Positions 1 through 64,000 of a DNA stretch of 64,000 nt are shown in pieces. Position numbers and translations under genes: made by a program. The stretch is from contig JAFGTS010000029.1 of assembly GCA_016933965.1 (NCBI GenBank), forward strand, positions 1 through 64,000. Reading direction: 5' to 3'. This DNA is from Deltaproteobacteria bacterium. Its GTDB lineage: Bacteria; Desulfobacterota; Syntrophia; Syntrophales; UBA2210. The first letter of the stretch is position 1; each line of letters starts with the position of its first letter. The notes below the pieces were generated by a model. It saw only the letters and a list, made by a program, of their open reading frames with translations, was not told the origin of the DNA and did no database searches.

Positions 1-68
1 ATAGGTAATGAAAATTCATTACGGGCGATTATGAGCATATTCAATGGTTCTGTCAAGTATAAAACGGT

Positions 69-193
69 GGCAAAGCGACAAAGGGGCAGAGGGGCAAAGC
101 GACAAAGTGAAAAGCCCCCCTTTAATAAAGGGGGGTTGGGGGGATTTTACATACACAAATCCCTCCCGGCCTCCCTTTACGAAAGGGAGGAGA
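69..193. repeat. Palindromic intergenic repeat, inverted pair
   Basis: Two 15-bp direct repeats (GGCAAAGCGACAAAG, at 69-83 and 93-107) are followed by a perfect palindrome of C6-TTTAATAAA-G6 type (115-135) with a GGGGGGATTTTAC tail. A second, diverged copy lies in reverse orientation at about 157-192 (CCTCCCTTTACGAAAGGGAGG core). The two copies therefore form an inverted pair. It resembles REP/MITE-like palindromes common between genes in deltaproteobacteria. It has no coding capacity. It sits just downstream of the first exporter gene and could act as a transcription end or RNA stabiliser. The rest of 1-288 shows nothing else. Confidence 0.7.
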
Positions 194-288
194 AAAACCC
201 CAGGACCCAGACCCAAGATTACGCTTCAGAAGGGATGTGCATCCCGGTAGAAGAACGCCTCTGTAATGTTGGAGTTATGCCACAGGAA

Positions 289-2964
289 TTACAGAGATTT
301 TTCCTCTTCCTGTTCCAGCCCCAGCAGCCGGTCGAGATCCAGGTATTTCCTGATTCGTGACTCTGATTTGTACGTTTTGAGATCAACGCCCGATGCCATG
401 ATGACGGCGGGGAGTACGATGAGAGCGCCGACAGTGGTGGCCACCATGGTCATTGCCATGAGCACCCCGAAGAGAATGACGGGAATGAAGGTTGACACGG
501 TAAAGACCATGAATCCCAGTATCAGGGCCAGTGATGTGAACGTGATCGCTTTGCCCGCCACGGCAAGGGTGCGGGTGATCGTCTCATCCACGGGGAGCCC
601 CAGGGCCCGGTTGTGCCGGAAAGTATTGAGGAAATGAATGGTATCGTCCACACCGATGCCGATGGTAATGGCCGCGATGAGCGAGGTCACCATGTCAAGA
701 TTGATGCCGAGCCATCCCATGATCCCGAAATTCAGTATCACGGCCACGCTCATGGGGACCAGGGCCAGTGGCGCCGCTTTAATTTGATTGAAAAGAAGAG
801 CGACGATGAGTCCCACGATAATAAGGGAAAGAAAGAGACTGGTCATCTGACCCGTTACAATGTAGTGGACAAGTTTCTCCTCGATCATGGGGAATCCCGA
901 GATCGTGTAACCGATGTTACGGGGAAGCTCCGTCCGGAGATACTGGTCCATCCGTTCCGAGACCATCTTTATTTCCGCCGTCCCCACGGAATGGTCTTTT
1001 CTCTGCTGAAGCCGGGCCAGGATGTTTACCGTTCTGAATTCTCCATCAACGAAGGGCTCGAACTCGTCGAAGCGGCCGTCGAAGTCATCGTCATCACCGC
1101 CGTAGATCTCCAGGTAATCGATAATATCGGACTGCCGCTGAGGGATCGCGTAAAATGTCCGCTCATCGTTATTCATGGCCATGTGCATGGTCTTGACAAG
1201 ATCGGGAAAGGCATCGGTCCTTCCGATGAAAAGGTCCCTGTTTTCCGGTGCCATGAGCCAGGCACGGAACCGCTCCACGACTTCGAGGAACTCGCGGTCC
1301 TTGACACCATCGGGCCTTCTCGAATCGAGAAGGATCGCGAATCCCTCGAACCCCCCGAATTTCTCGGCGATCTCCGTTGCGTTGTCCCGGATCACGTCCC
1401 CCTCCTTCATGTAATTGAGGAACACCGTTTCCACGTTGAGCCTGAACGCGCCGGCGATGCCGAAGATGATCAGTATGGTCACGACGGCGAGGACTTTTCT
1501 GTAATGAACCACGGCCGCTTTCGTCGTCAGGGCGATCACGCGGTCCACCAGGGTGGTCTTGAGGGTCTTGTCCCGGTTCATGAGAAGGGACGGTATGGTG
1601 TGCGGAAGGACGGCCAGTCCCGCCGGGATCAGGGAAGAAGAGATGAAAACGGCGAACATGACCCCCACGGCCGAGTAAAATCCCCAGTCCCTGATGGCGG
1701 TGATCTCGCTGGAGATCAGGGTTATGAAGGCGATGAAGGTCGTCAGCCCCGCCAGCAGGACCGTCAGTGATATGTGGGACATGGAGCGGGACAGGCCCTT
1801 GCGCTTGTCGTCACCACTGATCATCGCGAAATCGGCGTAATACTGGTTGAGAATGTGGATCGAATAGGAACTTCCCACGGCGATCATAAGCGGCGGCAGG
1901 GAAAGGTCCACGGAAGAGATCCTGTGGCCCAGGTACCCCATGAGCCCCATGATCCAGATCTCCGTCAGGCTCAGGGTTATAAAGGGAAGGACCACGCCCC
2001 GCAGGGAGCGGAAATTGAAGTAAAAGACGATGATCACCACCAGCATGACGATCGGTACCAGCGTATAGAGATCGCGGTGCATGTAATTATGAAAGCCGAT
2101 ATTGATGATCGGGATACCCGTGGGGACCGTTTTCAGGTCATGGTGCCCGTCGATGAGTTCCTTTATTTCCCGCGCAATAGGGTCCTGGTCCGCCAGGTTG
2201 ATGAACTTGATCATGACCGAGAAATCGGTTATATTTCCCGTTTTGTCGTCCCGCCGGTAGAGGGCCCCCTCAAAGGAGGGATTGCGTTCCAGCCGCTGCC
2301 GGAATGTCCGGATCTCTTCCGGCGACCGGGGGAGCAGGCGTTTCCCCTGATCGTCTTTTTCTATGATGTCATAGGCGGTCAGGACATCGTCTTCGCCGGA
2401 GATATCCTTCATGGTAAGGGGTGAAATGACCTCGTCGATGATCTCCTGTTTCTTGAAATCATAAGTTTTCAAAAGCTCAGCGCGTATCTTTTTCAGCTGT
2501 CGGCCGCCGAGGTGGTCCGATTCGCCGAAGAGTACCCGGCACTTTCTCTCCAGGTAGCGGTGAAAGGGCGGGTCCTTTTGAAAAGCATCCAGAAGCTCAT
2601 GACGGGTGAGGTCCCCGGCGCCGGCCAGTTCGTCGAACTTCGCGATCCGCCCGTTTTCCCCTTCGCGGTCGAAATCCTTGTATTCCTCAAGATCGGTCAG
2701 GAGTGCGTCGATCCTCGACAGGGTGTCCGGACGCCAGAGGTCACCATCGGAAACCGACAGGATAATGAAGCGGCCGTTGTCACCGTAGATTTCCTTTATT
2801 CCTTCATAGAAGAGATATTCATGATCGCTTTTCGGCATGAAGGCTTCGATGGCGTTGCTGAATTGGAGCTTCAGCATGCCCGGTGCCAGCAGTACCGTGA
2901 TCAGGAGCAAATAGAGGAGAACCACAACGGGTCTTCTCGTAACGAAACCGATGTACCTGTTCAT
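289..2964 (-). CDS. RND-superfamily MMPL exporter (COG1033 type)
   Basis: An 891-residue inner-membrane protein with the two-fold RND/MMPL layout. TM1 is near residues 13-33, followed by a large periplasmic loop to about 290, then five TM segments that include the AVGSSYSIHILNQY helix. A seventh TM near 500 precedes a second periplasmic loop and five more TM segments with GIGVDDTIHFLNTF. The matched polar helices in both halves are where RND-type proteins relay protons. Family members export lipids, hopanoids or other hydrophobic compounds; the substrate here cannot be read from sequence. The gene is the second of a tandem pair with 3058-5721, 93 bp apart, probably one transcript. No outer-membrane channel or adaptor gene is adjacent. 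The family call is firm, the cargo unknown. Confidence 0.88.
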   Translation of the reverse strand: MNRYIGFVTRRPVVVLLYLLLITVLLAPGMLKLQFSNAIEAFMPKSDHEYLFYEGIKEIYGDNGRFIILSVSDGDLWRPDTLSRIDALLTDLEEYKDFDREGENGRIAKFDELAGAGDLTRHELLDAFQKDPPFHRYLERKCRVLFGESDHLGGRQLKKIRAELLKTYDFKKQEIIDEVISPLTMKDISGEDDVLTAYDIIEKDDQGKRLLPRSPEEIRTFRQRLERNPSFEGALYRRDDKTGNITDFSVMIKFINLADQDPIAREIKELIDGHHDLKTVPTGIPIINIGFHNYMHRDLYTLVPIVMLVVIIVFYFNFRSLRGVVLPFITLSLTEIWIMGLMGYLGHRISSVDLSLPPLMIAVGSSYSIHILNQYYADFAMISGDDKRKGLSRSMSHISLTVLLAGLTTFIAFITLISSEITAIRDWGFYSAVGVMFAVFISSSLIPAGLAVLPHTIPSLLMNRDKTLKTTLVDRVIALTTKAAVVHYRKVLAVVTILIIFGIAGAFRLNVETVFLNYMKEGDVIRDNATEIAEKFGGFEGFAILLDSRRPDGVKDREFLEVVERFRAWLMAPENRDLFIGRTDAFPDLVKTMHMAMNNDERTFYAIPQRQSDIIDYLEIYGGDDDDFDGRFDEFEPFVDGEFRTVNILARLQQRKDHSVGTAEIKMVSERMDQYLRTELPRNIGYTISGFPMIEEKLVHYIVTGQMTSLFLSLIIVGLIVALLFNQIKAAPLALVPMSVAVILNFGIMGWLGINLDMVTSLIAAITIGIGVDDTIHFLNTFRHNRALGLPVDETITRTLAVAGKAITFTSLALILGFMVFTVSTFIPVILFGVLMAMTMVATTVGALIVLPAVIMASGVDLKTYKSESRIRKYLDLDRLLGLEQEEEKSL

Positions 2965-3057
2965 ACCATCAATCCCCTTATGTGGCGAATTCGCAGGAAG
3001 CGGGATTTTTACAGAGCCGCCCCGGATGCCCAGATCGTACGACTTTTCTCTATCATC

Positions 3058-5721
3058 TCATTTATATTCTTCAAGTCCGAGAAACCGGTCAAGATTGACC
3101 ATGTTCCAGAACCAGGATTTTTCTTCCCGCACGGTAAGGTTGATACCCGTCGCCTTGATGGTGGAGGGGAGGACAAGCAGGGCGCCGATGGTCGTGTTGA
3201 TCATCGTCGATGCCGTCAGTATTCCAAAAAGGATGATGGGCTTGAAGTGAGAGGTGATAAGAACCGAAAATCCGAATATCAGTGCCAGGGAGGTGAAAAT
3301 GATGGCCTTCCCCGATACCGCCAGAGTGCGGGCGATCGTTTCGTCCACGCCGTGCCCGAGGGCGCGGTTCCGGCGGTAGGTGTTCAGAAAGTGAATGGTA
3401 TCATCCACGCCGATGCCGATGGTGATGGCCGCAATAACCGAGGTGGCCATATCAAGGGCGATCCCGAACCACCCCATGATGCCGAAATTGATGATAACCG
3501 CCGTGCTCATGGGGATCAGCGCCAGGGGCCCCGCCTTCAGCCGCTGAAAGAGGAACATCACGATCAACCCCACTACGAGAAGTGAGAGAAAGAGGCTCTG
3601 TATCTGTCCCTTGATGACGTAATAGACGAACTTGACATTCATCATGGGGAATCCCGAAAGGGTATAGGTGAAAGGCGCCGGCAGATTGCTGTCCAGGTAA
3701 TCGCCTATTTTTGCGAAGATATGCTTGATGATCGTGGTGTTGACCTCTTCCTGCTGTTTCCGGGAGAGCCGTGCCAGGATGTTGGTCGTCTGATAGGTGC
3801 CGTCGACGAAGGGCTCGAATTCATCGTATCGTCCGTCGGAGTCATCATCGTCACCGCCGTACAGTTCCAGGTAATCCACGATGTCGATACGGTTCTCCGG
3901 GATCCGGTAGCGGTCCCGGTCATCGTTGTTCATGGCCATGTGCATGGTCTTGATGAAGTCCGAGAACGCGTCGGTGCGGCCGATGTTCAGGTCGGCGTTT
4001 TCCTCCGCCACGAGCCATTGCCGCAGTTCTTCGACGACGTTCAGCAGGCGGGGGTCTTTGACGCCGTCAGGCGAGCCCGAATTGATGAGGATGTTGAACC
4101 CCCAGCCGCCCCCCAGTTTTTCCCCGATGATCTGCGTGTTGACCCGGATCGTGTCATGTTCCTTGAAGTAGGTGAGAAAGGCGGTTTCCACCTTCAATCT
4201 GAACATGCCCACGATCGAGATACAAACAATGACACCCACGACGATCAGCACGGCGTAGTAGTGTTCCGTGCTGCCACGCACCGCCAGGCGGATGATGGAA
4301 TCGATGACGGTCTGCTTCCTTTTATTGTCCTTCGTGAGCATGAGTGCCGGCATTTTGTGGGGCAGGAGCATGAGCCCTGCCGGTATGAGCGAGCAGGATA
4401 TGGCCACGGCGAACATGACGCCCACGGCAGAGCAGATGCCCCACTCCCTGATGGCGGAGACCTCGCTGGTCGCCAGCGTCATGAAGGCGATGAAGGTCGT
4501 GATACCCGCCAGGAGGACCGTCAGGGATATGTGGAACATGGTTGTTCGCAGACCCTCCTGTTTTCCGGCCGCCGTGATGATGTCGAAGTCCGTATAGTAC
4601 TGGTTCAGGATATGTATAGCGTAGGAACTGCCCACGGCTATCATGAGCGGCGGCAGGGCGACCCCCACGCCGGTGATCTTGACCCCCACGTATCCCATGA
4701 GACCGAGGATCCATAATTCAGCCATTCCCAGCGTTGTCAGGGGGAGGAGCACTCCCCGTAAGGAACGGAAATTGAAGTAGAAAATGATGACTACCACCAG
4801 AAGGACCAGGGGGACGTTCCGGAACAGGTCATCGTGCATGTAGTCGTTCATCCACATGTTGACGACGGCGACACCGGTGGGAACGATGTGGAGATCGGAA
4901 TGACCGTCCACGATCTCCATCATTTCCCGGATGGTGGGGTCCTGGTCTTCCAGGTTGATGAACTTGACGATGATACCGAAATCGGTGATCTTCCCCGTTT
5001 CAGGAGACCGCGCGTATATTCCCTTCTCAAAGGCCGGGTTTCGCAGGAGCTTTTCCCTGAAGGCCGCTACCTCTTCGGTCGTTGCCGGCAGTATCCGATT
5101 CCCTGCGTCGTCCTCCTCTATAAGGTCGTAGGTTTCCAGGACATCGCCCTCACCGGTGATATCCTTCGCCGTCAGGGGCGAAAGGATGGTGTCGATCACC
5201 TGCCGCTCCTTGAAAGCGAAGGTCCGGGAGAGCTCCCTTCGCAGCTTCTTCAGGTCCTTTTCACGGAGATAATCCCTCCCGCCGATGTGTTTTTTTATCT
5301 TCCGGTCCAGTACACGGAAAAAGGGAGGATCATCCCTGAACATTCCAAGGAGTTGCGTACTTTCCATGCCGCCCTGCGCCATGACGGCGTCGAACCGGTT
5401 CAGGCGGTCTTCCTCCCGCTGCCGGTCGAAATCCTTGTACTCTTCCAGGTCGATGATGATATTGTTGATGCGCTTGATAGTTTCGGGGTCCCAGAGGTCT
5501 TTGTCGGAAACGGCCATGATGAAGAACCTGCCGTTGTCACCATATATCTTCTTGACCTGTTTATAGTAGATGTACTCGCTGTCATGCTCCGGCATGAAGG
5601 ATTCGACGGAGTTGTCGAACTCGAGCCTGCCGATACCGGGAATAAGGGCCAGAGTGATGATGAAGAGAATAACGAGGACCGTCACCGGTCTTCGCAGGGC
5701 GAAATTGATGTATCTGTTCAT
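3058..5721 (-). CDS. RND-superfamily MMPL exporter, tandem paralogue
   Basis: An 887-residue paralogue of the downstream exporter, alike from end to end (same MNRYI start, AVGSSYAIHILNQYYTDF and GIGVDDTIHFLNTYRRN helices). It has twelve predicted TM segments and two large periplasmic loops, the normal length for COG1033 proteins. It is first in the two-gene operon, with a candidate sigma-70 promoter about 57 bp upstream. Near-equal lengths and aligned motifs point to gene duplication; the two may form a heteromer or handle different substrates (inference). Confidence 0.88.
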   Translation of the reverse strand: MNRYINFALRRPVTVLVILFIITLALIPGIGRLEFDNSVESFMPEHDSEYIYYKQVKKIYGDNGRFFIMAVSDKDLWDPETIKRINNIIIDLEEYKDFDRQREEDRLNRFDAVMAQGGMESTQLLGMFRDDPPFFRVLDRKIKKHIGGRDYLREKDLKKLRRELSRTFAFKERQVIDTILSPLTAKDITGEGDVLETYDLIEEDDAGNRILPATTEEVAAFREKLLRNPAFEKGIYARSPETGKITDFGIIVKFINLEDQDPTIREMMEIVDGHSDLHIVPTGVAVVNMWMNDYMHDDLFRNVPLVLLVVVIIFYFNFRSLRGVLLPLTTLGMAELWILGLMGYVGVKITGVGVALPPLMIAVGSSYAIHILNQYYTDFDIITAAGKQEGLRTTMFHISLTVLLAGITTFIAFMTLATSEVSAIREWGICSAVGVMFAVAISCSLIPAGLMLLPHKMPALMLTKDNKRKQTVIDSIIRLAVRGSTEHYYAVLIVVGVIVCISIVGMFRLKVETAFLTYFKEHDTIRVNTQIIGEKLGGGWGFNILINSGSPDGVKDPRLLNVVEELRQWLVAEENADLNIGRTDAFSDFIKTMHMAMNNDDRDRYRIPENRIDIVDYLELYGGDDDDSDGRYDEFEPFVDGTYQTTNILARLSRKQQEEVNTTIIKHIFAKIGDYLDSNLPAPFTYTLSGFPMMNVKFVYYVIKGQIQSLFLSLLVVGLIVMFLFQRLKAGPLALIPMSTAVIINFGIMGWFGIALDMATSVIAAITIGIGVDDTIHFLNTYRRNRALGHGVDETIARTLAVSGKAIIFTSLALIFGFSVLITSHFKPIILFGILTASTMINTTIGALLVLPSTIKATGINLTVREEKSWFWNMVNLDRFLGLEEYK

Positions 5722-5777
5722 GAATATCCGCTTCCGCTCTCGATTTTTCCGGATATACCCCCGAAATGTGACGCGTG

Positions 5778-5806
5778 ATTTAACTATATATGTTTCCCTC
5801 TGTCAA
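5778..5806 (-). promoter_or_regulatory. Candidate sigma-70 promoter for the MMPL pair
   Basis: On the minus strand a perfect TTGACA (5801-5806) is followed by a 17-bp spacer and TTAAAT (5778-5783). The -10 box is weak, so this is only a moderate call. It lies about 57 bp upstream of the exporter start at 5721. Confidence 0.45.
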
Positions 5807-6011
5807 ACGGTATCTTGTGCGAATTCCCCGGATGGCCTTTCTGTTATGAACACCCGGCCCCATGCCGCTCATCAGGCGACCGCCCCGTCAGGAGGTCCTC
5901 AGAGTAACAAGTCGTTGAGAAAAGCATCCATGTATGCTACAGGACAGGAACATGCCGCCGGATTTCGCGGCGGCCAAATTCCCGGAACAGTTATTTCGAA
6001 AGGAGGTGGCC

Positions 6012-6605
6012 ATGAATCGAAGGACCTTTTGCTCTCTGATGATGGCCGTTGCGGCGAACGTCTGCCTTTTCGGATGCACCAGCCGGCCCGGCGCGATCAG
6101 TTACAGCAGGGACGTTCGGAGTGCCGGGCAGCCCGGTCTTCCCTCTCCGAACGCGATCGTTGTGTTTGACAGCTGGAGTGGCAACACAAAGGCGATAGCG
6201 GAGACGATGGCCCAGAGCCTGGGGTGCGCGGCAATGCCGGTGGATGAAGCCTTCGCTCCGTCGATGGGCGAATATGACCTGCTTCTTGTCGGTTCTCCCG
6301 TCCACGGCGGGATGCCGACGGGCAAGATCGAAAGGTTTCTTTCCGAGATTGAGGTTCCCCGCGCGTCGGCGGTTTTCGTCACCTATGGGGCTCCCCTCTT
6401 CGGGCCTCACACGGCGAACACCTGTCTCGACTCCATGGCGGAAAAGCTGGGCGGGACCTGTTTCGGGACGTTCAAGTGTCACGGCTTTCACCAGATCTTT
6501 CGGACCTACCCGGATCATCCCGACGAAACCGACAGGGCCGACGCAACCCGGTTCGCCACCGGCCTGCTGGAACGGTGCTGCAGCGGAGTCAGGGCACTGG
6601 CATAG
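6012..6605 (+). CDS. Exported flavodoxin-like lipoprotein
   Basis: A 197-residue protein starting at ATG 6012 behind a strong AAGGAGG. The N-terminus combines a twin-arginine-like NRRTFC with a hydrophobic stretch and an LFGC lipobox (Cys near residue 21), suggesting Tat export and lipid anchoring. The mature part has a flavodoxin fold: the FMN phosphate-loop signature FDSWSGNTKAIAE, then LLVGSPVHGGMPTGKIERFL and VTYGAPLFG. Flavodoxins are one-electron FMN carriers normally found in the cytoplasm, and Tat transport would allow export of a folded FMN protein. It could serve periplasmic electron transfer or be a flavodoxin-like reductase. It is the first gene on the plus strand after the divergent exporters. 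Confidence 0.75.
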   Translation: MNRRTFCSLMMAVAANVCLFGCTSRPGAISYSRDVRSAGQPGLPSPNAIVVFDSWSGNTKAIAETMAQSLGCAAMPVDEAFAPSMGEYDLLLVGSPVHGGMPTGKIERFLSEIEVPRASAVFVTYGAPLFGPHTANTCLDSMAEKLGGTCFGTFKCHGFHQIFRTYPDHPDETDRADATRFATGLLERCCSGVRALA

Positions 6606-6660
6606 ACGGTTTCGGAGACGTCCTGCAGCAGAGGTGTCAGTATGAGAACAGGGGTGGACC

Positions 6661-6686
6661 TGTAACCTTTCCCCTCCTCGTACGTT
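6661..6686 (+). promoter_or_regulatory. ECF-sigma promoter, copy 1
   Basis: TGTAACCTTTCCCC (-35 region, from 6661) is followed, after a short spacer, by TACGTT (6681-6686). The same -35 and -10 boxes with identical 14-bp spacing lie directly upstream of the ECF sigma gene at 32826. This copy is about 37 bp upstream of the small secreted protein at 6723, leaving room for a ribosome binding site. The spacing and sequence are typical of ECF-type promoters. Confidence 0.7.
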
Positions 6687-6722
6687 TTACCAGATAACGA
6701 TAACGCGAAAGGGGAAGGTATC

Positions 6723-6893
6723 ATGAAAAAAACATTGGTGATCTTTACGGTCTTGTTCGTGTTGATGTGCGGTATGAGCCCGATGACGGTCTTTGGCGAA
6801 GGCGGCAAGAATCACGGCGAGGTCGGTACCGGTGAGACATCGACCGGGGTGGATAATCAGGGAGACGCCGCACAGGACCGTACCGGGAGATAG
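6723..6893 (+). CDS. Small secreted protein, probable ECF-regulon member
   Basis: A 56-residue ORF with a good ribosome binding site (GGGGAAGG, about 6 bp before ATG). It has a clear signal peptide (MKK, hydrophobic core, cleavage near VFG-EGG), leaving about 31 hydrophilic Gly-, Asp- and Thr-rich residues with no cysteine. I do not recognise the family. It stands alone behind a promoter identical in its boxes to that of the ECF sigma gene 26 kb away, so it is probably an envelope-stress or surface product of that regulon (inference). Confidence 0.6.
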   Translation: MKKTLVIFTVLFVLMCGMSPMTVFGEGGKNHGEVGTGETSTGVDNQGDAAQDRTGR

Positions 6894-6915
6894 GATCCCG
6901 CTGGCCTGTTCGGGA

Positions 6916-9384
6916 TCAGTAACGGCGGCTGTATTGGGGTTTCGTAAAGGTCAGGGAAAGGGTTGTGCCCTCCGTGCCCTCTATGGTGAGGGTGCCGTCC
7001 AGTTGTTCCGTCAGGATCTGGACGAGCTGAAGGCCGAAAGACTTCGCCTCCGACGGTTTCAATCCTTCCGGACAGCCGATGCCGTCGTCACTGACGGTGA
7101 GGGTATATGAACCGTCGCTGTTCTTTGCCATGGCGACGAGGATCCTGCCGTTGCGGTTGCCGGGAAAGGCGTGTTTCAACGCGTTCGAGATCAGTTCGTT
7201 GGTGATGAGGCCGCAGGGGATCGCCGTCTCGATCTCGAACTCGATGTCCTCTATCCGGGTCTCTAATGAGATGTGGCCGGCCATATCGCTGTATGTCTGA
7301 AAGAGATGCTTCGCCAGCCCGTCGAGGTACTCGCCGAAGTTGACCCGTGAAAGGTCCCCCGACAGATAGAGCTTTTCATGGATGAGCGCCATGGAACGCA
7401 CCCGTGAACGGCTCTCTTCCAGGAGGGCGCGGATGTTCTCGTCATCAGTCTGGTCGAGCTGCAGGCTCATCATGCTGGATATGACCTGCATGTTGTTCTT
7501 CACCCGGTGGTGGATTTCCCGGAGCAGCGCTTCCTTCTCCCGAAGGGACCGCTCCCGTTCCTCCTCGGCCTTCTTCCTGCCGGTGATGTCCCGGGCGATC
7601 CCCAGGATGGCGTAGGCGCTTCCTTCCCGCACAATGACGGCCGCTTCCGTCTCCACATATATATGAGTTCCGTCCTTGCGCCTGAGCCTGAACTCGGAGA
7701 GACTCTTCTGAAACCCCGTTTCCTTCAATTCATCGAGAATAGCCGCCGCCTTCATCATCTGCTCTTCGTCAAGGAATGAAAGAAAATTCAGAGATGAGAT
7801 TTCGTTCCTGCTGTATCCCAGCATGTTCAGGGCGGCGGTGTTGGCATCGAGAAAATTTCCGTTGAAATCATTGATGAAAACGGCGTCGAGAGACCGGTCG
7901 AAGAGCGCCTGGTATCGGCGTTCGCTTTCTTCAACCGCCTCCTTGGCGCGGACCTGTTCCGTGATGTCATAGATGACGCCCGAGGCTCCCCGAAGCTCTC
8001 CCTCTTGAAACCGGTACCGGGCATTGAGCAGTATCCAGATGTCCCTGCCCCCCTTCGTTCTGATGCGGTACTCGACCGAGTCGGGGACGCTCTCCCCCCG
8101 TGAGAGTTGGTCTATCCGCTGAAGCGCCAGCGCCCTGCTTTCCTCCGTGAAGAGATCGAAGAGTTTCATGGTCAGCAGTTCATCGCGGGTATATCCCGTA
8201 TATTCGCACATCACGTCGTTAACGCTGATGAAGCGGTTTTCCCGGTAAGCGACCTCATAGATCCCCGCCGGGGCGAATCGTACAAGTTCCCGGTACCGTT
8301 TTTCGCTTTCTTCGAGGGCGTTCTCGATCCGTTTCCGCTCCGTGATATCCCGTGCCACGGAGATGACGGCGATGACTTCGCCGTCGCGATAGAGGGGCGC
8401 GCCGCTGATCTCTCCGAACCTCCGGCGACCGTCCCTGGTAATGAATTCGTAGGTCGTCGAAGAGACATTTTCTCCCCCCAGTACCCGCTGCGTGTCCGCC
8501 AGCGCCTTCTCAAGGTATTCTTCCGGGATAATCCCCAGGTCGGGAAAGAAGGCGCCGATTACTTCCTCGGGCCGGTACCCCAGGATCGGTTTCACCGAGG
8601 GTGAAACGGAGAGGACCCTGAAATCCCTGTCAACGGCATAGATCACGTCGTGAACATTTTCAAAGAAGAGCCGGTAATTTTCTTCGCTCCGGCGCAGCGC
8701 CTCCTCGGCATTTCTTCGTTCGGTAACGTCTTCGCCGGAGCAGAGGACCGCCGTTGGGCGCCCCGTGTCGTCCCGGAGCAGGACATTGTGCCAGTCGATC
8801 ATGCGAAGAGTGCCGTCGCTGGTGATGACCTCATTCTCCGCGTCCGTGACCTCGGCGTCCGGTGAGGTGAGTATCTGCTGGAAAAATTCTCTGACACCAC
8901 GCCGAACATGCTCGGGAAGAAAATTGTCGAACCAGTTCCGCCCTGTGAGCTTGTCCTCGCGGGCGCCGAGTATTTCACACCCCTTTCTGTTGATAAGACG
9001 GATCGTTCCGTCGAGGTCCAGGACAAGGATCATGACGCCGGCCACATCGAGATACTGCTGGATCCGGTTTCTCTCTCCGTGAAGCAGGGAATGGGCCTCC
9101 TTCAGTTCCGTGATCCGGCGGGATGTTACGGTGGCATAACAGAAGGAAAGAAAAAACAGGGGGAAAAAGACCTCGACAAAGTCCTCGATAGGGTCAAAAT
9201 AATCCGTAATTTGAAGATGTTGAAGGGTGTTTGACAGGGCCGAAAAAGTCAGGACCAGCAGCGATACAGCGAGAAGCCTTTTGGGCGTTTTCTCCAGAAT
9301 TGCGTCAGTGATGCGGGGAATGAACATCAAGGCGGTAATGCAAATGATGAGGGTCACTGTTTCAAACAGGGCGCTGTATGTCAT
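6916..9384 (-). CDS. Membrane-anchored multi-PAS sensor histidine kinase (HisKA_2 type)
   Basis: An 822-residue kinase. The N-terminal ~90 residues hold three hydrophobic segments. Four PAS domains follow, at roughly 115-225, 235-350, 360-475 and 485-600, each closing on a GxxxDITE-like PAC motif. After these come a HisKA_2 phospho-acceptor region (EIHHRVKNNMQ, His near 617) and an HATPase domain with a G1-like DDGIGCP box. HisKA_2 kinases often signal to unusual or stand-alone receivers; no response regulator is adjacent, so it is an orphan here. It overlaps the upstream membrane gene (9362-9661) by 23 bp, so the two are co-translated. The input signal is unknown. Confidence 0.88.
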   Translation of the reverse strand: MTYSALFETVTLIICITALMFIPRITDAILEKTPKRLLAVSLLVLTFSALSNTLQHLQITDYFDPIEDFVEVFFPLFFLSFCYATVTSRRITELKEAHSLLHGERNRIQQYLDVAGVMILVLDLDGTIRLINRKGCEILGAREDKLTGRNWFDNFLPEHVRRGVREFFQQILTSPDAEVTDAENEVITSDGTLRMIDWHNVLLRDDTGRPTAVLCSGEDVTERRNAEEALRRSEENYRLFFENVHDVIYAVDRDFRVLSVSPSVKPILGYRPEEVIGAFFPDLGIIPEEYLEKALADTQRVLGGENVSSTTYEFITRDGRRRFGEISGAPLYRDGEVIAVISVARDITERKRIENALEESEKRYRELVRFAPAGIYEVAYRENRFISVNDVMCEYTGYTRDELLTMKLFDLFTEESRALALQRIDQLSRGESVPDSVEYRIRTKGGRDIWILLNARYRFQEGELRGASGVIYDITEQVRAKEAVEESERRYQALFDRSLDAVFINDFNGNFLDANTAALNMLGYSRNEISSLNFLSFLDEEQMMKAAAILDELKETGFQKSLSEFRLRRKDGTHIYVETEAAVIVREGSAYAILGIARDITGRKKAEEERERSLREKEALLREIHHRVKNNMQVISSMMSLQLDQTDDENIRALLEESRSRVRSMALIHEKLYLSGDLSRVNFGEYLDGLAKHLFQTYSDMAGHISLETRIEDIEFEIETAIPCGLITNELISNALKHAFPGNRNGRILVAMAKNSDGSYTLTVSDDGIGCPEGLKPSEAKSFGLQLVQILTEQLDGTLTIEGTEGTTLSLTFTKPQYSRRY

Positions 9385-9661
9385 GCGCAGTTTCTCCCGG
9401 GATGCCCCGCTGCCTGCTCAGCGAAATACATCCGGCGGCGAAGGAAAGTGCCGCGAATGCATAGAACAGGTGTTCCGCGGTATTGAACAGATCAAACCAG
9501 CCAACCCCTTCGAGAACAGTGCATATGTCGGTACAGACAACAAAGAAGAAACCGATGAAGAAGGACCTTATCCACGACGGGAGCGCTTCTCTCATGATGT
9601 ACAGAAGGGGGGTAACGGCCAGGGCCGCGATGAGGTTCATGATCTCGCCTGTCTGAAACAT
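9362..9661 (-). CDS. Small three-TM membrane protein, companion of the PAS kinase
   Basis: A 99-residue hydrophobic protein with ATG 9661 behind AGGAGG. Three TM-like stretches are followed by a short basic tail. Its layout and several positions (an acidic/aromatic stretch FDLFNTAEHLFYAF, then a TM ending in SRQR) parallel the first 90 residues of the neighbouring kinase (FDPIEDFVEVFF, ending SRR). It therefore looks like a stand-alone copy of that sensor module, probably partnering it. No known family name can be given. Confidence 0.65.
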   Translation of the reverse strand: MFQTGEIMNLIAALAVTPLLYIMREALPSWIRSFFIGFFFVVCTDICTVLEGVGWFDLFNTAEHLFYAFAALSFAAGCISLSRQRGIPGETAHDIQRPV

Positions 9662-9769
9662 CCGGTGTCAACCTCCTGGCGCATCTTCAGTATGGGGCGG
9701 ATGTCCGATTATCCTTCTTCCCGATTCTGTTGCAGGTATACGTCAATTTCTCAGACAACGGGGGAAATG

Positions 9770-10948
9770 TCAATATGTCTTTGCCGCTTCAATGATCGGT
9801 TCCAGCCGGCCCATACGAAAGCGCTGCACAATATCGATAAAACGGGGGTCATCGAGAGGGTCGCCGTCCATGGCGAACAGGTGACTGTGACACCGGCAGT
9901 TCGACGACCCGAAGCCGGGCACCGGTGCCCGGGCGATCATGCCGACCGCCGCCGCCAGGTCACATTCAAGACGGGCGGAAGACCGTATCGGCAGGGCCGT
10001 GCAGCGATCGGCACGTTCCCGAAGGTAATCGATATGCCAGTGGAATCGTTTTCGCTTTCTCAGATGGCGCTCGATCCGCTTTGTCAGGCCGGCCTGTGCC
10101 GAACCGACGTAGATATAATGACCGGCACTGAAGGCGATCGTACCCAGTTTGCCGATGCCGATGTTCCCGCCCTCGGGGACGTGCAGGATAAGAAGATAAC
10201 TTCCACGGTCACGGGCTTCGGACTCGATGACGTGCCAGGGGATCGAAAGCTCCGTAACCCGGGGTTTGAGGGAAAGGTCCCGCTCCCATTCGACGGCGAT
10301 CGGTTTGCAGGTTAGCATGTCCTTTACTGTGACGAAGGTACGGGCGAATGCCGGGTCGGTGTGGTAGTCGGGGAAAAAATACCGGGCACGAGGCCATTGC
10401 ACGAGAAAGAGAACCCCCGCCGGCGTTCCTTCTTCAACGTGGCCGGACAGTTCCCGGAGATGCCGTTCCCCCCGCTGAGTGACGGCGTCGGGAAACATGG
10501 CGATCGATCTTTCAAAAAGCGTGCAGGACTTGACTTCCAGCAGGAACGGTTTTCCATCCCGGATGAGGAGAAAATCGAACCTGCTCCGTCCCCGGGACAC
10601 CTCCCTCCCGGTGATGACCGCGTCCTCGAAGCCCGGTACCAGCCGCTTCTTCAGGAGCCATTCCACCACGTCGTTCGCCCGGTGTGTGTGGAGCATAATG
10701 AACGAACCCTCGCGCTCAACCGCCACGGCGGTATGGCGCAGCCGTGATCCGGCCCGCCGGCGGTCCCCGGTCAGTATGAGCCGGCGTCCCGGAAGGAGCA
10801 GTTCCCTGAGACGGCCGGGGTTCGGCAGATATGCTAGCTCCCGCCGCCCCTGAAGCTCGCATTCCACGGTGAAGCGGTTCAGACGCCGTTCAAAGACGGC
10901 CTCGCAGGTATTGTGAAAAAGATGGAGGGATTCACCGTGACGGTTCAT
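9770..10948 (-). CDS. sfsA: SfsA nuclease domain fused to DUF123 (GIY-YIG-like) domain
   Basis: A 392-residue fusion. Residues 1 to about 235 match SfsA, a DNA-binding and putative nuclease protein: YLPNPGRLRELL near the N-terminus, then SRFDFLL and the PD-(D/E)XK-like FLLEVKSCTL. Residues ~245-392 are a DUF123 domain (YLLILHVPEGGNIGIGKLG, YVYVGSA-like GHYIYVGSAQAGL, KRFHWHIDYL, CR-C-H near the end), a GIY-YIG-related family common in archaea. SfsA alone is about 235 residues, so the C-terminal domain is a true extension. Nucleic-acid processing is likely, but the physiological target is unknown. Confidence 0.85.
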   Translation of the reverse strand: MNRHGESLHLFHNTCEAVFERRLNRFTVECELQGRRELAYLPNPGRLRELLLPGRRLILTGDRRRAGSRLRHTAVAVEREGSFIMLHTHRANDVVEWLLKKRLVPGFEDAVITGREVSRGRSRFDFLLIRDGKPFLLEVKSCTLFERSIAMFPDAVTQRGERHLRELSGHVEEGTPAGVLFLVQWPRARYFFPDYHTDPAFARTFVTVKDMLTCKPIAVEWERDLSLKPRVTELSIPWHVIESEARDRGSYLLILHVPEGGNIGIGKLGTIAFSAGHYIYVGSAQAGLTKRIERHLRKRKRFHWHIDYLRERADRCTALPIRSSARLECDLAAAVGMIARAPVPGFGSSNCRCHSHLFAMDGDPLDDPRFIDIVQRFRMGRLEPIIEAAKTY

Positions 10949-10994
10949 GGCGGCATTACCGTTCCCGCGTCCATTCTTCTCCTGCAGCGCCCGT

Positions 10995-11408
10995 CTATTT
11001 GTTGATCAGGTTTTCCTTGATTTTCTCGTGAATATACTTGGACGCGAGAGTATCCCCGGAAAGGCCGACCCTGACGGCGACGAGGGTGATGTCCTTGGAC
11101 AGGTACTGGATATCGATGCGTACCGTCTCTCCCTCGACGGTCCCCGTGAGCTTCGCCGTGGCGATGTTCTTTTCCCGTGTGATATCGTGGGCACCCAGCT
11201 GCTCAAGGGTTTTTTCCGAGGCTGTCCAGACCTCGTTGAAGCCGGCGCCGCTGTATTCCGTCTTGAGGATGCCGTCGGTATAGAAAAATTTTCCTGATTG
11301 GACGCCGATCACCCGGTCTCCCACACCCATCTGGAATCCCTGACCACAGGCGGTGATGAGGAAAATAATGATTGCCGGTATCACCATGCGATACGGAGAT
11401 GTGCCCAT
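10995..11408 (-). CDS. DUF3568-like lipoprotein
   Basis: A 137-residue protein with ATG 11408 behind GGGAGGG. A hydrophobic leader ends in the lipobox ITAC (Cys near 21). The mature part is a small alpha/beta domain with GKFFYTDGILKTEYSGAGFNEVWTASEKTLEQLG, a pattern seen in DUF3568 lipoproteins. Function is unknown; periplasmic face of a membrane. It sits between sfsA and the rhomboid gene on the same strand. Confidence 0.6.
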   Translation of the reverse strand: MGTSPYRMVIPAIIIFLITACGQGFQMGVGDRVIGVQSGKFFYTDGILKTEYSGAGFNEVWTASEKTLEQLGAHDITREKNIATAKLTGTVEGETVRIDIQYLSKDITLVAVRVGLSGDTLASKYIHEKIKENLINK

Positions 11409-11498
11409 ACAATCCCTCCCTCGGAATGATTTTGAAAAGTGTACGGGTTCGCCGCTCCAGTTTCAAGTCAAAAGTTCAGGGCGGCGTCCCGGAACATC

Positions 11499-12344
11499 TC
11501 AGGAAGCGAAACTGTAGTACGTGCCCTGGATGACCGCCCATGCCAGGACGGCGATGGTAAGCACAAGACAGAAGAGGGCCAGCAGATGGTGCAGGCCGGT
11601 TTCTCTCTTCCGGTCGTTGTATCCCAGAAGAAATCCCAGGGCGATGCCCGCCAGGATGCCCCCGCCGTGCCCCCAGTTATTGATGCCGGGTACGAGAAAC
11701 CCGAAGAGACCCAGGGCCACGACCCAGCCCATCACCTGGCGGTAGATGGCCTGACCGAAATTGTCACCCCTGCTTCTGCCGTAGTACAGTGTCGCGCCGA
11801 TGAGCCCGCAGATACTTGCCGACGCGCCGATGGTGAAGCTGACGCCGGCCAGAGCGGACAGGAAAAATCCCGCAATGCCGGTCAGGGTGTAGAGTATGAA
11901 GAACCTGCCCACCCCGTATTCATGAATGACAAAGGGACCGATCTGTCGAAGCGCCATCATGTTGAAGAAAATATGGAGCAGCCCGCCGTGGAGGTACGAA
12001 GCGGATACCAGGGTCCACCACCACTGGTACTGGTAGAGGGGGATCGTTCCCGTCGCCCCCAGGAGAAAAAGACTCCTGTTCGAGGGTGACAGGAAGAGGA
12101 GCGGGTTCGCCGACATGCCGGGCATGGCGCGGTCGAGGAGGAGCGACAGCACGTAAAAAACCACATTGGTATAGATGATGAACCTGATGATCCGGTATGG
12201 GTCCCGCAGAAATCCGCGGGAGAGTTTCTGCTTCCACCGTGCTCCGGGGTTCGGAAGCCCGCAGTAGGGACACCGGGGCTCGTCGGAACTGACCAGTTTT
12301 CTGCACTGCGGGCAGAGAACAGATTTGCGGGAGTTCTGAGACAT
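11499..12344 (-). CDS. Rhomboid-family intramembrane protease with N-terminal zinc ribbon
   Basis: A 281-residue protein. Residues 11-32 form a CxxC/CxxC zinc ribbon (CPQC and CPYC). Six to seven TM segments follow. The catalytic Ser lies in GASASICG (family GxSxxxxG) and the catalytic His in NWGHGGGILAG. HGGLLHIFFNMMAL matches the rhomboid HxxxxHxxxN motif. Rhomboids cleave TM segments of membrane substrates within the bilayer. The start at 12344 is backed by AAGGAACGGTC. The substrate is unknown; the cytoplasmic zinc ribbon may recruit it. Confidence 0.85.
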   Translation of the reverse strand: MSQNSRKSVLCPQCRKLVSSDEPRCPYCGLPNPGARWKQKLSRGFLRDPYRIIRFIIYTNVVFYVLSLLLDRAMPGMSANPLLFLSPSNRSLFLLGATGTIPLYQYQWWWTLVSASYLHGGLLHIFFNMMALRQIGPFVIHEYGVGRFFILYTLTGIAGFFLSALAGVSFTIGASASICGLIGATLYYGRSRGDNFGQAIYRQVMGWVVALGLFGFLVPGINNWGHGGGILAGIALGFLLGYNDRKRETGLHHLLALFCLVLTIAVLAWAVIQGTYYSFAS

Positions 12345-12369
12345 GACCGTTCCTTCCGGTACGTATCTT

Positions 12370-13536
12370 CTACTGGTTCAGGAACCTCATCATCAGCGGG
12401 ATCGCCACGAAGGTGCCGATGGAGCTGCCGAGGTTCACGAATGCCACCAGGAGCAGGATGCGGGTGATCTTGTTCCGCCAGAACCCGCGGATCGATGATA
12501 TGTCTTCCCTCAGGTCGATAAAGTCCCTGACCTGGGGTTTTCGGACAGTGGCCTCCACGAGTCCCGCCACCCATCCCGCCGCTATCGTCGGGTTCATCGA
12601 TGTGATCGGCGCCGCCACGATGGAAGACAGAATGGTCAGCGGATGGGCGAGGACGACGACGGCCCCCAGACCTGCCAGGATCGCGTTCACGGCGACCCAC
12701 CATTTGATCATGTTGAGGCCGGCCTCGCCCCCGGCTTTGAAAAAACCGGCCGCGATGATGCCGACGATGAACACGGGGATTCCCCAGGCGATCCAGCGTG
12801 TCCAGGGCTTCCCGGGCGGTATGGAACTCAGTTCCTCGATATCCGTTTCCGTTCCGATCGAATTCAGAATGCCCCGCACGTGACCGGCGCCGACGACGGC
12901 CAGGACCTTCCGGCCCGGGGTCGTGTCTATGGCGTGGGCCATGTAACGGTCCCGTTCATCGATGAGGATCGTCTTGAGGGCGGGCATCTTCTTCCCGAAG
13001 GTCTGCATGGCCAGTTCAAGAACATCCTGCTCCTTGAGCTTTTCTATGTCCTCCTCGCTGATATCGTCGGTGCTGAGGAGCGACAGGATAAGTTCGAAGA
13101 GAAACCGCATCTTCTTGAGGAAGCTCATGGAGCGCCATGTCCGCGTCATGGTGGTCCGGATATCGCGGTCGGCGAGGACAATCCCGGCTCCCGTTTCTTC
13201 CGCCGTCTGAATGGCCCGCAGCATCTCCTCACCGGGGTTGATGCCGAATTTCTCTGCCAGTTTTTTCTGGAACGAAGCCATTATCAGCTGAGAAAGGAGA
13301 AGGGCGGTCCGTTTTTCCCGGATGATCTTGAAGATGTCCATTTCCTCCCAGTTCGCCTTCTGCCTGATGGCCTCATAGCGGGAACGGCAGAGTTCGACAC
13401 AGACGGATTCCGGTTGCTCGTCCCTGATCACCCGTTCCACGAGATCGGCGCTTTCCCGCGATACATGAGCGGTGCCGACGATTATGATCTCCCGTTCCCC
13501 CGAGACGACCCGGTGGACGTTCTTGTCTTCGATCAT
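12370..13536 (-). CDS. TraB/PrgY-family membrane protein
   Basis: A 388-residue protein if started at ATG 13536 (AGGAA upstream; an upstream ATG at 13596 lacks a ribosome binding site). The N-terminal TraB domain shows IIVGTAHVSRESADLV and VCVELCRSRYEAI, with conserved GTAH and E residues of a putative peptidase or erythromycin-esterase-like fold. Its end is marked by VLAVVGAGHVRGI near 215. The C-terminal third has four TM segments. TraB proteins limit pheromone or metabolite signalling in enterococci and have an unclear role elsewhere. The rhomboid gene follows 25 bp downstream, so the two are likely co-transcribed. Confidence 0.8.
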   Translation of the reverse strand: MIEDKNVHRVVSGEREIIIVGTAHVSRESADLVERVIRDEQPESVCVELCRSRYEAIRQKANWEEMDIFKIIREKRTALLLSQLIMASFQKKLAEKFGINPGEEMLRAIQTAEETGAGIVLADRDIRTTMTRTWRSMSFLKKMRFLFELILSLLSTDDISEEDIEKLKEQDVLELAMQTFGKKMPALKTILIDERDRYMAHAIDTTPGRKVLAVVGAGHVRGILNSIGTETDIEELSSIPPGKPWTRWIAWGIPVFIVGIIAAGFFKAGGEAGLNMIKWWVAVNAILAGLGAVVVLAHPLTILSSIVAAPITSMNPTIAAGWVAGLVEATVRKPQVRDFIDLREDISSIRGFWRNKITRILLLVAFVNLGSSIGTFVAIPLMMRFLNQ

Positions 13537-13776
13537 TGCCTGTTTCCTGCAGTTCCCGCCTCCATCCCGAAGCATAGGGGAAGCGGCGGGTCTCACCGCT
13601 TGACATGGCGCCGAAAGGGCTGAATTTCCATGGAGCAGCCCTGAAATTCCCGTTCCCGGCGCGGTGAGTGGTGGAAATTATCAGCATTTCCTGTGGAAGT
13701 AAAGGAAAATAAGGTCTTGTGGCCGTACGGCGGGGTGTGTATAAGGACGGAATATATTTCGATGACGGGGGAACCC

Positions 13777-14961
13777 ATGAAACAAAGCCTCATGGCGGGG
13801 GATCGGGTCACGGTGGCCATCGACAGTGTTGCTTACGGCGGGCAGGGCGTGGGTCGCGTCGATGGACTGGTGTGCTTCGTCCCCTTTACCGTTGATGGTG
13901 ATGAGGCGGAGGTCGAGATCGTTACGGTAAGGAAGAACCACCGTATCGGCGTCCTCCGGGGGCTGATAAGGGAATCCCCCGCCAGGGTCGCGCCGCCCTG
14001 TCCCTATTTCGGTCGGTGCGGCGGGTGTCACTATCAGCATATCGCCGCCGATCATCAATTAGCCGTAAAAGAACAGCAGGTCCGTGAGACCTTTGAAAGG
14101 ATCGGTGGTCTGCCCGACCCGCCGGTGCGGGCCGTCATACCTTCTCCGCTGACATTTCATTACCGGGGGAAGGCCGAATACCACGCAGAGATAACCGGTG
14201 ACGGAGGCGTAACTCTTGGTTTCAGGGATGTGACGAACACCGCCGCCGTCGATATCGATGCCTGCGCCGTTGTCGATGATTCGATCAATGAAGCCTGCCG
14301 GAGACTGCGCCGCCGCATCAGCACTGGTGAGACGGTCGCTCAGCCGCGGATGACCCTCTGGTCCGGATATGATTTCGCGCAAGCCTCTTTTATAACCCGG
14401 CGGGTGGGGGAAATTGAGTTCTGCGTCCCCTACGAGGGATTTTTCCAGGCCAACCTTTCCCTGCTTGACCGGCTTGTGGAACTGGTGGTTGCCAGGTGCG
14501 GGCCGGGCAGGACCAATCGCATTGTTGACTGCTACTGCGGGTCGGGCTTCTTCACTCTTTTTCTCGCGTCCCGGGGGTCCACCGTCTTCGGCATAGAAAG
14601 GGATGGCCCCTCCCTCGCGTGTGCCCGTCGCAATCTGAAGGACAACGGCATCTCCGGCGCGCGATTCTTCCGGGGACGGGTGGAAACGGTCCTGGAAGAG
14701 CGCTTCCGGGGCAGGGACGATGCCGTTGATACGGTCATTCTTGACCCGCCACGGGCCGGCTGCGCCGGGGCCGTTCTCAATACCCTGGTGGAACTGGGAC
14801 CGGATCGAATCGTCTATGTCTCGTGCAATCCCGCCACCCAGGCCCGGGATATCAGGCGGCTCATTGAAGGGGGGTTCCTGCTGAAGGAACTCCAGCCGAT
14901 CGACCTGTTTCCCCAGACCGCCCACATCGAGACGATCGCCCTCCTTGAGCGGTGCCGATAG
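13777..14961 (+). CDS. rlmD: 23S rRNA (uracil-C5)-methyltransferase, RlmD/RumA family
   Basis: About 394 residues from ATG 13777 (GGGGGAA upstream). A TRAM domain (GDRVTVAIDSVAYGGQGVGR) leads, then a CxxxxxCGGCxYQH Fe-S cysteine cluster. The SAM-dependent methyltransferase fold follows with DCYCGSGFFTLFLA, VILDPPRAG and the catalytic Cys in YVSCNPATQARD. It makes m5U in rRNA, most probably U1939; TrmA- or RlmC-like paralogues cannot be excluded. It is a stand-alone gene; the strong promoter of the next regulator begins just after its stop. Confidence 0.85.
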   Translation: MKQSLMAGDRVTVAIDSVAYGGQGVGRVDGLVCFVPFTVDGDEAEVEIVTVRKNHRIGVLRGLIRESPARVAPPCPYFGRCGGCHYQHIAADHQLAVKEQQVRETFERIGGLPDPPVRAVIPSPLTFHYRGKAEYHAEITGDGGVTLGFRDVTNTAAVDIDACAVVDDSINEACRRLRRRISTGETVAQPRMTLWSGYDFAQASFITRRVGEIEFCVPYEGFFQANLSLLDRLVELVVARCGPGRTNRIVDCYCGSGFFTLFLASRGSTVFGIERDGPSLACARRNLKDNGISGARFFRGRVETVLEERFRGRDDAVDTVILDPPRAGCAGAVLNTLVELGPDRIVYVSCNPATQARDIRRLIEGGFLLKELQPIDLFPQTAHIETIALLERCR

Positions 14962-14974
14962 GACACACATCCGT

Positions 14975-15003
14975 TTGACAGAGCCGCCATTTTTCCCTAT
15001 AAT
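14975..15003 (+). promoter_or_regulatory. Consensus sigma-70 promoter of the PAS/sigma-54 activator
   Basis: TTGACA (14975-14980), exactly 17 bp, then TATAAT (14998-15003): both hexamers match consensus. The start codon is about 177 bp downstream, so the mRNA has a long untranslated leader. This implies strong constitutive supply of the activator at 15180. Confidence 0.85.
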
Positions 15004-15179
15004 TCGAAAATCATTCGTAAAAATTGTGCGGGTTGTCGCTCATATGCCGGGTACCTGCGAGTACGGAACGGTTATGATACCAGGACCGCTTGAGTGAGTG
15101 TTGATCCGCCGGCAGCGGTTCCGGAAGGCGCGTACCGGACCGTGGGTTCGTCAATGCTCCGGGAAAAAGGAAAGCCACA

Positions 15180-17027
15180 ATGGAAGGAAGAGACCCTCAT
15201 AAGGAACTGGAGGAACAGATTCTTCGCCTGAACAGCCGGATCGTGGACCTCGAGGAATCCATAAAGGGGTTCGAACGGAAAAACCAGTTCTTTGAGATGC
15301 TGATCAAGAGCCTGCCGGGACTTTTCTATGTCTTTGACGACACCTTCCAGATTCACAAGTGGAATAAAAATGTCGAGACCGTCACCGGGTATGACGCGCA
15401 GGAAATAATGACGCGCAGCATCTTTGAGATCTTTGACGGCGATGACCTGGTGCTCATACAGAAGGCCATCGAAAACGTCTTCCGCACGGGGACCGGCGTG
15501 GCCGAGGCAGACCTTGTCACGAAGGAAGGGCGGAGGATTCCCTATTTCTTCACGGGGGTCAGTGCCGAGATCGGGGGAATACCTTACCTGCTCGGCATGG
15601 GCCTCGATATCAGCAAGCGTAAAGAGGCCGAGAACTCCCTGCGCGAGTCAGAGGCGCTCTACCGGATATTTGCCGAACGCATGACCGAGGGGGTGGTGCT
15701 CTTCCACGAATTCAGGATCCTTTTCGTCAATAATGCTTTTGCCCTGATGCTGGGGTATTCCGAACCGGACGAGTTGCTGGGCCGGGACATCATGGGCGTG
15801 GTGGCCAAGGATTTCGAGATGTATTTCAAGGAGATGTTCGAATCCCTCGAGGCCGGCGTCTCCACTGAGCGGTTCTATCAGGCACGGTGGGGCATGCGGG
15901 ACCACAAGGAGATATGGATCGAGGGACGGGGAAACCGGATCCAATGGAAGAAACGGCCGGCGGTTCTTCTCACGGCCCGCGATATCACCGAATCGAAGCT
16001 GAAAGAGATCACTATGCAGGAAGAGGCGGCCCACCTGAGACGTGAAAATATCACGCTCCGCTCTTCCATCCGCGACCGCTACCGCTTCGGCAACATCATC
16101 GGCAAAAGCGGGGCCATGCAGCAGGTGTATGAACTTATACTCAATTCCGCCGCCACGAACGCGAACGTGATCATCTACGGCGAGTCGGGTACGGGAAAGG
16201 AACTTGTGGCGAAGGCAATTCATGATATGAGCAGCCGCGCGGGAAAGTCCTTTGTGACCGTGAATTGCGCGGCCATTCCGGAAAGTCTTGTTGAAAGTGA
16301 GTTCTTCGGGCATCTTCGGGGGGCCTATACGGGGGCCCATAGTGATAAACAGGGCTACCTCGATTCCGCAGACGGCGGTACATTGTTTCTGGACGAAGTT
16401 GGTGAACTGGGATTGAACATGCAGGCAAAACTCCTTCGGGCCATAGAGGGGGGCGGGTATTCACCGGTGGGCGGCACCATAAGCAGGCACTCCGATTTCA
16501 GGATCATCGCGGCCACGAACAAGAATCTCCAGGAACTGTCGCGACGGGGGCTCATGCGGGAAGATTTTTTCTACCGTATCCATATCCTTCCGATCCACCT
16601 GCCGGCGCTGAGGAATCGCCGCGATGACATTCCGCTTCTGGTGGAACACTTTTTGCGGCTCTATTCGCCGGATCGAAAACTTCCGGCGGTCTCCGGGCAG
16701 GTCCTCGAGGCCCTGATAAATTACGACTGGCCCGGTAATGTGCGGGAGTTGCAGAACGTCATCCAGCGGTATCTCACAGTGAAGCGCATCGATTTCCTGA
16801 CGCGAGCCCCGGGAGACGAGGGCATCGCGCCGGACAGGACGATCGACGCCCCGAGAAAGGAGGATCTTAGAACTCTGAACCTCCGTACGAATGTCGAAAA
16901 CCTCGAAAGGGAAGTGATCCAGAGGACGCTTGAAGAGTATCACTGGAACCGTTGCAAGACCGCTGAGGCCCTCATGATATCCCGCAAGACCCTTTCGAGA
17001 AAGATGAAGCGGTTTGGTCTATCGTGA
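15180..17027 (+). CDS. PAS-domain sigma-54-dependent activator (NtrC/EBP family)
   Basis: A 615-residue enhancer-binding protein. An N-terminal coiled coil (about 5-38) is followed by two PAS domains (about 38-150 and 158-275). The AAA+ domain has Walker A GESGTGKE near 333, a GAYTGA loop near 380 (a Phe-to-Tyr variant of GAFTGA) and Walker B GGTLFLDEVGEL. A Fis-type HTH ends the protein (TAEALMISRKTLSRKMKRFG). No receiver domain is present, so a ligand or redox state is presumably sensed by the PAS domains. Directly downstream are inverted repeats, an IHF site and a -24/-12 promoter, so it almost certainly activates the fumarate-addition operon at 17366. The effector may be the hydrocarbon or a pathway intermediate (inference). 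Confidence 0.92.
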   Translation: MEGRDPHKELEEQILRLNSRIVDLEESIKGFERKNQFFEMLIKSLPGLFYVFDDTFQIHKWNKNVETVTGYDAQEIMTRSIFEIFDGDDLVLIQKAIENVFRTGTGVAEADLVTKEGRRIPYFFTGVSAEIGGIPYLLGMGLDISKRKEAENSLRESEALYRIFAERMTEGVVLFHEFRILFVNNAFALMLGYSEPDELLGRDIMGVVAKDFEMYFKEMFESLEAGVSTERFYQARWGMRDHKEIWIEGRGNRIQWKKRPAVLLTARDITESKLKEITMQEEAAHLRRENITLRSSIRDRYRFGNIIGKSGAMQQVYELILNSAATNANVIIYGESGTGKELVAKAIHDMSSRAGKSFVTVNCAAIPESLVESEFFGHLRGAYTGAHSDKQGYLDSADGGTLFLDEVGELGLNMQAKLLRAIEGGGYSPVGGTISRHSDFRIIAATNKNLQELSRRGLMREDFFYRIHILPIHLPALRNRRDDIPLLVEHFLRLYSPDRKLPAVSGQVLEALINYDWPGNVRELQNVIQRYLTVKRIDFLTRAPGDEGIAPDRTIDAPRKEDLRTLNLRTNVENLEREVIQRTLEEYHWNRCKTAEALMISRKTLSRKMKRFGLS

Positions 17028-17050
17028 CACATAATGGGTCACGATGACCC
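17022..17050 (+). promoter_or_regulatory. Probable upstream activating sequence (overlapping inverted repeats)
   Basis: TCGTGAC (17022-17028) and GTCACGA (17038-17044) form a perfect inverted repeat with a 9-bp spacer. GGGTCA-CGA-TGACCC (17036-17050) overlaps it as a second dyad. They start at the stop codon of the PAS activator and lie about 180-200 bp upstream of the -24/-12 promoter, the usual enhancer distance. They are the likely binding sites for its Fis-type HTH. Confidence 0.65.
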
Positions 17051-17193
17051 TTAATGAATGTCCCTCCCTTCAGAAACAACATAAATCAACGATAACAAAT
17101 CATTACATCTTATTCAGAACCATAGGGAATGGGACATATCTGTCCCTACAGGCCTTTCTTCGTGGTCGGAATAAATGTAAACAATATCAATCT

Positions 17194-17206
17194 AATCAAT
17201 GTGTTA
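17194..17206 (+). promoter_or_regulatory. IHF binding site
   Basis: AATCAATGTGTTA matches the IHF consensus WATCAANNNNTTR at every defined position. It sits in an AT-rich stretch between the putative enhancer and the sigma-54 promoter, where DNA bending is usually required. Confidence 0.65.
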
Positions 17207-17225
17207 ATTGTAATTCGCGGGTTTC

Positions 17226-17241
17226 TGGCACCGAAATTGCT
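17226..17241 (+). promoter_or_regulatory. Sigma-54 (-24/-12) promoter of the fumarate-addition operon
   Basis: TGGCACCGAAATTGCT fits the consensus TGGCACrNNNNTTGCW at all key positions (GG at -24, GC at -12, correct 10-bp spacing between them). Transcription would start near 17253, giving a leader of about 110 bases before the mutase small-subunit gene. It explains the upstream activator, IHF site and palindromes. Nothing else was seen in the 338-bp gap. Confidence 0.88.
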
Positions 17242-17365
17242 GTTTATTAAGCGGGTACAATGCCTTTCTCGGAACGGTTCGTCAATCGTCTAAAAAGAGG
17301 AGCAATTTGGGCGACCGCCCGTATGAAAGAGACGTGGGAACCGATTTTGTCCCGGGGGGATCTTC

Positions 17366-17770
17366 ATGGGAGAGACGAACAAGATACGGGTTCTTATCGC
17401 CAAACCCGGACTGGACGGACATGAACGGGGGGCCCGGGTCGTTGCGTTCGGATTGCGCGATGCCGGGTTCGAGGTCATCTACACGGGGCTGCGACAGACA
17501 CCCGATCAGATCGTGAACGCCGCGATCCAGGAGGACGTGAACGTGGTGGGACTTTCGATCCTTTCAGGGGCGCATCTCTCACTGACCCGGAAGGTCATGG
17601 AGGGATTGCGGGCCCGGAATGCCGATGACATCATGCTCATCGTCGGGGGTATCATCCCCGCCGATGACCTCCCGGCACTCAGGGAAATTGGTGTTTCCGG
17701 CGTATTCACGGCCGGCACCGCCATACCGGAAATAGCCGAGTTCATACGCCGGCATATCGCGGGGCCCTGA
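17366..17770 (+). CDS. B12-binding small subunit of acyl-CoA (methylmalonyl-CoA-type) mutase
   Basis: A 134-residue stand-alone cobalamin-binding domain. The base-off/His-on signature is complete: AKPGLDGHERG (Lys, Asp, His), then LSILSGAH and VGGIIP. In MCM-type enzymes the His is the lower cobalt ligand. GGGGGGA precedes the start at 17366. It is the first gene of the operon, 37 bp ahead of the catalytic subunit, as in syntrophs and archaea where the mutase is split. It carries adenosylcobalamin for rearranging a branched succinyl-CoA to a malonyl-CoA derivative (pathway inference). Confidence 0.92.
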   Translation: MGETNKIRVLIAKPGLDGHERGARVVAFGLRDAGFEVIYTGLRQTPDQIVNAAIQEDVNVVGLSILSGAHLSLTRKVMEGLRARNADDIMLIVGGIIPADDLPALREIGVSGVFTAGTAIPEIAEFIRRHIAGP

Positions 17771-17807
17771 ATATGAAAAATCGCCCTTTGAGCGAGGAGC
17801 CTGTCTT

Positions 17808-19550
17808 ATGAATGACGATCGGAAGAGGATCGAAGAGGCCCGGCAGGTCTGGGAAGAGAAACTGTTGCATCCCCGGGTGAAGCGGTTTCGCTTATCTCAG
17901 AGCCCCACCCGCTTTTATACTCCCCTTGACCGGGGTGAAGACCGGTTTCTTGAAAAGGTCGGATTCCCTGGATGGTACCCCTTTACGAGCGGGAACAATC
18001 CCTTTGATTTCTGGCGGGCCTATGCCGCCGACGCGGCAAAGCTTGGGTTCCGGCCCGATTGGGGAGGCGCGGGAAGGGTCGGAAAATACGGTGGGTTCGG
18101 AACGGCCGCCGATTACCGGGATTATCTTCTGAGGATGCAGTCCATGGGGAGGAAAGGGGGGCCGAATATCGCCTTCGATCTGGTGACACAGTGCGGGTAT
18201 GATTCCGACAGCCCCTATGCCGAGGGAGAGGTGGGACGTGTCGGTGTCGCCGTCGATTCCTTCAGGGATTTTCAGGTCATCTATGAAGCATATACAGGTG
18301 ACCTGAACATCGACCGCGTCCCTTCAAATTACACCATCAACGCCCCGGCCGCCGTTATCATCGCCATGTACGCCGCGCTGGCGAAGAAGAGAGGCGTACC
18401 CCTGGAGGTACTGGAAGGAACGCCTCAGAATGATATCCTCAAGGAGTTCATTGCCCGCGGCACCTACATATTTCCACCTGCCCCATCAATGAGGCTGTTC
18501 AGGGACATCTGTGTTTTTTGCACGAAATACATGCCCAAGCTTAACATCTGCAGTATCGGCGGATATCACATCAGGGAGGCGGGTGCCACGAGAGTTCAGG
18601 ACCTTGCCTTTTCCATGGCGAACGGGAAGGCCTACATCGAGGCTGCCCTGGAGGGCGGCCTTGCCATAGACGAATTCGCCCCGCAGATGACCTTCAACGC
18701 CTTTGGCGGCAGCATGGAAATATATCAGGAAATAGCCCTTCAACGTGCGGCGCGTCGCATGTGGGCGCGGATGCTCAAGGAACGTTTCGGTGCGGAAAAT
18801 CCTCGCAGCATGATGATCCGCCAGCCGATAACGGCCCATATCGGCTGTTCAAGCACGACACTGCAGCGCCCCCTGAACAACCTGGCGCGAGCTGTCGTTG
18901 GAGGAATGGCGGCGGGCATGTCGGGCGGCATTCCCGGAGCCTACCCGCCATTTGACGAGCCTCTCGGCCTCGGCCATAGCCTCGAGGCGGTGCAGCTTCA
19001 GATAGATGCGACGCGCATCATGATATACGAGGCCAAGGTAGCCGATGTGGCTGATCCCTGGGCGGGCTCCTATTTCATGGAATCCCTGACGGACGAAACG
19101 GAGACGGCTGCCCTGGAGGAAATGGAAAAGATCGAGGACATGGGGGGGGCCGTGGAGGCCGTCAGCTACATGGCCGGGGCGGTTGCCCGGAGTGCCTATG
19201 AACGGCAGAAAAAGATAGAGAACCAGGAGGAGTTCGTCGTCGGGGTGAACTGTTTCACCGGGGAGACCGAGATGGAGGTGACCGTGAATAGGATGATGGA
19301 GGCCACCTATGATCCCGGGCTGATGCGGACCGCCGAGGAACGGCAGAAAGCCGCCCTGGAGCAACTGAAGAGGGAGCGGAACGACCGTGCTGTCTCGAAC
19401 TCATTGAAAATGCTGGAGAAAAAAGCTGAGGACGTGGGTGAGAACGTCATGCCGGCCGTCTGCGAATGCGTGGAGAATGAAGCGACCCTGCAGGAGATCT
19501 GCGATGTTCTCCGCGGTGTTTTCGGTCAGGCGGAACCGATAAAACTCTGA
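17808..19550 (+). CDS. Acyl-CoA mutase large subunit, methylmalonyl-CoA mutase family
   Basis: A 580-residue TIM-barrel catalytic subunit. Family landmarks are GLN-like NIAFDLVTQCGYDSD, GTPQNDILKEFIARGTYIFPP (Arg217, counterpart of the carboxylate-binding Arg207 of Propionibacterium MCM) and GGYHIREAGA (His254, counterpart of His244; the 37-residue spacing is conserved). The stretch that carries substrate-contacting Tyr89 in MCM is rebuilt: residues 57-97 read YPFTSGNNPF...KYGGFG and are longer. The acyl pocket is therefore probably not that of plain methylmalonyl-CoA. In this operon the expected job is alkylsuccinyl-CoA to (alkylmethyl)malonyl-CoA rearrangement. No MeaB/ArgK chaperone gene is in the window. 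Confidence 0.88.
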   Translation: MNDDRKRIEEARQVWEEKLLHPRVKRFRLSQSPTRFYTPLDRGEDRFLEKVGFPGWYPFTSGNNPFDFWRAYAADAAKLGFRPDWGGAGRVGKYGGFGTAADYRDYLLRMQSMGRKGGPNIAFDLVTQCGYDSDSPYAEGEVGRVGVAVDSFRDFQVIYEAYTGDLNIDRVPSNYTINAPAAVIIAMYAALAKKRGVPLEVLEGTPQNDILKEFIARGTYIFPPAPSMRLFRDICVFCTKYMPKLNICSIGGYHIREAGATRVQDLAFSMANGKAYIEAALEGGLAIDEFAPQMTFNAFGGSMEIYQEIALQRAARRMWARMLKERFGAENPRSMMIRQPITAHIGCSSTTLQRPLNNLARAVVGGMAAGMSGGIPGAYPPFDEPLGLGHSLEAVQLQIDATRIMIYEAKVADVADPWAGSYFMESLTDETETAALEEMEKIEDMGGAVEAVSYMAGAVARSAYERQKKIENQEEFVVGVNCFTGETEMEVTVNRMMEATYDPGLMRTAEERQKAALEQLKRERNDRAVSNSLKMLEKKAEDVGENVMPAVCECVENEATLQEICDVLRGVFGQAEPIKL

Positions 19551-19602
19551 GATGCACAGGATTGTGCGGAATAGAAGCATTCCGTGCGCGGGGGTGGAAA
19601 CC

Positions 19603-20943
19603 ATGGCAATGAGTGATGGGAACCTGACGCGAGTGCTGGCAGAATTTATAGCAGGCACAGAGGAAACCTCCATTCCCGAATCGGCCTATGAGCACGGCAA
19701 GGTCGCCTTCATGGACTGGATCGCCGTAACCATCGGTGGGAAGGATGATCCGCTCGTCGCAAAGCTCATCCGTTACGCAGGCCGCCTTGGTGGAGAGGAG
19801 CAGGCGACGATCATCGGTCACGGCATGAGAAAGAACGTCAGCATGGCGGCCCTGATAAACGGCTCGGCGTCGCACGTCCTTGATTACGATGACACGCTCG
19901 TCTCCTTTTTCGGACATCCCTCGGTGACACTTTTTCCGTCACTGCTCGCCCTCTCCGAGTGGCTCGGAAAAAGTGGAAGGGAATTCCTGACGGCCTATCT
20001 CATCGGTTTGCAGGCGGGGGCCACTGTGGGAGTCTGCGCCGGTCTCGATCACTACATGGCCGGATGGCATGCAACGGCGACCCTCGGTCATATCGCGTCT
20101 GCGGCTGGCTGCGCGAGGCTTCTGGGGCTTGATGAGGATCAGTCGGTCCATGCCCTGGGGATCGGTGGGACACAGTCATCGGGACTCAAACGGGTATTCG
20201 GGACCATGTGCAAGCCGTTTCACGCGGGAATGTCATCACAGGGGGGACTGACCGCGGCCCTGCTTGCAGCGGACGGCTTTACATCGGCGGAGGACATTCT
20301 TGAAGGGCCCCAGGGATTTTTCCAGGTTCTGAAGGGGGCAGTGAATGCCGACGCCGTTGGTCTTCTCGGTCTGGGCTGGGATGTACAGAATCTCTCACAG
20401 AAATATCATGCTTCCTGCCACGCCACCCACTCGCCCATCGAGGCCGCGCTGGCTGCCATGGCAGAATGGGGCGGCAGTGTCGATGATATCGGCGCCATCC
20501 GTGTCCACTCGTCGGAACTTGCCCTCAGCGCGGCGGGGAAAACGAAACCTCTCTCCGGTCTTGAGGGAAAATTCTGCATATCATACTGCGTCGCAAACGC
20601 ACTGATCCGGGGAGAGACGGGGACCCGGATGTTCACGGATGAGAAGGTCGCCGATCAGACCGTGCGCTTTCTCATGGAAAAGATCTCCGTTTCCCGTGAT
20701 CCTGCCATGATCGGCCTTGAATCCCGTGTCGAGTTGGAGACGAACAAGGGAACGGTCTATGAGAAATACTCCGATATCCTTCAGGAAACCCCGCCTCTCG
20801 AGACAAAGCGCCAGCGGGTGATGGGGAAATTCAACGATCTGTGCGAGCCGCTGCTCGGAGCGGAACGGGCGGCACGTGTCGCCGGGGCCGTTTCCTCGAT
20901 AGAGCAGGTGAAGAACATGAGGATCCTGACGCAGGAACTCTGA
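19603..20943 (+). CDS. MmgE/PrpD-family protein
   Basis: A 446-residue protein from ATG 19603 (GGGGGTGG upstream; an earlier ATG at 19552 lacks one). Family landmarks are AFMDWIAVTIGG, NGSASHVLDYDDT, GHPSVTLFPSLLALSEW, AGWHATATLGHIASAAGCARLLGL and KPFHAGMSSQGGLTAALLA. Known members are 2-methylcitrate dehydratase, cis-aconitate decarboxylase and iminodisuccinate epimerase, all acting on substituted di- or tricarboxylates near a C-H beside a carboxylate. No PrpB/PrpC/AcnB genes are near, so a methylcitrate role is unlikely. In this operon it could epimerise the substituted succinate or hydrate an unsaturated product (inference). Confidence 0.8.
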   Translation: MAMSDGNLTRVLAEFIAGTEETSIPESAYEHGKVAFMDWIAVTIGGKDDPLVAKLIRYAGRLGGEEQATIIGHGMRKNVSMAALINGSASHVLDYDDTLVSFFGHPSVTLFPSLLALSEWLGKSGREFLTAYLIGLQAGATVGVCAGLDHYMAGWHATATLGHIASAAGCARLLGLDEDQSVHALGIGGTQSSGLKRVFGTMCKPFHAGMSSQGGLTAALLAADGFTSAEDILEGPQGFFQVLKGAVNADAVGLLGLGWDVQNLSQKYHASCHATHSPIEAALAAMAEWGGSVDDIGAIRVHSSELALSAAGKTKPLSGLEGKFCISYCVANALIRGETGTRMFTDEKVADQTVRFLMEKISVSRDPAMIGLESRVELETNKGTVYEKYSDILQETPPLETKRQRVMGKFNDLCEPLLGAERAARVAGAVSSIEQVKNMRILTQEL

Positions 20944-20944
20944 A

Positions 20945-20966
20945 GGGTCCCCGCCTTTTCGGACCC
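20945..20966 (+). other. Intergenic hairpin between PrpD-like and activase genes
   Basis: GGGTCC and GGACCC pair across a 10-base loop, straight after the PrpD-like stop codon. There is no following U-tract, so it is more likely an RNA-processing or stability element than a full terminator. Confidence 0.4.
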
Positions 20967-20995
20967 CGGTCGTGATGTATGAAGGGAAGCGGGAA

Positions 20996-21982
20996 ATGAC
21001 CGTGATGGAAGACAGGGAGCTCGTTACCGATATTCAGCGGTTCTCCGTCAACGACGGTCCCGGATTCAGGACGAACGTATATCTGAAGGGCTGCCCGCTG
21101 CGGTGCCGATGGTGCCATAATCCGGAGACCATCGCCGTATATCCCGAAATATACTGGAAAAAGAGACTCTGCGTTCAGTGCGGCGCCTGTCTGCAGGCGT
21201 GTCCGAAGGAAGCGATCAATCCGCCTGTCGATCCGGTGCTTGCCCGTCAGGAGGATTCCCCCTACCACAAGATCATTCGTTCCCGCTGTGACCTGTGCAT
21301 GAAGTGTGTCGACGCGTGCAGCTACGATGCCCTGGAAATCGTCGGACGACCCATGACGGTAAAGGAAATTCTCGACGAAGTTGAGAAGGACCGGCCCTTC
21401 TATGACAACTCCGGCGGCGGCATGACGTTGAGCGGGGGGGAACCGACGGCACACGCGGATTTCTCTGAAAAATTGCTGAAGGAAGCCCGCAGGCGGGGGA
21501 TCCACACCTGCCTTGATACCAACGGATTCTGTCCCTGGGAAGTTTTTGAGCGTTTGATCCCGGACGTGGACGTCGTGCTCTATGACATAAAGCATCTTGA
21601 TCCGGCGAAACATGAAGAGATGACGGGAGCCGGGAACGAGATAATTCTGGCCAATCTTGAGAGACTGCTCTCGGCCGGTGCCCAGGTCTGGGTCAGGGTC
21701 CCCGTTATCCCCGGATTTAACGACGACATGGCATTTCATCAGGAGCTGGCGCGTTTTCTGCTGGATGTTCCGCGGCGGGTCTGCCGGGTCGACCTTCTTC
21801 CCTATCATAACTGGTGCCAGGACAAGTATGGATGGCTAGGGATCGACTGGGAAATGAAAGAGATAGAATCGGCGGACCCCGGTTTCCTTGAAATATTTGC
21901 CGATATCTATCGAGAGGAGGGATTGAAGGCCACCGTCGGCGGTTCCGGCTTTGAAGAGGCCGGCTCGGCCTCAGGCGGGTAA
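20996..21982 (+). CDS. Glycyl-radical enzyme activase (radical SAM)
   Basis: About 328 residues from ATG 20996 (AAGGG upstream; in-frame GTG and ATG codons nearby leave the start uncertain by up to 8 codons). The radical-SAM motif CxxxCxxC is at 33-40 (GCPLRCRWCHNPE). Two further 4Fe-4S ferredoxin motifs follow (CVQCGACLQACP and CDLCMKCVDAC), the insertion typical of BssD/AssD-class activases and absent from the short PflA type. GGGMTLSGGEPTAH is the SAM-binding region. It would install the glycyl radical on the synthase encoded two genes downstream. Hairpins on both sides may set a lower activase level. Confidence 0.92.
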   Translation: MTVMEDRELVTDIQRFSVNDGPGFRTNVYLKGCPLRCRWCHNPETIAVYPEIYWKKRLCVQCGACLQACPKEAINPPVDPVLARQEDSPYHKIIRSRCDLCMKCVDACSYDALEIVGRPMTVKEILDEVEKDRPFYDNSGGGMTLSGGEPTAHADFSEKLLKEARRRGIHTCLDTNGFCPWEVFERLIPDVDVVLYDIKHLDPAKHEEMTGAGNEIILANLERLLSAGAQVWVRVPVIPGFNDDMAFHQELARFLLDVPRRVCRVDLLPYHNWCQDKYGWLGIDWEMKEIESADPGFLEIFADIYREEGLKATVGGSGFEEAGSASGG

Positions 21983-21993
21983 AGCGGGAACGG

Positions 21994-22015
21994 GGCGGCG
22001 GGTATAACCGCTGCC
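21994..22015 (+). other. Strong intergenic hairpin before the synthase genes
   Basis: GGCGGCGG and CCGCTGCC form an 8-bp stem (one G-U pair) with a 6-base loop. A second short CCCC/GGGG stem lies near 22034-22049. They separate the low-demand activase from the abundant synthase subunits and lack a U-tract; differential mRNA decay is a plausible role (inference). Confidence 0.45.
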
Positions 22016-22103
22016 GTATGAACCGTGCGGTCCCCGAATGCAAAAGGGGATCGAGAGATATGTATGAAAATACGGGAGAGACCCGGTGAAGGAGGTGAAA
22101 CAC

Positions 22104-22268
22104 ATGCCTACATGCGAAGAGTGCAAGAATTTTTTTCCTATCGAGGACGAGCCCCGCAAGGGTGATTGTGTGGAGCGGGTTGTCGATCCCCGGCAGGCGT
22201 ATTACAAGGCGAAGCCCGTGAATGCCGATGATGATGCGACCACGTGTCCGTCATTTCAGAAAAAATAA
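22104..22268 (+). CDS. Fumarate-adding synthase gamma (BssC-like) small subunit
   Basis: A 54-residue protein with ATG 22104 behind a perfect AAGGAGGTGA. Four cysteines (4, 7, 22 and 48; CEEC, C, C) match the HiPIP-like single [4Fe-4S] site of BssC/AssC-type gamma subunits, which bind the surface of the catalytic subunit and are needed for activity. Size and position ahead of the catalytic gene also fit. It would be the smallest subunit of the complex. Confidence 0.85.
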   Translation: MPTCEECKNFFPIEDEPRKGDCVERVVDPRQAYYKAKPVNADDDATTCPSFQKK

Positions 22269-22398
22269 CGGGAACAGCCTTAAAATGGCCGAACCGGAAG
22301 CCCGTAACACAGTTCCATTACATTACACAATAAATTCCTTATCCGGTGCGGTGCGGTTCGGGGGTGTCTCTGAACAGTTGAAAAAAAGGGGGATTGTC

Positions 22399-24900
22399 AT
22401 GGCGGAAACAGCGGTCAGTATAAAAGAACTGGAAGAAAAACAAGAATGGTGGTGGGTCGCTGAAAAGAAACGTTCGGCGCGGCTTGACTACCTGAGAAAG
22501 GCGATGTGGAAAAAGGGTGCCATCGGAGGTCTGTATCCCCAGGGACTGTATGTCGATCTTGAGCGTCCCGTGCTGCAGACCGAAAAGGCGAAAGAACTTG
22601 AAAGGTCCCCGGACCCCTATGTGATCAAGTTCGCCCAGATACTTGCCCATGTTCTCGACAACAAGACGATTTTCATTACCGACCACGCGCAACTCGTCGG
22701 GTATCTGGGGAGCGCGCCGAACATGATCTCCTGGGACCCCACGCTTGCCGCGGTACTGAATCACGAGGTCGTCAATGATCCGACCTGTCTCCCCGAGCCC
22801 CTGGAAGAGAGCCTGAAAACGATCTCGGAGGTGGCCGATTACTGGGCGGGGAAATCGGACCTGGACAAGATCATGCCCTATCTGGACCTTGACGATGCCA
22901 TGAAGGTTCTCTCCGGCGCCATCGGCTGGGGTGTGCCGCTCTCCAGAGGGGGCTACTCCGGAAAGGATTACGAGTATATCATGACCGGTACGCATGCCTT
23001 TGAGGATATCATCGAAGACCTTGATCGACGGATCGATGAAGCCGACGCGAAGGCGCATGAACCGGGAGCTTCGAAAGAGATCAGCGATCTCTATGACAAG
23101 ATCAATATGTGGGAAGCAATGAAGATAGCCCTGGAGGCCGGTATCCGGCACGCGAAACGTCATGCCCGGCTTGCGCGGATCATCGCGGAGCATTTCGAGA
23201 CCGACAATGACAGACGGGAAGAACTGCTGAAAATCGCAGAGACCTGCGAACGGGTGCCTGCAAAGCCTCCACGGACCCTGCAGGAGTCGCTCCAGTACGA
23301 TCTCTTTATCCAGCTTTTCAGCAGAAACGAAGCGATCGAGGGGGCCTGGCCGGCGAGACCGGACTATTACCACGGGCCCTATTATGAAAAGGAAGTTGAC
23401 ATCGACAGGACGCTGACAAAGGAGGAAGCACTTGACCTCGTCGGTGAATTCCTTATCCGTGCCGCGGAAGTGTCCCAGTACAAGGTCAAATGGGCCCGCG
23501 AGGGGCTCCAGGGGATCGAGGGAACATGGGTGTGGACGCTGGGCGGCGTCAAGAAGGACGGCAGTGACGCGTGCAACGGCATGACGCTCGCGCTCCTTGA
23601 AGCCGCGAGACTGGTAAGGGTGGCGAATCCCACCTTTGCGTTCAGGTGGCATCCAAAGGTGTCGGACGAAGTGATGAGAGAGATCTTTGAATGCATCCGG
23701 CACGGCCTCGGATATCCTTCGATACGGAATGACCCGGTGCTTATCGCGAATGCCATGAACTGGCACGGGCATCCCATAGAAGAGGCCCGGACCTGGGCCC
23801 ACCAGGCATGCATGTCTCCAGCGCCGTGCACCAAGCATGGTTTTCAGCCCATGAGAATGGCGAACGCTACCGTCAATTGCGCAAAGATAATCGAGTATGT
23901 CTTCACGAGCGGGTTTGACCCTGTCGTGAACATGCAGATCGGTGCCGAAACACCGGATGCAGCCACATACACGAGTTACGAGCAGGTCTTCGATGCCTGG
24001 GTGACGCAGATGAAGACCGTCTTCAGTATCCTTGTCCGGCCGGTGAACAGGGCGCGGATACTGGCACCGAAGATGACACCGAGACCATTTCTGTCGGCGG
24101 TATCGGAGCGGTCGATCGACAGCGGCCTGGACGTATGCGATCCTTCCATAAGCCGCGGCAACGCGTGGATAACGGCGTTCACCTGGGTGGAGAACGCGGA
24201 CAGCCTGGCGGCGATCAAGAAACTCGTTTTCGATGAGAAGAAATACACCATGGCCGAGCTCAAGGAAGCCCTCGCGAACAACTGGGAGGGCAGGGAAGAA
24301 ATGCGCCTGGATTTCGTGAAGAATGCGCCCAAGTGGGGAAATGACGATGATTACGTTGACGCCATTATGCTCGATTGCCTGCACGAGGCGGCAAAGTTCT
24401 CAAGGGAACTCAAGTGCCCCTGCGGAAACACCTGGCCAATCCTTCCCGAGAACGTCAGCGGTAACATCCACTACGCGAATATCGTGGGGGCCCTGCCGAA
24501 CGGCCGCAGGCTCGGTGACGCTCTCTATGACGGCGGGATTTCCCCCGGACCGGGGCTTGACAAGAAAGGACCCACGGCGGTGCTGAAGTCATGCTCCAAG
24601 ATAGACCATATTTCGGACGGCAGGGCCTTTCTGCTGAACCAGCGGTTGTCGCCGACCCAGCTTGCCGGAGAAAAGGGATACCAGCTCTGGAAGACATACA
24701 TGAAGACCTGGGCTGATCTCGGGCTGGACCATGTTCAATTCAACTGCGTGTCCGATGAAACCCTGAGAAGCGCCCAGAGAGACCCTGAGAAATACCAGGA
24801 GGTCATCGTGCGGGTGGCAGGATACAGCGCGCATTTCGTGGATATCAGCCGCAAGACACAGGATAACATCATACAGCGGACGGTCCAGGGACTGGGATAA
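22399..24900 (+). CDS. Glycyl-radical fumarate-adding synthase, catalytic subunit (BssA/AssA/MasD type)
   Basis: An 833-residue subunit from ATG 22399 (AAGGGGGA upstream). The catalytic thiyl Cys471 is in CMSPAPCTKHG, and Arg486 in QPMRMANAT lies 15 residues later, the same spacing as Cys493/Arg508 of benzylsuccinate synthase, where the Arg binds fumarate. The glycyl radical is Gly808 in RVAGYSAHFVD, 25 residues from the C-terminus. Length fits X-succinate synthases (about 830-865), and the flanking small Fe-S subunits exclude pyruvate formate-lyase and diol dehydratase. It adds a hydrocarbon radical to fumarate. Ligase, mutase and decarboxylase genes in the same operon favour an alkane-like substrate over toluene, but the exact substrate cannot be read. 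Confidence 0.9.
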   Translation: MAETAVSIKELEEKQEWWWVAEKKRSARLDYLRKAMWKKGAIGGLYPQGLYVDLERPVLQTEKAKELERSPDPYVIKFAQILAHVLDNKTIFITDHAQLVGYLGSAPNMISWDPTLAAVLNHEVVNDPTCLPEPLEESLKTISEVADYWAGKSDLDKIMPYLDLDDAMKVLSGAIGWGVPLSRGGYSGKDYEYIMTGTHAFEDIIEDLDRRIDEADAKAHEPGASKEISDLYDKINMWEAMKIALEAGIRHAKRHARLARIIAEHFETDNDRREELLKIAETCERVPAKPPRTLQESLQYDLFIQLFSRNEAIEGAWPARPDYYHGPYYEKEVDIDRTLTKEEALDLVGEFLIRAAEVSQYKVKWAREGLQGIEGTWVWTLGGVKKDGSDACNGMTLALLEAARLVRVANPTFAFRWHPKVSDEVMREIFECIRHGLGYPSIRNDPVLIANAMNWHGHPIEEARTWAHQACMSPAPCTKHGFQPMRMANATVNCAKIIEYVFTSGFDPVVNMQIGAETPDAATYTSYEQVFDAWVTQMKTVFSILVRPVNRARILAPKMTPRPFLSAVSERSIDSGLDVCDPSISRGNAWITAFTWVENADSLAAIKKLVFDEKKYTMAELKEALANNWEGREEMRLDFVKNAPKWGNDDDYVDAIMLDCLHEAAKFSRELKCPCGNTWPILPENVSGNIHYANIVGALPNGRRLGDALYDGGISPGPGLDKKGPTAVLKSCSKIDHISDGRAFLLNQRLSPTQLAGEKGYQLWKTYMKTWADLGLDHVQFNCVSDETLRSAQRDPEKYQEVIVRVAGYSAHFVDISRKTQDNIIQRTVQGLG

Positions 24901-24980
24901 GGTGCGGTAAAGGCGGGTATGTCCTTTCCGTGAAAGAGTGTCCGTCCCACGGATGAACAGGAATACGAGGAGGCTGTGAC

Positions 24981-25349
24981 ATGGCGCGAAAAAGCCGTCA
25001 GGATTACGCAAAAGCATCAGGGGTGTTCGGCCTGCAGCCCGGGAAATTTAGCACCGTCGAAGATACGGAAACAATTCCGGAGAGACCCTGTGGTCTGTGC
25101 AAGCACTTTCTGGAAAGCGCGTGGTCGAGCGATGGAAGGGGAAGCTGCAAGCTTTTGAAAGAGGGTTCCGATATCACCTGTGATCCGCCTGTCTTTGTTC
25201 TGGAGGGGAAAAACGGGTACATGATGAGGATCCTTACCGATGCCTCGAGGTGCACCTATTACGAGCGAAACGAGTTTATCGACAAAGACGGGTATGAATG
25301 CAGCGATCCTGCGTTCAGAAGGTTCATACGGCAATTCAGGGACAAGTGA
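24981..25349 (+). CDS. Fumarate-adding synthase beta (BssB-like) small subunit
   Basis: A 122-residue protein behind GAGGAGG. Cysteines 37, 40, 56 and 91 (CGLC, GSCKLL, RCTYYE) give the same CxxC...C...C [4Fe-4S] pattern as the gamma subunit, plus an extra Cys67. In benzylsuccinate synthase the beta subunit wraps the catalytic subunit and gates access to the radical site. It lies 80 bp downstream of the catalytic gene. The gene order activase-gamma-alpha-beta matches bssDCAB. Confidence 0.87.
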   Translation: MARKSRQDYAKASGVFGLQPGKFSTVEDTETIPERPCGLCKHFLESAWSSDGRGSCKLLKEGSDITCDPPVFVLEGKNGYMMRILTDASRCTYYERNEFIDKDGYECSDPAFRRFIRQFRDK

Positions 25350-25386
25350 GGAATTGCTTCACAGAATAATGCAAAAGGAGGACGTT

Positions 25387-26004
25387 ATGAAATGTCCTGA
25401 ATGCGGACACGAAGCTCCCGTTGCGGAATTTCGATATCTTTATAATGCACGCATTGATTCCTCGGTAAGCATTAGGCAGTGCACACAATGCCAGGCCTGG
25501 CTCGCCGTCGATGAACTGGCGGGTACGGCGAATCAGACGGTCGGTCCGGGAGAGGCCCCGTGGGGGAAATCGGCCGGCATCGAGGGCCTCGCGGAGGACG
25601 CATGAACCGGGGAAGAGTATCTCCGCGGAAAGTACAGGGAGTTCCTCGGGCAGGGGGGATGTGCCATGGATCTTGTGTGCCGGATATGCGGGTATCACGG
25701 GGACTACCGGGATTTTGATTATCTGTGCAGGAACGGGTGACCGGCCACCGGGGAATCTGATCTCCGGAGATGCCCCAGGTGCGGGGCTGAATGCGTTTTT
25801 TCCCGGTCCGAGTCCCTCGAAGATGAGGAAACCCGGATGAGAGAGCTTTCCCGGGAACTGGCCTTGATAACCCGGGGCGACGGGCCGGCACGCCTGGCCG
25901 AGGCGAAGAGAATAATCAGAACGCTTCACGAAATGAACAGGCGGTGGAACATACAGCGGCTCAATGAATTTCTCCGTGCGCGGCAGAAGGAACTCTTTTT
26001 CTGA
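25387..26004 (+). CDS. Tandem zinc-ribbon protein with two in-frame UGA codons (possible selenoprotein or recoded gene)
   Basis: The gene starts at ATG 25387 behind AAAGGAGG. Residues 1-72 carry a CxxC/CxxC zinc ribbon (Cys 3, 6, 32, 35). TGA (25603-25605) falls at codon 73 and TGA (25738-25740) at codon 118, but the same frame stays coding to a TGA ending at 26004 (205 codons). The second section has another ribbon (Cys 98, 101, 129, 132). The ribbons are homologous: CxxCG[HY], then EFRYLY versus DFDYLC at the same distance. The C-terminal ~65 residues are charged and helical. Continuous codon character and homologous domains in one frame argue for a single protein, read by selenocysteine insertion or other readthrough, or recently broken by two nonsense changes. 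A MasB-like accessory role in the synthase complex is possible but unproven. Confidence 0.6.
25606..25625 (+). other. Post-UGA hairpin 1
   Basis: Immediately after the first in-frame TGA, CGGGGA and TCTCCG pair (one G-U) across loop AGAGTA. The flanks ACCGGGGAA and ATCTCCG are identical to those of hairpin 2. The loop begins about 9 bases after the TGA, closer than usual for a bacterial SECIS. Confidence 0.45.
25747..25767 (+). other. Post-UGA hairpin 2 (SECIS-like position)
   Basis: Seven bases after the second in-frame TGA, CCGGGGA and TCTCCGG form a 7-bp stem (one G-U) with loop ATCTGA. The loop starts about 15 bases after the TGA, close to the distance in the E. coli fdhF SECIS. The loop has no canonical GGUCU-type motif. 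It shares 16 of 20 bases with hairpin 1. Confidence 0.5.
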
Positions 26005-26097
26005 TGGTGCAAGGTTGCGCGGAGAGGCTGTTTTCGGCAACGGGAGGGACCGGCAGGATGGCTGCGACGTGATCTCGAATCTGCGAAAGGGGGCGTA

Positions 26098-26946
26098 ATG
26101 ACTCAGACTGACAGGGATTTGGCGGTTCCGAAGAAGGAGCGGCATTTTTTTCTCAGGCAAGAGGTCATTGAAAACCTTGAAAGGGTGGAGAAACTCTCGC
26201 AGCGGCATCCCGTGAACGTTCTGGTGACGGGAAAACAGGGGTGCGGTAAATCCACCCTTGTCCGCCAGTTCGCGGCCCGGAACAAGCGGCCATTCGCCGT
26301 TTTTCAGATCGGCATCCTTTCCGAACCCGGACAGCTTTTTGGAGAGCACCGGCTCAGGGAAGGTGAAACGTACTATCAGAAATTTCTCTTTCCCCGAGCG
26401 ATCCAGACACCCGGTTGCGTCATTCACCTGGAGGAGATCAACCGGCCCGAGCACCCGAAGGCATTGAACATGCTTTTTTCAGTACTTTCGGAAGACCGAA
26501 AGGTATGGCTCGATGAACTCGGTCTTCTTTCGGTCGCCCGGGGTGTGGTTTTTTTTGCCACGCTTAACGAGGGTGATGAGTTCATCGGGACGGAAATGCT
26601 CGATTCGGCGCTCCGCGACCGTTTTTATGTCTCGATGCTTGATTATCTGCCCGCCGACGTAGAAATGAAAGTTCTGTACCTCAAGGCGGGCATCGACGAG
26701 GCCGATGCGCTGACGATCGTGAACGTGGCGAACCGTCTCCGCGGCCATGCACAGGAACCGATGGTCGTATCGACCAGACATACGCTGATGATAGCCGAAA
26801 TGGTCAATGTGGGAGCAACGATAAAGGAAGCTTTTATCAACAGCCTTCAGATCAACCCCGATATTCTCGAGTCCGTCCTGCTGTCCCTGCACGCTGAACT
26901 GGGATTGAGGGAGAAGGAGGCGGCAAAGGTCTACGCCCTGTACTGA
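26098..26946 (+). CDS. MoxR/NorQ/CbbQ-type AAA+ ATPase (BssE-like)
   Basis: A 282-residue ATPase with a GGGGG ribosome binding site. Walker A is TGKQGCGKST (about 43-52), Walker B region VIHLEEINRPE, then sensor-like FFATLNEGDEFIGT and an arginine-finger region SALRDRF. MoxR-class ATPases work with VWA proteins to remodel or activate enzymes and insert cofactors; bss operons encode such an ATPase (BssE). It overlaps the VWA gene by one base (TGATG), so the two are translationally coupled. Likely job: maturation or reactivation of the glycyl-radical complex (inference). Confidence 0.88.
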   Translation: MTQTDRDLAVPKKERHFFLRQEVIENLERVEKLSQRHPVNVLVTGKQGCGKSTLVRQFAARNKRPFAVFQIGILSEPGQLFGEHRLREGETYYQKFLFPRAIQTPGCVIHLEEINRPEHPKALNMLFSVLSEDRKVWLDELGLLSVARGVVFFATLNEGDEFIGTEMLDSALRDRFYVSMLDYLPADVEMKVLYLKAGIDEADALTIVNVANRLRGHAQEPMVVSTRHTLMIAEMVNVGATIKEAFINSLQINPDILESVLLSLHAELGLREKEAAKVYALY

Positions 26947-28622
26947 TGAATAGAGCAGGCATGGAAGAGTCAACAGAACAGAGGGCCGGTGTATCTTCCG
27001 GGATGGAAGGCCTTTCCGAATTCTGGCGCAGGAACACATCGACGCTTGAATCCGTGGAACTTGCCTGCCTGTTGAAGGCGCTGCGCAAGGTGACCGGTCA
27101 TCTCGGGCCGAACGCCGGGACCGTCGAATACCCGGGCATGTCCCGCGGGGCAGTCCCCTCGATCATCATAGACCCGGGCCTTGTGGTGGGACGATACCCC
27201 GTACCGCCGGAACGGGTCGACGAACTGGTGGGACTGGTGACCCACGAAGCGCTTCATCGTATTGAATGGAGCGAGTATCTCTGGAAGCGCCTGGAACCGG
27301 ATTTTCAGAGCATGGGCCCGGTGCCACTCGTGATATTTCAAAAGATCATTCATACCGGTGAAGACATCTATGTCGATATGACAGCTGACAGAACGGTTTT
27401 CGGCCTTTACACGGCGAAGGTACGGCGCATCGTGTTCGATTCCCTGAGGGAGAAGGCGAAACCGGTCCCGCCGTCCATCGACCGGCTCATGTATCTCTGG
27501 TGGACCGCCTCCTGGGAGAGGGATGAAGGGTCGCCCGGGGACGATGTCTACCGGGAACCGCTCAGCGCATTGTTGTCTCTTTCCCGGTGTTTGATGGAAG
27601 TGATGAACGAAAGCACCGGACCGGTCGCGCGGTGTGAACGACGCGCGGCACTGTATCGTGAAACCTGGAATGACCTGGGTGAGTCCCTCTTTTCGTGGAT
27701 GGTGCTCGATAAAAGACTTCAATGGTACCCCGTTGCCGTGGCGGAAAGAGTACACTGCGGCACCGTTCCGCCCGGGAGGGAGCATAAGGAACTTCCCCCG
27801 GTGCTTCTTCGCAGAATAGAAACGGAATTGGCGGTCACGTCGTCGGATATCACGCCGCTCATCCGTTCCGTTACGGGATACGACGACGATGATGTGGTCC
27901 CCACCTCCCGGTGGGATTATCATATCCCCGCCTATCCCGTCGTGGACCGGCATCTTGTGGGACGTCTCAGGGAAATATTCCGGCGGTACGCGAAACGCCG
28001 GCGTACCGTGAGCCGCGGTCTTGCAAGCGGTGTTATCGATGCCCGCCGTCTTTATCGGGCGGCCACGACAGGAGCCTGCTTCAAGATGGCCGGCACCGTA
28101 CCGAGCCTTGACTGGAACGTGACCTTTCTCATGGATGCGAGCGGTTCAATGAGAGGGAGTACCTGGCGCATCGTAGAGAACACCGTTGCCACCATTCACC
28201 GGGCGCTTCTGGGACATCAGAGCCGACTCCAGGCCTATGCCTACTTTGAAAGGGACGGTGTGTGCATGATTTCCCGGCTTATCAAGGGGAGGCGGCTCTT
28301 TTCCGTGCCGCCCGGAGGACAGACCGCATCGGGACAGGCGATCATCGCGGCGGCCCTTTTTATGTCCTCCGAACACACCCGCCGGCTCCTCGTGCACGTC
28401 ACCGACGGAGAATCGAATTTCGGTGTCCCCGTGCAGTGCGGGATCGAGTTCTGCGCGCGGGAAGGCATTCACCTGATCACGCTGGGATGCGGGTGCCGGG
28501 ACCGGAAAGCGATGGTTGATCAATATGGCAGATCGATCCAGTTTTTTGATCATTTCGACCAGCTTCCCCAGGCGATCGAAAAACTCCTGAGACGGTCCTT
28601 CCTGTACGGGTTGTTGCCCTGA
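26946..28622 (+). CDS. Metallopeptidase-like plus VWA-domain protein, MoxR partner
   Basis: A 558-residue protein. The N-terminal half contains HEALH at 100-104, an HExxH zinc-binding motif, followed by HTGEDIYVD near 133, resembling the DUF2201-type putative metallopeptidase domain. The C-terminal VWA domain (about 385-558) has a complete MIDAS: DASGSM near 396, the threonine in GGQTASGQ and VTDGES. MoxR ATPases and MIDAS-VWA proteins act as pairs. Coupled translation with the ATPase and position after the synthase subunits suggest a maturation or repair machine. Whether HEALH is catalytic is unknown. Confidence 0.82.
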   Translation: MNRAGMEESTEQRAGVSSGMEGLSEFWRRNTSTLESVELACLLKALRKVTGHLGPNAGTVEYPGMSRGAVPSIIIDPGLVVGRYPVPPERVDELVGLVTHEALHRIEWSEYLWKRLEPDFQSMGPVPLVIFQKIIHTGEDIYVDMTADRTVFGLYTAKVRRIVFDSLREKAKPVPPSIDRLMYLWWTASWERDEGSPGDDVYREPLSALLSLSRCLMEVMNESTGPVARCERRAALYRETWNDLGESLFSWMVLDKRLQWYPVAVAERVHCGTVPPGREHKELPPVLLRRIETELAVTSSDITPLIRSVTGYDDDDVVPTSRWDYHIPAYPVVDRHLVGRLREIFRRYAKRRRTVSRGLASGVIDARRLYRAATTGACFKMAGTVPSLDWNVTFLMDASGSMRGSTWRIVENTVATIHRALLGHQSRLQAYAYFERDGVCMISRLIKGRRLFSVPPGGQTASGQAIIAAALFMSSEHTRRLLVHVTDGESNFGVPVQCGIEFCAREGIHLITLGCGCRDRKAMVDQYGRSIQFFDHFDQLPQAIEKLLRRSFLYGLLP

Positions 28623-28656
28623 TGACAGGGGTGCGTTTCATGAAGCGGAGACAGCC

Positions 28657-29457
28657 ATGAATGAAGAACATATTCTTGTAACGGATCAGAAGGAGCATAT
28701 CGGGACCATCGTATTCAACCGGCCCGGACGGAGGAACGCCCTCTCGCCGGAATTGCTTGCGAAGGTACATCTGACCCTGCGGGAGTGGGCGGCGGAAGAT
28801 AATGTCCGGGCCGTGGTCATCACCGGAGGTGCCGGGAACATCTTTTCATCAGGTTACGACATCGCCGCGATCCCGACGGACCTGACACCTGAGATCGCGC
28901 AGATACTGAAGAACAGCAACCCCCTGGAACTTGCCCTGAACGGCGTGAGGAATTACCCCTATCCCACCATAGCCATGATCGGGGGCGACGTGTTCGGCGC
29001 GGGTCTCAACCTGGCGATGTGCTGCGACATCCGTATCGGTGTCGATACCATGCGGGCGGGTATGCCGCCGTCAAGGCTCGGACTTGTCTATCATCCCGAA
29101 GGAATACGGCAGTTCGTCGAGGTCCTGGGAATGGCGCGGGCCCGGGAGGTCTTTTTTGCCGCCCGGAACTACCGGGGGCAGGATGCACTGGCCATGGGCC
29201 TTGTCGATCATATTGTTCCCGCGGCACAGCTTGAATCCGTCACCTATGAACTCGCCCGTGACATCGCCTCTCGGGCGCCGCTCTCCCTGAAAGGCATGAA
29301 GAGAATATTCAACATGTTCGGTGATACGGTCGTTCTGAGTGATGAACAGGTTGCCGAAGCGGAGCGGCTCATCATGGAAGCCTTTAACAGCGATGATCTG
29401 AAAGAAGGACAGGCGGCTTTTTTTGAGAAACGGAAGCCGAAATTCACGGGACGATGA
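28657..29457 (+). CDS. Crotonase-fold decarboxylase, YgfG/ScpB (methylmalonyl-CoA decarboxylase)-like
   Basis: A 266-residue crotonase. It tracks E. coli YgfG along its length: FSSGYDIAAIP versus FSAGHDIHELP, RLGLVYHPEGI versus NLGVPYNLVGI, RAPLSLKGMKR near 215 and the C-terminal EKRKPKFTGR versus EKRKPNFVGH. The Tyr of YgfG (Tyr140) is kept, while the residue at the active-site His66 is Tyr. The hydratase glutamate (PE in PEILLG) is replaced by Ser in MPPSRLG, so hydratase activity is unlikely. It fits decarboxylation of the substituted malonyl-CoA made by the mutase. The altered His may reflect a bulkier substrate. Confidence 0.78.
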   Translation: MNEEHILVTDQKEHIGTIVFNRPGRRNALSPELLAKVHLTLREWAAEDNVRAVVITGGAGNIFSSGYDIAAIPTDLTPEIAQILKNSNPLELALNGVRNYPYPTIAMIGGDVFGAGLNLAMCCDIRIGVDTMRAGMPPSRLGLVYHPEGIRQFVEVLGMARAREVFFAARNYRGQDALAMGLVDHIVPAAQLESVTYELARDIASRAPLSLKGMKRIFNMFGDTVVLSDEQVAEAERLIMEAFNSDDLKEGQAAFFEKRKPKFTGR

Positions 29458-29555
29458 GTGGCTGAAAACAACGAAAAAGGACCGGACCGGTGAGCGCCCG
29501 CTCCCGGCGGGTGAACCCGGTGAAATGAACCACCGGTCATGGAGGGAGGAAGATC

Positions 29556-31118
29556 ATGTCTGTACAATGGGGCATCGGATACATTCCCTACAAACGGTTT
29601 CTGCTGTCTCCTGACAGTACGGCGATCATGTATGAGGACGAAGCGGTCACCTACCGGCAATTGAACGAGGGCATCAATCGTTGTGCCCACCTCATGCAGA
29701 AGCGGAGTATCAAGAAAGGTGAACGGGTCGCGGTCCTGCTCCTTAATTGCGTCGAATTCCTTGAGATCTATTTCGCGTCGGCGAAACTCGGTGCCATATT
29801 TGTTCCTCTGAACTGGCGGCTGGCGGGTCCTGAACTGGAATATCAGCTCAACAACTGCAGCGCCCGGATGCTTGTTTTTCACGATTCGTTCCTGGGAAGT
29901 GTGGACCTGATCCGGACCCGCCTGAAGGTCGAGGAGGACAAGTTCCTCTACCTGAGAAGTGGAAGTCCTGAACTTCCCGGCCTTGAACTGCCCCGGTGTC
30001 CCGATTGGGCCGGTGACTACCGGGAACTGGTCAGCGACCAGTCCGCGGAGGAACCGTCCCCCGACCAGCCGGTCACCATGGATGACCCGCTCGCGATTCT
30101 CTATACCTCGGGGGTGACCGGTGCTCCGAAAGGAGCCGTGCTCTCCCATCAGCAGACCTTTTTCAAGAATTTCCAGATCGGTCTCTTCATCGATGGTCAT
30201 CCCACCGATGTGATCATCGCGCAGATGCCCCTCTTTCATTCCGGGGGCCTCTTTATCGTTACCACGCCCGCTCTGAGCATGGGAATGACGATCGTCATGC
30301 GCAGGGGGTTCGATCCAAATGAATTCGCCGAGGATATCCAGCGATACCGGGGCACCATCGTCTTTGCCCTGACCACCATGTGGCGCATGATCCTTGAAAC
30401 GGGAAAACTGGACGAGATCGACTCGAGCAGCGTACGATGCGTTGTGGGCGGCGGCGAGCGCACACCCTTCAGCCTCTTCGAGGACCTTGCCGCGCGGGGT
30501 CTTTACATGCAGCAGGGATTCGGTCAGACGGAAAACTCGGCCATGATGGTGGTCCCGCGGGAAGACATACAGCGGAAACTCGGGTCGATCGGGAAGCCGG
30601 GATTTTTCACCGATATCTGGATCGCCGGTTCCAATGGGAGGCGGCTGCCGCCGGGTGAGATCGGAGAGATCGTGGCCCGCGGCCCCACCGTAATGAGCGG
30701 GTACTGGAACATGCCCGATGAGACGGCGCAGGTGATGGAAAACGGTGTCCTTCACACGGGCGATCTGGGATACATGGACGAAGAGGGATTTTATTACATT
30801 GTCGATCGGGCGAAGGATATGTACAGGAGCGGCGGCGAGAATGTTTATCCCGCCGAGGTCGAGAAGATACTCGCCCTCCACCCGAAGATCTCAATGGTGG
30901 CTATTATCGGGGTCTCCGATGACAAGTGGGGTGAAACGGGAATGGCCTTCATCGTTCCCGTTCGGGGTGAAAACCTGACGGAGGAAGAAGTTCTTGGTTT
31001 TCTCGACGGCAAGGTGGCCCGTTACAAGTACCCCACCAGGATCAGGTTCATGGATGAACTGCCGCTGACGGCGACCATGAAGGTGAAAAAGGGGGAATTG
31101 AAGAAACGGTATGCATGA
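29556..31118 (+). CDS. AMP-forming acyl-CoA ligase (AssK-like role)
   Basis: A 520-residue ANL-superfamily ligase with a strong GGAGGGAGG. The phosphate loop is YTSGVTGAPKG near 185 (Val for the usual Thr). Then come GFGQTENSAM, HTGDLGYMDEEGFYYIVDR, GGENVYPAEVEKI and the C-terminal catalytic Lys in LTATMKVKKGEL. It activates a carboxylic acid to its CoA thioester via an acyl-adenylate. In the fumarate-addition route it would activate the substituted succinate, replacing the CoA-transferase used for benzylsuccinate. Confidence 0.88.
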   Translation: MSVQWGIGYIPYKRFLLSPDSTAIMYEDEAVTYRQLNEGINRCAHLMQKRSIKKGERVAVLLLNCVEFLEIYFASAKLGAIFVPLNWRLAGPELEYQLNNCSARMLVFHDSFLGSVDLIRTRLKVEEDKFLYLRSGSPELPGLELPRCPDWAGDYRELVSDQSAEEPSPDQPVTMDDPLAILYTSGVTGAPKGAVLSHQQTFFKNFQIGLFIDGHPTDVIIAQMPLFHSGGLFIVTTPALSMGMTIVMRRGFDPNEFAEDIQRYRGTIVFALTTMWRMILETGKLDEIDSSSVRCVVGGGERTPFSLFEDLAARGLYMQQGFGQTENSAMMVVPREDIQRKLGSIGKPGFFTDIWIAGSNGRRLPPGEIGEIVARGPTVMSGYWNMPDETAQVMENGVLHTGDLGYMDEEGFYYIVDRAKDMYRSGGENVYPAEVEKILALHPKISMVAIIGVSDDKWGETGMAFIVPVRGENLTEEEVLGFLDGKVARYKYPTRIRFMDELPLTATMKVKKGELKKRYA

Positions 31119-31151
31119 GGCCTGCGCAAAGCGCGGCAAAGAGGTCCGGTC

Positions 31152-32717
31152 ATGGATGACAGATATCGTGAAAGCCTGGAACGGGTAAGAAATATAAAAG
31201 CCGCGGCCCGGCAGGGCGGTGGTGATGAAAAGATCACCCGGCTCCATGAAAAGGGAAAAATGTCGGCCCGGGAACGGGTGGCATATCTCCTGGACGAGGA
31301 AAGTTTTGTGGAACACAACCTCGTGATCGGCCATCTGGAAGGTATTCCCGCAGACGGCCTTGTCGCGGGACACGGGACCATCGCGGGCAGGACGGTCTGT
31401 GTGTATGCGCAGGACACGACGGTCAGGGGCGGTTCCATCGGCCCCATGCACGGGTTCAAGATGTACCGGACCATTGAGTGGGCGCTCGACATGGGAGTTC
31501 CCTGCATCGGTATCCTCGATTCTCCGGGCGCCCGCGTACCGGACATGGATTCCCGCAGTGTTTTCGGCGAGGCCATGGAAAAACACGGTGGTGCCGTTTT
31601 CTATCCCAACACCCAGGCCTCGGGGTTGATTCCGCAGATTTCCGCCGTCATGGGGAGTTGCGCGGGAATATCCGTGTATTCACCGGCCCTGACGGACTTC
31701 ATTTACATGGTGGACGGGCAGAGCCACATGTTTGTCACCGGTCCCGCCATCGTCGGTGTCGTGACGGGGGAAACCGTCACCAAGGATGAACTGGGCGGGG
31801 CCGAAATGCACTGCAGAAAATCGGGACTGGCGGACGGCAGGTTTCCCGGTGAACGGGAACTTCTGGATGCCGTCAAGGAACTACTGACCTACCTGCCGCA
31901 GAATGCCGATGAAAGCCCGGCAACTATTGATGCCGGTGATGACCCGGAACGATCGACGGAAGAACTGATCGACATCGTTCCTTCCTCGTCTTCGCGGGCA
32001 TATGATGTACGCAAGGCCGTTTCCTGCATTGTCGACGGCGGTCGTTTTTTCGAGATCAAGGCCGAGTTCGCCCCGGAGGTAGTGGTGGGGTTTGCGCGGC
32101 TTGGCGGCATGGCGGTCGGGATCGTCGCCAACCAGCCGCGGGTGCTCGCGGGGTGCCTGACCGTGGACAGTTCGGACAAACAGACCCGGTTCATGCGGTT
32201 CTGTGACTGTTTCAATATCCCCCTGATCATGCTCGTCGATACTTCGGCCTATCTGCCGGGAAAGGACCAGGAACAGAAAGGCCTGATACGGCATGGCGCC
32301 AAGGTCCTCTACGCGCTCTGCGAATCGACGGTGCCCCGGATCGGACTCGTGATGCGCAAGGCTTACGGGGGTGGTAATCTGGGAATGGGCGTCATACCGG
32401 GCCAGACGGGAACCGACATGCTCTATTACTGGCCGACGGCCGAACTGGGTGTCATGGGGGCTCAGGCTTCGGTCGAGCTCTATTTCGGTGATGCCATTGC
32501 AAAGGCTGAAAATCCCGAGGAAATGCGGGAACAGCTCCTCTCGGCATACCGGGAACGGTACGCCAACCCGTTGCGGGAAGCCTCGGCGAATCCTTTCATC
32601 AATGATGTCATAGAACCCCGCGACACACGGCGGGCCCTTATCAGGTCCCTGCGATTCCTGTCGACGAAACGCCGACCGCCGCGGTACCCGAAGCGTCACG
32701 GGAACATGCCCGTGTGA
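31152..32717 (+). CDS. Acyl-CoA carboxylase/carboxyltransferase subunit (PccB/MmdA family)
   Basis: A 521-residue biotin-dependent carboxyltransferase. The N half carries GGSIGPMHGFKMYR, DSPGARVPD and GSCAGISVYSPALTDFIYMV; the C half LVDTSAYLPGKDQEQKGLIRHGAK and RKAYGGGNLGMG, which form the two oxyanion sites. Relatives are propionyl-CoA carboxylase beta and methylmalonyl-CoA decarboxylase alpha. It could move the carboxyl group of the malonyl-CoA intermediate to biotin and so conserve its energy, in parallel with the YgfG-like enzyme. No biotin carrier or biotin carboxylase gene is adjacent; these must be shared from elsewhere. It is the last gene of the operon. Confidence 0.88.
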   Translation: MDDRYRESLERVRNIKAAARQGGGDEKITRLHEKGKMSARERVAYLLDEESFVEHNLVIGHLEGIPADGLVAGHGTIAGRTVCVYAQDTTVRGGSIGPMHGFKMYRTIEWALDMGVPCIGILDSPGARVPDMDSRSVFGEAMEKHGGAVFYPNTQASGLIPQISAVMGSCAGISVYSPALTDFIYMVDGQSHMFVTGPAIVGVVTGETVTKDELGGAEMHCRKSGLADGRFPGERELLDAVKELLTYLPQNADESPATIDAGDDPERSTEELIDIVPSSSSRAYDVRKAVSCIVDGGRFFEIKAEFAPEVVVGFARLGGMAVGIVANQPRVLAGCLTVDSSDKQTRFMRFCDCFNIPLIMLVDTSAYLPGKDQEQKGLIRHGAKVLYALCESTVPRIGLVMRKAYGGGNLGMGVIPGQTGTDMLYYWPTAELGVMGAQASVELYFGDAIAKAENPEEMREQLLSAYRERYANPLREASANPFINDVIEPRDTRRALIRSLRFLSTKRRPPRYPKRHGNMPV

Positions 32718-32788
32718 CCATCAGGTCCCCCATCACCTTTTCCAGAGGAAACAATCTTCCAGTTGGGGGCTGAAAAGAGGTACAAATC

Positions 32789-32814
32789 TGTAACCTTTCC
32801 CCGATTCATACGTT
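32789..32814 (+). promoter_or_regulatory. ECF-sigma promoter, copy 2 (autoregulatory)
   Basis: TGTAACCTTTCCCC from 32789 and TACGTT at 32809-32814 repeat the boxes and spacing found at 6661-6686. The sigma gene starts only 12 bp after the -10 box, so its transcript would be almost leaderless unless a second promoter is used. Autoregulation is standard for ECF operons. Confidence 0.7.
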
Positions 32815-32825
32815 ATAATGGCAAC

Positions 32826-33302
32826 ATGGACCGCTCCGGTGAATTTTACAGAGAGTACAGGGACAGGATCTTTTCCTATATCATGCGATTGACGGGAGAT
32901 CACTATCTGTCCGGTGATATCATGCAGGAGAGTTTTACCCGGTATTACGCGCGATACGGGAAAGGAGAGAAGAATCCGAAGATCCTGTACAGGATCGCCA
33001 GGAACGTCCTTATCGATCACCTGAGAAAGAGGAAGATGGAAGAAGAGGTCGGGGATGATACTCCCGATCGTTCGGAAGACGCCGAAAGGCGGTACGTCGT
33101 GAAGGAAGAATATCAAAACGTGCTGAAAGCCATACAGAAACTGAACAAGGATGATCAAAACATTCTCGCCCTGGTACTGGACGGTGAGTTTTCATACCGC
33201 GATATTTCCGATATGACCGGTTTCAGCGAGACGAACGTCAAGGTTCGGGTTCACCGGGCGCGGGTGACGCTGAAAAAATTGATGATGGAAGGTGATGCAT
33301 GA
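32826..33302 (+). CDS. ECF-family RNA polymerase sigma factor
   Basis: A 158-residue sigma factor from ATG 32826 (an earlier in-frame start would lie inside the promoter). Region 2 is FYREYRDRIFSYIMRLTGDHYLSGDIMQESFTRYY, region 4 YRDISDMTGFSETNVKVRVHRARVTLKKL. There is no obvious ribosome binding site, matching near-leaderless initiation. It overlaps the anti-sigma gene by 4 bp (ATGA). It probably recognises the TGTAACC...TACGTT promoters here and at 6661. Confidence 0.88.
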   Translation: MDRSGEFYREYRDRIFSYIMRLTGDHYLSGDIMQESFTRYYARYGKGEKNPKILYRIARNVLIDHLRKRKMEEEVGDDTPDRSEDAERRYVVKEEYQNVLKAIQKLNKDDQNILALVLDGEFSYRDISDMTGFSETNVKVRVHRARVTLKKLMMEGDA

Positions 33303-33880
33303 AGGATTATCTGATCAGCATGTTCATCGATGATGAAATGGATATTGACGAAAAAATGGAATTCGTCCGGCTGATCCACGAAGAAAGGCCGTTCAAGGAT
33401 GAGACCGTCGGGCTTCTCTCACAGGAAAAGCTGCTGCGCTCGGACCTGATCGAGAATGCCCCCGCCTTTGTTCATAAAGGAAGCAAACGATTCCTCCTTC
33501 CCCGCTGGCGGAAGTTCTTCCTCCCGGCCGGTGTGCTTGGATCGGCCCTTGCCGCCGCTCTCCTGGTGGTGGTCCTTTTTTCGGTTTTCACGCCCCTTTC
33601 CGTGACGGAAAGGCCGCCGGTGGTTTCCCATCGCTTCGTCATCTATGAACCCGACGCAAATACTGTAGAGATCGCCGGCAGTTTCACGGACTGGAAAACA
33701 CTTCCGCTCAAGCAGGTGGCGGAGAGCGGTTACTGGGAGATCACCCTTGACGTATCCGGGGGGGAGCATCGGTTTGTCTACATTCTTGACGGTGAACGGG
33801 AGTATGCCGACCCGACGGTCCTGGCACGGGAACGGGACGACTTCGGCGGCGAGAACTCTATCCTGCGCGTGGGGGTATAA
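33299..33880 (+). CDS. Membrane anti-sigma factor with periplasmic CBM48/E-set domain
   Basis: A 193-residue protein. The cytoplasmic N-terminus (about 1-70) starts MKDYLISMFIDDEMDIDEKMEFV, an acidic anti-sigma-like segment. One TM spans about 74-97. The periplasmic C-terminal ~90 residues form a glycogen-binding/E-set-like beta domain (VEIAGSFTDWKTLPLK, YWEITLDVSGGEHRFVYILDGE). A sugar- or glycan-binding sensor on an anti-sigma factor is an attractive reading. Genetic coupling to the sigma gene makes the anti-sigma role likely, though no zinc-binding motif is seen. Confidence 0.75.
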   Translation: MKDYLISMFIDDEMDIDEKMEFVRLIHEERPFKDETVGLLSQEKLLRSDLIENAPAFVHKGSKRFLLPRWRKFFLPAGVLGSALAAALLVVVLFSVFTPLSVTERPPVVSHRFVIYEPDANTVEIAGSFTDWKTLPLKQVAESGYWEITLDVSGGEHRFVYILDGEREYADPTVLARERDDFGGENSILRVGV

Positions 33881-34218
33881 TGCTGAGCATGAAAATGAGC
33901 TGTTTCTTCATTCTTATTCCGGTGCTTCTCAGTGCTGGATGTTCCGTGCACTCCTATAAACTCACCGGTGACACGGTGCATCTCTATCTCAGGAAGGACA
34001 CGGCTCGGGAAGTATATTTCGCGTCTTCACTGGATGGGTTTGTGCTCCATGAGGCACGAAAACGACCGGGCGGTGACTGGGAGATCGTTCTGCCCGGGGG
34101 AAATGTGGAATTCCGGTATTTCTATGTCGTGGATGGGGAGGTCTATGTGCCGGCGTGCCGGTTCAGGGAACGGGATGATCTCGGATCGGAAAACTGTCTC
34201 TATGTGCCGGGCATGTAA
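33880..34218 (+). CDS. Lipoprotein with the same CBM48/E-set-like domain
   Basis: A 112-residue protein whose start overlaps the preceding stop (TAATG). The leader ends in the lipobox LSAGC. The mature domain is a paralogue of the anti-sigma periplasmic domain: VYFASSLDGF, DWEIVLPGGNVEFRYFYVVDGE, RERDDLGSEN versus RERDDFGGEN. It may compete for, or present, the ligand sensed by the anti-sigma factor (inference). Confidence 0.7.
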   Translation: MLSMKMSCFFILIPVLLSAGCSVHSYKLTGDTVHLYLRKDTAREVYFASSLDGFVLHEARKRPGGDWEIVLPGGNVEFRYFYVVDGEVYVPACRFRERDDLGSENCLYVPGM

Positions 34219-34241
34219 CCGATCGTCGCGATGATCGTTAC
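34215..34241 (+). repeat. Imperfect inverted repeat in the ECF operon
   Basis: GTAACCGATC and GATCGTTAC pair, with one bulged base, across an 8-base loop, overlapping the lipoprotein stop codon. There is no U-tract. It may modulate expression of the last operon gene. Confidence 0.4.
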
Positions 34242-34272
34242 ACTAGTAAACATGATTGAAAGGAATCGAGAT

Positions 34273-35193
34273 ATGAAAAAAATATGCGTTCTGGTGACAC
34301 TGCTCTTCTTCTGCGCGGCACCGGCCTTTGGCGATGTGGTTCAGGACGGTCTTTCAGATCAGGCATCGGAGAGGATCATGAACGGCACCAGGGCCCTGAT
34401 CGCTGCCGGGATGGATGAAGATGCAGCAGTACATCTGACACAGGCAATGATCGGAAGTCACATGAGCGAGGAACTGACATTGCGAGCCCAGGGGGTTTTG
34501 AAAGACGCGGCCTCGGAGGGATTGCCCCTGGAGCCGATCATGAACAAGGCGTATGAAGGCATGGCCAAGAAGGTTCATGCCGACAGGGTGGTCCGTGCGA
34601 TGGAGGCGGTGCGTTCGCGGTACGCGTATGCCTATGAGAAGGTGGGGTTGCTTGTGCAGGAACGGTCACACCTGCGGTCGGCAGGCGATATTCTTGCCGA
34701 CGGCCTTGCCGCCGGACTCGGTCCTGAAGATGCCCAGCGGCTCGTGACTCGACTGCGTGACATGAAACGGGACCGGACACAAGAGGAGGTTGAAGCATTG
34801 GCGGAGGAGACCTTCAGGACGACACGGGATATGGCCCGTGCCGGTGTCTCTTCGTCCCTTGCAACGGAGACGCTCATGCAGGCGCTGCAGCATCGTTTCG
34901 GTGTGAGGGAAATGGCCATGCTGAGAGCGTCCTTTATGAGAGGGATCGAACGATCGGAACCCAACCGGCTGGCGCAGAACTATGCTGCGAGGATCGGACG
35001 GGGAGAACAGGCCGGAAGTCTTGATTCATCCGGTTCCGGCTCCGGAAAGGGAACCGAATCTTCCGGCGGTTCGGGCAGCGGCGCATCCGGCGGTACGGGA
35101 GGTGGCAGCGGGTCCGGTAATAGCGGGTCTGACGGTGGAAATTCCGGAGGTCATGGAAATGGCGGTTCCGGGAAGGGCAGTGGAAGGAACTGA
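34273..35193 (+). CDS. Secreted helical protein with Gly/Ser-rich tail
   Basis: A 306-residue protein from ATG 34273 (AAAGGAA upstream). Signal peptide: MKKICVLVTLLFFCAAPAFG. The body (about 20-250) is helical and Ala/Arg/Glu-rich with no recognised domain. The last ~55 residues are almost only Gly, Ser, Asn and Asp. It is the last gene of the ECF operon and probably its main envelope or surface product. The low-complexity tail suggests a flexible linker or matrix-binding end. No function can be assigned. Confidence 0.65.
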   Translation: MKKICVLVTLLFFCAAPAFGDVVQDGLSDQASERIMNGTRALIAAGMDEDAAVHLTQAMIGSHMSEELTLRAQGVLKDAASEGLPLEPIMNKAYEGMAKKVHADRVVRAMEAVRSRYAYAYEKVGLLVQERSHLRSAGDILADGLAAGLGPEDAQRLVTRLRDMKRDRTQEEVEALAEETFRTTRDMARAGVSSSLATETLMQALQHRFGVREMAMLRASFMRGIERSEPNRLAQNYAARIGRGEQAGSLDSSGSGSGKGTESSGGSGSGASGGTGGGSGSGNSGSDGGNSGGHGNGGSGKGSGRN

Positions 35194-35219
35194 AAAATGC
35201 CGGTTCGGGTCGGAGTTCG

Positions 35220-36845
35220 CTACGGTGTGTACAGCACGACAAGACAGCGGGTCGGCTCGTCCGAGATGCTTTTCAGCTTGTGAGGTGTTTCGGAATTGAA
35301 GTGGATCGACTCGTGGGGTTTCAATTTGTGCGGCCGGCCTCCCAGGATCAGTTCGAGCTCGCCTTCCATCACGTAGATGAATTCTTCCCCTTCATGCTTG
35401 TACGCCACCGGTTTGTGAACCTGCCTCGGGTCGATGGTGACCATGAAGGAGCGGAGATGTTCATTTACGGCGCCCGGAGTGAGCGTCTGATATGAGTAGT
35501 TCTGGGTCCGTTTCGTGAATTGCTGTGCCCGCTGTTCCTTGATGACCGTTTTCTCGCTCTCATGAAGGAATGTGCTCGGGTCGATCTTCAACGCCCGGGA
35601 GAGACGGAGAAGAAAGGCGACGGACGGTGAGATCTCGTCCTTTTCGAACTGCTCGATGGATTCCGGCGACTGCCCGGTCGCCTGGGCGAGGGATTCTCTC
35701 GTCCATCCCTGCGATTCCCGAAGCTTCAGCAGCTTCTCACCGAAGCCCGAAAGCGGTCTTTCTCCCTCCTGGGTGACTTCCTGGAGGGTGTCCGCCAGCG
35801 TACGCATCAGGACCTGTTTCACCTTTGCCGTCAGCACCGGCAGAAAGGTCGCCGCGTCGGCGACGATGCCCACGTCGGCCACCTGAAAGATCGGCGCGTT
35901 GGGGTCGCGGTTGACGGCCATTATCGTCCCCGATTCCATGATGCCCGCCGTGTACTGGACGGCTCCCGAGGTGCCCGCCGACAGGAGAAGCCGCGGCCGG
36001 ATGCGCTTGCCCGTCTGTCCGATGAGCCGGTCTTCCGTCACCCAGTGCTGGAGGATCGGCGGGCGCGTTGCGCCCACGTCGCCGCCCAAGGCGGCCGCAA
36101 GCTCCCGTACCATGCTGAATCCGTCGGCTGAACCGAGGCCCGCCCCCCCGACGACAACGACCTGAGCGTCCTCCAGGCGTTTCCGGTCCTTTGCCTCGTA
36201 CGCACGTGAAAGCAGTTTGACTCCCCGCGGGGTTGCTAGATCCCTTACGGCGATCCGTTCTACCGTCCCCGGAACACCTTGTGTTTCAACGGGTTGAATA
36301 CCCTGGGGTTGCACGGTGGCGAAGCCGGTATCCTGAAATTCCCCGGCATAGGTTATCTCGGCAAGGATCTCACCGCCCCAGGATGGACAGGCGGCAATGA
36401 AATCTCCGTCCTTGTACGTAAGGTCGATGCAGTCGGCGATCAGCCCGGTGGCACGAAGCCGGGCGATCCGGGCTGCCAGTTCCCGTCCGAAATCAGTAAG
36501 GGCGAAGAGGAACAGCAGGGGGGACGCCGATGCAACGGCATTGGACATGACGGGGGCATACAGGTCTGCCCGGGGATCTTCCAGCTTGGAATGGTCAAAG
36601 AGGTAAACCCTGTCCGCTCCATGGGAAAGGCAGTTCCGGGATGCCTCATCGACGGACAGGCAACCGAGCGCGTCTCCGGCGGCACGCTTTCCGGAATCCC
36701 CCGCAATGACCGCCGCCGTCTTTGCCGACGCCGTCCGGGCAAGCCTGCGGGCCTTGGCCATGACCTGGAGGCTCAGGTTGAAGTGCCGTTCGTTTCTCCT
36801 GTCGATGAACACCCAGATTTCCCGGTCTTTTCTTCTTCCCATCAT
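35220..36845 (-). CDS. EtfA electron-transfer flavoprotein fused to XRE-HTH and cupin domains
   Basis: A 541-residue three-part protein. Residues 1 to ~345 are an EtfA subunit with the FAD-binding C-terminal part (LLLSAGTSGAVQYTAGIMESG, AVNRDPNAPIFQVADVGIVAD). Residues ~370-435 are an XRE helix-turn-helix (LLKLRESQGWTRESLAQATGQS). Residues ~465-541 are a cupin (HEGEEFIYVMEGELELILGG). EtfA alone is 310-340 residues, while XRE-cupin is a common regulator architecture, so an electron carrier and a transcription factor are joined in one frame. It follows EtfB by 3 bp. It probably takes electrons from the acyl-CoA dehydrogenase upstream and may also bind DNA. Confidence 0.85.
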   Translation of the reverse strand: MMGRRKDREIWVFIDRRNERHFNLSLQVMAKARRLARTASAKTAAVIAGDSGKRAAGDALGCLSVDEASRNCLSHGADRVYLFDHSKLEDPRADLYAPVMSNAVASASPLLFLFALTDFGRELAARIARLRATGLIADCIDLTYKDGDFIAACPSWGGEILAEITYAGEFQDTGFATVQPQGIQPVETQGVPGTVERIAVRDLATPRGVKLLSRAYEAKDRKRLEDAQVVVVGGAGLGSADGFSMVRELAAALGGDVGATRPPILQHWVTEDRLIGQTGKRIRPRLLLSAGTSGAVQYTAGIMESGTIMAVNRDPNAPIFQVADVGIVADAATFLPVLTAKVKQVLMRTLADTLQEVTQEGERPLSGFGEKLLKLRESQGWTRESLAQATGQSPESIEQFEKDEISPSVAFLLRLSRALKIDPSTFLHESEKTVIKEQRAQQFTKRTQNYSYQTLTPGAVNEHLRSFMVTIDPRQVHKPVAYKHEGEEFIYVMEGELELILGGRPHKLKPHESIHFNSETPHKLKSISDEPTRCLVVLYTP

Positions 36846-36848
36846 GGC

Positions 36849-37625
36849 TTACCCGACCAATCCGGATTCCCCTATCAACTTGACCACCCGGTCGGCCTGT
36901 TCTTCCGTTGTTCCCTCGATGAATTCACACCGTCGCTCCCGTGAGACCCGTTTCATGGAAAGCACTTTCGTGGGAGAGCCAACGCTTCCCACCGAGGCGG
37001 AGGTGATCGGGATGTCATCGAGGGTCAGGATCTCAATACCTCTTTCGGAATATGCATCATCGATTCCCCTGAGGGGGATGTCCCGGGGTCGTACCGATGA
37101 AGGATCGATCGTGAGCACCGCCGGAAGCGCAACTTCATAGATCTCCCTGAATTCATCCATTTTCCGTTCAACCCGCAGGGTCTTCTTTCTTACCGCAAGG
37201 GAGCAGGCGCCGGTGACCAGCGGCAGGTTCAATGATACGGCCGTTTGGGGGCCGACCTGTCCCGTGTCGCTGTCAGCCGTTCTGGTGCCGAAGACGACCA
37301 GATCAAAGGGAGCCAGGGCCGTTATCGCCCCGGCGAGGGCCGTTGATGTGGCGAGCGTATCGGAATCGGCAAGACGCCGGTCGTTCAGAAGGACGCCCCG
37401 GTGAACGCCCATGGCCATGGCCTCGTAAAGCACGAAGGCACAGGATCCCGGTCCCATGGAAAGGGCCGTCACGGTGCCCTTGCGTTCCCCGGCGATCGTC
37501 AGCGCCGTCTCGAGTGCCACCCGGTCAAAGGGATTCATCTCTGCCGTGTCCGCCGTCCGGACGATCCCGTTGTCGGGTGCCTTCGTCAACACCGGCTTTA
37601 TACAGGCGATAATGTGAAATCCCAT
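36849..37625 (-). CDS. etfB: Electron-transfer flavoprotein beta subunit
   Basis: A 258-residue EtfB. Landmarks are IIACIKPV, the NPFDRVALETAL segment, FGTRTADSDTGQVGPQTA and the ETF beta signature region around VERKMDEFREIYEVALPAVLTI. It pairs with the EtfA fusion just downstream (3-bp gap) and follows the acyl-CoA dehydrogenase by 32 bp. Together they form a dehydrogenase-ETF unit for beta-oxidation of acyl-CoA, probably including products of the fumarate-addition operon. Confidence 0.9.
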   Translation of the reverse strand: MGFHIIACIKPVLTKAPDNGIVRTADTAEMNPFDRVALETALTIAGERKGTVTALSMGPGSCAFVLYEAMAMGVHRGVLLNDRRLADSDTLATSTALAGAITALAPFDLVVFGTRTADSDTGQVGPQTAVSLNLPLVTGACSLAVRKKTLRVERKMDEFREIYEVALPAVLTIDPSSVRPRDIPLRGIDDAYSERGIEILTLDDIPITSASVGSVGSPTKVLSMKRVSRERRCEFIEGTTEEQADRVVKLIGESGLVG

Positions 37626-37657
37626 GCAGTGTTCCTTCCTGCCGCCGGACCCGTCCG

Positions 37658-38806
37658 TTACTCGTATTCGCTCAGGACGGACCGCGCGATGACGATCTGA
37701 TGAATTTCCGATGTTCCCTCGTAGATCCGGGTGACCCGTGCATCCCGGTAATATCGCTCCACGGCATAGGACTTCGAATAGCCGTAGCCGCCGTGGATCT
37801 GAACGGCCCTGTCCGTAACGGTGCTCGATATTTCCGAAGCATAGAGCTTTGCCATTGCCGAGGCCTGTGAAAAGGATTTCCCCTGGTCCCTCAGCAGCGC
37901 CGCCCGGTACACCATGAGCCGCGCCGCCTCGACCTGCGTCGCCATGTCCGCGAGCATCGCCTGTATGAACTGATGCTTTCCGATGGCGACCCCGAACTGC
38001 CGCCGCTGGGTGGCGTATCGCGATGATTCTTCGAGGGCCGCCTGTGCGATACCCACCGCCTGCGCGGCGATACCCACCCTGCCGGTGTCGAGGGCGACCA
38101 TGCCGATGGTAAGCCCCATTCCCTCCGCTCCGAGCAGGTTGTTCATGGGTACTTTGCAGTCATAAAGGCGGATCGAGCTGACGGGGTTCGCGCGGACCCC
38201 GCAGAGGTCCTCCACATCACCGACGACGAAACCGGGAACACCCCGTTCGGCCACAACAACGCTGATCCCCCGTCGCCCCGCCGCCGGATCGGTCCGGGCG
38301 AAGATCAGGCAGATGTCGGCCACGCCGCCGTTGGTCACGAACACCTTGTTTGCGTTGATAACATATTGCGTGCCCTGCCGCAGGGCCGTCGACTCGATGC
38401 CCGCCGCGTCGGAACCGGCGTTCGGTTCCGTCAGGCAGAAGGCGCCGATCTTTTCGCCCCGGGCAAGAGGCGGTATCCACCGCTTCTTCTGTTCCTCCGT
38501 GCCGAATTGAAGGATGGGGTAGACGGCCACGCTGTTGTGGACGGTGACACAGAGACCGAGCGCTCCGCAGACACGCGATATTTCCTCGATGGTCACGGCG
38601 TAACTGAGGGAATCGAGACCCGCGCCGCCCAGGTCTTTCGGTACCTGTATGCCGAAGTACCCGAGCTTGCCCATCATTTCCACGACTTCCCAGGGGAACC
38701 GGGCTTCCTGGTCGATCTGGGCCGCGATGGGTCCAAGCTCCCTCTCGCAGAAGGACCGCACCGAACGGCGGAGGACCTGCTGTTTTTCCGTGAGAAAGGT
38801 GTTCAT
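37658..38806 (-). CDS. Acyl-CoA dehydrogenase
   Basis: A 382-residue FAD enzyme of the short-chain/branched-chain class. Landmarks are EISRVCGALGLCVTVHNS, FCLTEPNAGSDAAG, KVFVTNGGVADICLIFART, RRQFGVAIGKHQFIQAMLADM and GGYGYSKSYAVERYYRDARV. The catalytic Glu lies in RIYEGTSEIHQIVIAR. It introduces a C2-C3 double bond and passes electrons to ETF encoded directly after it. It is the first gene of the acd-etfB-etfA operon, and likely oxidises the acyl-CoA left after decarboxylation (inference). Confidence 0.92.
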   Translation of the reverse strand: MNTFLTEKQQVLRRSVRSFCERELGPIAAQIDQEARFPWEVVEMMGKLGYFGIQVPKDLGGAGLDSLSYAVTIEEISRVCGALGLCVTVHNSVAVYPILQFGTEEQKKRWIPPLARGEKIGAFCLTEPNAGSDAAGIESTALRQGTQYVINANKVFVTNGGVADICLIFARTDPAAGRRGISVVVAERGVPGFVVGDVEDLCGVRANPVSSIRLYDCKVPMNNLLGAEGMGLTIGMVALDTGRVGIAAQAVGIAQAALEESSRYATQRRQFGVAIGKHQFIQAMLADMATQVEAARLMVYRAALLRDQGKSFSQASAMAKLYASEISSTVTDRAVQIHGGYGYSKSYAVERYYRDARVTRIYEGTSEIHQIVIARSVLSEYE

Positions 38807-38933
38807 CCTTTCGGGCTTCCCTCTCCTTTATGGACAGAGCGGCACCCCCGGTGCCGCTGGATTTCACTGGTAAGGCGGGACGCTATCAGAATTTGTAAGG
38901 GGAGTCAATAATTTGGTGAGAGACGTTTTAAAA

Positions 38934-38962
38934 TTGACAGGCCTTCAGTCTTCAATTATATT
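38934..38962 (+). promoter_or_regulatory. Sigma-70 promoter of potABCD
   Basis: TTGACA (38934-38939), a 17-bp spacer, then TATATT (38957-38962). It is about 47 bp upstream of the GTG start of the ATPase gene. The divergent dehydrogenase operon starts on the other side of this 202-bp gap. Confidence 0.75.
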
Positions 38963-39008
38963 TCGCCGTCACCATTATTTATGGAAGACCCGTGTGTGAG
39001 CGGATAAC

Positions 39009-40187
39009 GTGGCGAATTTTCTTGAGTTTCAGGATGTTTCGAAGCATTTCGGCAGCATCCGCGCCGTCGATCACGTATCGTTGTCGATCGGACAGGGAGA
39101 GTTTTTTTCCCTGCTCGGCCCGAGCGGGTGCGGTAAGACGACCCTGCTTCGCATTCTCGCCGGTTTCGAACGCCCCGACTCAGGGCGGGTCATTCTGAAT
39201 GGTGAGGATATCACGTCGCTTCCGCCGAACCGGCGGAAGGTCAACACGATTTTCCAGAGTTACGCGCTCTTTCCCCATCTGACGGTTCGTGAGAATATCG
39301 CCTTTGGGCTCAAGCTTGAAAAACGGCCGAAGCGGGAGATCGAAAACGAGGTTGACCGGATGCTGGCCCTGGTTCAGATGGAAGATCAGGCCCAGAAGTA
39401 TCCTGAAAAGATCAGCGGCGGCCAGAAGCAACGTGTCGCCATCGCCCGGGCGCTCATAAAAAGGCCCCGGGTGCTGCTGCTCGATGAGCCACTGGCGGCG
39501 CTTGACCTGAAACTGCGCCAGCGGATGCTCATGGAGCTCGACCTGATACACGACGAGGTGGGCATTACCTTCCTCTATGTGACCCATGACCAGGGCGAGG
39601 CCATGAGCCTGAGCGACCGCATCGCGGTCATGAACCTCGGCGTGATCGAGCAGACCGGAACGCCGGCGGAGATCTATGAGGCGCCTCGAAGCAGTTTTGT
39701 GGCCGCCTTTATCGGTGATACGAATTTCTTCGAAGGGCGGGTGGCCGAGATTGTCAATCCGGAATACAGCCGGCTTGCCCTCGATGGGTTTCCCGACGTC
39801 CTCTGCTTTAATGACAAGCACATTTCACTGGGCAATTCGGTCAATCTGAGCATCCGTCCCGAAAAGTTCCACATATCCCGCGAGCGGCCCCAGTTGAGCG
39901 CCAAGCACAACATTGTGCCGGGCATCGTTGAAGACGTCATCTACCAGGGACTGATGACGAAATACTGGGTGCGGGTGCAGGAATACCGGCTCTCCGTGGT
40001 GCAGCAGCACAGCCGGTTCCTTCTTGATGAAAAGCCGATCCGCTGGGAGGAACAGGTGTGGATCTCCTGGCATGCCGATGACGGCTTCATGCTGGAGCGT
40101 TACAGCGAGTCCGACGAGCAACTGGTGGCACTGCCGCCGGAAACCATCGGTGAACTCAATGGTGAGGTGGAGAGTGATGAACAGTAA
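39009..40187 (+). CDS. potA: Spermidine/putrescine ABC transporter ATPase
   Basis: A 392-residue ABC ATPase with a GTG start. Walker A LLGPSGCGKTTLL, signature ISGGQKQRVAIARAL, Walker B VLLLDEPLAALD, switch His in VTHDQ, and a C-terminal TOBE region (about 290-380). It energises polyamine import and is first in a four-gene operon with overlapping starts, the standard potABCD order. Confidence 0.92.
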   Translation: MANFLEFQDVSKHFGSIRAVDHVSLSIGQGEFFSLLGPSGCGKTTLLRILAGFERPDSGRVILNGEDITSLPPNRRKVNTIFQSYALFPHLTVRENIAFGLKLEKRPKREIENEVDRMLALVQMEDQAQKYPEKISGGQKQRVAIARALIKRPRVLLLDEPLAALDLKLRQRMLMELDLIHDEVGITFLYVTHDQGEAMSLSDRIAVMNLGVIEQTGTPAEIYEAPRSSFVAAFIGDTNFFEGRVAEIVNPEYSRLALDGFPDVLCFNDKHISLGNSVNLSIRPEKFHISRERPQLSAKHNIVPGIVEDVIYQGLMTKYWVRVQEYRLSVVQQHSRFLLDEKPIRWEEQVWISWHADDGFMLERYSESDEQLVALPPETIGELNGEVESDEQ

Positions 40188-41082
40188 CGGCCGGCAATTG
40201 AAGGAGCCGAACAACTACGGGCCGTCCGCCGGCGAGCTGATGGTGACGCTTCCCTCGTTTTTGTGGCTTCTGATCCTGTTCCTGATACCGACACTCATCA
40301 TCTTTGCCATCACGTTCAGACCGACGGACCCATACGGGGGCGTCGGCGCCGGCTGGACCCTTGAAACATTGCGGAGCCTGGGAAACCCCAACTATCCCGC
40401 GATCATCTGGCGCACGGTGTGGTTGAGCGTCGTTACCACCGCCGTGTGCATTCTCTTCGCCACACCTGTGGGATATTACATGGCACGGGCAGGGGAACGC
40501 TGGCGGCGGACGCTCCTCCTGCTGGTCATCATTCCCTTCTGGACGAGCTTCCTCATCCGGATATTCGCGTGGAAAGTGCTCCTCCACCCCGAGGGTCTGA
40601 TCAAGAAATGCCTGGCCTTTTTTCAGTTCGTGGACGCCGGTACCTCCCTCCTGTATAATCCCTGGGCGGTGCTTCTCGTCATGGTATACTCATTTCTTCC
40701 CTTTGCCATTCTCCCGATCTACGCGGCGGCGGAGAAATTCGATTTTCACCTGATCGAGGCGGCCAGGGACCTGGGCGCCAGGCAGTGGCAGGGATTTTAC
40801 CGGATATTCCTTCCGGGGGTCCGGCGGGGGATCCTGACGGCGGTTCTGGTGGTCTTCATTCCCGCCCTGGGTTCCTACCTGATACCCGACATCGTGGGAG
40901 GTGCCGATGCGGAAATGATCGGCAACAAGATCGCCCAGCGGGTGTTTGTCGATCGCAATCTGCCCCACGCGAGCGGTCTCTCGGCGCTTCTGACCCTCGC
41001 CGTCTTTCTTCCCATGGCGGCGGTGGTTTTCATGCAGAAGAGAAGAGAAAAACCCGAGACGATCGTGAAGGAGAGCGCATGA
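40177..41082 (+). CDS. potB: Polyamine ABC transporter permease
   Basis: A 301-residue permease. ATG 40177 overlaps the end of potA by 11 bp. Six TM segments and a binding-protein-dependent transport EAA loop (LIEAARDLGARQWQGFYRIFLPGVRRGI). It pairs with PotC to form the channel. Confidence 0.88.
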   Translation: MNSNGRQLKEPNNYGPSAGELMVTLPSFLWLLILFLIPTLIIFAITFRPTDPYGGVGAGWTLETLRSLGNPNYPAIIWRTVWLSVVTTAVCILFATPVGYYMARAGERWRRTLLLLVIIPFWTSFLIRIFAWKVLLHPEGLIKKCLAFFQFVDAGTSLLYNPWAVLLVMVYSFLPFAILPIYAAAEKFDFHLIEAARDLGARQWQGFYRIFLPGVRRGILTAVLVVFIPALGSYLIPDIVGGADAEMIGNKIAQRVFVDRNLPHASGLSALLTLAVFLPMAAVVFMQKRREKPETIVKESA

Positions 41083-41849
41083 AACGGAGCAGGGTGCCCC
41101 TTATCGTGACCGTCGCCGTCCTGGTCTTTTTTTATCTGCCCATACTGGTGCTGATCATCAACTCCTTCAATGCATCCCGTTTCGGCAGCACCTGGGAGGG
41201 GTGGACCCTCCACTGGTATGCAAGGCTCCTCCACGAGCGGGAGATATGGCATGCCCTGAAGAACAGCCTCATCATCGCCTTCAGCTCTTCCGCCGTTTCC
41301 ATCGTTCTGGGGAGCCTGGCGGCCTTCGGGCTTCACCGGTACGAGACGCGCTTTCAACGAGCCCAGTTCATGCTTATCTACACTCCTCTGGTCATGCCCG
41401 AGATCCTCATGGGCATCAGTCTCCTTCTCTTTTTCGTCGCCGTCGGCATGAACCTGGGACTTCTGACCATTTTCATGGCCCATGTGACGTTCTGTATCAG
41501 TTACGTGGCCATGGTCGTACTCGGGAGACTGCAGGATTTTGATTTTTCCGTGGTTGAAGCGGCCCAGGACCTCGGTGCCGACTGGTGGACGACAACGGTG
41601 CGCGTTCTCCTGCCGCTCCTGGCACCGGGCATCATTGCCGGGGGGTTGCTCGCCTTCACTCTTTCAATCGATGATTTCGTCATAACCTTTTTCGTCGCGG
41701 GTCCCGGCTCGACGACGCTGCCCATTCGGATCTACAGCATGATCAAGCACGGCTCGCCGCCGCTTATCAACGCGCTGTCGACGATACTGCTGGTGGTCAC
41801 GTTCCTGGCGGTATGGATAAGTCAACACCTGACGGAGGAAAAACAATGA
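41079..41849 (+). CDS. potC: Polyamine ABC transporter permease
   Basis: A 256-residue permease starting at ATG 41079, overlapping potB by 4 bp. Six TM segments. EAA loop VVEAAQDLGADWWTTTVRVLLPLLAPGI, then FTLSIDDFVITFFVAGPGSTTLP, the PotC-type segment. Confidence 0.9.
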   Translation: MKRSRVPLIVTVAVLVFFYLPILVLIINSFNASRFGSTWEGWTLHWYARLLHEREIWHALKNSLIIAFSSSAVSIVLGSLAAFGLHRYETRFQRAQFMLIYTPLVMPEILMGISLLLFFVAVGMNLGLLTIFMAHVTFCISYVAMVVLGRLQDFDFSVVEAAQDLGADWWTTTVRVLLPLLAPGIIAGGLLAFTLSIDDFVITFFVAGPGSTTLPIRIYSMIKHGSPPLINALSTILLVVTFLAVWISQHLTEEKQ

Positions 41850-42883
41850 AAAGAACAATTGTACTGTCCGTGATGGTCATCTCGGCGCTGTTCCTTGCCT
41901 TTTCCGGGTGCAGCCGGTCCAAGCCGGTTCTGCATGTGTACACCTGGGCGGATTACATCAAACCCGAACTGATCCAGCGGTTCGAACAGGAACAGGGCTG
42001 CCAGGTCGTGATCGACACCTTTGATTCCAACGAGGTCATGTACGCCAAGCTCAAGGCGGGCGGTGGCGGGTATGACATTCTCATGCCGAGCAGCTACATG
42101 GTGAAGATCATGCATGACCAGGGAATGCTTCGATCCCTCGATCATGCCCTGCTGCCGAATATTCAATATGTCGATCCCGAATATCTTAAGGTCGCCCTCG
42201 ACCCGCGGATGGACTACAGCGTGCCTTACATGCTGACAACGACGGTCATTGCCTACCTGGAGAGCAGGACGCCCGATTTCATCCCCTCCTGGAGCATGTT
42301 CGACCGCGCGGACCTCGCGGGACGGATGACCATGCTGAACGACATGCGGGAGACGATCGGGGCCGCCCTGAAATATCTCGGGTACAGCATCAATACCAGA
42401 GATGAAGAGCAACTTGCGGCGGCCCGGGACGTGGTCATCCGCTGGAAAAAGAATCTGGCAAAATTCGAGAACGAACAATACAAGACGGGTCTTGCCTCGG
42501 GAGAGTTCGTCGTTGTCCATGGATACAGCGGCGATATCATGCAGGTCCAGGAAGAGAACGAGGATATCGCCTATGCCGTCCCGATGGAGGGAACTTCAAT
42601 ATCCTGCGATGACCTGGTCATTCCGGCGGACGCGAAAGAGGTCAAACTTGCTCACCGGTTCATCAATTTCATACACGACCCCGACGTTGCGGCGGAAAAC
42701 ACGAACTTCATCATGTACCTGTGTCCCAACAGTGAGAGCTACAAAAAGCTCAGCAGCGATGTTCTCGACGATCCCGTCATTTTCCTTCCCGCCGATATCA
42801 AGGGGAAATGCGAGATCATCGATGACCTGGGTGAGGACAACGCCAAATACACGAAGGTATGGGACGAAATAAAGGCGAACTGA
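41846..42883 (+). CDS. potD: Polyamine ABC transporter substrate-binding lipoprotein
   Basis: A 345-residue periplasmic binding protein from ATG 41846 (ACGGAGG; 4-bp overlap with potC). The signal peptide ends in LAFSGC, so it is a lipoprotein. LHVYTWADYIKPELIQRFEQEQGC and PYMLTTTVIAY are PotD/PotF landmarks. It delivers spermidine or putrescine; exact specificity is not readable. Closes the operon; the next 146 bp hold no gene. Confidence 0.9.
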   Translation: MKRTIVLSVMVISALFLAFSGCSRSKPVLHVYTWADYIKPELIQRFEQEQGCQVVIDTFDSNEVMYAKLKAGGGGYDILMPSSYMVKIMHDQGMLRSLDHALLPNIQYVDPEYLKVALDPRMDYSVPYMLTTTVIAYLESRTPDFIPSWSMFDRADLAGRMTMLNDMRETIGAALKYLGYSINTRDEEQLAAARDVVIRWKKNLAKFENEQYKTGLASGEFVVVHGYSGDIMQVQEENEDIAYAVPMEGTSISCDDLVIPADAKEVKLAHRFINFIHDPDVAAENTNFIMYLCPNSESYKKLSSDVLDDPVIFLPADIKGKCEIIDDLGEDNAKYTKVWDEIKAN

Positions 42884-43029
42884 AAGCGTGAGACGTTAAG
42901 AGTGACGCGGTTTGTCAAGAAAATCCTGAAGGGAGTCACGTGGTGCCGTTATACAACGAAAAACTCTTTACATCGGGGGCTACATCTGTTTTAACCGGGC
43001 GGTGAATTCAGGAAAGGGGAATTTTCTTC

Positions 43030-43857
43030 ATGGCGGTACGTCCCAGGGACGCGGCGACGGTGATCCTGCTTCGCGACCGCAACGGTTCGGGTGGCGGTGG
43101 GATGGAAGTTCTTATGGTGCATCGCCATCCAAAGAGCGATTTCGTGCCTGGTTCCTATGTCTTTCCCGGCGGGGCGATGGAAGAGGAGGATTTCACGCCC
43201 GGAATGGGGGTTCTCTGCGCTGGCAGGACATGCGAAGCGGCGTATCAGGCGCTTGCCAATGCCGCCTCACCGGCAAAAGCGCTCGGCGCGTGGGTCACGG
43301 CTATCCGGGAAACCTTTGAGGAGGTCGGTCTGCTCATGGCCTACCGTGGTGACGGGACCCTCTTTTGCGCTTCCGATAATGAAGAGTTACACAGATTCGG
43401 AGATTATCGAAAGGCCCTCCGTGACGGCTCACTGGGTTTCTATGAATTCCTGGTGCGTGAATCGCTGACGCTGGCTGCGGATCGGCTCCATTATTTTTCG
43501 CACTGGATCACCCCGGAAGCGGCGCCGATACGATACGATACACGGTTCTTCATCGGCCGGGCCCCGGCCGGCCAGGATGCTGTTCATGACGGCGTGGAGC
43601 TGACGAAACACCGCTGGCTGACACCCCGGGAGGCCCTCGATGCATACGAGAGCGGCGCCTTCGACATGGTGGTCCCCACGGTAATGACGCTGGAGGAACT
43701 GGACGGATACGCGACCGTCGATGACGCGATCCTCTCCACGGCGCGCAAGGAGATACCATCACACTGCATCAGGGTGGATGTTGATGAAAAAGAGGGAATT
43801 ACCATATATGCCCCTGATGGAAGGGTGTTCAAACGGATACCGCCGTCAGTCCGATAG
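43030..43857 (+). CDS. NUDIX hydrolase, NUDT19-like with split Nudix box
   Basis: A 275-residue protein. The Nudix box is interrupted: FPGGAMEEED (glycine part) and, about 40 residues later, AIRETFEEVGLLM (the REUXEEXG core). This long insertion is typical of NUDT7/NUDT19-like CoA-diphosphatase-related proteins. A coenzyme A-linked substrate would suit an acyl-CoA-rich metabolism, but this is inference. The SDR gene follows by 34 bp. Confidence 0.82.
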   Translation: MAVRPRDAATVILLRDRNGSGGGGMEVLMVHRHPKSDFVPGSYVFPGGAMEEEDFTPGMGVLCAGRTCEAAYQALANAASPAKALGAWVTAIRETFEEVGLLMAYRGDGTLFCASDNEELHRFGDYRKALRDGSLGFYEFLVRESLTLAADRLHYFSHWITPEAAPIRYDTRFFIGRAPAGQDAVHDGVELTKHRWLTPREALDAYESGAFDMVVPTVMTLEELDGYATVDDAILSTARKEIPSHCIRVDVDEKEGITIYAPDGRVFKRIPPSVR

Positions 43858-43891
43858 AGAAATATGCCATTAATTCAGAGGAGGTCCATCT

Positions 43892-44680
43892 ATGAAGCTG
43901 GAGGAACTGTTCAGTCTTAAGGGGAAAACCGCCCTGGTCACGGGTGGTGGAAGGGGTATCGGTAAATTTATCGCCACCGGTTTCGTTGAGGCGGGGGCGA
44001 ATGTCATCATCGTATCCCGAAAAATGCAGAATCTCGAAAAGGCCGCGGAGGAACTGTCGTCGGCGTATGGCGCAACGGTTCTGCCCGTCGCCTGCGACAT
44101 CGCCAGGGAAGAAGATATCGACGCCATGCTGGCGACGGTGCGGGAAAAGTTCCCCCGTATCGATATACTGGTCAATAATGCCGGTGCCACCTGGGGGGCG
44201 CCGACACTGAAATTTCCCCTGGAGCGGTGGGACCAGATCTTCAATGTCAATGTCAGGGGTGTCTGGATACTGACCCAGAAGGTTGCCGCCATGATGAAGG
44301 AGCAGGGCGGGGGGACCATCATCAACATCTCTTCGGTCATGGGATTCAAAGGGTCCGAGGAAATGGCCCATCCGGCCGTGGCCTACAATTCAAGCAAGGC
44401 GGCCATCAATGTGCTGACCATGAATCTTGCCGTAAAGCTGGCCCCCTACAATATCCGGGTGAACGCCATTGCCCCCGGGTTTTTCCGGACCGACATGATG
44501 GCCTATATCGAAAAACCGGAATTCAAGGCCGCCTACGATATGACCCTCGATGACATCCCTCTGCGGAGGATCGGTGATGTCGATGATATGAAGGGGATTG
44601 CCGTGTTTCTCGCGTCGGACGCGTCGGCCTACATGACGGGACACGTGCTGATCGCCGACGGCGGCATGCTGGCGAAATAA
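43892..44680 (+). CDS. Short-chain dehydrogenase/reductase
   Basis: A 262-residue classical SDR with a strong AGGAGG. NAD(P) site TGGGRGIG, NNAG, catalytic Ser (NISSVMG), Tyr and Lys (YNSSK), and a C-terminal SDASAYMTGHVLIADGG. Probably a 3-hydroxyacyl-CoA or gluconate-type oxidoreductase. Ends before the bidirectional hairpin at 44698. Confidence 0.88.
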   Translation: MKLEELFSLKGKTALVTGGGRGIGKFIATGFVEAGANVIIVSRKMQNLEKAAEELSSAYGATVLPVACDIAREEDIDAMLATVREKFPRIDILVNNAGATWGAPTLKFPLERWDQIFNVNVRGVWILTQKVAAMMKEQGGGTIINISSVMGFKGSEEMAHPAVAYNSSKAAINVLTMNLAVKLAPYNIRVNAIAPGFFRTDMMAYIEKPEFKAAYDMTLDDIPLRRIGDVDDMKGIAVFLASDASAYMTGHVLIADGGMLAK

Positions 44681-44689
44681 GGAACCCTT

Positions 44690-44723
44690 AAAAAAAAGAG
44701 GCGGGTCATTCCGGACCCGCCTC
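44690..44723 (-). terminator. Rho-independent terminator of the TPM-LemA operon
   Basis: Perfect 10-bp inverted repeat GAGGCGGGTC / GACCCGCCTC with a 6-base loop (44698-44723). On the minus strand it is followed by eight U (44690-44697). It ends transcription of lemA; it may also slow plus-strand transcripts of the SDR gene. Confidence 0.88.
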
Positions 44724-44772
44724 GATTCTGCCGGCTGACCGTCTTTTATGGCGGCAGCCCATTTTTCACGGC

Positions 44773-45351
44773 TTATTCAAATTTCACCTGCGGTACCGCG
44801 GTGGCCGCCTCGGGAACTTCAAAGAACGTGGCTTTTTCGAAACCGAACATGCTCGCGAAGAGATTCGACGGGAAGGTCCTGACCTTGATATTGTAAGTTT
44901 TCACCATCTCGTTGTACCGGCGTCTTTCCACGGCGATGCGGTTCTCCGTTCCCGCCAGTTCGTCCTGGAGCCTGATGAAGTTCTGATCGGACTTTATGTC
45001 GGGATATCGCTCCACGGTAACGAGCAGCCTTGCCAGCGCCCCCGACAGCTCGTTATTGGCGGCGATCTTGTCGGGTATGCTGTCCGCCCGTCCGACCTTC
45101 GATCGCGCCTCGGCAACGCCCAGAAATACCGCCCGCTCCTGCGAGGCGAACCCCTTGACCGTTTCCACGAGGTTGGGAATGAGATCATAGCGTCGCTGAA
45201 GCTGGTTTTCAACCTGGGCCCAGGACGCGCTGACCGATTCGTCCAGGGTGACGAAGCTGTTGTACATTCCCTTTACGTAAGAGTAAGACATCAGTATGAG
45301 CACTGCAATGATGGCAATGACGATAATGGCATTCCGTGATCCTTTGTTCAT
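44773..45351 (-). CDS. lemA: LemA-family protein
   Basis: A 192-residue protein with one N-terminal TM (about 7-28) and a helical domain with the family segments YNSFVTLDESVSASWAQVENQLQRRYDLIPNLVETVKG, ERAVFLGVAEARS and RYNEMVKTYN. LemA proteins are membrane-anchored and of unclear function, often encoded beside TPM proteins, as here. Confidence 0.9.
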   Translation of the reverse strand: MNKGSRNAIIVIAIIAVLILMSYSYVKGMYNSFVTLDESVSASWAQVENQLQRRYDLIPNLVETVKGFASQERAVFLGVAEARSKVGRADSIPDKIAANNELSGALARLLVTVERYPDIKSDQNFIRLQDELAGTENRIAVERRRYNEMVKTYNIKVRTFPSNLFASMFGFEKATFFEVPEAATAVPQVKFE

Positions 45352-45390
45352 CGGTTTCCTCCTCCTTTTTGACGCGATCCGGAAAATTTT

Positions 45391-46119
45391 CTACAACTCC
45401 ATGCGGTCCACAGCTTCCCATAATTTTTTTATTTCCGCAAGGTAGCTCTTCAGGAGGGAGCGTACCTCCTGCGGTGAAAACCGTCCCGTACCCTCCTTGA
45501 TCTGCAGACAGCGCAAGAAGGTCGTCCTGTCAAGGGCGAATGTGTCGGCGACGGCGCCGATGACCTCCCGGCGTGACGGGGGGATATCCTGTTCTTTGAG
45601 ATACAGCAGGCCCTTGAATATGGATATGAAGGCGGTCAGGGACGCCGCGATCAGTTCCCTGATGTGCCTGTCCCTGCCTTCCGTTTCAAGGAAGCCCCTG
45701 CGAAGCAGCACGAGCTTTCCCTTGATATCACGTTCGCACTGGAGCCTGAGGTCTCCTGCGTCGAAGACAAGCGGTTCGAGCACATCCTCGCCGAATACGA
45801 GAACATGCTCGTGTTTCATGGTGAGGAACTCAAGCGGGTATGAGTCCAGGGAGGAAAGTATGTACTGTTTCGTCATGAAGAGGGGAGTGGCCACCTTCTT
45901 TTTCCTCCACCGCGCGACCGTCTTGAGGGCCGCCTCGATGGCGCCGATGGCATCCTCGCTCAGGATGATGAGAAAATTGATGTCCGACCCGCCGGGCTGA
46001 TAATCGATTCCCGCGGCGCTTCCATACAGAATAATGGACTGAAGCCCGTCGCTGAAGATGTTTCGGTAGTCTTCGATGATGGTTGGGAATAAGTCCTTGG
46101 GATTACTGACTTTAACCAT
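45391..46119 (-). CDS. Nucleotidyltransferase-fold protein
   Basis: A 242-residue protein. Residues ~28-50 have the polymerase-beta-like motif ILYGSAAGIDYQPGGSDIN (GS followed by D-x-N). The C-terminal helical part resembles substrate-binding helices of such transferases. It lies between the TPM and lemA genes (14 and 39 bp gaps), so it belongs to that operon. Substrate unknown. Confidence 0.72.
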   Translation of the reverse strand: MVKVSNPKDLFPTIIEDYRNIFSDGLQSIILYGSAAGIDYQPGGSDINFLIILSEDAIGAIEAALKTVARWRKKKVATPLFMTKQYILSSLDSYPLEFLTMKHEHVLVFGEDVLEPLVFDAGDLRLQCERDIKGKLVLLRRGFLETEGRDRHIRELIAASLTAFISIFKGLLYLKEQDIPPSRREVIGAVADTFALDRTTFLRCLQIKEGTGRFSPQEVRSLLKSYLAEIKKLWEAVDRMEL

Positions 46120-46133
46120 GGTCCCGCCTTTCC

Positions 46134-46904
46134 TTAAAATCCTCTGCCGGCGCCGCCGCCGCCGCTCATGCCGCCGCCGAATCCGCCGAATCCGCCGCCG
46201 AATCCGCCGAATCCGCCGCCACCGCCGCTCCCTCTGCCGCCCATCATCATCATGAGCAGGATGAAGGGCAGCATCCTTCTCCCCTGGCGGGTTCCCAGAA
46301 GGAGGGTGAGCAGGAGTATGAAAACGACATAGGACAGGAAATCGGCCGCCGGTCTTGATCGTTCTCTCTTCGCCGGCACCCGGTAGGGCGTCCCCTCGAG
46401 CGAAACGCCGGCATCCGCCGCGATGACGGCGGCCACCGCCGCTTCCGCGTTATAGAGTCCCTTTTCATAGTCGCCCTTCTTGAGAGAGGGCACGACGTAA
46501 GTGTCCAGGATCTGACCGACGCGGCCGTCCGGCAGGATCCCTTCAAGCCCGTAGCCCGTCTCGATCCGTATCCGCCGCTCTTTCAGGGTAAGAAAAATGA
46601 GAACACCCCGGTCCTCGCCCTTTTTTCCGATGCCCCATGCCTCGTAGAGCCGGTTCGCGTATTCGTCGGTATCGGCATCGCCGATGCTTTTCATGGTGAC
46701 CACCACGACGGATGCCCCCGTTTTCTGCAGAACTTCCCTGGCAAGCGATTCCATGGAGCGCCGGTACTGTTCGGAGAGCACACCGGCGTAATCGTTGACG
46801 GCACCGACGGGTTGCGGGAACGGCTCTGCCCCGAAAAGGGTCGATACCTGAAGGAACAACACCAGGAGAATAAAAAAAGGTAAACAATATCTGTCCGTCT
46901 TCAC
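46134..46904 (-). CDS. TPM-domain membrane protein with Gly-rich tail
   Basis: A 256-residue protein if started at GTG 46904 (AAGGA upstream); an ATG at 46937 lacks a ribosome binding site. Signal peptide, then a TPM domain (VNDYAGVLSEQYRRSMESLAREV, VVVVTMKSIGDADTDEYANRLY, GILIFLTLKERRIRIETGYGLEGILPDG). A TM near 215 and a C-terminal GGFGG repeat tail follow. TPM proteins are linked to PSII repair in plants and to envelope processes in bacteria. It is first in the operon with the nucleotidyltransferase and lemA. Confidence 0.85.
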   Translation of the reverse strand: MKTDRYCLPFFILLVLFLQVSTLFGAEPFPQPVGAVNDYAGVLSEQYRRSMESLAREVLQKTGASVVVVTMKSIGDADTDEYANRLYEAWGIGKKGEDRGVLIFLTLKERRIRIETGYGLEGILPDGRVGQILDTYVVPSLKKGDYEKGLYNAEAAVAAVIAADAGVSLEGTPYRVPAKRERSRPAADFLSYVVFILLLTLLLGTRQGRRMLPFILLMMMMGGRGSGGGGGFGGFGGGFGGFGGGMSGGGGAGRGF

Positions 46905-46975
46905 GATAAGGGTCCTTTTCGTTGCGGTCCGTGCCATACATACCATAAAAGGCCGATGTTGGCACATTTTTAAAC

Positions 46976-47002
46976 TTGACAGGATGGTAAATCTAATATA
47001 GG
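46976..47002 (+). promoter_or_regulatory. Candidate promoter of rpsT
   Basis: TTGACA (46976-46981) with an off-consensus 15-bp spacer to TATAGG (46997-47002). The -35 box is perfect but the spacing is short. It lies about 40 bp upstream of the S20 start. Confidence 0.35.
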
Positions 47003-47042
47003 AAAACAGCCTTTGAAAATACTCCACGAGGAAGGTGTTTCT

Positions 47043-47315
47043 TTGGCGAACCACAAGTCAGCTGAAAAGAGAATGAGGCAGAGCGAGCGCAAGAGACAGC
47101 GGAACGTATCGGCCAAGTCACATGTCAAGACCCGGGTCAAGGCGGTACTGCAAGCTGTTGAAGAGAACAACGCCACCCTGTCGAAGGAGACGCTCTCCAC
47201 AGCCGTGCGCGTGATCAGCAAGGCGTCATCCCGGGGCATCATTCACAAGAACAATGCGGCGCGCAAGATCTCACGGCTGACACGAAAGGTGAACAGCCTG
47301 ACCTCCGGGGAGTAG
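47043..47315 (+). CDS. rpsT: Ribosomal protein S20
   Basis: A 90-residue basic protein, standard S20: (M)ANHKSAEKRMRQSERKRQRN... GIIHKNNAARKISRLTRKV. It starts at TTG 47043, directly before ANHKS, with GAGGAAGG upstream. An ATG further up (47013) would add a non-S20 extension. TTG starts are known to limit rpsT translation in other bacteria. Single-gene unit, convergent with lptE. Confidence 0.95.
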   Translation: MANHKSAEKRMRQSERKRQRNVSAKSHVKTRVKAVLQAVEENNATLSKETLSTAVRVISKASSRGIIHKNNAARKISRLTRKVNSLTSGE

Positions 47316-47325
47316 TTCTCCCGAT

Positions 47326-47844
47326 TCAGAATCCCGCCATCAGGTCCCGGTATGCCCATTCAGCAAGATCGGTGCAGAGTTTCTTGAGGGCTTCCTTTTT
47401 ATTCCTGTCCGTTATCGCGGGATCCGTTGCCACCCGATAGGCCTCTCTTCCCGAGAGGCTTTTGTTTTCCCAAAGAACCTCGTCCGTGCCGGTTTTTGCA
47501 AGCGTGGCCGAGACGGTCATCGCTACCCGGTCTTCCTTGGCGATATCGTTCTTTGCGTAGCTCAGGTGAGATACCGCCACGCCTGTTATGCTTCCCGAAA
47601 GCACGACGTCCGCCGCATCCCTGTCGTAGACGAGGGTGAAGCGCTCTCCGGTCCTGAACTCGCTGATGAGACCGTTTCGCAGGTATGTTTCGATGTTCGC
47701 CTCACCGGTAAGGTTTGAGAAGGTGTCCACATAAACGGTTCGGATGCTCTTGTCGAAATGTTCACCGGCCGGGGCGAAGTGGTACCCGCATCCCGTGCAG
47801 ACGATAAGGTACAGTAACAGTAGAGTATATATCCGGTTCATCAT
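47326..47844 (-). CDS. lptE: LPS-assembly lipoprotein LptE
   Basis: A 172-residue lipoprotein with lipobox VCTGC followed by GYHFAP, the usual start of mature LptE. IRTVYVDTFSNLTGEANIETYLRNGLISEF matches the family. It plugs LptD in the outer membrane for LPS export. It lies 57 bp downstream of leuS, a common gene neighbour. The presence of LptE marks a Gram-negative, LPS-containing envelope. Confidence 0.85.
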   Translation of the reverse strand: MMNRIYTLLLLYLIVCTGCGYHFAPAGEHFDKSIRTVYVDTFSNLTGEANIETYLRNGLISEFRTGERFTLVYDRDAADVVLSGSITGVAVSHLSYAKNDIAKEDRVAMTVSATLAKTGTDEVLWENKSLSGREAYRVATDPAITDRNKKEALKKLCTDLAEWAYRDLMAGF

Positions 47845-47901
47845 GATCGTTGTTTCTCCCGCTTCTCCCCCGCGGCGGGATGCCGGCCCTGTCGCGGGGA
47901 G

Positions 47902-50487
47902 CTACGCACTGATAACGATATTGACGAGCTTCTTCGGAACATACACTTCCTTCAGGATGTTGTGATCTCCGATGAACTGCCGCACCCGTTCATCACTTCT
48001 CGCCATTTCCTTTATGACCTCGTCCGCTTCATCGGCGGCGACCTGGAGCCTGCTGCGCACCTTTCCGTTCACCTGTATGACAATGGTGATTTCCTCCTCG
48101 GAGGCCGTCTCCGCGTCAAAGGACGGCCAGGTCATGTCGCACAGCATTCCCGTGCCGCCGATCGCCTGCCAGAGCTCCTCCGTTATGTGCGGCACAATGG
48201 GATGGAGAAGAACAATGACGGTTTCGACGGCTTTTCTGATAACGGCCAGGGCCCTTTCATCACCCGCTGCGGGCCGTCCCGTCTGATAGAGAACGTTGAC
48301 CAGTTCCATGACGGCGGCGATCGCCGTATTGAAATGGAACCGGTCTTCAATATCGGTGGTAACCTTTTTAATGGTCTGGTGTATCTTCCGGTTCAGCTTC
48401 TTCAGGTCTCCCTCCAGGGGCTGCCCGTTATCAAAAGGCGCGATGCCCATGATGTCGTCGAGATAGTCCATGACGATACGCCAGACCCTGTTCAGAAAGC
48501 GGAATGAACCGTCCACTCCCTGATCGCTCCATTCCAGGTCACGCTCCGGCGGCGCCGCGAAGAGGCAGAAGATACGGGCCGTGTCCGCCCCGTATTCCTC
48601 GATGATATGGTTCGGGTCTACCACGTTCTTCAGGGATTTTGACATTTTCTCCGTTTTCCCGACGATGACCTCGGCGCCGCAGTGTATGCAGCAATTGTCC
48701 TTCACTTCATCGGGGAAGAGGTATCCGTGTTTCCGGCACCGCGTTGTTTCCTTGCACACCATACCCTGGGTAAGCAGGTTGGTGAAAGGCTCGTCCACCC
48801 CGAGGACGCCGAAATCCCTGAGCATCTTCGTGTAGAACCGCGCGTAGAGGAGGTGGAGGATGGCGTGCTCGATCCCGCCGATGTACTGGTCCACCGGCAT
48901 CCAGTAATCCGTCTGTTCCCTGTTCAATCCCGGCTTCTCGTCGAAGGCGGCGGAGCAGTATCGCGCGAAGTACCAGGATGATTCCACAAAGGTGTCCATA
49001 GTGTCCGTTTCACGGACGGCGGGGCCGCCGCAGTTCGGACAGGTGGTGTTCCTGAAACTTTCCATCCGCTCCAGCGGAGACCCTCCCTCCCCGGTGAGCT
49101 CCACTTCCTGGGGCAGGACAACGGGCAGGTCTTTTTCCGGCACGGTCACGGTGCCGCATTTTTCGCAGTAGGTGACGGGTATCGGGGCCCCCCAGTAGCG
49201 CTGCCGCGATATGCCCCAGTCCCTGAGGCGGTATTCCGTCGTGCGTCTCGCCCGTCCGATCGATTCGAGGTGGTCGGCGATATCGTCAAGGGCCTGAAGG
49301 TTTTTCATGCCGTTGAAACGTCCCGAGTTGATGAGAACTCCTTCGTCCACGTATGCTTCCGTCATGGTCGCCGCGTCAAGGGGAGCATCGGGATTGTCGA
49401 TGACCACCACCAGCGGAAGGTCGTATTTTTTCGCGAATTCAAAATCGCGCTGATCGTGGGTCGGAACAGCCATGACGCAGCCGGTCCCGTAGTCGGCAAG
49501 CACAAAGTTCGCCGCATAGATGGGCATCTTTTCGTCCGTTACCGGATTCAGGCAGTAAGCGTCGAGAAAGACGCCTTCTTTTTCATAGTAATCGGAGGTC
49601 CTGACCATCTTGTCCTGTTTTTTTACCCGCTCCACAAAATCGGTCACTTCCTTTTCGCAGGGTTTTCCCCGGGCGAGGTCCATTACCAGCGGATGTTCGG
49701 CGGCGATAAGCATGAAGGTGGCGCCGAAGATGGTGTCCTGGCGGGTCGTGAACACCCTGATAGCGTCATCCGAATCGGCCATGGGAAAGACCAGTTCACA
49801 CCCGTGGCTTTTCCCGATCCAGTTTTTCTGCATTGTCAGGACCCGTTCGGGCCAGCCCGGCAGTTTGTCACAGTAGTCGAGCAGTTCCTCAACGTAGTCC
49901 GTGATCCTGAAGAACCACTGGTCGAGATGTTTTTCGATGACTTCAGTGCCGCACCGCCAGCACTGGCCCGCTTCGACCTGCTCGTTTGCCAGGACCGTCA
50001 GGCACTGCGGGCACCAGTTCACGGAACCCCCTTTCTTGTAGGCAAGTCCCTTCTTATACATCCAGATGAAAAAGAGCTGTTCCCACTTGTAATAAAAGGG
50101 CTCGCAGGTCGAGATCTCCCTGTTCCAGTCGTAGCTGAAACCCATGCGCTTCAACTGGCTTTTCATGTAGGCGATGTTTTCGTTCGTCCATTTCGATGGA
50201 TGGATCCCATGCTCGATGGCGGCGTTTTCCGCCGGCATTCCGAAGGAGTCCCATCCCATGGGGTGCATGACGTTGAACCCTCTCATCTTCTTGTACCGGG
50301 CCACCACGTCCCCGATCGTATAGTTCCGGACATGTCCCATGTGAATTTTTCCCGATGGGTAGGGAAACATTTCGAGGAGATAGTACTTTTTCTTCCCGGG
50401 GTCTTCATCGACGGCGAAGGTGTCGTTCTCGTGCCAGTATTTCTGCCACTTTTCTTCTATCGCGTGAGGTTTGTATTTTCTGTTCAT
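47902..50487 (-). CDS. leuS: Leucyl-tRNA synthetase
   Basis: 861 residues, normal bacterial length. HIGH-type motif in [20 protein letters not shown] motif in [11 protein letters not shown], the editing (CP1) domain with [11 protein letters not shown] and [16 protein letters not shown], zinc-binding cysteines around 430-500 and the C-terminal anticodon domain. Charges tRNA-Leu. Co-directional with lptE. Confidence 0.96.
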
Positions 50488-50626
50488 GGTTGCTCCGAAT
50501 GACGCTTTTATATATGAAAATCAACGAAGGACTCTTATCACAAATTCCCCGACAATCAAAGAAGAGATTGAGATGTCTCATCTATTACCACTTCGTGAAT
50601 GTTGCAAGGGCGTCATGATATGAATG

Positions 50627-50655
50627 AAAAACGGCGGCGGGCTGAGCCCGCCGCC
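50627..50655 (-). terminator. Rho-independent terminator downstream of the small TTG-start gene
   Basis: GGCGGCGGGC / GCCCGCCGCC form a 10-bp stem with a 3-base loop (50633-50655). On the minus strand it is followed by GUUUUU (from 50632 down). It ends the transcript from 51049. The rest of the 319-bp gap 50488-50806 holds a second weak GCGGTGGG/CCCACCGC stem near 50710-50750 and an AT-rich leuS upstream stretch, with no gene seen. Confidence 0.8.
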
Positions 50656-50806
50656 GGTCTCTATGGAAACTGAGCGGAGTTGTCTCCCTCAGGTCGTCTT
50701 CGGGGGGGGCGCGGTGGGCGGAAAGGAGGGAAGGAAAACCACCCACCGCTTGGTAAGAATCATGAGATCAGGCCATGCCGTCCTGCAGGTCGGCCATGGC
50801 GTATAT

Positions 50807-51049
50807 TCAGGCGCGGCTATGAGGTATCTTCAACAGGTCCGTTATGTTCACCTCTTTCAATGAGCCGTATCTTGTACCGTAGTATCTGTATATGATTTCG
50901 AGGGCGTCATGCTCAAGCCTCGACCGGATCATGTCGTTCCCGCCGGAGAAGGTGTGGGGAGGACCGGACTCTGAAGCCTGCTTTGCGAAATCCGCCGTGT
51001 ATGTTTGCGGTTCATGAAATTCCGGTCCTCCCTTGATATCTGTCGACAA
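50807..51049 (-). CDS. Small hypothetical protein, TTG start
   Basis: An 80-residue protein if read from TTG 51049, which has a perfect AAAGGAGGT seven bases upstream. The C-terminal 40 residues are alpha-helical (MIRSRLEHDALEIIYRYYGTRYGSLKEVNITDLLKI). An ATG at 51217 in frame lacks a ribosome binding site. No family recognised. It lies downstream of the NtrC-type response regulator on the same strand, behind a strong hairpin and ahead of a terminator, so it is plausible as an own unit. Confidence 0.5.
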   Translation of the reverse strand: MSTDIKGGPEFHEPQTYTADFAKQASESGPPHTFSGGNDMIRSRLEHDALEIIYRYYGTRYGSLKEVNITDLLKIPHSRA

Positions 51050-51312
51050 TTGACCGACCTCCTTTCCTCTGCCGACGGGCTGTTTGTCCGTTTGCGAGCA
51101 TTGACAATCTTTGTCATAATTACATACACAAATCGTGCCAGATGGACCCTCTTTCCTGAAGGTCCACTCTCTTTGGATCGGTTGTCGTTGACGCTGCTTC
51201 CGGCAGGTGGGAAACATGCGATCACGGGTCTTCCTGGATTGCCGGTATGACGTATGTGATGGGAATGTCGTTCAGATATGCAGCAGGATCAAGATGATAG
51301 CCTCTCTGTGTC

Positions 51313-51337
51313 AGATTGACATGGAGAATGTCAATCT
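51313..51337. repeat. Perfect inverted repeat at the response-regulator stop codon
   Basis: AGATTGACAT and ATGTCAATCT form a perfect 10-bp dyad with a 5-base spacer, and the stop codon of the regulator lies inside it. It lacks a U-tract on either strand. It could be an operator or RNA stability hairpin. Confidence 0.5.
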
Positions 51338-52725
51338 GGCATGTCGGAGAACTCCTGCCATTCTTTCAGTTTTCTCTGAAGGGTTCGCAGCCCGATACCG
51401 AGGATCTTTGCCGCCTGTGTCCGGTTTCCGTGTGTTTTTTCAAGGGCATGGCGGATATGTATCTTTTCAAGTTCGGCAAGCGTCATGATATCCTCGGCCC
51501 TTCTCAATGGCGGGGTATACGAGGAAAGAAGATCGCTGACAGCGGCCGGTGTCAGGGTGCTGCTCGTTTCCATCAGAACGGCCTTGGCGATGATGTTTTC
51601 CAGTTCCCGGACATTCCCCGGCAGGGGGTGTGCCATCAGGCAGTGGATCAATTCCGGTTCAATGGAAAGTATGGTTTTGCTGTTCTTGTTCGCGTGGATC
51701 TTCATGAAATGCTCGGCCAGGGGTCGCAGGTCGTCCTCTCGTTCCCGCAGGGGGGGGATTTTGATGTGGAACATGTTCAGCCGGTAGAAGAGGTCTTCGC
51801 GGAATCGTTCGTTCTGGATCTCATCCAGGATGTCCTTGTTCGTTGCCGATATGATCCGTATGTCCACATTTCTCACTTTCGTACTGCCCAGGCGGTATAA
51901 TTCACGCTCCTGGATGACACGGAGCATCTTTCCCTGCAGTGACGGGTCCAGTTCGGTTATTTCATCGAGAAAGAGCGTTCCCCCGCGGGCGGCCTCGAAA
52001 AATCCCTTTTTGTCCGAGACGGCTCCCGTGTAAGCGCCCTTTTCATGACCGAAGAAGTCATCTTCGAAGAGGGTCTTGCTGAAAGATGCCATGTTTACGG
52101 CCACAAAAGGGCCGTCGGAACGATTGCTCAGAGAGTGGATGATCCGGGCTATCATTTCTTTACCCGTTCCGGACTCACCGGTAATGACGATATTGTAATC
52201 CGTGGGCGCCGCTACTTCCACCTGGTGGAAAACCATTGCCATCGAAGGGTCGGCGGCAATCATATGGCTGAACGCCTCGGGATGTTTCAAGTCCTTGAAT
52301 CGCGGGTTTCTTTCGAAGAGCGCGAGCTTGTTCTTCAGGTTATGCCGCTCCAGTGCGCGGTTGACGACGATAATGAGTTTTTCGCTGTCGATTGGTTTTA
52401 CCAGGTAATCGTAGGCACCGTATTTCATGGCCTGGACCGCGGAGGCCACATCGTCGACGGCCGTTACGATGATGCATTCAATGGAAGGAAATTCCTCCTT
52501 TATCTCTTTCAAGAGGTCCATGCCGCCCAGGTTGGGCATGACCAGGTCGAGCAATATGAGATGAAAACTGTTGTTCCGGACAAAATCCATGACCCGGCGG
52601 CTGTCCGATATCAGTGCCGGTTCCGGCATGCCGGCGCTGATCAGCGCCGCCTTCATGCTGAGCAGAAGGCCCACATCATCATCCACGACCAGAACCGGTG
52701 TATTCTGACGGGGTATCGATTCCAT
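51331..52725 (-). CDS. NtrC-family sigma-54-dependent response regulator
   Basis: About 464 residues from ATG 52725 (GGAAGGTGA upstream; a GTG 12 bp earlier is possible). Receiver domain 1-115 (VLVVDDDVG, phospho-acceptor in LILLDLVMPN, VKPID). AAA+ domain with Walker A GESGTGKE, a GAYTGA loop and GGTLFLDEITEL. C-terminal Fis HTH (NRTQAAKILGIGLRTLQRKL). It follows its sensor kinase directly. Targets unknown; no -24/-12 promoter was found nearby. Confidence 0.92.
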   Translation of the reverse strand: MESIPRQNTPVLVVDDDVGLLLSMKAALISAGMPEPALISDSRRVMDFVRNNSFHLILLDLVMPNLGGMDLLKEIKEEFPSIECIIVTAVDDVASAVQAMKYGAYDYLVKPIDSEKLIIVVNRALERHNLKNKLALFERNPRFKDLKHPEAFSHMIAADPSMAMVFHQVEVAAPTDYNIVITGESGTGKEMIARIIHSLSNRSDGPFVAVNMASFSKTLFEDDFFGHEKGAYTGAVSDKKGFFEAARGGTLFLDEITELDPSLQGKMLRVIQERELYRLGSTKVRNVDIRIISATNKDILDEIQNERFREDLFYRLNMFHIKIPPLREREDDLRPLAEHFMKIHANKNSKTILSIEPELIHCLMAHPLPGNVRELENIIAKAVLMETSSTLTPAAVSDLLSSYTPPLRRAEDIMTLAELEKIHIRHALEKTHGNRTQAAKILGIGLRTLQRKLKEWQEFSDMPD

Positions 52726-52733
52726 TACGTGTA

Positions 52734-55376
52734 TCACCTTCCGGTATCGGCGGGAACGGCCGGGAAGAGGATTGTGAAGGTTGTCCCTTTTCCGGGGGTG
52801 CTCTCGAAGGAAATTTGTCCTCCATGAGCTTCCACGAGGTTGTACGTGATGGGAAGTCCGAGTCCCGTTCCTCCCTCGGACTGTCGTGTCGTGACGAAGG
52901 GGTCGAATATCCTGTCCGCGATGGAGGGGTCGATACCCTTACCGTTGTCCTCGATGGAGAGGACCACCTTCCGTGATCTCTTCTTCAGCTCCGTGGATAT
53001 GCGGATCGTGCCGCCCGATTCATCAAGGGCTTGAACGGCGTTAATGGTGATGTTCATGACGATCTGCTCGATGCTCTGGAGATTGCCTTCGATCATGGGA
53101 TGGTCACCGGAGAGATTCAGCTCGAGATTGATGCCCGACTTTCTCAGGGTTGTTTCGATGAGACGGATGGCGTTTTCAACGGCCTGGTTCACGGAAACGG
53201 GCACTTTTTCCGATATGCTCGACTGCCGGGAATAATGCTTGAGATTTTCAACGGTCCTGACAACCCGGTTCGCCGCCATCTTCATGTCCGCGAGCAGGAC
53301 GGGGAGGTTTTCCTTCAGAAAATCATAGGTGAGGCCGCCGTACTTTGCGCCGGGGTTCTTTTTTGCGTCCTCTTCGATCAGGGGGATTACATCATTCCAG
53401 ACCTTTTGCATAAGCGGCATATCGAAAATGATCTTGTTCACGGGATTATTGATCTCGTGGGCGACGCCGGCCACGAGTGTTCCCAGGGCTTCCATTTTCT
53501 GGGCGTGCAGGAGCTGGGCCTCCAGGTGCTTCTTTTCATCTTCCGCGCGTTTCTTGTTGGTAATATCGTCAATCATTGCAATGAAATAGAGGGGCTTATC
53601 GTTTTCATCCTGAACGACGGAAGCGGTCAGGCTTGCCCAAATGAATCCTCCATCTTTCTTTATGTACCGTTTTTCGGTCTTATAAAACCGCTCATCACCC
53701 TGCAACAATCGCGCCACTTCCTTCTTGTCCTGTTCGGCGTGCTCATGGTGGGTGATGTCAAGGTATGTTTTGCCGATCAGTTCGGATTCTTCATAGCCCA
53801 GCATTGAACAGATCCGGGTATTGACCTGCTCGAACCGGTAGCCGAGGCTCAGGACCGCTATGCCGAGTGCCCCCCCTTCGAATATCCGGCGGAACCGCTC
53901 TTCATTTTCCCGCAGGCGGTTCTCTGTTCGCTTGCGCTGCGTGATATCCCGAAAAATTCCCTGCATCACCCGTTCACCCTGAATGGTTATGAGCTCCGAC
54001 ATGATCTCAACGGGGACCTGCGTTCCGTCGATCCGCTGAACGATGCTCTCGGATATGGGGTCGATCCGTTTGGCGTGATTACTGAACACGGTGGCGGCAT
54101 CACGCCGGTGTTCCGGTGGATGCAGGCGGGACTGGTGCAGGCCCACCAGGTCGTTCTTCGACATTCCGAGCAGGCGGCAGGCCGCTGGATTCACATCGAT
54201 GATGATTCCCGTATCTGTCGAGGCAAGGAATATGGCGTCCGGTGCCCCTTCAAAAAGGCTCCGGAACCGCGCTTCGTTTTCCCTGAGCTCCTTCGTCCGT
54301 TTCCGTACCTCCCTCCTGAGGAGCTCGGACCATCGGTGTGTCGTGAAAAAGGTAAATCCACCGGCGATGAGAAGAATGATAATGATGGAAGCGAAGGTGT
54401 TCAGGGCGGTTGTTCCCGCGCTTCGCAGGATGTAATCGACCTCGTCGGTGGGTGCCACCACAGCGACCGACCAGGTCTGGTTGACGACCCGTGCCGGGCA
54501 GTAAGCGATGAGCTTCTCGATCCGCCCTGTCTGGCCGCGGTGCCATCCCGAGATATAACGGCCGATCCCCTCCCTTCCGGCAAGCGTTCCCCGCTGTATG
54601 TTGTTGATCGATTCGAAGGACAGTTCCGGGGCTTTTTCCCTTCTCACCGTGAAGGCGCTCCTGCCCACGAAGTCCTCGAAGTAGTGGGCAAGAAAATACC
54701 CTTCCTGATTGATAAGCCAGGCATATCCCGTTTCTCCCGAAACGATGGGGGAGATGAAAACATCTGCGATGGACTGCAGGTTGAAGGAGACGACCAGAAT
54801 GCCCTTGAAAATCTTGTCATCATCCTCTCCCGGTCCCCTCGTGTACACGGGAGCGGCCATTCTGATACGGTTTTCCCCTATTTCGTTGACGGTGATGCCT
54901 GAGAGGATGACATTCCCCGTTTCCCGTGCGTTTTTGAAGTATTGGTCTTCTTCGTAATCCCTGCCGATCAGGTCCTCACGCCATCCATCGGAGGGATAGA
55001 TGCACTTAAGATACCCGTTCTCGTCGATGCGCCGGATCGAGGTCCGGGGAATGAAGCCGAGATACATGTTCTGCATGTATTCCAGGCAGGTCGGTGTCAT
55101 CAGCTGGATCGATCTGACCTTTGTTGCCGAGACCAGCGCGGCGCGCACCTCGCTGAAGTAGGTCTCGATACCTGCGGCGGCGGAGCGGGCAAGAATCAAC
55201 TGCTGTTCATTGAACTGACTCAGGGCTGCCTGCCGGCTTGCCTGGTAGGTCTGGTAACCGAGAAATGCCGTCAAGGCCACGGCAACGGCGGTGATGAAAA
55301 CGATGAACACCTGGATGCGCATCCAGGGACTGCGGATGTCGTCTCGCGAGTCGTCGACTTCGGTATTCGGGGGCAT
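52734..55376 (-). CDS. Cache/PAS sensor histidine kinase
   Basis: About 880 residues from ATG 55376 (GGGAG upstream). A TM near 22-42, a double-Cache extracellular ligand domain (about 43-310) and a second TM near 320-340. Two PAS domains follow (about 370-490 and 495-615). The HisKA region has GTLVAGVAHEINNPVNKI (His near 645). The HATPase domain ends with GGTGLGLPITYNLVEAHGG. The Cache domain implies sensing of a small periplasmic ligand, often an organic or amino acid. It phosphorylates the regulator encoded just downstream. Confidence 0.92.
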   Translation of the reverse strand: MPPNTEVDDSRDDIRSPWMRIQVFIVFITAVAVALTAFLGYQTYQASRQAALSQFNEQQLILARSAAAGIETYFSEVRAALVSATKVRSIQLMTPTCLEYMQNMYLGFIPRTSIRRIDENGYLKCIYPSDGWREDLIGRDYEEDQYFKNARETGNVILSGITVNEIGENRIRMAAPVYTRGPGEDDDKIFKGILVVSFNLQSIADVFISPIVSGETGYAWLINQEGYFLAHYFEDFVGRSAFTVRREKAPELSFESINNIQRGTLAGREGIGRYISGWHRGQTGRIEKLIAYCPARVVNQTWSVAVVAPTDEVDYILRSAGTTALNTFASIIIILLIAGGFTFFTTHRWSELLRREVRKRTKELRENEARFRSLFEGAPDAIFLASTDTGIIIDVNPAACRLLGMSKNDLVGLHQSRLHPPEHRRDAATVFSNHAKRIDPISESIVQRIDGTQVPVEIMSELITIQGERVMQGIFRDITQRKRTENRLRENEERFRRIFEGGALGIAVLSLGYRFEQVNTRICSMLGYEESELIGKTYLDITHHEHAEQDKKEVARLLQGDERFYKTEKRYIKKDGGFIWASLTASVVQDENDKPLYFIAMIDDITNKKRAEDEKKHLEAQLLHAQKMEALGTLVAGVAHEINNPVNKIIFDMPLMQKVWNDVIPLIEEDAKKNPGAKYGGLTYDFLKENLPVLLADMKMAANRVVRTVENLKHYSRQSSISEKVPVSVNQAVENAIRLIETTLRKSGINLELNLSGDHPMIEGNLQSIEQIVMNITINAVQALDESGGTIRISTELKKRSRKVVLSIEDNGKGIDPSIADRIFDPFVTTRQSEGGTGLGLPITYNLVEAHGGQISFESTPGKGTTFTILFPAVPADTGR

Positions 55377-55547
55377 GTTCACAATCTCCCGGATAGACAG
55401 GCTTTAACGGTAATGTGTGTGATACTTGAAGGAAATTGATGGCATATTCGGCCGGAAGATGCAAGCATCAAGTTACCCGCTTTCCCCGTTCCGCGGCGGG
55501 GCTGGCCGCCGGCGCCGATGCCGTTCGCCTGGAGGCATCCTGCGATA

Positions 55548-57005
55548 TCATTTTTTCCAGAACTCGGGCGTAAGGAGAACAAGGACAGTGTAAATCTCAA
55601 GTCTTCCCGCCAGCATGCACAGGGAGAGGACCCACTTGCCCGTCATGGGGATCTCCGAATAGGTCATGGACGGCCCGACACCTGCGAAACCGGGACCCAC
55701 ATTACCGATCGTGGCCGCCACGGAAGAGAAAGCCGTCATGACATCGAGGCCGAGCATCGTCATGACCAGTGACGCCGCTGCCGTCAGGGTGATATAGAGC
55801 GCGAAAAAGCCCCAGATGCTGGCCATTGTCTGGGGATAAATGATCTTCTTGCCGAGTTTGACCGCCGTTACGGCATGAGGGTGGACCAGGTGATAGAGTT
55901 CTTTATAACTGTGCTTGAGTATCAACAGTATTCTCAAGCACTTGATGCTTCCTCCCGTGGACCCTGCCGAGCCGCCGATAAACATCAGAAGAATGAGAAT
56001 GATCTTGGAAAGGGCGGGCCATCCGTCAAAATCAGCCGTTGTGAACCCCGTCGTGGTCATGATGGAAACGACCTGGAACGAGGCATACCGGAGAGATGAC
56101 CCCGACCCCCCTGCCTCCTGGTGATGTTGATGCAGATCACAGGTGACCAGGATCACGGCTATGGCTATGACGGCGATATAGAAGCGGAATTCGCTGTTGG
56201 AAAAAAGGGACCTCACATTGCCGATGATCAGGCTGTAGTGGAGTGTGAAATTGACCCCCGCGGCGAGCATGAAAAAGGTGATCACCGAGTCAATGAAAGG
56301 ACTGTGGAAGTGGGCGATGCTGGCGTCGTGAGTGGAGAACCCTCCCGTCGCCATGGTCGTGAAGGTGTGGCACAGCGCATCGAACACGCTCATGCCCCCG
56401 CAGAGCAGGAGGATGAATTCCACGGTGGAGATAATAAAATAGACGATCCAGAGGGTACGTGCCGTTTCCGTCACCCGGGGCGTCAGTTTGTCTTTCACAG
56501 GGCTCGGAAGTTCCGCCTTGTAGAGCTGCATGCCGCCGACGCCCAGCAGGGGAAAGATAGCGATGGAGAGGATAATGATCCCCATGCCGCCGAACCACTG
56601 GGTCATGGAGCGCCAGAAAAGGATGCCGTGGGGAAGTGAGTCTATGTGATCGATGACCGTCGCGCCCGTAGTGGTGAATCCCGATATCGACTCGAAGAAG
56701 GCGTCGCCGAAGGAAGGGACCGTCCCGTGCACCATGTAGGGGATCGCCCCGAAGGCGCCTGCGCAAAGCCACCCCGCCGCGACGATGAGAAATCCTTCCC
56801 GGTGTGTCAGGCTGACGTCACCGTCCGAAGGCCTGAAAAGATGGTACAGAAGAGCGCCCGCAAGGGTGGTGATACCGGCGGACGCCGCAAAGGCGATCAG
56901 ATCGTTTTCCCCGTAGAAAAGGGACCACGCCAGGGGAAGAACCATGGTAAGGCCGAGGAAGAACAGAAAAGTCCCCAGTATATAGAGGATATTTTTTGCG
57001 CTCAT
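55548..57005 (-). CDS. trkH: Trk potassium uptake permease TrkH
   Basis: A 485-residue K+ translocator with four MPM repeats. Selectivity-loop regions include ISGFTTTGATVID, TMATGGFSTHD, IMTTTGFTTADFD and AATIGNVGPG. It overlaps trkA by 4 bp (ATGA). Uptake is driven by membrane potential or H+ and gated by TrkA. Confidence 0.93.
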   Translation of the reverse strand: MSAKNILYILGTFLFFLGLTMVLPLAWSLFYGENDLIAFAASAGITTLAGALLYHLFRPSDGDVSLTHREGFLIVAAGWLCAGAFGAIPYMVHGTVPSFGDAFFESISGFTTTGATVIDHIDSLPHGILFWRSMTQWFGGMGIIILSIAIFPLLGVGGMQLYKAELPSPVKDKLTPRVTETARTLWIVYFIISTVEFILLLCGGMSVFDALCHTFTTMATGGFSTHDASIAHFHSPFIDSVITFFMLAAGVNFTLHYSLIIGNVRSLFSNSEFRFYIAVIAIAVILVTCDLHQHHQEAGGSGSSLRYASFQVVSIMTTTGFTTADFDGWPALSKIILILLMFIGGSAGSTGGSIKCLRILLILKHSYKELYHLVHPHAVTAVKLGKKIIYPQTMASIWGFFALYITLTAAASLVMTMLGLDVMTAFSSVAATIGNVGPGFAGVGPSMTYSEIPMTGKWVLSLCMLAGRLEIYTVLVLLTPEFWKK

Positions 57006-58366
57006 CCGAAATAATCCATTTTGACGGTCAGGATCTTTTCTACCTTTGGAATGGCGGAACGCAGGGTGACGAGAATGACATGATCACCGGGAAGAATGAT
57101 CGTTTCCCCCCAGGGAATGATGACCTGGTTGTCCCGCAGGACGGCGCCGATGATGGTGCCCTTGGGGAAATTGATATCCTTCAGAGGTCTGTTCGTGATT
57201 TCCGATGTTTCAAGAGCGATGAACTCCACGGCTTCCGCCTTTTCATCGCGGAGCGGGGTGGCCGAAATGATCTTTCCCTTCCGGATAAAATGAAGGATCT
57301 TGCCGATCGTCGCGTGCCGGGGATTCATGACCCCGTCGATGCCCACCCGTTCCACAATGTTGCTGTAATCTATCTTGTTTATCAGGCAGATGGACTTTTT
57401 CGCTCCCAGTTGCTTCGCCAGGAGGGCCCCCAGGACATTGGCCTCCTCGTCATCGGTTACGGCAACGAAGTAGTCGGCATCCTTGATGTTCTCCTCCCGC
57501 AGGAGGTCCTGGCTGGTACCGTCGCCGCGGAGGATGATCGCCTTGTCGAGGGTGCAGGCCAGCGTATCGCACCGCTCCTGGTCCTTCTCGATGATCTTGG
57601 TCAACACACCTTTTTTTTCGAGCATCTCCGCGAGCATCAGTCCTGTAGAACCGCCGCCGAGGATGAAGACCCGCTGGGGCTCTTCCGTGTTCTTCCCGAA
57701 GAAGCGCAGGATGCTGCGAACATGCTCCGAGGGGGCGAAAAAGAACAGGTGGTCCTTTTCCCTGATCACGGACTTTCCCGAGGGGATAATCGGTTCATCC
57801 TTCCTGGTGATGGAAGCAATGAGGATGTCGTGACCGTACATCTCCTTGATCTGCTGAAGGCTTTTCCCCACGGCGACGCATTCGGGGTCGACATAGAACG
57901 CGGCGAGCTTGATATTTCCGCCGGCGAAGTCGATGACTTCCGACGCCCCCGGGTATTCCATAAGGTTCATGGCGTTGAGTACCGCCTCACGCTCGGGATT
58001 GATTCGAAGGTCGATGTTCAGGTGACTCTTGTCGAAGAGGGCGGAGTTGCTGTTGAGGTCCGGGTTGCGGATCCGCGCGATCTTCAGGGGGACGTTCGAC
58101 TGTGTGGAGGCGAGGAGGCAGGCGACGATGTTCGTCTCGTCGCTGTCGGTCACGGCGACGACCATTTCCGATTGTTCGAGTCGCGCCTTTTTGAGGATCT
58201 GGGGGCTGCTTCCGCTGCCGACGATCGTCTGGACGTCGAGGTTTTCAGCCACATATTTGAGGCGTTCCTCGTTCTTGTCGATAATGATGAGGTCGTTTCC
58301 CTCTTTTGAGAGGATATCGGCGATATTGTAACCAACCTCGCCGGCGCCTATCACGACTACCCTCAT
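57002..58366 (-). CDS. trkA: Trk potassium uptake regulatory subunit TrkA
   Basis: 454 residues in two repeats, each an NAD-binding RCK_N (VVIGAGEVGYNIADIL; VFILGGGSTGLMLAEML) and RCK_C domain. It sits on the cytoplasmic face and gates TrkH by nucleotide binding. Starts 28 bp after the M17 N-domain gene. Confidence 0.93.
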   Translation of the reverse strand: MRVVVIGAGEVGYNIADILSKEGNDLIIIDKNEERLKYVAENLDVQTIVGSGSSPQILKKARLEQSEMVVAVTDSDETNIVACLLASTQSNVPLKIARIRNPDLNSNSALFDKSHLNIDLRINPEREAVLNAMNLMEYPGASEVIDFAGGNIKLAAFYVDPECVAVGKSLQQIKEMYGHDILIASITRKDEPIIPSGKSVIREKDHLFFFAPSEHVRSILRFFGKNTEEPQRVFILGGGSTGLMLAEMLEKKGVLTKIIEKDQERCDTLACTLDKAIILRGDGTSQDLLREENIKDADYFVAVTDDEEANVLGALLAKQLGAKKSICLINKIDYSNIVERVGIDGVMNPRHATIGKILHFIRKGKIISATPLRDEKAEAVEFIALETSEITNRPLKDINFPKGTIIGAVLRDNQVIIPWGETIILPGDHVILVTLRSAIPKVEKILTVKMDYFG

Positions 58367-58394
58367 ATGTTCACTCCGTTAATCCCCCTGCCGG

Positions 58395-58931
58395 TCACGA
58401 CCGGTGGAACTCATTTATACCATCAAAGATGTCGGTGACATAGTGTTTTTCTCCGAGGATCCGAGCCGACACCGTTCTTTTTCCCCTTTTTATACGGTCG
58501 AATTGGTCCGCCATACCCCGCAGCAGTGATGATGCCATGGCCGGGATCGGCAGTGAACACCGCCCGGCGCCGGGTATGTCGACGGCGAAATCATCAAGCG
58601 CCAGGGCGGTGAGCGCTCCGGCTATCGTTCGTCCCGCTTCATGGAGAGAATCACAACCGAGGTGGTCCGAGGAACCGAGACCGATGAGCAGGAGTGTTTT
58701 CGGCGAGAGCCTCCAGCGGGGCAGGATGGCGACCTGTTCTCCCTCGACGGCCGATATCTTTCCGGCCGCGAGAAGACGGGATACCAGACCGTTCAGATGC
58801 CAGTCCGCCTCTCCCGGAAATCCCCGGGGCGGCCGCTCATCGGAAAACAGCCCCAGAACCAGGGCCGCCGGGGTCCGGCCGTCAAGGGGACCCGTCAATA
58901 CGTCAACCTTCATGCCTTCGTAAAGGGTCAT
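58395..58931 (-). CDS. Stand-alone leucyl-aminopeptidase (M17) N-terminal domain
   Basis: About 178 residues from ATG 58931 (or ATG 58913; neither has a clear ribosome binding site). It shows the macro-like M17 N-domain pattern: MKVDVLTGPLDGRTPAALVLGLFSDE, KTLLLIGLGSSDHL, LHEAGRTIAGAL. The catalytic metallopeptidase domain (about 300 residues with NTDAEGR) is absent. It may be a non-enzymatic regulator or scaffold. Function is unknown. Confidence 0.65.
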   Translation of the reverse strand: MTLYEGMKVDVLTGPLDGRTPAALVLGLFSDERPPRGFPGEADWHLNGLVSRLLAAGKISAVEGEQVAILPRWRLSPKTLLLIGLGSSDHLGCDSLHEAGRTIAGALTALALDDFAVDIPGAGRCSLPIPAMASSLLRGMADQFDRIKRGKRTVSARILGEKHYVTDIFDGINEFHRS

Positions 58932-59138
58932 ACACGGTAACGGATGGAACGGCTTTTGTAAAAAACTCGGGAAGCGCGGCACGCACATCCCGGCAACGGA
59001 GCGTAAAGTGCGCGAAGAACAAAGCAAAATTCGGGACCATGATGCTCCCGATCCCTCCTCATCCCTGACCCCTCTGTGGGTACAGCGCAATGACGAGGGA
59101 TAAAACGCGCCGCCGCATATGGACTTCTTACAAAGTCT

Positions 59139-59558
59139 TTAATCTTCATTTCCGACTTTGAGCTTTGAATATATGGCGTCGAGGATACCGTTGATAAAGG
59201 ACCCCGAATTTTCGGAACCGTACTCCTTCCCGAGGTCGATGGCTTCGTTAAGGGTCGCCTTCGGCGGTATATCTTCACAGTAGAGCAGTTCAAAAACGGC
59301 CATCCGAAGGATGTTCTTGTCGACGCGCGCCATCCGGTCCAGTGACCAGTGCTCGGAACAACTCTTGATGAGTCCGTCTATTTCGCGGATATGGTTCCGT
59401 GTCCCCCGGATGAGTTCCGATGCGAAATCCCTGACGTTTTCCGCCACGTCGAAATTCATCCAGTAGAGTTCGATCGCCTCTTCGGGGTCGATGCGGGAAA
59501 CATCGACCTGATACAGGACCTGCAATGCAACTTCTCGAGCTTTTCTTCTGTGACCCAT
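59139..59558 (-). CDS. nusB: Transcription antitermination factor NusB
   Basis: 139 residues, typical size. ARE-VALQVLYQVD at the N-terminus, WSLDRMARVDKNILRMAVFELLYCEDIPPKATLNEAIDLGKEYG and a C-terminal FINGILDAI. RNA-binding partner of NusE in rrn antitermination. It follows ribH by 12 bp, the widespread ribH-nusB pairing. Confidence 0.94.
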   Translation of the reverse strand: MGHRRKAREVALQVLYQVDVSRIDPEEAIELYWMNFDVAENVRDFASELIRGTRNHIREIDGLIKSCSEHWSLDRMARVDKNILRMAVFELLYCEDIPPKATLNEAIDLGKEYGSENSGSFINGILDAIYSKLKVGNED

Positions 59559-59570
59559 GCGTCCCTCTGA

Positions 59571-60041
59571 TCACAGGAGCTTGAAGAGGTTCACCATCTC
59601 GATGGCGGACAGGGCTGCATCCCAGCCTTTATTCCCCGACTTGCTGCCGGCGCGTTCGATCGCCTGTTCAAGGGTGTCCGCCGTGATGACACCGAAGGCG
59701 ATGGGCGTTTCGGTTTCAAGGGTCACCATAGCGATGCCTTTAGATACCTCGGCGCTTATGTACTCGAAGTGCGGGGTGTCACCCCGTATGACGGCCCCCA
59801 GGCAGATAACGCCGTCATAGGCGCCGCTCTTGGCCGCTTTCTTTGCCGCCACCGGGATCTCGAACGCACCCGGGACTCTGACGATGGTGATGCTGTTCTC
59901 GTCGGCACCGGACCGTTTCAGGGCATCCAGGGCGCCTTCGATCAGTTTGCCGCAGATGAAATCATTGAACCTGCTGGCAATGATGCAAAACTTGAGTCCC
60001 TTGGCCCCGATCTTTCCTTCAATGATTTTTGGCATGCTCAT
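59571..60041 (-). CDS. ribH: 6,7-dimethyl-8-ribityllumazine synthase
   Basis: 156 residues. [52 protein letters not shown] (with the catalytic His after GD-TPH) and [12 protein letters not shown]. Condenses the pyrimidine with dihydroxybutanone phosphate; forms icosahedral or pentameric shells. Part of the rib operon. Confidence 0.95.
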
Positions 60042-60111
60042 CGCTCCGTTACGTTGTGTTCCCGCCGCCTTCCGGACGGGTCGTTTTCCCTTTCACGGAA
60101 GGAACGCCCTT

Positions 60112-61311
60112 CTAAAATTCCAGAAGGTGTCCCATCTTGTCCTGTTTCGTCTTCAGGTAATGCCGGTTGTTATCATTCGGTTCGATAATGATCGGCACCC
60201 GCTCGACGACCTGGACATCGTATCCCTGAAGCGCCACGATCTTCTTGGGATTGTTCGTCATAAGGCGCATTTTCTTTATTCCCAGGTCCACCAGTATCTG
60301 AGCGCCGATACCGTAATCCCGCAGGTCGTCCTTGAAGCCGAGCTCGATGTTCGCTTCCACGGTATCTCTGCCTTTTTCCTGAAGGTCGTACGCCTTTATC
60401 TTGTTCGTGAGGCCGATACCGCGACCCTCCTGGTGCATGTAGACGATGGCGCCCTTGCCCTCTTCGTCGACCATCTTCATCGCCTGGTGAAGCTGATCGC
60501 CGCAGTCGCACCTGAGCGAACCGAAGAGATCTCCCGTAACGCATTCCGAATGGACCCGGACGAGAACTTCATCGTCAGGGCCGATGTCGCCCTTGACCAG
60601 GGCGATATGTTTCATGTCGTCCACATCGTTTTCATAGATGATGATCCTGAACTCACCGCCGTACTTCGTGGGGAGGGTCGCCTCGGCGGCCCTCCTGATG
60701 AGACGCTCGTTCTGCATCCTGAATTCGATCAGGTCGGCGATGGTGACGATCTTGAGGCCGTGTTCCCCGGCGAACACCTCCAGATCGGGCATGCGTGCCA
60801 TCGTCCCGTCATCCTTCATGATCTCGCAGATGACCCCCGCCGGTTTCAGCCCTGCCAGGCGGGCCAGGTCCACGGAGCCTTCCGTCTGCCCCGTTCTGAC
60901 CAGGACGCCTCCTTTCCGGGCCTGTATGGGGAATATGTGTCCCGGCGTGACAATGTCGTCCGGCGTCGCGTCATCACCGATCGCCGTCAGGATCGTCGTG
61001 GCCCGGTCATAGGCGGAAATGCCCGTCGTCACGCCGCGCTTCGCCTCGATCGAGACGGTAAAGGCCGTTCCGAAACGGGACTTGTTGTCGGAGCTCATGG
61101 GGGTGAGTTTCAATTTTTCAGCGACTTCTTCCGCGAGGGAGAGGCAGATGAGCCCCCTGCCGTGTTTCGCCATGAAATTGATGGCTTCCGGTGTGGTGAA
61201 CTCCGCCCCTATGCAGAGATCACCTTCATTTTCCCGGTCCTCGTCGTCGACGAGAATGATCATTTTCCCCTGCTTTATGTCATCGATTGCTTCTTTGATT
61301 GTGCTGATCAT
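60112..61311 (-). CDS. ribBA: Bifunctional DHBP synthase / GTP cyclohydrolase II
   Basis: 399 residues. N-terminal Rib[33 protein letters not shown] and the catalytic segment [32 protein letters not shown]-terminal RibA: zinc site in [22 protein letters not shown], then [20 protein letters not shown]. It supplies both riboflavin precursors from GTP and ribulose-5-phosphate. A RibD gene is not in the window. Confidence 0.95.
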
Positions 61312-61350
61312 GTCTGTTCCTCTTTATATATTCAATTGCGCGGTGCCTTC

Positions 61351-61986
61351 TTATGTCAGAAAGCCGTGCTTTGCAAGAAATTCCCGGTCGATCCCTCTTC
61401 CCTCGGTCATGAATTTCTCGACATACTTCCCCAGTATGTCCGTTTCAATGTTCACCCGGCTGCCTGTCTTCTTGAACCCCAGGGTCGTCTGGGCCGCCGT
61501 GTGGGGGATGATGGTAACATAAAATACCGTTTTTTCACATCGGTTCACGGTCAGGCTGATGCCGTCGACGGCGACGGAGCCTTTTGAAACGACATACCGC
61601 ATCATGTCACGGTCGATTTCAAAGCCGAAGGCAAGGGAGTGTGCCGGTGCCGACCGTTCCCGTATGGTTCCCACGCAGTCCACGTGACCGAGGACGAAGT
61701 GACCGCCCAGCGGGGTGTTTGGGGTCAGCGCCCGTTCGAGGTTCACCCGCTCACCCGGTCGCATGTCGTGCAGCGTCGTCCGGGTCATCGTTTCCATCGA
61801 TACGTCCGCGCCGAACCTCGTTCCGGAGATGCTCACGACCGTGAGACAGACGCCGTTTATCGATATGCTGTCACCGATATTCGTACTTCCGAGGTCGAAG
61901 GGCGCTTCCACTTCAATGACCGCTTCCGCTCCCCGGCGGGTTATGTTCCTGACCGTTCCCAGGCCTTCGACGATTCCCGTGAACAT
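61351..61986 (-). CDS. ribE: Riboflavin synthase alpha chain
   Basis: 211 residues from ATG 61986 (AAGGATAAG upstream, and overlapping the nrdR stop). Two lumazine-binding repeats: [12 protein letters not shown] and [14 protein letters not shown], each with VNGVCLTV / VDGISLTVN. Catalyses dismutation of two lumazines to riboflavin. Translationally coupled to nrdR. Confidence 0.94.
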
Positions 61987-62444
61987 CACTTATCCTTGTG
62001 GAGAAAATCTTTGAGCTCGCTGATGAACTCGTTTACATCCCGGAACTCCCGGTAGACCGAGGCGAACCGGACATAGGCCACGCCGTCGATGGCATGGAGT
62101 TTCTCCATGATCTTTTCGCCGATGAAGGAGGAGGGGATCTCCTTCAGCAGCGATTCCTGGCATTCCAGCTCTATCTCGCCCACCATCTCTTCGATGACGT
62201 CCATGCTGATGGGCCGTTTTTGACAGGCCTTTTTGAGTCCCACCGTGATCTTTGACCGGTCGAAGGGTTCCCGCCGCCCGTCCTTCTTGATGACCACGGG
62301 CAGGACCTCTTCAACGTACTCGTACGTGGTGAACCGTTTGCCGCAGTTCAGGCATTCCCGTCTCCGCCTGATGGCGTCGCCGTCCTTGCTCAGGCGGGAA
62401 TCTATCACCTTGTTCTCACTGTTGGAACAGAAGGGACATTTCAT
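61986..62444 (-). CDS. nrdR: Transcriptional repressor NrdR
   Basis: 152 residues. Zinc ribbon [15 protein letters not shown] ... CLNCGKRF, then the ATP-cone ([30 protein letters not shown]). Represses ribonucleotide reductase genes in response to dATP/ATP. Its start overlaps the stop of the deaminase gene (ATGA), and its stop overlaps the start of ribE. Confidence 0.95.
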
Positions 62445-62926
62445 AGTTTCCTCACCTCGATGCCCGCTTCCGCAAGCATTTCCCGTGCCAGTTCGTCGCT
62501 GTATCCCTCGTCGTAAATTATGCTTTTGATGCGGGCGTTTATGAGCATTTTGGTGCAGATGATGCAGGGATGGTTCGTGCAGTACAGGGTGGCACCCTCG
62601 ATGATGACGCCGTGGATGGCCGCCTGGATGATGGCGTTCTGTTCCGCGTGCAGGCCGCGGCACAGTTCGTGCCGTTCGCCCGAGGGGGTCTTTGTCTGCT
62701 CGCGCAGGCAGCCCCGTTCGATGCAGTGGGTGATCCCCGAGGGGACGCCGTTGTATCCCGTCGTCAGGATACGCCGTTCCCTGACCAGAACGGCGCCGAC
62801 CTTTCTCCGCAGGCAGGTAGAACGTTTTGAAACGAGCCGGGCGATGTCCATGAAGTACGTGTCCCAGTTCGGGCGCTCATCGTGAGCCTCGATGTCCGCG
62901 TGTCGGAGGTCCTTTATAATTTCCAT
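62441..62926 (-). CDS. dCMP/ComEB-type deoxycytidylate deaminase
   Basis: 161 residues from ATG 62926 (AAAGAGGATCT). Zinc-deaminase motifs [12 protein letters not shown] (HAE) and [11 protein letters not shown] (PCxxC), plus [27 protein letters not shown]. Converts dCMP to dUMP for dTMP synthesis. Function sits well beside the nrdR repressor and glyA. Confidence 0.9.
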
Positions 62927-62998
62927 AGATCCTCTTTTTTGACCGGTTTCCCGTAATATAGTCACCGAAGCCCGAAAAATCAAAGATCAAAAGACAAT

Positions 62999-64000
62999 TT
63001 ATTGCATCCTGCTGGCATAGAGAGGGAACCGTTCACAGAGCTCCCTTACGCTACCCCGTACCCGCCCGATCAGCGACTCGTTCTCCACGTCGTTGATGAT
63101 CGACGCGATGAGCCCCGCGATGATCCGCATATCGTCTTCCTTCATGCCGCGTGTGGTGAGTGCCGGGGTCCCGAGGCGGATCCCGCTGGTGATCATGGGA
63201 CTCTTCGTGTCGAAGGGGATGCCGTTCTTGTTGGTGGTGATGCCGGCACGGTCCAGGGCGGCTTCGACATCCCTGCCCGTCAGCCCCTTGTCGGTCAGGT
63301 CGATCAGCATCAGGTGGTTGTCGGTGCCTCCCGACACGAGGCGGATCCCCGCTTCCATGAGGCCATCGGCGAGGGCGGCTGCGTTTTTCACTATCTGTTT
63401 CTGATACTCCTTGAATTCAGGCTGCAGGGCTTCCTTGAAAGCGACGGCCTTGGCCGCGATGATGTGCATCAGGGGGCCTCCCTGGCTTCCCGGAAAGACG
63501 CGGCTGTTCAGCACCTTGGCATGGTCCTCCGTGCACATGATCATGCCGCCCCGGGGACCGCGGAGGGTCTTGTGAGTCGTCGTCGTGACGAATTCGCAGA
63601 CGGGGACCGGCGAAGGATGAAGACCGGCGGTGACGAGGCCGGCGATATGGGCGATGTCCGCCATGATGACGGCGCCCGTCATATCGGCTATTTCCCTGAA
63701 TTTTTCAAAGTCGATGGTCCGCGGATAGGCACTGGCCCCGACGACGATGAGTTTCGGCTTGTGCTTCCGGGCCTGGTCTTCCACCTCGTTGAAGTCGATC
63801 GTCTCCGTTTCCCGGTCGACCCCGTAGGCGACGATATTGTACAGACGGCCGGAAAAGTTGACGGGGCTGCCGTGGGTCAGGTGACCGCCGTGTGAAAGAT
63901 TCATGCCCAGTACCGTGTCTCCCGGCGCGAGAACGGCGAAATAGACCGCCATGTTCGCCTGGGAACCGGAATGGGGCTGAACGTTCACGTGATCGGCGCC
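62999..64000 (-). CDS. glyA: Serine hydroxymethyltransferase, 5' end outside the window
   Basis: The C-terminal ~333 residues are present; about 80-90 N-terminal residues lie beyond 64000. [52 protein letters not shown] and the PLP lysine in [14 protein letters not shown] identify it. Interconverts serine and glycine with tetrahydrofolate. It probably heads the transcript that continues into the deaminase gene 72 bp on. Confidence 0.95.

Follow-up and report, generated by a model that had tools for sequence, protein, structure and literature searches.

The 64,000-nt window (the whole stretch of DNA that was analysed, from contig JAFGTS010000029.1 of the Deltaproteobacteria assembly GCA_016933965.1) carries an operon for a fumarate-adding glycyl-radical enzyme, as had been predicted from the bare sequence, with genes for an activating enzyme, for gamma, alpha and beta subunits, and for a MoxR-type ATPase and a VWA-domain protein (Table 1). 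The alpha-subunit gene is given there as the full ORF; its true start probably lies near 22400. Between the beta-subunit and ATPase genes, positions 25387-26004 form one frame of 205 codons with TGA at codon 73 (25603-25605) and codon 118 (25738-25740), a description that the sequence bears out. The original prediction took this frame for a single protein with two recoded UGA codons. We treat the part up to the first TGA as gene 1 and the part from the ATG at 25666, which has its own upstream GGGGGGA, as gene 2.

Table 1. Features of the alkylsuccinate synthase operon in the window
Feature	Coordinates	Strand	Basis
Glycyl-radical activating enzyme (AssD/MasG/BssD type)	20972..21982	+	TIGR02494, 350.6 bits
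Gamma subunit (BssC/TutF, MasC type)	22086..22268	+	PF08201, E 1.6e-18
Catalytic alpha subunit AssA/MasD, ORF as listed	22222..24900	+	glycyl-radical enzyme family matches; homologues in same clusters
Beta subunit MasB/AssB	24981..25349	+	PDB 9o8u_B, E 6.6e-26
Ribosome binding site of masE, AAGGAGG	25376..25382	+	read from sequence
Gene 1, masE, delta (rubredoxin-like) subunit of (1-methylalkyl)succinate synthase, 72 aa	25387..25605	+	PDB 9o8u_D
Ribosome binding site of gene 2, GGGGGGA	25653..25659	+	read from sequence
Gene 2, predicted selenoprotein gene, 112 aa; stop TGA 26002-26004	25666..26004	+	25 distinct sequences; AlphaFold2 model
In-frame TGA, predicted to be decoded as selenocysteine, gene 2 residue 25 (codon 118 of the 205-codon frame)	25738..25740	+	TGA/Cys exchange; Sec machinery
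RNA hairpin 1, 7 bp, 6-nt loop, proposed SECIS part	25748..25767	+	compensatory changes, 11 UGA homologues
RNA hairpin 2 (CCCC-AGGUGC-GGGG), conserved AGGUG loop, proposed SECIS part	25773..25786	+	compensatory changes; AGG Arg codon bias
MoxR/CbbQ-type AAA ATPase (BssE/AssE-like), directly 3' of gene 2 in most loci	26098..26946	+	PF07728, E 3e-19; synteny
VWA-domain protein (BssF-like)	26946..28622	+	PF00092, E 1.1e-5; synteny

Two genes in one open frame

Gene 1 matches the 71-residue MasE (PDB 9o8u chain D) over residues 1-70 with an E value of 5.6e-24, and it shows what marks MasE / MASS-delta, i.e. a length of ~71 residues, cysteines at positions 3, 6, 32 and 35, and the conserved C-terminal tail. 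MasE is the delta subunit of (1-methylalkyl)succinate synthase, known from a cryo-EM structure in which it sits at the site of the catalytic subunit to which the activating enzyme has to bind, and touches the glycyl-radical domain (PMC12358834). Because all gene 1 homologues (n = 11) end at residues 71-77, with either TAA or TGA as stop codon, the first TGA is on this comparative evidence the ordinary stop of masE, and the frame therefore holds two genes for two proteins.

The two Cys-rich ribbons are indeed homologous, as had been claimed (gene 2 profile against gene 1 profile, probability 94.6, E 6.8e-8), and this homology, together with the placement of both TGAs in the same frame, is what speaks for one 205-codon protein with two selenocysteines. 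Against such a protein, homologues carry the ribbons as two separate genes, 40-182 nt apart and usually in different frames or parted by further stops; they stop, like the solved MasE, at residues 71-77; and gene 2 occurs without a directly adjacent masE at three loci (L093, L095 and L097). The 60-nt gap between the two genes of the window is by chance open in the same frame, and the arrangement at other loci indicates that their common frame is a coincidence. Homologues ending at codon 72, which the original prediction had itself listed as evidence against a single protein, are what was found, and we consider the two-selenocysteine protein refuted by the MasE-length homologues and the separate gene arrangement, leaving it practically no chance.

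Decoding of the UGA in gene 2

Homologues of gene 2 were collected from a scan of genome contigs, a search of relatives, and profiles run against 155 genomes from the order and 395 from the phylum. Among 25 distinct sequences, codon 25 is TGA in 16 and a Cys codon in nine, and in none does it specify Trp or any other residue; the comparison of Cys with UGA proposed for this codon thus favours selenocysteine (Sec). Approximately four Sec/Cys switches are needed on the gene 2 tree, many of whose branches are weak. Purifying selection is equal on both sides of the TGA, with a median dN/dS of 0.17 before codon 25 (33 usable pairs) and 0.17 after it (38 usable pairs, among TGA members). The coding character that had been noticed past the second TGA is well beyond chance, given 50-66% identity in 24 distinct homologues and this dN/dS of ~0.17. 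Gene 2 therefore shows the traits by which selenoproteins are recognized, namely a UGA aligned with Cys and a conserved frame under purifying selection beyond it.

The genes selA, selB, selC and selD, a search for which had also been suggested, are all present in the window's genome. SelB scores 365 bits and SelA 521 bits, selD has an in-frame TGA of its own, and selC is a tRNA-Sec with anticodon TCA, read from the sequence and truncated by the end of contig 32. This gene (bases 1-80 of that contig, locus L046) is the sole tRNA-Sec found in the genome, and ARAGORN misses it because the contig end cuts it. SelB exceeds the cut-off in 15 of the 16 TGA-bearing genomes searched, the exception (G346) being 85% complete. 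The tRNA-Sec search of G021 gave nothing above the cut-off, probably owing to an assembly gap. Among genomes with the Cys form of gene 2, G061 yielded no SelB over the cut-off and no SelA match, and G065 no SelA match; another, G197 (loci L099 and L100), encodes dual CXXC (seleno)proteins (family NF041197), one of them with an in-frame TGA.

One assembly alone could not exclude a nonsense mutation or sequencing error, i.e. a decaying gene, but 16 distinct sequences, drawn from several families and assemblies, share this TGA, and the dN/dS after it is 0.17; error or decay is very improbable because many assemblies show the TGA/Cys exchange and selection is equal on both sides. Decoding of the UGA as Trp, or by unspecific readthrough, would also fit a frame that is open when TGA is read as Trp. 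This we likewise regard as very improbable, since the exchange is always with Cys and no homologue has Trp at residue 25, the masB and masE genes of the same operon end at TGA, and the genome has Sec machinery. Judged from these comparisons, Sec at codon 25 is almost certain, so that the selenocysteine originally proposed for both UGA codons would stand for the second and falls for the first, the normal stop of masE. Taken as a whole, the region very probably comprises two neighbouring genes within an alkylsuccinate synthase operon, masE and a gene for a 112-residue selenoprotein whose Sec is specified by the second TGA.

RNA structure was scored over the 51 nt from codon 25, against a null in which the protein is kept and synonymous codons are resampled. 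The mean z was -1.49 in TGA forms (n = 16) vs. +0.24 in Cys forms (n = 8), an excess of structure with a Mann-Whitney P of 0.0004 that is optimistic because the rows are related. In 11 non-Smithella TGA members, including the window, two hairpins just downstream of the TGA have 89.3% of cells paired and 12 double-sided changes; none of 500 shuffles paired as highly, slid controls reached at most 59%, and RNAalifold agrees with the pattern. The window's own hairpins pair at 7/7 and 4/4 positions, and by minimum free energy its 51 nt are not unusually stable (z -0.31). The loop of hairpin 2 reads AGGUG followed by C or U. Its Arg codon is AGG in all 11 UGA homologues that have Arg there, vs. 18% AGG elsewhere in the UGA members, a bias with a chance of ~8e-9 if the rows were independent. 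The fdhF SECIS of E. coli likewise has AGGU in its loop, a parallel that offers a lead. These two covarying hairpins are SECIS-like in the 11 members and likely represent the Sec insertion signal; the Smithella TGA members do not keep them and have a different layout. A search of the region against Rfam returned no credible match.

The gene 2 family and its operons

Gene 2 has three parts: a MasE-like ribbon with four cysteines (C5, C8, C36 and C39), an inserted loop bearing Sec25, and a C-terminal domain of three helices. Throughout the 25 distinct sequences the four ribbon cysteines, which correspond to the metal-binding cysteines of MasE, are invariant, and residue 25 is Sec or Cys without exception, while Cys21, Cys28 and Cys43 vary. 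All nine Cys forms keep C28 (as CPAC or CVAC), whereas it is Thr or Ser in 7 of the 16 Sec forms, that of the window included (Fisher P 0.027). The AlphaFold2 model has a mean pLDDT of 79.6, with confident helices, a ribbon and Sec loop of low confidence, and a disordered loop at 26-30, next to residue 25; a fold search with it gave nothing significant (best E 0.56). In one family only (G237, G202 and G163; loci L070, L071 and L073) gene 2 has a Cys-Sec pair, NCUPAT, possibly a vicinal selenenylsulfide.

Although the N-terminal ribbon of gene 2 is homologous to that of MasE, the protein is not a second MasE: the Sec-bearing insert separates the two Cys pairs, three helices replace the tail that in MasE contacts the glycyl-radical domain, and gene 2 is absent from the subunits of the solved MasE complex (PMC12358834). 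The U-P-A-[C/T/S] of gene 2 resembles the motifs of the bacterial UxxC and UxxT selenoproteins, which likewise have a UGA-encoded Sec, Cys homologues and a downstream hairpin (PMC13188914). No Pfam or NCBIfam model fits gene 2. Small Cys-rich zinc ribbons, some with Sec, are known in the FmdB family (TIGR02605, UxxU) and the DG family (NF049953). Against TIGR02605, gene 2 sequences reach at best E 0.14 and ~11 bits (cut-off 31.3 bits); against NF049953 one member scores 27.7 bits and the window protein does not match (cut-off 130 bits). We rejected an identity with DG, since the true DG proteins of the phylum search differ in layout and context, with no MoxR, VWA or ass genes within ~1.5 kb. 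The dual CXXC model NF041197 (cut-off 40 bits) does not match gene 2, and no member of that family was found in the window's genome.

The usual gene order across loci is activase, gamma, alpha, beta, masE, gene 2, MoxR ATPase and VWA, with small rearrangements, and MoxR directly follows gene 2 in nearly all loci whose contig continues. Genes for methylmalonyl-CoA mutase, MmgE/PrpD, enoyl-CoA hydratase and an AMP-ligase lie around the ass clusters. Of 155 genomes of the order, 10 have both gene 2 and assA, one has gene 2 only (G081, where a contig edge intervenes), two have assA only (G079, 71% complete, and G102, again with a contig edge), and 142 have neither. This co-occurrence has a Fisher P of 4e-13, made optimistic by relatedness, and we consider it probable that gene 2 serves the alkylsuccinate synthase system.

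We note some peculiar loci: (i) Solitary UGA copies of gene 2 lie away from the ass cluster in G044 (L082, contig C61, 6036-6365) and G028 (L083, contig C11, 9418-9747), beside a conserved aminotransferase gene, and assA is on other contigs of these genomes; in both copies Cys28 is gone and a new Cys stands two positions further on. (ii) At L093 (G243:C46, 9757-16899), gene 2 is followed by two successive MoxR-VWA pairs, the second with only 57% and 28% identity to that of the window; a second MoxR is also found in L095 and L097. (iii) A further MasE-like ribbon protein (MAIVCRKCGHKGTRAEFRFLGH...), the third, is encoded at L011 (G021:C56, ~1500-1730), immediately upstream of a gene for a glycyl-radical activase; it has a different C-terminal tail and may serve another glycyl-radical enzyme as its delta subunit.

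Proposed role and significance

The two genes directly downstream of gene 2 belong to the same superfamilies as BssE and BssF of the toluene bss operons. According to the portions consulted of two papers (PMC7285207, PMC5874301), the AAA protein BssE is reported to be essential for toluene degradation and BssF is its VWA neighbour; these portions describe no selenoprotein partner for BssE/BssF. Because of the placement of MasE on the catalytic subunit, and because BssE is reportedly essential and has BssF as its VWA neighbour, our best inference for gene 2 is a selenium-dependent accessory that works with the MoxR-VWA pair when the radical enzyme is assembled, repaired or (re)activated. Its four-Cys ribbon would bind one Fe or Zn; the protein would dock, as MasE does, on the catalytic subunit, close to the glycyl-radical domain; and its three-helix tail would couple it to MoxR-VWA remodelling. 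The mobile loop could then present Sec25 as a reactive selenolate that acts on the enzyme or its Fe sites, by thiol-disulfide or radical-repair chemistry, while alkylsuccinate synthase is being assembled, repaired or (re)activated. This specific redox-repair role is tentative, a possibility to which we give clearly less than even weight.

About as tentative is a metallochaperone in which Sec25 is mainly a metal ligand and which supplies Fe to MasE or to the 4Fe-4S subunits. The ribbon fold suits such a function, as do the C25-x-x-C28 of all nine Cys forms and the retention of C21 and C43 in most members, but 7 of the 16 Sec forms have Thr or Ser in place of C28, and C21 and C43 are likewise missing from some. 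Since C28, C21 and C43 vary, Sec25 is the only invariant extra group, which suits a reactive selenolate more than it does a metal ligand. Regulation is a common function of ribbon proteins, and gene 2 has no catalytic domain that we could find, as might be expected of a redox-sensing regulator of the operon. A regulator is nevertheless improbable, in that gene 2 constantly lies beside MoxR-VWA and structural genes and not beside the sigma-54 regulator.

We regard gene 2 as a new selenoprotein family with a standard Sec mechanism; it may have been described elsewhere, the Haft families having been compared through the 2026 review only. The 2026 inventory of 119 prokaryotic selenoprotein families (PMC13188914) has none that it describes as accessory to fumarate-adding glycyl-radical enzymes, and we found no selenoprotein in the literature on alkylsuccinate or benzylsuccinate synthase systems, so the link of this family to a known enzyme system is not described in the literature examined. 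The family is thus an addition to a current inventory, one that ordinary gene callers cut at the UGA, and it supplies a candidate partner for the MoxR-VWA pair of these operons. When made recombinantly, the alkylsuccinate synthase complex gives poor yields and dissociates (PMC12358834); the lack of a predicted accessory selenoprotein is a concrete, testable candidate reason for this in some systems.

A broader proposal, which we hold to be doubtful, is that many anaerobes need a selenol-bearing MasE-like protein, acting with MoxR-VWA, for the quenching, repair or re-arming of their alkane-activating glycyl-radical enzymes; if true, anaerobic alkane activation would be partly selenium-dependent. 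Gene 2 ties selenium to anaerobic alkane activation, including that of Smithella, which takes part in oil degradation under methanogenic conditions.
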